NCBI GenBank assembly: GCA_902475825.1
Contig: CABSBA010000010.1
Span: 1-18,181, forward strand
From: an uncultured Collinsella sp.
Lineage (GTDB): Bacteria; Actinomycetota; Coriobacteriia; Coriobacteriales; Coriobacteriaceae
Reading direction: 5' to 3'
Length of the DNA stretch: 18,181 bases
Shown piece after piece: positions 1 to 18,181 of this stretch; position 1 is the stretch's first letter; every line of letters starts with the position of its first letter. The position numbers and the translations under genes were made by a program. The notes beneath the pieces are model-generated. The model was not told the origin of the DNA. It did not search any database and saw only the letters and a list, made by a program, of their open reading frames with translations.

Positions 1-18
1 AATTCCGGGGCTAATCGG

Positions 19-92
<74 letters not shown>

Positions 93-104
93 AAGCTTTT
101 GTTT

Positions 105-127
105 GTTGCGCTGCTCTCGCTCGCAAC
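105..127 (-). repeat. Hairpin in the tRNA-Pro leader
   Basis: There is a perfect 6-bp inverted repeat, GTTGCG (105-110) and CGCAAC (122-127), with an 11-base loop. It lies between the candidate promoter and the 5' end of tRNA-Pro, so it would be in the precursor removed by RNase P. No T run follows it in either direction, so it is not an intrinsic terminator. It may be chance or a processing structure. Confidence 0.3.
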
Positions 128-134
128 AGGGAGT

Positions 135-164
135 ATATTAACCCGAAACTTTGCCCTTGTGCAA
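135..164 (-). promoter_or_regulatory. Candidate promoter for tRNA-Pro
   Basis: On the minus strand there is a -35-like TTGCAC (plus 159-164) and an 18-base spacer to TAATAT (135-140). TATACT at 132-137 is an alternative -10, but its spacing would be too long. Transcription would start about 35 bases before the tRNA. The -35 resembles the TTGCAT of the better tRNA-Ala promoter in this window. The match is partial and could be chance. Confidence 0.35.
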
Positions 165-172
165 GAACTTTT

Positions 173-1387
173 TTACAAATTTTGAAGCAAGTCCAAAATT
201 GTATCTGCGAGCTGGGGTTTTGTTAGCACGGGAAGTTCTTGCGTGCCCGCTGCACTCACGATCCAGGCCTTGTTGGTATCGGTTCCAAAGCCCGAATCGG
301 CGCGCGAGACATCGTTGGCGATAATGGCATCGCAACCCTTGCGGGCGAGCTTTCGCTGCGCGTACTCCACGACGCTATCGGTCTCGGCCGCAAAGCCGAT
401 CACGCACCGCTCCCCCTTCTGGCGCGAGAGCTCGGCCAAGATATCGACCGTCTCGACCAGTTCGATGTGATCCAATCGTTCGTTGGCCTTTTTGAGCTTA
501 TGGTCGGCAGGGGCTGCGGGGGTGTAGTCGGCGACGGCGGCCGCGCAAAAGGCTGCATCGGCCGTCTGAAAGGCGCCCAGAGCCGCCTGCAGCATTTCAG
601 CGGCGGTCTGCACGCGCACGCACTCCACGCCGCGGGGAACATCGAGCGATGTCGGCCCCAGCACAAGCGTAACCGCAGCACCGCGGCGAGCGGCCTCCCC
701 CGCCAGGGAGATGCCCATCTTGCCCGACGACCGGTTGCCGATGAAGCGCACAGGGTCGATCGGTTCGTGCGTGGGGCCGGCGGTAATGACGATGCGCTTG
801 CCTGCCAGGTCCTGGGGCGCGGGGTTCAGCACCTCGCAGACGGCCTCGACGATGTCCTCGGGCTCGCTCATGCGTCCCGTGTCCACGTCACCGCAGGCAA
901 GGTAGCCGCTGCCGGGCCCCACCACATGGATACCGCGCTTGCGCAGCGTGGCCATGTTGGCCTGCGTTGCCGGTGCCTTCCACATGCCGTTGTTCATAGC
1001 GGGTGCGACCACGATGGGGCGCGGCGTGGCAAGCAGTGTAGTGGAGATAAGGTCATCGGCGATGCCGTTTGCCATCTTTGCGATGATATTGGCCGTCGCG
1101 GGCGCCACGACCACCAGATCGGGCTCCTGCGCCAGCGAAATGTGGTGGATGGGGTCGGAAGGGTCGTCGAACAGGCCCACGGCGACCGGCTCGTTGGTGA
1201 GCGCACGGAAGGTGAGCGGGCCCACAAACTCGGTGGCATGCTCGCTCATAACGACCTTGACGCGCGCGCCGCGCTTTTGCAGCAGGCGCACGATATTGCA
1301 CGACTTATAGGCGGCGATCCCGCCGGCAATGCCCAGCAGGATCGTTTTTCCCTCAAGTTGCATTGAATTGTTGGATGCCGCCGTCAT
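173..1387 (-). CDS. coaBC: Bifunctional CoaBC: phosphopantothenoylcysteine decarboxylase / phosphopantothenate-cysteine ligase
   Basis: A cytosolic two-step enzyme of coenzyme A synthesis. The CoaB part joins cysteine to 4'-phosphopantothenate, using CTP in most bacteria, and the FMN-dependent CoaC part decarboxylates the product to 4'-phosphopantetheine. At 404 aa it matches the usual length of about 400. The N-terminal flavoprotein half has GIAGGIAAYK near residue 20, catalytic His82 in HHISLA, PAMNNGMW near 129-136 and Cys165 in ACGDVDTGRM. The CoaB half begins near residue 197 with ITAGPTHEPIDPVRFIGNRS, including the conserved Asn218, and later AAAVADYTP and KLKK. The start at 1387 has AAGGA about 9 bases upstream and lies 2 bases after the stop of the zinc-ribbon gene, so the two are probably coupled. 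It is the last protein gene of the run. All catalytic motifs are intact. Confidence 0.97.
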   Translation of the reverse strand: MTAASNNSMQLEGKTILLGIAGGIAAYKSCNIVRLLQKRGARVKVVMSEHATEFVGPLTFRALTNEPVAVGLFDDPSDPIHHISLAQEPDLVVVAPATANIIAKMANGIADDLISTTLLATPRPIVVAPAMNNGMWKAPATQANMATLRKRGIHVVGPGSGYLACGDVDTGRMSEPEDIVEAVCEVLNPAPQDLAGKRIVITAGPTHEPIDPVRFIGNRSSGKMGISLAGEAARRGAAVTLVLGPTSLDVPRGVECVRVQTAAEMLQAALGAFQTADAAFCAAAVADYTPAAPADHKLKKANERLDHIELVETVDILAELSRQKGERCVIGFAAETDSVVEYAQRKLARKGCDAIIANDVSRADSGFGTDTNKAWIVSAAGTQELPVLTKPQLADTILDLLQNL

Positions 1388-1389
1388 CG

Positions 1390-2109
1390 TTAGGCTTCCT
1401 TGCTGGGGAGCACGAGCAGGCGGTGGCAGTACGGGCAGTGCGTAATCTCGCTACCGTCGTGGTTGAGGTCGCTCATGGACGACGCCTGCAGCGCGGTGTG
1501 GCAGACCGTGGGGATGTTGCCCTTGATGGTCTCGACGGCCAGGCCGCGGAACTGCTTGAGCAGGCGCTCATAATCGGTGAGCACGTCGGTCGGCAGCGTG
1601 GCGGCAAGCGCGGTGCGCTCCTTGGTGGCGGCATCAATCTGAGCCTGGAGGTCGGCGGCCTTGGCGCGGGCAGCCTTGGTATCTGCCTTCACGCCCTCCT
1701 CGAACTTGGCGATGATGGCCTGCGCGCGAGCCTCGCGGTCGAGCGCCTCCTTGTGGGCGACGACGACGTCCTTGCGGGTGTGCTCGATCTTGTCCAGACG
1801 CTTGGCCAGGGTGGCGAGCTCGTTCTCCAGGTCCTGAACCTCGCGGTAGTCAGAGCCGTCAACGTGGCGCTTCTTGGTGGCCTCGATGGCGTTATTGGTC
1901 TGGATCTCGGTGGTGTTGAGATCGTCGAGCTCAATATCCAGGTCCTTGCGCTGGGCGTAGAGCTTGGTCATCTCGGCCTTGAGCTTCACATAGGTCTTGC
2001 GCTTGGAAGCGAGCTCCTTGAGCTCCGGCATATTGGCAAGTTCGCTCTTGTTGCGGGCGAGCTCCAAATCGATCTGTTGCAGCTTGAGTAGCGTAGCGCC
2101 GGCGCTCAT
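1390..2109 (-). CDS. Coiled-coil protein with C-terminal zinc ribbon (DUF164 / zf-RING_7 type)
   Basis: The 239-aa protein is mostly a long, charged helical coiled coil (about residues 5-180, rich in Lys, Glu, Ala and Leu). It ends in a short ribbon with CPYCHRLL at residues 225-231. This layout matches the DUF164/CT398-like family, thought to bind nucleic acid or act as a scaffold, with no settled function. In the family the ribbon normally has two CxxC pairs. Here the first pair is degenerate: only Cys203 (in PTVCHTA) remains and the partner position is Pro. The start at 2109 is chosen over an in-frame ATG at 2145 because AAGGAGAG lies about 7 bases upstream and the start overlaps the NIF3 stop as ATGA. 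The product call is firm at family level only. Confidence 0.85.
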   Translation of the reverse strand: MSAGATLLKLQQIDLELARNKSELANMPELKELASKRKTYVKLKAEMTKLYAQRKDLDIELDDLNTTEIQTNNAIEATKKRHVDGSDYREVQDLENELATLAKRLDKIEHTRKDVVVAHKEALDREARAQAIIAKFEEGVKADTKAARAKAADLQAQIDAATKERTALAATLPTDVLTDYERLLKQFRGLAVETIKGNIPTVCHTALQASSMSDLNHDGSEITHCPYCHRLLVLPSKEA

Positions 2110-2915
2110 AAGTTCTCTCCTTTTGTCACAGTCCACCATTGGCAAGGGTTCAGTATTTTAATCGCATGAAGGGGGTCGACCCCGGCATCAACTGCAGAGT
2201 TCATCAAGATATCAACGAACGGCTCCTCGGAGCGGTCGTGGCCGAGCAAGATCACCGGTAGCCCGCGCAAGGCAAGGTCTTGCGCCACATGGTAGCCCGC
2301 CTCGCCCGTCACGATGACATCTGCGCCTGAGGCGATGGCGAGCTCTCCAAAGTCGCCGAGGGAGCCGCCCAGAATGGCGACGGTGCGGCACGGGCGATCT
2401 GCTTCTCCCCACACACGCGGGTCGCTGCCGAAGGCCGTGGCAGCGAGGGTGGCAAGATCGCGCAGCGTGCACGGGTCGTTGATCATTGCAAGCGCGCCCA
2501 GGCCGGTGACCTCGGGGTCGTCCACGTGCTCCAGCGAGCTCACGGGCTCAGCGCCCAGCAGCTCGCTCAGGCAGGTGCGCGCTTCGTGCGAGCGGTCCAG
2601 ATTGGTGTGGAGCGAGATAATGCTCACGCCGCAGCGGGCGGCCTCAAACAGCGCTGCGCTGCACTGGGGGCGCGTCGCATCCGCCGGGCAAAACGCCTCA
2701 GGCGCCTTGATGTAGATGGGATGATGCGTGAGCAACACGTTGGTACCGGCCTCCAAGGCGCGGTGCACGTTGGCCCTGGTAGCGTCGAGCGCACAGGCCA
2801 CGCCACGGATCTCGTCGTCGGGATCGCCAACGGATAAGCCTACGTGGTCCCAGGGCTCGGCGTCCGTTTTGGGATAGCGTGCCAGCAGGGCCCGCTCGAG
2901 CTCGGCGACAATCAT
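2106..2915 (-). CDS. NIF3 / YqfO family dinuclear metal protein (GTP cyclohydrolase I type 2 homolog)
   Basis: This 269-aa protein is a member of the widespread NIF3-like family, which forms ring-shaped oligomers with a dinuclear metal site. The true cellular role is not settled, although it is often labelled a GTP cyclohydrolase type 2 homolog. Visible metal-site motifs are His64-His65 in LLTHHPIY, Asp107 in SLHTNLDRS, and His226 and Glu230 in LLGHDRSEEPF. The length matches the short form without the inserted PII-like domain. Translation could open further upstream, but those residues lie inside the preceding gene and look unlike the family. The ATG at 2915 overlaps the desulfurase stop as ATGA, and MIVAELERAL begins the family fold. 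The upstream SD is weak (TAGGTG), so coupling to the preceding gene is likely. Confidence 0.92.
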   Translation of the reverse strand: MIVAELERALLARYPKTDAEPWDHVGLSVGDPDDEIRGVACALDATRANVHRALEAGTNVLLTHHPIYIKAPEAFCPADATRPQCSAALFEAARCGVSIISLHTNLDRSHEARTCLSELLGAEPVSSLEHVDDPEVTGLGALAMINDPCTLRDLATLAATAFGSDPRVWGEADRPCRTVAILGGSLGDFGELAIASGADVIVTGEAGYHVAQDLALRGLPVILLGHDRSEEPFVDILMNSAVDAGVDPLHAIKILNPCQWWTVTKGENL

Positions 2916-4090
2916 GCGGCACCTACGATCGAGAGCAGCGTCTGGGCAAAGTCGTCCAGATCGCCCGGATTCACGCGGTCGTCGAAGGAAATGCGCAGCG
3001 CGCCCAGCGCCTGCTCGCGACCGATGCCCATCGCGCTCAAAACATGGCTGGGATCCATGCTGCCGCTCGAGCATGCCGAGCCTGCCGATACCTCAAAGCC
3101 GGCGGCATCGAGCTTGATGATGAGCTCCTCGGAGTCCATGCCGTCAATGTATATCGATACCATGCCGGGCAGACGGTCGGCATGCGCGTAGTCACCCATG
3201 GTGGCGTGAATGCGCGGGTGGGCCGTAAGCGTGGCGTAGAGCTTGTCGGAAAGGGCTTGCAGCTTCTCGCGCTCCTCGGCCACATGGGGTGCCAGCGTAC
3301 GCGCGGCGGCGGCAAAGGCCAGCTGTGTGCGCAGGTCCTGCGTGCCGGCGCGACGTCCGGCTTCCTGTCCGCCGCCAAAGATGCGGGGGCGCAGCGGCGT
3401 GCGGTTCTTAAGGTAGAGCGCGCCGGATGCCACAGGGCCGCCGATCTTATGCGCGGCAACGGTCATAGCATCGACTCCCAACTCGGTGGCATCGAGCGGA
3501 ATATGCAAGTAGCCCTGGATGGCATCGGTGTGGAACAGGGCACCCACGGTATGCGCGGCGGCGGTCAGCTCGCGGATGGGCTGCACCACACCGGTCTCGT
3601 TGTTGGCTGCCATGATGCTCACGAGTGCGACGTCGTCGCCGAGCAAGTCGTTCAGCGCGGCGGTCTCGATGTAGCCCGCACGGCAGGGCTGCACCAGATC
3701 GACGGTAAAGCCGGCGGCGCGCAGCAGCGGCAGGTTGTCAAGGATCGAATCGTGCTCAATCGCCGACACGATCACGCGGTCGCGCTTGCGATCGCGCTGA
3801 CGAGCGCCCTCGGCAAGTCCGAGCAGCGCCAGCTGGTTTGCCTCGGTGCCGCCGTTGGTCAGGACGATCTCGGACGGGCGGACGCGCGCGCCAAAGCTGT
3901 GGGCGATCTCGCGACGTGCAACCTCCAGGCGCGCGGCGGCCTTACGTCCGAGCGAGTGCAGCGAGTTAGGGTTAACGCCCGCAAGCTCGCTTTCATCGTA
4001 CTCACGCTGGGCAAGGAGCGCCTCGGCGCGCATGGGCGTCGAGGCGGCATAGTCAAGATTCACGGGTATGCGGTTTTGACCTGCGGTCAT
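2912..4090 (-). CDS. Cysteine desulfurase, NifS/IscS-type, PLP-dependent
   Basis: Removes sulfur from L-cysteine as a persulfide, giving alanine, to supply Fe-S clusters or thio-modified tRNA and cofactors. The 392-aa class V aminotransferase fold is complete. It has LDYAASTPM at the start, the phosphate-binding GTEANQ near 81-86, His113 in IEHDSI, Asp189 in HTDA, PLP lysine Lys215 in AAHKIGGP, GGGQEAGRRAGT near 239-250, and the active-site Cys340 in SAGSACSSG. The Cys lies in a short, well-conserved loop, typical of the IscS/NifS group. The start has AGGAGG 11 bases upstream, and that SD overlaps the TAG stop of rpe. No IscU, MnmA or ThiI gene is adjacent, so the sulfur acceptor cannot be told from the window and I give no gene symbol. 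Confidence 0.95.
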   Translation of the reverse strand: MTAGQNRIPVNLDYAASTPMRAEALLAQREYDESELAGVNPNSLHSLGRKAAARLEVARREIAHSFGARVRPSEIVLTNGGTEANQLALLGLAEGARQRDRKRDRVIVSAIEHDSILDNLPLLRAAGFTVDLVQPCRAGYIETAALNDLLGDDVALVSIMAANNETGVVQPIRELTAAAHTVGALFHTDAIQGYLHIPLDATELGVDAMTVAAHKIGGPVASGALYLKNRTPLRPRIFGGGQEAGRRAGTQDLRTQLAFAAAARTLAPHVAEEREKLQALSDKLYATLTAHPRIHATMGDYAHADRLPGMVSIYIDGMDSEELIIKLDAAGFEVSAGSACSSGSMDPSHVLSAMGIGREQALGALRISFDDRVNPGDLDDFAQTLLSIVGAA

Positions 4091-4105
4091 AAGGGTTTAT
4101 GCCTC

Positions 4106-4768
4106 CTATGCAGCCTCATTGCCCAGCTTCTGCAGCAGTGCAACCTCGGCGGCGGGATCTTCGGACTTAAATACGGCGGAGCCGGCTACGAGCACGTTGG
4201 CGCCGGCCTTGACGACCTCGGCGATGTTCTTGGAAGAGATACCGCCATCGACCTCGATGAGGGGCGACACGCCGTGGCGTTCGCACATGGCCTTGAGCTC
4301 GTGGAGCTTTGCGATGGTGCCCGGGATAAAGCTCTGGCCGCCAAAGCCGGGGTTCACGCTCATCAACAGCACCATATCGACGACGTCGATGATGCTCTCG
4401 AGTACGCACACGGGGGTGGCGGGGTTGAGCACCACACCGGCCTTGACACCGCGCTGCTGCAGATGCGTGAGCGTGCGGTGCAGGTGCGTGGAGGCTTCGT
4501 AGTGCACGGTGATCATATCGGCACCGGCATCGGCATACCAATCGACGGTCTCGTCGGGATTCGACACCATCAGGTGCGCGTCGACCGGCACGTCAGTTGA
4601 GCGCTTGACGGCCTTGAGGATATCAACGCCAAAGGTGAGGTTGCCGGTAAAGTGACCGTCCATGACGTCAAAGTGCACGTAGTCGGCGCCGGCGATCTTG
4701 TCGAGCTCGCCCTTGAGGTTGGCCATATCGGCCGAAAGGACGGACGGAGCGATTTTAATGGAACCCAT
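4106..4768 (-). CDS. rpe: Ribulose-phosphate 3-epimerase
   Basis: Interconverts D-ribulose 5-phosphate and D-xylulose 5-phosphate in the pentose phosphate pathway. At 220 aa it is the usual size for this TIM barrel. All marks of the active site are visible: APSVLSAD near the start, VHFDVMDGHF with metal ligands His32 and Asp34, DAHLMV with His65, VNPGFGGQSF near 138-147, and IEVDGGI with the second catalytic acid Asp174, followed by the phosphate-binding AGSAVF. AGAAAGG lies about 8 bases before the ATG. It follows gpsA by 18 bases. No anomalies were seen. Confidence 0.97.
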   Translation of the reverse strand: MGSIKIAPSVLSADMANLKGELDKIAGADYVHFDVMDGHFTGNLTFGVDILKAVKRSTDVPVDAHLMVSNPDETVDWYADAGADMITVHYEASTHLHRTLTHLQQRGVKAGVVLNPATPVCVLESIIDVVDMVLLMSVNPGFGGQSFIPGTIAKLHELKAMCERHGVSPLIEVDGGISSKNIAEVVKAGANVLVAGSAVFKSEDPAAEVALLQKLGNEAA

Positions 4769-4786
4769 GGTAGTAGCCTTTCTGCA

Positions 4787-5794
4787 CTAGTCGGTGAGTC
4801 CGTAGAACTCTTGCGATGGGACGCGGTCGGTGAGAATTTCGAGCGCCCTATCCAAAGTAACACCGTTGTAGAGCGTTTGCTCCACGGCAAAGGTGAGCGG
4901 AATGTCTACGCCCAGTGAACGGGCGAGCTCGCTGACGCTGCGGGCCGCGACGGCGCCCTCGACCACCATATGCGTGCGGGCCTGGTACTCGTCGAGCGAC
5001 ACGCCGTGGGCAAACTCGTAGCCAAAGGTGCGGTTGCGCGAATGCTCCGAGGTACAGGTGGCGATGAGGTCGCCCATGCCGGCAAGGCCCATGCAAGTCA
5101 TGGCCTGGCCGCCGCGGGCGTGCACCAGGCGGCTGATCTCGGCCAGGCCGCGCGTCATGATAAGGGCGAGCGTGTTGTCGCCCGCGCCGGAGCCGGCGGA
5201 AATGCCGCACACGATGGCGATGACGTTTTTCATGGCGCCGCAAACCTCGACGCCGGTCATGTCCTGCGACAGATAGATGCGGAAGCCCGTGGATAGGAGC
5301 AGGTCCTTAAAGGTCTCCCCTATCTGCGGATCTTTGCTGGCGATGACGGCGGCAGAGAGCCCGCCGCGGCAGATCTCCTCGGCATGGTTGGGGCCCGAGA
5401 GCGCCGCCACGCGCGCCTCGTTGCCGATCTCGCTGGCGATGACCTCGCTCATGAGCAGGCCGGAATCGGGCTCAATGCCCTTGGTGAGGCAGAGTACCGG
5501 GGTGTCGGTGGCGATACAGGGTGCTGCCTGATGACATACGCTGCGCAGGTGCGTGGAGGGCACGGCAAAGATGATGACATCGGCGCCCTCGAGTGCCTGC
5601 GACAGGTCCGTGGTGGCGACGACGTTGCCGGGCAGCTCATATCCCACCAGATACCGGGGATTGCGGTGCTCGCCATTGATGCCGGCGGCCGTCTGCTCGC
5701 TATGGGCCCACATGGTCACGCGCTCGGCTCGAGCGGCGGCAAGGCCGGCGACGGCGGTTCCCCAGGAGCCGGAGCCAATCAGCGCAACATTCAT
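4787..5794 (-). CDS. gpsA: Glycerol-3-phosphate dehydrogenase [NAD(P)+]
   Basis: Reduces dihydroxyacetone phosphate to sn-glycerol 3-phosphate, the backbone for membrane phospholipids. The 335-aa cytosolic protein has the N-terminal dinucleotide fold (LIGSGSWGTA at 5-14), VPSTH near 79, Lys105 in LTKGIE, LSGPNHAEEI near 132-141, the catalytic Lys189 in GAMKNVIAI, and GMGDLIATCTSEHSRNRTFG in the C-terminal helical domain. AGGAGAG precedes the start by about 5 bases. It is directly downstream of plsY, which uses its product, so substrate supply and first acylation are encoded together. Confidence 0.97.
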   Translation of the reverse strand: MNVALIGSGSWGTAVAGLAAARAERVTMWAHSEQTAAGINGEHRNPRYLVGYELPGNVVATTDLSQALEGADVIIFAVPSTHLRSVCHQAAPCIATDTPVLCLTKGIEPDSGLLMSEVIASEIGNEARVAALSGPNHAEEICRGGLSAAVIASKDPQIGETFKDLLLSTGFRIYLSQDMTGVEVCGAMKNVIAIVCGISAGSGAGDNTLALIMTRGLAEISRLVHARGGQAMTCMGLAGMGDLIATCTSEHSRNRTFGYEFAHGVSLDEYQARTHMVVEGAVAARSVSELARSLGVDIPLTFAVEQTLYNGVTLDRALEILTDRVPSQEFYGLTD

Positions 5795-5810
5795 GACTCT
5801 CTCCTACTTC

Positions 5811-6494
5811 CTACTTATCGTCGGGTTCGGTGACGCGCTTGGTAAACGAGAGCTTGGACTCCTTACCCGTCATGAGCTTTTTGATGTTCGCGCGATGGGC
5901 CCACACCACGGTGATGCCGATCATCGCCATGCAAAACTTAAGGCCTAGGCTGCCGTACGGAAAGACCGCGCAGACGGCGATGGGAAGACCGATGGCCGCG
6001 GCAAGCGAGCCTACCGACACAAACTTGGTGATGGCGACGGCCACGATGAACATGCCCAGCAGCGAAAGACCGATGGGCCAGTACCAGGCGAGGATAACGC
6101 CCAAGCCCACGGCGATACCCTTGCCGCCATGGAAGTTGAGGTAGGGAGAAAAGATGTGCCCCCACACCGCAGCCAGGCAGATGACGCCGAGCATCCAGTC
6201 GCCGGGGGCTCCAGGCGCCATGATGCTCACAGGGAAGCCATAGCCCACGCCCGCGATAAGCGGACGGGCGATAAGAACGCAGATAGCGCCCTTAAGGCAG
6301 TCGAGCAGCAGCGTGAGCGCGGCCACCTTGGGGCCGGCTACGCGCAGGGCGTTGGTGGTGCCGATGTTGCCGGAGCCCGCCTTGCGAATATCGGTGTGGT
6401 TGAACACGCGGCCCAGGATCAAGCCAAACGGAATCGCTCCGATAAAGAACGAGACCACGGCGCAGATGGCGGTCAGCAGAATCGGATTATGCAT
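5811..6494 (-). CDS. plsY: Glycerol-3-phosphate acyltransferase PlsY (acyl-phosphate dependent)
   Basis: A polytopic inner-membrane enzyme that transfers an acyl group from acyl-phosphate to glycerol 3-phosphate, giving lysophosphatidate. The 227-aa sequence has several hydrophobic helices and the three family motifs: GSGNIGTTNALR near 41-52, the loop HIFSPYLNFHGGKGIA in the middle, and AHRANIKKLMTGKESKL near the C-terminus. The start overlaps the end of der by 8 bases, and AAGGAG sits 7 bases upstream inside der. PlsX, which makes the acyl-phosphate, is not in the window. Confidence 0.97.
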   Translation of the reverse strand: MHNPILLTAICAVVSFFIGAIPFGLILGRVFNHTDIRKAGSGNIGTTNALRVAGPKVAALTLLLDCLKGAICVLIARPLIAGVGYGFPVSIMAPGAPGDWMLGVICLAAVWGHIFSPYLNFHGGKGIAVGLGVILAWYWPIGLSLLGMFIVAVAITKFVSVGSLAAAIGLPIAVCAVFPYGSLGLKFCMAMIGITVVWAHRANIKKLMTGKESKLSFTKRVTEPDDK

Positions 6495-7821
6495 CCTTTT
6501 GCTCCTTCTTCCTAAAGAAGAGTCGAATGGGCGTGCCGGAAAAATCGAAGGTCGAGCGCATACGGTTCTCCACGTAGCGCTGATAGGTGTCGTTGACCAG
6601 GTCGCTGTGGTTGACGAAGAACGTAAACGTCGGCGGGTTGACGCCCGTCTGGGTCACGTAGTGCATGCGCAGGCGACGCTTGCCGTCCACCACGGTATGG
6701 CCAAACTCGCGCAGGTCGGTGAGGAACGTGTTGAGGCGCGAGGTGGTGATCTTTTGCGAGCGCGTCTTTTCAGCCGCGTCGACCATCGCCCAAATCTTCT
6801 CGACGCTGCGGCCGGTCAGGGCCGAGATGCGCAGGTACTGGGCCCAGGGAGCCATGACGCCCAGACGGCGGTCGACGGTCTCCATGCAGGCCTCGCGCTT
6901 GCGGTCGTCGTCGAGCAGATCCCACTTGTTGAGCAGCACCACGATGGCGCAGCCGCGCTCGATGGCCAAGCCCATGACCTTCTGGTCCTGCTCGGTGACG
7001 CCCACGGAGGCGTCGACGACGAGCAACGCCACGTCGGCGCGGTCGATGGCGCGCAGACCGCGGACCATGGAGTAGTACTCGATGTTTTCGTACACGGTGC
7101 TCTTCTTGCGAATGCCCGCGGTGTCGACCATGCGGTAATGCCTACCGTCGCGCTCGACGACGGTGTCGATGGCATCGCGCGTGGTGCCGGCGATGTTGGA
7201 CACGATGGAACGGTCGGCGCCCAGGATGCGGTTGAACAGCGAGGACTTACCGGCGTTGGGGCGGCCGATGATGGCCACGTTGAGCGCATCGGGGAACTCG
7301 TCGGCGACCTCGTCCTCCTCCTCGGGCAACAGGGCCACGATGTCGTCGAGCAGATCGCCCGTGCCGTGGCCGTGCAGGGCCGAGAGCGGCGTGGGCTCAC
7401 CAACGCCGAGCGAATAGAACTCCCAGATGTTGTCGTTTTCGCGGTCGGGGTTGTCGAGCTTGTTCACCAGCAGAAAGACCGGCTTGTCGCAGCGCTTGAG
7501 CATGCGGGCGACCGACTCGTCCTCCTCGGTGACGCCGGTGCGGCCGTCGACCACAAACAGGATGACGGCGGCTTCCTCGGCGGCGGCGAGGGCCTGGTCG
7601 CGGATGGACGTGGCAAAGACGTCATCGCTCTTGAGCGGCTCGATGCCTCCCGTGTCGACGATGGTGAACTCGCGACCGTTCCAATCGGCCGTGTGGTATG
7701 AGCGGTCGCGCGTGACGCCGCGGGACTCGTGGACGATGGCGTCCGAGGTCTGGGCCAGGCGGTTAACGAGCGTGGACTTGCCCACGTTGGGGCGTCCGAC
7801 GACGGCGACGATAGGTTTCAT
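6487..7821 (-). CDS. der: Ribosome-assembly GTPase Der (EngA)
   Basis: An essential GTPase with two G domains in tandem that acts in assembly of the 50S subunit. At 444 aa it has the family length. G domain 1 has GRPNVGKST (9-17), VDTGG (55-59) and NKLD (120-123). G domain 2 has GRPNAGKSS (186-194), a later DTAGI and NKWDLL. The C-terminal KH-like domain ends in the typical PIRLFFRKK. AAAGGAGAG lies about 6 bases before the ATG and directly follows the TAA stop of the radical SAM gene. Both G domains look intact. Confidence 0.98.
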   Translation of the reverse strand: MKPIVAVVGRPNVGKSTLVNRLAQTSDAIVHESRGVTRDRSYHTADWNGREFTIVDTGGIEPLKSDDVFATSIRDQALAAAEEAAVILFVVDGRTGVTEEDESVARMLKRCDKPVFLLVNKLDNPDRENDNIWEFYSLGVGEPTPLSALHGHGTGDLLDDIVALLPEEEDEVADEFPDALNVAIIGRPNAGKSSLFNRILGADRSIVSNIAGTTRDAIDTVVERDGRHYRMVDTAGIRKKSTVYENIEYYSMVRGLRAIDRADVALLVVDASVGVTEQDQKVMGLAIERGCAIVVLLNKWDLLDDDRKREACMETVDRRLGVMAPWAQYLRISALTGRSVEKIWAMVDAAEKTRSQKITTSRLNTFLTDLREFGHTVVDGKRRLRMHYVTQTGVNPPTFTFFVNHSDLVNDTYQRYVENRMRSTFDFSGTPIRLFFRKKEQKDA

Positions 7822-7831
7822 CTGCTCTCCT

Positions 7832-9274
7832 TTAATGGGCAGGGTCAGCGGGAATAGTTGAATTGGCGGACGTTATGCCAAGGATGTGCTCCAGGGTATC
7901 GAGCAGCTCATGCGGCATGGTCGATACCACATGAACCTCGGCGCCGCGACCGGTAAGGCTTGCGAGTAATTCGTCACGATGATACTCGTCAAGGGTCATA
8001 CCGTCGGCGTTGAACATGAGCTTAGGCACAAAGAGCATAACCCCCGACAGGTCCTGCGACAGCTGCTCCAAGATGTCACAGGCGACGATGAGGCCGGTCA
8101 CGTCCACGTTGCCGCCAAAGTAGCGATTTTTGATGGCCGTGACGGTACCGGCAAGGCCCTGCGGCGATTCCACAAAACGTGCCACCGTATCGCGCGCGCT
8201 GGCGCCCGAGAGGCACAGCAGGCGCTGGCCACGGGCGGCGATTGCCTCGCGAACGCGGCGCAGGCGCTCAGTATCGGCGGCGAGCACGTTGTCGGTCTCG
8301 TCCAGATAGGAGCGGATCATGCCGATGCCGTCGTAGTACTGCGGGTAGCCGTCGTAAAAGTCCGCCTCGGGCGGCTCGATGCCGGCATCCAGGTAGAACT
8401 CGTCGCTCATCTGGAAGGTGTGGCGGCCAAAGCGCTCGAAGGCACGGTCCTGGAAGGGCCGGATCATGGCGATGGTCTCGCGCGCCAGCTCGGGTTTGTC
8501 GCTGTAAGACCAGCTAAAACGATTCTGATGCTTAGTAAAACCGAGCGGCACAATGCCCAGGCTCGTGATTTGCTCGTGCTCCTCGCAGTAGCGCAGCGTC
8601 TTTTCCAGCTCCTCGCCGTCGTTCATGCCGGGGCACAACACGATCTGTGCGTGAATCTCGATGCCGGCGGCCATGATGGCCTCGAGTACGTCCATGCCGC
8701 GCTGGGCGTTACGGCCCATCATGCGACGGCGGACGTCGGGGCTCACGGCGTGAACCGACACGTTCATGGGGCTCATGTTGCGTTGGATGACGTTTTGAAC
8801 GTCCTCGTCGGTGAGGTTCGTGAGCGTGACAAAGTTGCCTTGCAAGAAACTCAGGCGGTAGTCATCGTCGCGGATGTAGAGCGTGGAGCGACCGCCCTTG
8901 GGGAGCATTGTCATAAAGCAGAACACGCAGGCGTTTACGCAGGTGCGCATGCCATCGAAGATGGGACCATCGAATTCCAGGCCCCAATCCTCGCCGGGAA
9001 AGCGGTCGAGCTCCACCGGGGTGACGGTGTTATCGCGCGGGTCGAAAACCTCGAGCTCGACGGCATCGTCATCGGCCTCCCAGAGCCACACAATCATGTC
9101 GGTGAGAGCCTCGCCGTTGACCGTAAGCACGCGCATGCCCGGCTCGATACCCACATCCCATGCGGGCGATTCGGGACGCACGTTTTTAACGAGCGCGCCC
9201 TCACCCGGCTCGGGGTCGCGGCTGCGCCCGTAATCGGCCACCTCGGTGGCGTATGCGGGTACGGTCTTGTCCAT
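7832..9274 (-). CDS. PDZ / radical SAM / DUF512 protein of unknown function
   Basis: This 480-aa protein has three parts: an N-terminal PDZ-like domain (about residues 28-70, with SPAWDVGIEPGMRVLTVNG), a radical SAM-like core with the cluster motif CVNACVFCFM (C-x3-C-x2-C), and a C-terminal DUF512 region. The arrangement matches the DUF512 family (TIGR03279-like), whose reaction is unknown. Radical SAM enzymes use a 4Fe-4S cluster and S-adenosylmethionine. In many Gram-positive genomes this gene lies next to der, as here, which suggests but does not prove a link to ribosome assembly. The start at 9274 has AAGGAGC about 13 bases upstream inside ispH, a long spacing. An in-frame TTG four codons earlier would be too close to that SD. 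The open frame extends further but runs inside ispH. Confidence 0.88.
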   Translation of the reverse strand: MDKTVPAYATEVADYGRSRDPEPGEGALVKNVRPESPAWDVGIEPGMRVLTVNGEALTDMIVWLWEADDDAVELEVFDPRDNTVTPVELDRFPGEDWGLEFDGPIFDGMRTCVNACVFCFMTMLPKGGRSTLYIRDDDYRLSFLQGNFVTLTNLTDEDVQNVIQRNMSPMNVSVHAVSPDVRRRMMGRNAQRGMDVLEAIMAAGIEIHAQIVLCPGMNDGEELEKTLRYCEEHEQITSLGIVPLGFTKHQNRFSWSYSDKPELARETIAMIRPFQDRAFERFGRHTFQMSDEFYLDAGIEPPEADFYDGYPQYYDGIGMIRSYLDETDNVLAADTERLRRVREAIAARGQRLLCLSGASARDTVARFVESPQGLAGTVTAIKNRYFGGNVDVTGLIVACDILEQLSQDLSGVMLFVPKLMFNADGMTLDEYHRDELLASLTGRGAEVHVVSTMPHELLDTLEHILGITSANSTIPADPAH

Positions 9275-9276
9275 AA

Positions 9277-10161
9277 TTAGCGGCAAAGCTCCTTGATGCG
9301 CTCGACGGCGCGTTCGATGTGTTCTTGCGGGGTGGAGGCTCCGGCGGTGATGCCGATGTGGCGTGCGTTGGCAAACCATGCGGCCTGTAGCTCAGAAGCT
9401 TCCTCGATATGATGCGTACGCTCGCAAGCTTTGGCGCAGATCTGCGCCAGACGGCGGGTGTTGCCCGAGTTCTTTCCGCCCACCACGACCATGCAGTCGC
9501 AGCGGTTGGCAAGTGTGGCTGCTGCCTGCTGACGCTCACTCGTGGCGGCGCAGATGGTGTTGATCACACGCAGCTCCTGCACGCGCGGGGTGATGGCAGC
9601 CACGACCTCGGCCAAGTTCTGCGCAGTCTGGGTGGTCTGCACAACGAGGCCCACCTTGCCCTTGAGCGGCAGGGCGTCCGTATCGGCGGCGCGGCTCACG
9701 ACCTGCGCGTCATCGCCGGCATGGCCCAGGATGCCCTCAACCTCGGGATGGCCCGGCTCGCCCACGACGAGCACGCGATAACCCTCGCGTTTCAGGCGCT
9801 CGGCTGCCACGTGGACCTTTTTTACGTAGGGGCAGGTAGCATCGACCACGTCGAGGCCGCGCTCGCGAGCAGCATTGATTACCTGGGGCACCACGCCGTG
9901 CGCGCGGATGATCACGGTGCCCGATGCGGCATCGTCCAGGGTGTCGGCCAGCCCGACGCCCGCCTCGGCAAGCTCGCGCACCACGATGGGGTTATGGATA
10001 AGCGGGCCCAGGGTATGGACCTGAGCAGTCTCCCTCGCCTGCGGGGCGGCCGCCAATGCCATATCGAGCGCGCGTTGCACGCCGTAGCAGGTGCCGGCGT
10101 GGGCAGCGATTTCGATGGTGGGGGCGTCCGCCTTTCCGGCCACAGCCTCGGCAGTGTTCAT
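9277..10161 (-). CDS. ispH: 4-hydroxy-3-methylbut-2-enyl diphosphate reductase IspH
   Basis: The last enzyme of the MEP isoprenoid pathway, a 4Fe-4S protein that reduces HMBPP to IPP and DMAPP. The three cluster cysteines are visible in AGTCYGVQRA, ATCPYVKKVH and NTICAATSERQ. Substrate-binding motifs include TLGPLIHNP, RAHGV, GEPGHPEV, GGKNSGNT and GITAGASTP. The length of about 294 aa fits single-domain IspH. I chose the ATG at 10161 because GAGGAAG lies directly upstream. An ATG five codons earlier (10176) is possible but has only a weak AGG. It overlaps nothing: plsC ends 17 bases upstream and the radical SAM gene starts 2 bases downstream. Confidence 0.96.
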   Translation of the reverse strand: MNTAEAVAGKADAPTIEIAAHAGTCYGVQRALDMALAAAPQARETAQVHTLGPLIHNPIVVRELAEAGVGLADTLDDAASGTVIIRAHGVVPQVINAARERGLDVVDATCPYVKKVHVAAERLKREGYRVLVVGEPGHPEVEGILGHAGDDAQVVSRAADTDALPLKGKVGLVVQTTQTAQNLAEVVAAITPRVQELRVINTICAATSERQQAAATLANRCDCMVVVGGKNSGNTRRLAQICAKACERTHHIEEASELQAAWFANARHIGITAGASTPQEHIERAVERIKELCR

Positions 10162-10178
10162 GACTTCCTCGCCCATGG

Positions 10179-10907
10179 CTAGAACCTACCCGGGTGCTCG
10201 GCGCACAGGTCATCGCGCATGGCGTAGACGCGGCTCATGGCTTCGGACTCAAACCAAGCCAGGCGCTCCTTGCGCTTGAGCTCGGCCGGTGCATCGGATA
10301 GCGAAATGGCCTTGCCGGCACGGATCCAGCACTTTTTGGGGCGCATGATCTTTTTGCCCGCAGGCGTGATATCGGACCAGCCGCAGATGGCGAGAGGGTT
10401 GACGGGCGCCTTACCCATCTGGGCGATAAGCGCAAAGCCGCCGTGGACCTCGGGCTTGATTTCGCGCGAGCGGATGCGCGTGCCCTCGGGGAAGATCAAG
10501 ACGTCCTCGCCGCGCTGCAGCGCATGCTGAGCGGCGCGCAAGCACTTCATGTCGGCGGTGCCGCGCTCGACGGGAATACCGCCCACACGGCTAAAGGCCC
10601 AGCGCACGATCTTGCTCTTGGCAAACTCGGATTTAAAGATGGGACGAATGCGGCGGCCGCCAAAGAACAGTGCCGTTTCCACGGCCAGCAACTCGGCCAT
10701 CGAGGTGTGGTTGCAGATGACCACGCTGCCGCGGCCTTCCTGTCGCTCAAACAGCAGGTCGGCGTCCTCGACCTTCCAGCGCCACATAAGCTTGGAGAAG
10801 GCCCACAGGATGCCCATGACCACGAAGACGGTGCCGCGGATGAGAGCGGGGAACTCAGCGTAGGGGGCGTTGTAGTAATCCTCGGGCGTCTGTTTAAACA
10901 GGCGCAT
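10179..10907 (-). CDS. plsC: 1-acyl-sn-glycerol-3-phosphate acyltransferase (PlsC family)
   Basis: Adds the second acyl chain to lysophosphatidate to make phosphatidate at the membrane. The 242-aa protein has an N-terminal hydrophobic segment (about 22-42). The family blocks follow in order: NHTSMAE at 66-72, FKSEFAK near 91, GGIPVERG near 108, FPEGTRIRS, and a later VNPLAI. In the first block the catalytic dyad normally reads H-x4-D. Here it reads His67-x4-Glu72, a conservative change. The SD AAAGGAGG lies 6 bases before the ATG and is formed by the last two Arg codons of cmk. Its place in one run with plsY and gpsA supports a phospholipid role. The exact acyl acceptor cannot be read from sequence. 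Confidence 0.9.
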   Translation of the reverse strand: MRLFKQTPEDYYNAPYAEFPALIRGTVFVVMGILWAFSKLMWRWKVEDADLLFERQEGRGSVVICNHTSMAELLAVETALFFGGRRIRPIFKSEFAKSKIVRWAFSRVGGIPVERGTADMKCLRAAQHALQRGEDVLIFPEGTRIRSREIKPEVHGGFALIAQMGKAPVNPLAICGWSDITPAGKKIMRPKKCWIRAGKAISLSDAPAELKRKERLAWFESEAMSRVYAMRDDLCAEHPGRF

Positions 10908-10910
10908 GGG

Positions 10911-11597
10911 CTACCTCCTTTGGTTGATAAGGTCTTCGATGATCGAGACGACCTCGTCGATGGTGTGGGCGGTGGAGTCGACGTGCACGGCGTCCTCGGC
11001 GGGAACAAGCGGTGCGACCTCGCGGCTGCTGTCGAGCTTATCGCGCTGCTTGAGGGCGTCGAGGGTCTCGTCGACCTCGGCCTCGAGCTGCTCGGTGGTG
11101 AGCGGCTGGACGTCGTTTTGGTGGCGCTGCAGCACGCGGCGACGGGCGCGTTCGCGTGGGTCGGCGGTCAGGAACACCTTGACCTGTGCGTTGGGGAACA
11201 CGACGGTGCCGATGTCGCGACCCTCGGCGACGATATCGCGGTCCTCGGCGGCGCGGCGCTGGTGGATGAGCATGGCGGTGCGCACGCCCGGGTAGGCCGA
11301 GACCTTGGATACGTTGGCGTCGACCTGCGGGGTGCGGATGGCGGCTGAGACGTCCTTGCCGTCGATGGTCAGGCGCGTGTCCTCGCCGGTGCCGTTGGTA
11401 AAACGAATCTCGATCTGCTCGGCGAGGGCGTCGATAGCCGCTTCGTCGTCCAGATCGATGCCGCGATCGAGTGCGGCGAAGGTGACGGCGCGATACATGG
11501 CGCCCGTGTCGAGCTTGTTAAAGCCCAGCTGGCGGGCGATCTCCTTGGCGATGGTGGACTTGCCGGAACCGGCGGGGCCGTCGATGGCGACGATCAT
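10911..11597 (-). CDS. cmk: Cytidylate kinase
   Basis: Phosphorylates CMP and dCMP to the diphosphates, recycling CMP released in phospholipid and other pathways. The 228-aa protein has the P-loop GPAGSGKST (7-15), the family motif KLDTGAMYRAVT (about 28-39), the CMP-specific insert in the middle (around RLTIDGKDVSAAIRTPQVD), and DRDIVAEGRDIGTVVFP. AAAGGAAG lies 6 bases before the ATG. It is separated from rluB by 66 bases with nothing else recognisable, and it ends AGG AGG TAG, 3 bases before plsC. Confidence 0.97.
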   Translation of the reverse strand: MIVAIDGPAGSGKSTIAKEIARQLGFNKLDTGAMYRAVTFAALDRGIDLDDEAAIDALAEQIEIRFTNGTGEDTRLTIDGKDVSAAIRTPQVDANVSKVSAYPGVRTAMLIHQRRAAEDRDIVAEGRDIGTVVFPNAQVKVFLTADPRERARRRVLQRHQNDVQPLTTEQLEAEVDETLDALKQRDKLDSSREVAPLVPAEDAVHVDSTAHTIDEVVSIIEDLINQRR

Positions 11598-11663
11598 GTA
11601 ATGCTTCCTTTCGGTGGTTGACGTGCTGGTATGGGACGCGGGCGCTGCGGCTTGGCGGACTGG

Positions 11664-12641
11664 CTAGCCCGTGTAGCGCTCGCGGTAGGTGTTGCGCTTG
11701 GGCGCGGAGCCGTGGCTGCCGTGGTGACGCGTGCGGGTCGCGGGGTTGACCGCTGTCGCGTTGGGGTCGCCCTGCTTGGAGCTGGCCTGCTTGGGCGGGA
11801 TGCCGCCGGCCTTGAGAATCTGCACCTCGCGGTCGGTGAGCTCGCGCCACGAGCCCTTAGCCACGTCTTTGAGCTCCAGGCCGGCAAAGTTGCAGCGATG
11901 CAGGCGGATCACCGGATGGTGAATCTTGCTCAGCATGCGTTTGACCTGGTTCTTGCGGCCCTCGCGGATGATGACCTCCACGGCGGTGGTGCCGGGCTTG
12001 ATGCCTTGCGGGGCTACGGCCTCGGCCTCGCGCGCGTTAATGACGCGGCAGATCGCCGGTTGGCATAGGCCATCGTCGAGCTCGATGCCGCGACGGAGTG
12101 GTTCCAAGTCGCGATCGGTCAGGTGGCCGTCCACGAGCGCCTGGTAGGTCTTGTAGACGTGCTTGCTGGGGTGCAGCAGATCCTGCGACAGGTCGCCGTC
12201 GGTGGTAAAGAGCAATAGGCCCGTGGTGTCGCGGTCTAGGCGACCCACCGGGAACAGGCCCGGAAAGCGGTCGCGCGGGACCAGGTCGGCCACACAAGGG
12301 CGCTCCTGCGGATCACTCATAGTGGTGAGGTAGCCGGTCGGCTTGTAGAGCATCAGGTACACGGCGCCCTGGTTGAGTTTGACGGGCATGCCGTCGACCT
12401 CGATATGGTCGCGGTCGACGTCGACCTTGGTGCCCAGCTCGGTCGCGACCTGGCCGTTGACGGTCACGCGGCCGGCGGTCATCAGGTCCTCCGAGCCGCG
12501 GCGGCTCGCCACGCCCGCGCGCGCCAAAAAGCGCTGCAGGCGCATGGTGTGCGGGTAGACGGGCTGGGCGTCGCCTGCTGACGCTGTGGTGTCCATGGCG
12601 CTTGCGATGCGCGTCTCCCCTGCTTCGTTAGTCCTCGACAT
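11664..12641 (-). CDS. rluB: Pseudouridine synthase, RluB / RsuA family
   Basis: Converts a specific uridine in rRNA to pseudouridine, in RluB-type enzymes in helix 90 of 23S rRNA. The 325-aa protein has an S4 RNA-binding domain (about 33-75: RLQRFLARAGVASRR, GRVTVNGQVA) and then the catalytic domain with GRLDRDTTGLLL, where Asp136 is the nucleophile. The C-terminal 45 or so residues are a basic, Gly/Ser/Thr-rich tail, probably disordered. The start at 12641 has GGAGG 6 bases upstream and overlaps scpB by 14 bases. An earlier ATG at 12701 is deeper inside scpB with no better signal. RluB versus RsuA or RluF is judged by the neighbourhood (scpAB-rluB-cmk), so the target site is an inference. 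Confidence 0.93.
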   Translation of the reverse strand: MSRTNEAGETRIASAMDTTASAGDAQPVYPHTMRLQRFLARAGVASRRGSEDLMTAGRVTVNGQVATELGTKVDVDRDHIEVDGMPVKLNQGAVYLMLYKPTGYLTTMSDPQERPCVADLVPRDRFPGLFPVGRLDRDTTGLLLFTTDGDLSQDLLHPSKHVYKTYQALVDGHLTDRDLEPLRRGIELDDGLCQPAICRVINAREAEAVAPQGIKPGTTAVEVIIREGRKNQVKRMLSKIHHPVIRLHRCNFAGLELKDVAKGSWRELTDREVQILKAGGIPPKQASSKQGDPNATAVNPATRTRHHGSHGSAPKRNTYRERYTG

Positions 12642-13347
12642 GCATATCCTCCGAGGTATCGACGGTGGGTAGAAGCTCCTCGCCATCGGTGTCCTCAACA
12701 TCGGTATCGATCAGTTCGCGCTCTTCGTCCAGGTCCTCGGCCTGCTCCTCGAGCGTGGACTGAATGCTGCGGCCGCTCAGGCGCTCGCGGATAAACTTGC
12801 GCGACTGCTCGTCGGGGGCAAACTGCTCCAGATCGGGCAGGTCGCGGGTGGAGCGTAGGCCGAACTTTTCCAAGAAGGCGTTGGTCGTGCCGTAGATGAT
12901 GGCCTGACCACGCTCGGGGTCGCGACCAAGCTCGCGCACCAGACCCTTGTCCACGAGCGACGCAATGACGCCGTCGGAGTTGACGCCGCGGATGCCCTTG
13001 ACCACCTCGCGCGTGACGGGCTGGTGGTAGGCGATGACGGCCAAGGTCTCGAGCGCCGCCTGTGACAGCTTTTGCGTGTCCCAGCTCAGCACGTAGGCCT
13101 CGACCACGTCGTGGTAGGCGGGGTGTGTAAACAGGCGCCAGCCGCCGGCGACCTCGCGCAGCTGAAAGCCACGATTGGCCTCCTCGTACTCAACCTTGAG
13201 CTCGGCCAAAAGCGACGCGCACTCGCCCGGGGCGATATCCAGCGCACCAGCCAGCGCGGGTGCGCTCACGGGGTCGCTCGACACCAGCAGCAGCGCCTCG
13301 AGGGCACCTTTGAGGCTGTTTGCCTCCAGCGTGGAAAGGGTTGACAT
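12628..13347 (-). CDS. scpB: Segregation and condensation protein B
   Basis: A non-SMC subunit of the bacterial condensin Smc-ScpAB. It forms a dimer of winged-helix domains that binds ScpA. The 239-aa protein has the first winged helix near 10-85 (LKGALEALLLVSSDPVSAPA) and the second near 90-165 (LSQAALETLAVIAYHQPVTR, then GRDPERGQAIIYGTT). A long acidic tail (about 195-239, many Asp and Glu) follows and is probably disordered. The SD TAGGAG includes the stop codon of scpA and lies about 9 bases from the ATG. Confidence 0.96.
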   Translation of the reverse strand: MSTLSTLEANSLKGALEALLLVSSDPVSAPALAGALDIAPGECASLLAELKVEYEEANRGFQLREVAGGWRLFTHPAYHDVVEAYVLSWDTQKLSQAALETLAVIAYHQPVTREVVKGIRGVNSDGVIASLVDKGLVRELGRDPERGQAIIYGTTNAFLEKFGLRSTRDLPDLEQFAPDEQSRKFIRERLSGRSIQSTLEEQAEDLDEERELIDTDVEDTDGEELLPTVDTSEDMHVED

Positions 13348-13359
13348 GGTTGGTCGCTC

Positions 13360-14169
13360 CTATTCGGTGAGCTCGGGGCCCTCGCCGGGCGCGTATGCCT
13401 CGGCGCCCTCGACGCGGTTGATTTGAATGGTTCCGAAGATCTCGTCCTGGCTCAGGGTGAGCGAGCCGCGCTTGGCGAGCTCGAGCATGGCCAGGAAGGT
13501 AACGACGAGTTGCTCGGTGGTGGCGTCGCCGTCCAGCAGCTCGCGGAAGGTGCAGGTTTGGTGCGCCATGGTAAAGCGGTCGACCGAGGCCACCGTCAGG
13601 TCGAGCGGCACGCGATGCGGCGCCACGTGCTCGGCCTCCAGCAGGAAGGTCTGGCGCTTGCCGTCCAGGTCGGCGCAGATGACGGCGAGACCGCGTAGGG
13701 TAATGCCGGCCAGGTAGTCGGGCATAAGGCCAAGGAATTCGGGGTCGGGGCCGGCCACGCGCGGATGCATGCGGCTCTCGGCCTGCATGCGCGCGCCAAG
13801 GGCTGCCGCCGCGCCTTTAAACTGCTTGTAGGCGATCAGGCGCTGGATCAGGACTTCGCGCAGGGCGTCGCCGTCGAGCGCGCTGAGCTCCTCGAGGTCT
13901 TCGTCGTCCTCGTCATCGTCGACGGTTTTGCTTGGGGTCTCCTGGGGCACCAGCGAGGCAGCCTTGATGTCCAAAAGGGTTGCCGCGACCAGCAAAAAGT
14001 CGCTCGCCACGTCCAAGTCCAGTGCCTCGATACGCTCGGCCTCGGAAAGGTATTGCTCGGCCACCTCGCTGATCGAGATGGCACCGATATCAACTTTTTG
14101 GCGGGTTACCAGCTGCAGCAGCAGGTCGAACGGTCCGCTGTAGACCTGCGTCGACACGCGATACGACAT
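13360..14169 (-). CDS. scpA: Segregation and condensation protein A
   Basis: The kleisin subunit that bridges the Smc heads and binds ScpB, needed for chromosome compaction and segregation. At 269 aa it has the typical ScpA start YSGPFDLLLQLV and a helical N-terminal domain (about 5-85). An acidic linker near 85-100 (DDDEDDEDLEEL) is followed by a C-terminal winged helix (about 195-255: FRELLDGDATTEQLVVTFLA, LELAKRGSLTLSQ). AAAGGAGG lies 6 bases before the ATG. It is preceded by the largest gap in the run (84 bases), so a promoter here is possible. It leads into scpB with a 12-base gap. Confidence 0.96.
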   Translation of the reverse strand: MSYRVSTQVYSGPFDLLLQLVTRQKVDIGAISISEVAEQYLSEAERIEALDLDVASDFLLVAATLLDIKAASLVPQETPSKTVDDDEDDEDLEELSALDGDALREVLIQRLIAYKQFKGAAAALGARMQAESRMHPRVAGPDPEFLGLMPDYLAGITLRGLAVICADLDGKRQTFLLEAEHVAPHRVPLDLTVASVDRFTMAHQTCTFRELLDGDATTEQLVVTFLAMLELAKRGSLTLSQDEIFGTIQINRVEGAEAYAPGEGPELTE

Positions 14170-14253
14170 CTTCGACCTCCTTTGACGGCGCCTTCGCGGC
14201 GCGGTTTGGGTGCATATTGCGACCGTTATGCGCGGTCGACCTGTAAGTTTACC
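14170..14253 (-). promoter_or_regulatory. 84-base gap before scpA with a small hairpin
   Basis: The gap holds a perfect 6-bp inverted repeat CGACCG/CGGTCG (14220-14225 and 14233-14238, 7-base loop), a weaker GCGCC/GGCGC pair near 14190-14205, and the scpA SD. No T run follows either hairpin on the minus strand, so I do not call a terminator. No convincing -35/-10 pair was found, although this is the most likely place in the run for an internal promoter. Confidence 0.2.
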
Positions 14254-14937
14254 TTAGATGCCGGCGATTGCGAAGTTGAGCAGCCACTCGGCCAGCGGAT
14301 ACACGGTAACGTCGAAATAGCGACCGATCACGTCGATGCCGGTCCACATGGGCAGCAGGTACAGCACCAGGATGAGGATGGGCATGGCGTATTGCTGCAG
14401 GCGGTAGTAGTTAGCGAGCGCCTTGCCCTTGAGGAACGGCACGATGATCGATGAGCCGTCGAGCGGCGGGATCGGGATGAGGTTAAAGAACGCGAGCGAC
14501 AGATTGACCACGATAAAGGTGGCGCCGAAGTTCATGATTTGGGATGCCACGGCAAAGGACATGCTGGTGTAGAGGTTGCCGTACGCTGCGTGCATGAGGG
14601 CGGCTGCGAGACACGCGAGCGCGATGTTCGATGCGGGGCCGGCCGCGCTCACCAGGACCTCGTCGCGTTTGGGGTGCTTGAGGTTATTGAGGTAGACGGG
14701 CACGGGCTTGGCAAAGGCGAACACCGGGCCACCAGCCGCGAGCATCAGAAGCGGCAGGAGGACGGTACCGAACGGGTCGATGTGGTTGAGCGGGTTGAGC
14801 GAGACGCGGCCGCGCGAACGGGCCGTCTTGTCGCCGAGCGCCCAGGCCGCGGCGGCGTGCGCACTCTCGTGGATCACGATGCCAACGATGACGGCGACGG
14901 CGCTGGCGAGTAGGTTCATGAAGTAGCTGCTGGACAT
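14254..14937 (-). CDS. Site-2 protease family zinc metalloprotease (M50)
   Basis: An integral membrane metalloprotease of 227 aa with about five or six hydrophobic helices. The zinc motif HESAH is at residues 23-27 (His23, Glu24, His27), and the third ligand lies in NLIPIPPLDG (Asp160). GPASNI near 100 is a further family mark. It lacks the PDZ or CBS domains of RseP and SpoIVFB, so it belongs to the short, mostly uncharacterised group. Its substrate is unknown, and an adjacent anti-sigma factor is not present. The SD TAGGGGAT overlaps the stop of the preceding small membrane gene. It sits upstream of scpA, a placement also common in Gram-positive genomes, with no known functional link. Confidence 0.92.
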   Translation of the reverse strand: MSSSYFMNLLASAVAVIVGIVIHESAHAAAAWALGDKTARSRGRVSLNPLNHIDPFGTVLLPLLMLAAGGPVFAFAKPVPVYLNNLKHPKRDEVLVSAAGPASNIALACLAAALMHAAYGNLYTSMSFAVASQIMNFGATFIVVNLSLAFFNLIPIPPLDGSSIIVPFLKGKALANYYRLQQYAMPILILVLYLLPMWTGIDVIGRYFDVTVYPLAEWLLNFAIAGI

Positions 14938-14946
14938 GTCTATCCC

Positions 14947-15243
14947 CTAGCGGACGCGGCGCGAGGCGCGCGTGAGCAGGTAGTCGGCCACAAACAGGAT
15001 GACGGCCACGATGGCATAATCCAGGCGAAACACACCGCCAAAGGGCGAGGTGATAACGCCGTAGCCGGCGATGGCACTCGGCAGCGCGCGAGAAAGCTCA
15101 ACGACAAAGCCCACGATCTGCAGCTTGGCGGTGAGGCCGCTAAAGCACAGCAGCACGGTCATCGCGCTCATAAAGATGCCGCAGATGCGACAGGCAATGG
15201 CGATGATGCTCATCGCCACGGCAGCGGCCTTACGAGAGTTCAC
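14947..15243 (-). CDS. Small membrane protein, 98 aa, unknown function
   Basis: I do not recognise this family. It has a GTG start at 15243 with AGGAG 7 bases upstream, overlapping the end of the ABC-F gene by 14 bases. Longer versions starting at 15363 would run deep inside the ABC-F gene and read as an unlike, non-hydrophobic prefix. The product has about three hydrophobic segments (roughly 9-37, 40-62 and 76-90) and a basic end, TRASRRVR, consistent with a small multi-pass inner-membrane protein. It sits between an ABC-F ATPase and an M50 membrane protease with tight spacing, so it is certainly co-transcribed. A link to the protease is only a guess. Confidence 0.8.
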
Positions 15244-17263
15244 GCGCGGTCTCCTCTTCGATCTGGGTGGAAAGCTCCAGCCATTCGTCCTCGAGCTTAG
15301 GTAGCTCTTGCTTAAGGCCGTTATATTCCCCCAGCGCGGCGTTGAACTTGTCCTGATCGGCATAAAGCTCTTCGCTTGCCATCAATTCCATAAGCTCGTC
15401 ATAGCGGGCGCGCTTTTTGTCGAGCTCCGCCTCGATCTTCTTAAGCTGGTTGCGCACGCCCTTGAGCTTTTTGTTGAGCGCGGCACGGGCCTGGGCCTCG
15501 GCGCGCTTTTGCTCCTTGGTTTTTTTGCCCTCGGCAGGCTTGGGGGCCGCAGCGGGGCTGTTGGTCTGAGCGGCGTTGGCTTTGGTGGGCTTGGCCGCGG
15601 CCGGCGCGCTCTCCCCTGACGCCTCGGCGGCCGCGCGGGCAGCGAGGTCCTCGCGCTTGTAGAGGTAGTAATCGTAGTCGCCGTCGTAGACCGTGACCTT
15701 GCCGTCGCGGATGTCGATGATGCGGTTTGCCACGGCACGCACCAGGTGCTCGTCGTGGCTGATCAGCACGATGGTGCCGGGGAAGTTTTGCAGGGCGTTC
15801 TCGAGCATGTCCACCGAGTCGATGTCCAAGTGGTTGGTGGGCTCGTCCAGGCACAGGAGTGCCTCGGGGGCCACGAGCATCTTGGCGAGCGCCAGGCGCG
15901 CCTTTTCGCCGCCGGAGAGGACGCGGACCTGCTTTTCGATTGCGTCGTTGTCGCTAAACAGGAAGGCACCCAGCAGGCTGCGCTGCTGCGGCACGGTCCA
16001 CTTGGGCGTGACGGTGTCGATCTCTTGCAGGACAGTGTTGGACTCGGTCATACCCTCGAGCGCGTGCTGGGCGTAATAGGCTACGCCCACGTTGGTGCCC
16101 AGGTCGCGCGTGCCGGTAGTGGGCGGCTCCAGACCAGCGAGGATCTTCATGAGGGTGGACTTACCGGCGCCGTTAGGGCCGACGAGCGCCACGTGCTCGC
16201 CGCGGTAGAGCTTGAGGTCGATGTCGCTGTAGATGTGCTTGTCGCCGTAGGACTTGGACACGCCCTCCAGGCCCACGACCATATCGCCGGAGCGCGGCGG
16301 GTCAGGGAACTTGAAATCGATGTGCTTGTGGCCCTCGGGTAGGATGACGAGCTCCTTTTTGATCTGCTCGATCTTGCGGATGCGCTCCTGAGCCTGGGCG
16401 GCCTTGGTGGGCTTGTAGCGGAACTTATCGACGAAGACCTGCATGTGGGCGATGTCACGCTCCTGCGCGGCACGCTTGGCGCGCATCTGCTCAAGGTTGT
16501 CCTCGCGCTGCTTGAGGTAGCTGCTGTAGTTGCCGGTGTAGGTGGTCACGCGGCGGTTCTCAAGCGCGGCGACGTGGTCGACGCAGGCGTCCATGAACGC
16601 GCGGTCGTGGCTGACGATGAGCACGGCGCCGTCGTAGTTCGCGATAAAGCCGCGCAGCCACTGGACGCTTTCGAGGTCCAGGTGGTTGGTGGGCTCGTCC
16701 AGCAGCAGTAGGTCGGGGTGGCGTAGGAAGAGCTTGGCCAGCGCGATGCGCATCTGCCAGCCGCCCGAGAACTCGGAGCACGGGCGCTCAAAGTCGGTGA
16801 CTTTGAAGCCCAGGCCGGACAGGATCTTGCGGGCGTTGCTCTCGAGCTCGTAGCCGCCCAGGTGCTCAAAGCGGTCCTGGACCTGGCCGTACTCGTTAAG
16901 GAGCGCGTCGACGTCCTTGCCTTGCTCGGAGAGCTCGGTGATCTGGGCCTGCAGCTCGTTGGCGCGCTCGCCCATGCGGCGGATTTCCTTGGCAGCGGCC
17001 ATGACCTCGGCGAGGATGCTGGTGTCCTTGTTCTCCAGGTTGGTTTCCTGCTCGAGGTAGCCCACCTGGCAGTCCTTGGCGTACTGGACCTGGCCGGCAT
17101 CGGGACTATCGATGCCCATGATGATCTTGAGCATGGTGGTTTTGCCGGCGCCGTTGGGTCCCACGAGCGCAAAGCGCTCGCCGGGGTTGATCTGGAAAGA
17201 CGCGCCGCTAAAGAGGACGCGCGCGCCGAAGCTTTTTTCGATCTTGTCGACCAGGAGGATCAT
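15230..17263 (-). CDS. ABC-F family ATP-binding protein (YheS/YdiF/Uup-like)
   Basis: A soluble protein with two ABC ATPase domains and no membrane part, of the class that acts on ribosomes in translation or ribosome rescue, with some members giving antibiotic resistance. At 677 aa it has Walker [10 protein letters not shown] near 35-43 and again GPNGAGKST in the second half. Signature motifs are FSGGWQMR and LSGGEKAR, and Walker B reads [12 protein letters not shown] and [12 protein letters not shown] linker helix pair lies between the two domains ([20 protein letters not shown]). The C-terminus has an Ala/Pro/Lys-rich stretch (about 560-600) and then a coiled coil. The upstream SD is weak (AAAGGCGG). 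It is the first protein gene of the run, 31 bases after a terminator. Subfamily is uncertain, so no symbol is given. Confidence 0.95.
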
Positions 17264-17294
17264 GGTGCCGCCTTTGACCTTGTGTGCCTATATG

Positions 17295-17322
17295 AAAAAA
17301 GGCCCCAACTTGCGTTGGAGCC
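17295..17322 (-). terminator. Intrinsic terminator after tRNA-Ala
   Basis: On the minus strand this is a 9-bp stem, GGCTCCAAC pairing with GTTGGGGCC (one T-G wobble), closed by a GCAA tetraloop of GNRA type. Six T's follow directly (17295-17300 as A's on plus). It starts 16 bases after the end of tRNA-Ala. It lies between that tRNA and the ABC-F start, so it either ends the tRNA transcript or acts as a partial barrier to read-through into the long operon. Confidence 0.92.
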
Positions 17323-17338
17323 TCATTCAATGCTCGGG

Positions 17339-17411
17339 TGGAGACGAGGGGGATCGAACCCCTGACCTCTTGACTGCCAGTCAAGCGCTCTCCCAGCTGA
17401 GCTACGCCCCC
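17339..17411 (-). tRNA. tRNA-Ala, anticodon GGC
   Basis: A full cloverleaf of 73 bases on the minus strand. The anticodon stem CTTGA/TCAAG encloses loop CTGGCAG, anticodon GGC, reading GCC. The acceptor stem is GGGGGCG/CGTCTCC and carries the G3-U70 wobble that identifies alanine tRNAs. The T arm is AGGGG-TTCGATC-CCCCT. CCA is not encoded: the sequence after the acceptor reads ACCC. It has its own promoter and terminator on either side. Confidence 0.97.
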
Positions 17412-17423
17412 GTGCGAAGAAGT

Positions 17424-17452
17424 ACTATACGGGAACTCGGACGGCGATGCAA
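17424..17452 (-). promoter_or_regulatory. Promoter of tRNA-Ala
   Basis: On the minus strand TTGCAT (plus 17447-17452) and TATAGT (17424-17429) are separated by exactly 17 bases. The predicted start falls about 5 to 7 bases before the mature tRNA 5' end, the arrangement expected of a sigma-70 type tRNA promoter. Confidence 0.75.
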
Positions 17453-17646
17453 GGACAATTTCGGAAAAACTTTCGTGATCGCCGGCGCACACGGGACCGC
17501 GCCAGCCCGCGGGGCGCCTGGCCCCCGCACGGCCCGTACGCCGCCGACTTGGCACGCGGAACACGACCCGCCCCGTGCAACAGGATTTTCCGTGCACCGC
17601 CAGTCCCATTATCGGGTCCAATTGCGAACCACCCCTCCCCTGCGGC
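17453..17646. other. GC-rich non-coding stretch
   Basis: About 190 bases without a supported gene. It holds short GC-rich inverted repeats: ACGGG/CCCGT (17491-17495 and 17533-17537) enclosing GCCAG/CTGGC (17501-17505 and 17518-17522), and the alternative GGGGC/GCCCC (17511-17515 and 17521-17525). No start with an SD and no terminator T run were seen. It may be a structured leader or simply GC-rich DNA. Confidence 0.3.
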
Positions 17647-17802
17647 TCAAAACCATGCCGGTTTACTACGATGAATCAGGAATGTTCGACCACACACGTC
17701 TTTTCGCGTAACCGGCGGGCTCCTTACCTGCGGTTTTACAACTGGAGAACACACAGTGGTCGAACATTCCTGATTCATCGTAGTAAACCGGCATGGTTTT
17801 GA
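17647..17802. repeat. Perfect 47-bp inverted repeat element of unknown type
   Basis: The left arm 17647-17693 and right arm 17756-17802 are exact reverse complements over all 47 bases, with a 62-base centre (17694-17755). The arms end as TCAAAACC... outside and ...TTCGACCAC inside, and pairing stops abruptly on both sides. The centre itself folds (17708-17739). The whole is a 156-base, nearly palindromic object located between divergent tRNA genes. No target-site duplication is visible at the outer edges and no transposase is in the window. Possible readings are a MITE- or REP-like repeat, an RNA that folds into one long hairpin, a cruciform, or an invertible segment. I cannot match it to a known family. 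Confidence 0.95.
17708..17739. repeat. Hairpin inside the centre of the inverted repeat
   Basis: An imperfect stem of about 11 pairs. GCGGG (17716-17720, one G-T wobble) pairs with CCTGC (17728-17732 region) around the 7-base loop CTCCTTA. It then extends outward through AACC/GGTT and finally GT/AC, with one single-base and one two-base bulge. Together with the 47-bp arms it gives a two-level stem in RNA or single-stranded DNA. Confidence 0.5.
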
Positions 17803-18029
17803 AATGGCATCAGGTTGATTTCACGCATTAATATGTTGGAGCCCTGAAATATAGGCTTTAACTTTTTCTAAAACACGTCTTTTCCGCGACGCGCCTAGAT
17901 TAGCTGTTGTTTAGCATCGGATTTGATCTTGCGTTGTGCGACTTGCTCGTGCATGGTAGTATTTCACGACGTGAAGCGAAGAAATTAGGCCTGAGTTGCC
18001 TTTGTTAGAATTGCATTCACCGTTCATAA
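17803..18029 (+). promoter_or_regulatory. AT-rich stretch with candidate promoters for the CAT-anticodon tRNA
   Basis: This stretch is clearly richer in A and T than its surroundings and has no supported gene. Two extended -10 candidates read rightward toward the tRNA. One is TGTTAGAAT at 18003-18011, which would start about 12 bases before the tRNA but has no good -35. The other is TGGTAGTAT at 17954-17962 with TTGTGC (17934-17939) 17 bases upstream. A 13-base palindrome TTCACGACGTGAA (17963-17975) lies right at the expected start of the second one and looks like an operator. Neither promoter is certain. Confidence 0.35.
17873..17888. repeat. Second copy of a motif from the inverted-repeat centre
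   Basis: ACACGTCTTTTCCGCG here matches ACACGTCTTTTCGCG at 17694-17708 except for one inserted C, in the same orientation. The first 12 bases are identical. The other copy is the left edge of the inverted-repeat centre. It may be a remnant of a related element or a shared protein- or RNA-binding motif; chance is possible. Confidence 0.4.
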
Positions 18030-18105
18030 GGGCTCTTGGCGCAACGGTTAGCGCAGGGGACTCATAATCCCTGGGTTCTGGGTTCGAATCCCGGAGGGCC
18101 CACCA
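18030..18105 (+). tRNA. tRNA with CAT anticodon, probably tRNA-Ile2 (lysidine type)
   Basis: A complete 76-base cloverleaf with encoded CCA (18103-18105). The anticodon stem GGGGA/TCCCT closes loop CTCATAA, anticodon CAT. It is not initiator tRNA, because pair 1-72 is G-C and the anticodon stem lacks three G-C pairs next to the loop. The 8-base D loop, the C4-G69 pair and the G27-U43 closing of the anticodon stem match isoleucine tRNA of the type whose C34 is changed to lysidine by TilS to read AUA. Elongator tRNA-Met remains possible. Confidence 0.93.
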
Positions 18106-18114
18106 GAGTATTTC

Positions 18115-18143
18115 GAGGCCGGGCATTACGCCCGGCCTCTTTG
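18115..18143 (+). terminator. Intrinsic terminator after the CAT-anticodon tRNA
   Basis: A perfect 10-bp stem GAGGCCGGGC/GCCCGGCCTC with loop ATTAC, followed by TTTGCTATT. It begins 9 bases after the CCA end. The stem is very stable although the T run is short. Confidence 0.88.
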
Positions 18144-18181
18144 CTATTGGCACTGCTTACTAGCTTTGCCATCTAGAGACG

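What the first reader, a model, noticed from the sequence alone, without database searches (positions are those of the whole stretch)
17647..17802. Perfect 47-bp inverted repeat around a self-folding 62-base centre, between divergent tRNA genes
Two arms of 47 bases are exact reverse complements, far beyond chance in an intergenic region of about 620 bases, and pairing ends sharply at both sides. Perfect identity implies recent origin, copy correction, or selection for a hairpin. The centre carries a second hairpin (17708-17739). No gene in the window explains it and it is too long for a usual terminator. Possibilities are a non-autonomous mobile element (MITE or REP-like) spread by a transposase elsewhere, a structured small RNA, or a recombination site pair allowing inversion of the centre.
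Basis: partly seen in the sequence, partly recalled or inferred. Interest (0 to 1): 0.75.

Follow-up and report, generated by a model that had tools for sequence, protein, structure and literature searches.

The report
Collinsella hairpin repeat with self-copied arm
The perfect inverted repeat is one copy of a family of hairpin-forming DNA repeats scattered between genes of the gut bacterium Collinsella, and its two arms match exactly most likely because one arm was recently overwritten with a copy of the other.

Summary
In detail: arms 17647-17693 and 17756-17802 are perfect 47-bp reverse complements around 62 bases; elsewhere in the window the longest such repeat within 400 bases is 12 bp. 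The window is Collinsella-like. The element belongs to a dispersed intergenic family: at least 13-17 places in each of three genomes, at least five arm types around one core, sometimes in arrays with ~97-nt linkers, seldom between divergent genes. The core looks like a bidirectional terminator in many copies, but not in this one.
The perfection is recent. Six orthologous copies between the same tRNA genes pair only 34-36 of 47 arm positions; the window has replaced about 19-24 inner bases of one arm by the complement of the other. That fits quasipalindrome correction by template switching. Four relatives show changes on both arms that keep pairing, but one-sided pair-restoring changes are not in excess across the family.
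Inversion of the centre and RNA-level selection are not supported. A mobile origin is plausible, but I found no autonomous parent, no matching transposase and no recent jump. My paper searches showed no description. Verdict: a real, lineage-specific variant of the REP/REPIN kind with a clear case of arm-to-arm copying.

The parts
17647..17802 (-). whole element, a type-1 (T1) member; family orientation is the minus strand
   Evidence: covariance model R1: 142.4 bits on minus, 83.4 on plus; nhmmer family alignment
17756..17802 (-). arm A (5' arm in family orientation), tRNA-Met side; the arm that changed
17759..17777 (-). inferred overwritten tract of arm A (the nine differences from ortholog L027 span arm positions 26-44); five positions within 17765-17771 differ from all six orthologs and each now pairs with arm B
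17647..17693 (-). arm B (3' arm in family orientation), tRNA-Ala side; inferred donor of the tract; one change private to the window at 17650
   Evidence: 1-5 differences from the six orthologs
17694..17755 (-). 62-nt centre
   Evidence: five positions private to the window
17708..17739 (.). inner hairpin of the centre
   Evidence: fold
17723..17738 (-). family core motif (family consensus TAAAACCGCAGGTAGA; here TAAAACCGCAGGTAAG)
   Evidence: invariant or nearly invariant columns in alignments A1 and A2
17756..17762 (-). conserved box CGACCAC, pairs with GTGGTCG
17687..17693 (-). conserved box GTGGTCG
17803..17809 (-). one-sided outer extension (TGCCATT) shared with T1/T2 copies at other loci
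   Evidence: alignment
17337..17411 (-). tRNA-Ala(GGC), neighbour
18030..18105 (+). tRNA-Met(CAT), neighbour

Best explanation
The feature is one member of a Collinsella family of intergenic hairpin repeats of about 120-155 bp: type-specific inverted arms around a shared asymmetric core, which in many copies resembles a bidirectional intrinsic terminator. It works like a REP/REPIN-type element: a dispersed palindrome tolerated or useful downstream of genes. This copy became a perfect 47-bp palindrome when, during replication, the nascent strand paired with itself in the hairpin and copied about 19-24 bases of arm B into arm A (quasipalindrome correction by template switch), then returned to the normal template. 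Shown: family membership, orthologs with the uncorrected arm, and the direction of copying. Inferred: the template-switch mechanism, terminator activity of the cores, and an ancestral mobile origin with an unknown mobiliser.
For: Six orthologous loci carry the element at the same place and length but pair 34-36 of 47 arm positions; window 47 of 47. Of 9-13 arm-A differences per ortholog, 7-12 window bases equal the complement of that ortholog's own arm B, while arm B differs at only 1-5 positions. The tRNA-Met-side flank of the two closest is 98% identical. Family: 22 of 43 genus genomes hit by sequence, 46 of 65 of the taxonomic family by model R1; 17, 17 and 13 places in G002, G003 and G025 after I merged both-strand hits. 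At least five arm types with one core. In 145 sequences of 17 ortholog clusters, 7 of 7 double changes at paired positions kept the pair (0.5 doubles expected), in four sequences; changes at unpaired arm positions ended paired in 58 of 96 cases, 37.8 expected, the window left out. Context of 48 copies: 29 co-directional, 15 convergent, 3 divergent, 1 unclassed (Fisher p 0.0035). Terminator-like core: + strand 75, - strand 83, both 53 of 178; 3.9, 13.6 and 0.25 expected.
Against: My first count of pair-restoring changes, with a wrong pairing register, showed no excess (39 of 125, 38.2 expected). After I corrected the register the excess appeared, but it leans on a few sequences (without L263, L202 and L188: 33 of 59, p 0.011) and largely reflects double changes counted from both sides: strictly one-sided changes at unpaired pairs restored pairing in only 16 of 41, three of the 16 from the window itself, about what chance gives. 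L202 and L263 differ in the core too, so they may be replaced copies. The window's own core is not terminator-like on either strand. No recent transposition: paralogs in one genome are at most 84% identical apart from one tandem pair. No mobiliser found. The window's own genome is not held, so its copy number and reads are untested.
Confidence: 0.75

Rival explanations
1. Non-autonomous mobile element (REPIN or MITE) still spread by a transposase in trans, the arms being its recognition ends.
For: Dispersed copies of near-fixed length, arms more alike than interiors in many within-genome pairs. Site polymorphism at one locus: of 43 genomes, T2 alone in G003, T2+T3 in 7, another hairpin in 11, none in G012, contig ends in 2, and 21 too diverged to judge. 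IS200-like genes in 37 of 43 genomes.
Against: Of 85 IS200-like hits I examined 20 loci: none has a family arm or core beside the gene; one copy lies about 3 kb away (L156), another about 2.3 kb away in G022 (coordinates), and one 11-base arm match is at chance level. Nine of the 20 genes have other terminal repeats. No pair of facing T4 or T5 arms at gene-sized spacing in four genomes, though several arms were listed singly. No near-identical copies at separate loci. No clean target duplication.
Confidence: 0.4
2. A structured RNA (cis element or small RNA) whose stem is kept by selection on base pairing.
For: Outer-helix pairs covary (9 of 18 predicted pairs with changes on both sides; 7 of 7 double changes paired). 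Paired arm positions change at 0.44 of the odds of flanks. Conserved core on one strand; the small core stem has 33 G-U cells on the + strand in 175.
Against: No strand bias in the arms: 277 G-U against 334 A-C mismatches, + strand more stable in 52 of 100 copies. Among 29 co-directional copies 17 point with and 12 against the genes (my reading). Little covariation in the core helices (score reached by 38 of 500 shuffles; one pair with changes on both sides against 2.4 in shuffles). No Rfam match at gathering score besides tRNAs.
Confidence: 0.2
3. The perfect arm arose by ectopic gene conversion from another family copy or strain, not by copying within the hairpin.
For: T1 and T2 arms differ between genomes at the same site, so whole-copy or whole-arm replacement happens.
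Against: The exact 21-nt tract was found, among all loci fetched, only as arm B of the orthologous G001 copy; other copies have different inner arms.
Confidence: 0.1
4. Invertible DNA segment: arms are recombination sites that flip the centre.
For: Arms are inverted repeats of a size used by invertible promoters (recalled); element orientation differs between species at the adhesin and tRNA loci.
Against: Centre in the same orientation in all seven copies at the window's locus. An inversion would move the old arm-A interior into arm B, which did not happen. The species-level orientation differences come with a different arm type.
Confidence: 0.03
5. Assembly or polishing artefact in arm A.
For: Source reads unavailable; palindromes are hard to assemble.
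Against: The sequence returns to the normal centre in the normal orientation after the tract, which a fold-back join would not do; flanks and arm B agree with six other genomes.
Confidence: 0.05

Closest known systems
REPINs / BIMEs with RAYT transposases (REPIN paper PMC3116915, passages read; BIME recalled)
   Same: Small intergenic inverted doublets forming hairpins, conserved arms, several arm types per genome, some ordered clusters
   Different: About 120-155 bp with a conserved asymmetric core; arms are not a REP with a GTAG foot; no RAYT-like gene directly beside them in 20 loci examined
GTAG/CGTC-tagged REPs and TIRtrons (PMC3733652: abstract and outline, section 16, passages)
   Same: Located mainly between co-directional or convergent genes; some Collinsella IS200-like genes carry long terminal repeats like TIRtrons; CGTC repeats likewise lack a dedicated transposase
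   Different: The terminal repeats of the Collinsella genes examined are unrelated to the arms of this family; the main text names no Collinsella
Quasipalindrome-associated template-switch mutation (PMC7202029, part 1 of 4 of the text; PMC8794818, abstract and outline)
   Same: An imperfect inverted repeat becomes perfect by copying one arm; multi-base changes that restore pairing
   Different: Seen here as a natural, roughly 20-base event in a dispersed bacterial repeat
Intrinsic (bidirectional) terminators (recalled)
   Same: Core stem between A-run and T-run in many copies
   Different: Embedded in long variable arms; the window copy is not terminator-like

Membership tests
REP / REPIN | dispersed extragenic palindrome, inverted doublets | tested here: met
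REP / REPIN | GTAG or CGTC tag at the foot of the hairpin | tested here: not met
   read by eye in the sequences: GTAG strings occur inside T1, T3 and T4 arms at differing places, none in T2 or T5; no constant foot tag
REP / REPIN | cognate RAYT gene flanked by the repeat | tested here: not met
   20 loci examined of 85 IS200-like hits; none directly flanked by arms or core; two have a copy 2.3-3 kb away
MITE | terminal inverted repeats shared with an autonomous element | tested here: not met
   no facing arm pair with a gene of its own in 3-4 genomes searched by pattern; the one such pair is a copy split by a Mutator-family insertion
MITE | target-site duplication at an empty/filled site pair | tested here: inconclusive
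   site polymorphism seen but the alternative sites hold another hairpin or are too diverged to define ends
quasipalindrome correction | ancestral imperfect repeat made perfect by copying one arm | tested here: met
quasipalindrome correction | event caused by replication template switch | not testable with these tools
   needs mutation-rate experiments
intrinsic terminator | G+C-rich stem followed by T-run | tested here: not met
   family 105 of 178 positive on at least one strand, but the window copy negative on both strands
structured RNA | strand-specific pairing (G-U tolerated on the transcribed strand) | tested here: not met
   arms
structured RNA | transcription | not testable with these tools
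   no expression data
invertible promoter | centre found in both orientations at one site | tested here: not met
   seven of seven copies at this locus in one orientation

The most novel reading that the evidence does not exclude
These are self-correcting palindromes: the arms of each copy are kept complementary mainly by intramolecular template switching rather than by selection, so arm sequences drift and swap in blocks in concert while a fixed bidirectional-terminator core stays in the middle. The window catches the one-sided step, and L188 the completed two-sided step. This would make compensatory change, usually read as proof of RNA function, a mutational by-product. I lowered the probability from 0.3 to 0.22 on checking, because one-sided pair-restoring changes show no family-wide excess (16 of 41).
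Probability: 0.22. Interest if true: 0.7.

Novelty: new variant of a known kind. Interest (0 to 1): 0.47.

Why it matters
It adds a hairpin-repeat family to a common gut genus; I saw no description of it in the searches made (open-access papers only, and of the 88 papers only 15 were listed). It also gives a natural test case for an open question: whether long stems stay paired because selection needs the pairing or because DNA replication copies one arm onto the other. Reporter constructs and strain series could answer that directly. If the cores do terminate transcription, the family would be a dispersed source of bidirectional terminators.

Tried and rejected
Small coding gene: T1 copies hold an open frame from an ATG inside the left arm, but the rho-argS orthologs carry an in-frame stop and type-4 copies have no such frame (read by eye), so coding was dropped. 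Autonomous parent: the long-spaced arm pair in G002 is a family copy interrupted by a Mutator-family transposase gene (PF00872) with an 8-bp duplication read by eye; my first scan of that place used a wrong-frame ORF and found nothing. RAYT mobiliser. Plasmid or phage carriage: no match in either collection with the window's copy as query. Rfam relatives: none at gathering score besides tRNAs; sub-threshold hits have E-values of 2.3 to 7.2. Empty site at the window's own locus: the flank search found the six orthologs plus eight short matches of 26-49 bases. My first pair-restoration count used a wrong register and was replaced. The match counts count a palindrome up to twice, once per strand, so I use the merged counts, which are lower bounds because arm patterns find further T4/T5 places. 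The context test treats orthologs in three genomes and two elements in one gap as independent and rests on simple gene calls, so its p value is optimistic. One paper that names Collinsella and REP together (PMC7771070, passages) concerns prediction of insertion sites and describes no such family in the passages seen.

Full report
What is there. The two arms are exactly as described: 17647-17693 and 17756-17802, 47 bases, no mismatch, 62 bases between. Random first-order windows reach 14 bases at most in 100 trials, counting arms within 400 bases. The element lies between tRNA-Ala (minus strand) and tRNA-Met (plus strand). The window's own genome is not held. A 34-base piece of one arm found one contig of a Collinsella metagenome assembly, 94.9% identical to the window over 5.9 kb, so I treat the window as Collinsella-like.

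The family. A sequence search hit 22 of 43 genomes of the genus. An alignment of copies from different loci and iterated profile searches gave a family with near-fixed length and conserved arms. Covariance model R1, built from 48 copies, matched 46 of 65 genomes of the taxonomic family. Of the 43 genus genomes 25 had 12 to 43 matches and 18 had 0 to 3; these counts can score a palindrome once per strand. In three genomes with near-complete main contigs (G002, G003, G025) I merged both-strand hits, 17 and 13 distinct places, one of the G002 places being a fragment; T4 and T5 arm patterns find further places. A core model R2 matched 33 of 297 genomes sampled from the order, so the family is narrow.

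Anatomy. Copies have inverted arms, from about 60% to over 90% complementary over the outer 58 bases, and at least five arm types, here called T1 to T5; types 4 and 5 are shorter. They share a core: a box CGA(C/G)CAY, then TAAAACCGCAGGTAGA with a small stem closed by CYTGC, then RTGGTCG. The outer helix changes on both sides in 9 of 18 predicted pairs. The core helices show little covariation (score reached by 38 of 500 shuffles, one pair changed on both sides against 2.4 in shuffles). Some copies form arrays of two or three with gaps of about 97 bases (coordinates; sequence); the linkers carry a second repeated motif that occurs 24, 12 and 10 times in the three genomes at up to three mismatches.

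Context. Of 48 copies, 29 lie between co-directional genes, 15 between convergent genes, 3 between divergent genes and 1 could not be classed. Among the 29, 17 point with and 12 against the genes (my reading of the rows). Divergent gaps are under-represented against other gaps of at least 150 bp in the fetched loci (Fisher p 0.0035), with the caveat that orthologs are not independent and genes were called by a simple rule. A terminator-like hairpin is present in the core on the plus strand in 75, on the minus strand in 83 and on both strands in 53 of 178 copies; Markov versions gave 3.9, 13.6 and 0.25. The window copy is negative on both strands.

Why the window's arms are perfect. Six genomes carry the element at the same place between the same tRNA genes, without indels in the element. 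Their arms pair 34 to 36 of 47 positions; the window pairs 47. The window differs from each ortholog by 9-13 bases in arm A but 1-5 in arm B, and 7-12 of the arm-A differences equal the complement of the ortholog's own arm B. Five positions in arm A differ from all six orthologs and all five now pair. The centre differs from the orthologs by 8-13 bases and has five private changes in 62, against 4 in 398 flank positions; this may be a footprint of the same event, or faster change of the centre. Among all loci fetched by then, the exact 21-base tract occurs elsewhere only as arm B of the orthologous copy in G001. The simplest account is that arm B was copied into arm A within the hairpin. Template switching at quasipalindromes does this in E. 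coli (PMC7202029, part 1 of 4 read), and it has been proposed to create and maintain RNA stems (PMC8794818, abstract and outline read).

Is it general? I grouped 178 distinct copies by their flanks; 17 groups of at least four held 145 sequences. In a first count with a symmetric pairing register there was no excess of pair-restoring change (39 of 125, 38.2 expected). The register was off for some copies, the window included. With the best register per copy, 58 of 96 changes at unpaired arm positions ended paired, 37.8 expected (p 3.7e-5); without the three richest sequences 33 of 59 (p 0.011). But a change on both arms counts twice there. Counted by pairs, strictly one-sided changes at unpaired pairs restored pairing in 16 of 41 (three of the 16 in the window), which is no more than chance, while seven double changes at paired positions, in four sequences, all kept the pair, 0.5 doubles expected. 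Paired arm positions change at 0.0139 per site against 0.0311 in flanks; unpaired ones at 0.0438 and the centre at 0.0239. L188 is the cleanest case: GAAACC became GGATGC on both arms at once in an otherwise very similar copy. L202 changed the inner arm from a T3-like to a T1-like sequence on both sides, but it and L263 also differ in the core, so replacement of the whole copy is possible. So arms do change together, but that template switching is the general cause is not shown; selection on pairing would give double changes too. Against RNA-level selection stand the absence of strand bias and the mixed orientation.

Mobility. At one locus, of 43 genomes searched, G003 has a T2 copy, seven have T2 plus T3, eleven have an unrelated hairpin, G012 has none, in two the contig ends there, and 21 are too diverged to judge. 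That is turnover of hairpins at one site, but not a clean empty site. Within a genome, copies at separate loci are at most 84% identical, apart from one tandem pair at 99%, while orthologs reach 99% (44 copies of three genomes), so I see no recent jump. IS200-like genes occur in 37 of 43 genomes. I examined 20 of the 85 hits: none carries this family's arms or core directly beside the gene. One copy lies about 3 kb away, another about 2.3 kb away in G022, outside the stretch I had fetched, and one 11-base arm match is at chance level. Nine of the 20 genes have other terminal inverted repeats, like the TIRtrons of PMC3733652 (section 16 read). The one facing arm pair that encloses a gene is a copy split by a Mutator-family transposase gene with an 8-bp duplication. 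REPs are known targets of insertion sequences (PMC1525189, abstract).

Conclusion. The finding is real and is explained at two levels: an old, lineage-specific, REP-like hairpin family, and a recent arm-to-arm copy in this member. What mobilised the family, whether the cores terminate transcription, and whether template switching or selection keeps the arms paired remain open and testable.

Noticed in passing
L085 5925-14396 (G002), L091, L095, L032: A giant surface-protein gene (FctA and VWA domains in G002; long ORFs at the same place in G003 and G025) is flanked by these hairpins; G008 has an array of three without the gene, and element types and orientations differ between species, as if the hairpins were rearrangement points.
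   Followed up: partly
L089 6089-7756 (G002): A family copy is interrupted by a Mutator-family (PF00872) transposase gene with an 8-bp target duplication.
   Followed up: yes
L139, L140, L142, L143, L145, L147, L150, L155, L156: IS200-like transposase genes of Collinsella carry their own terminal inverted repeats of 23-53 bases, several with GGGGACAG or GGGACGGGG motifs, TIRtron-like and unrelated to this family.
   Followed up: partly
L216-L226: At the site where other genomes hold this family, eleven genomes hold a different hairpin (TTGCGGTGGAATAGTTC arms).
   Followed up: no
G002, G003, G025 genome-wide: A second repeated motif AAATGATCCGTTTTCCTCCGTCCCC, possibly a shared terminator sequence on its minus strand: 24, 12 and 10 places at up to three mismatches.
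   Followed up: no
L161, L096 versus window 18030-18105 and L087: tRNA-Met between the two tRNA-Ala genes is in the opposite orientation in G003 and G025 compared with G002 and the window's relatives.
   Followed up: no
window 17694-17705 and 17873-17884: A 12-base direct repeat ACACGTCTTTTC, one copy in the centre and one in the flank.
   Followed up: no
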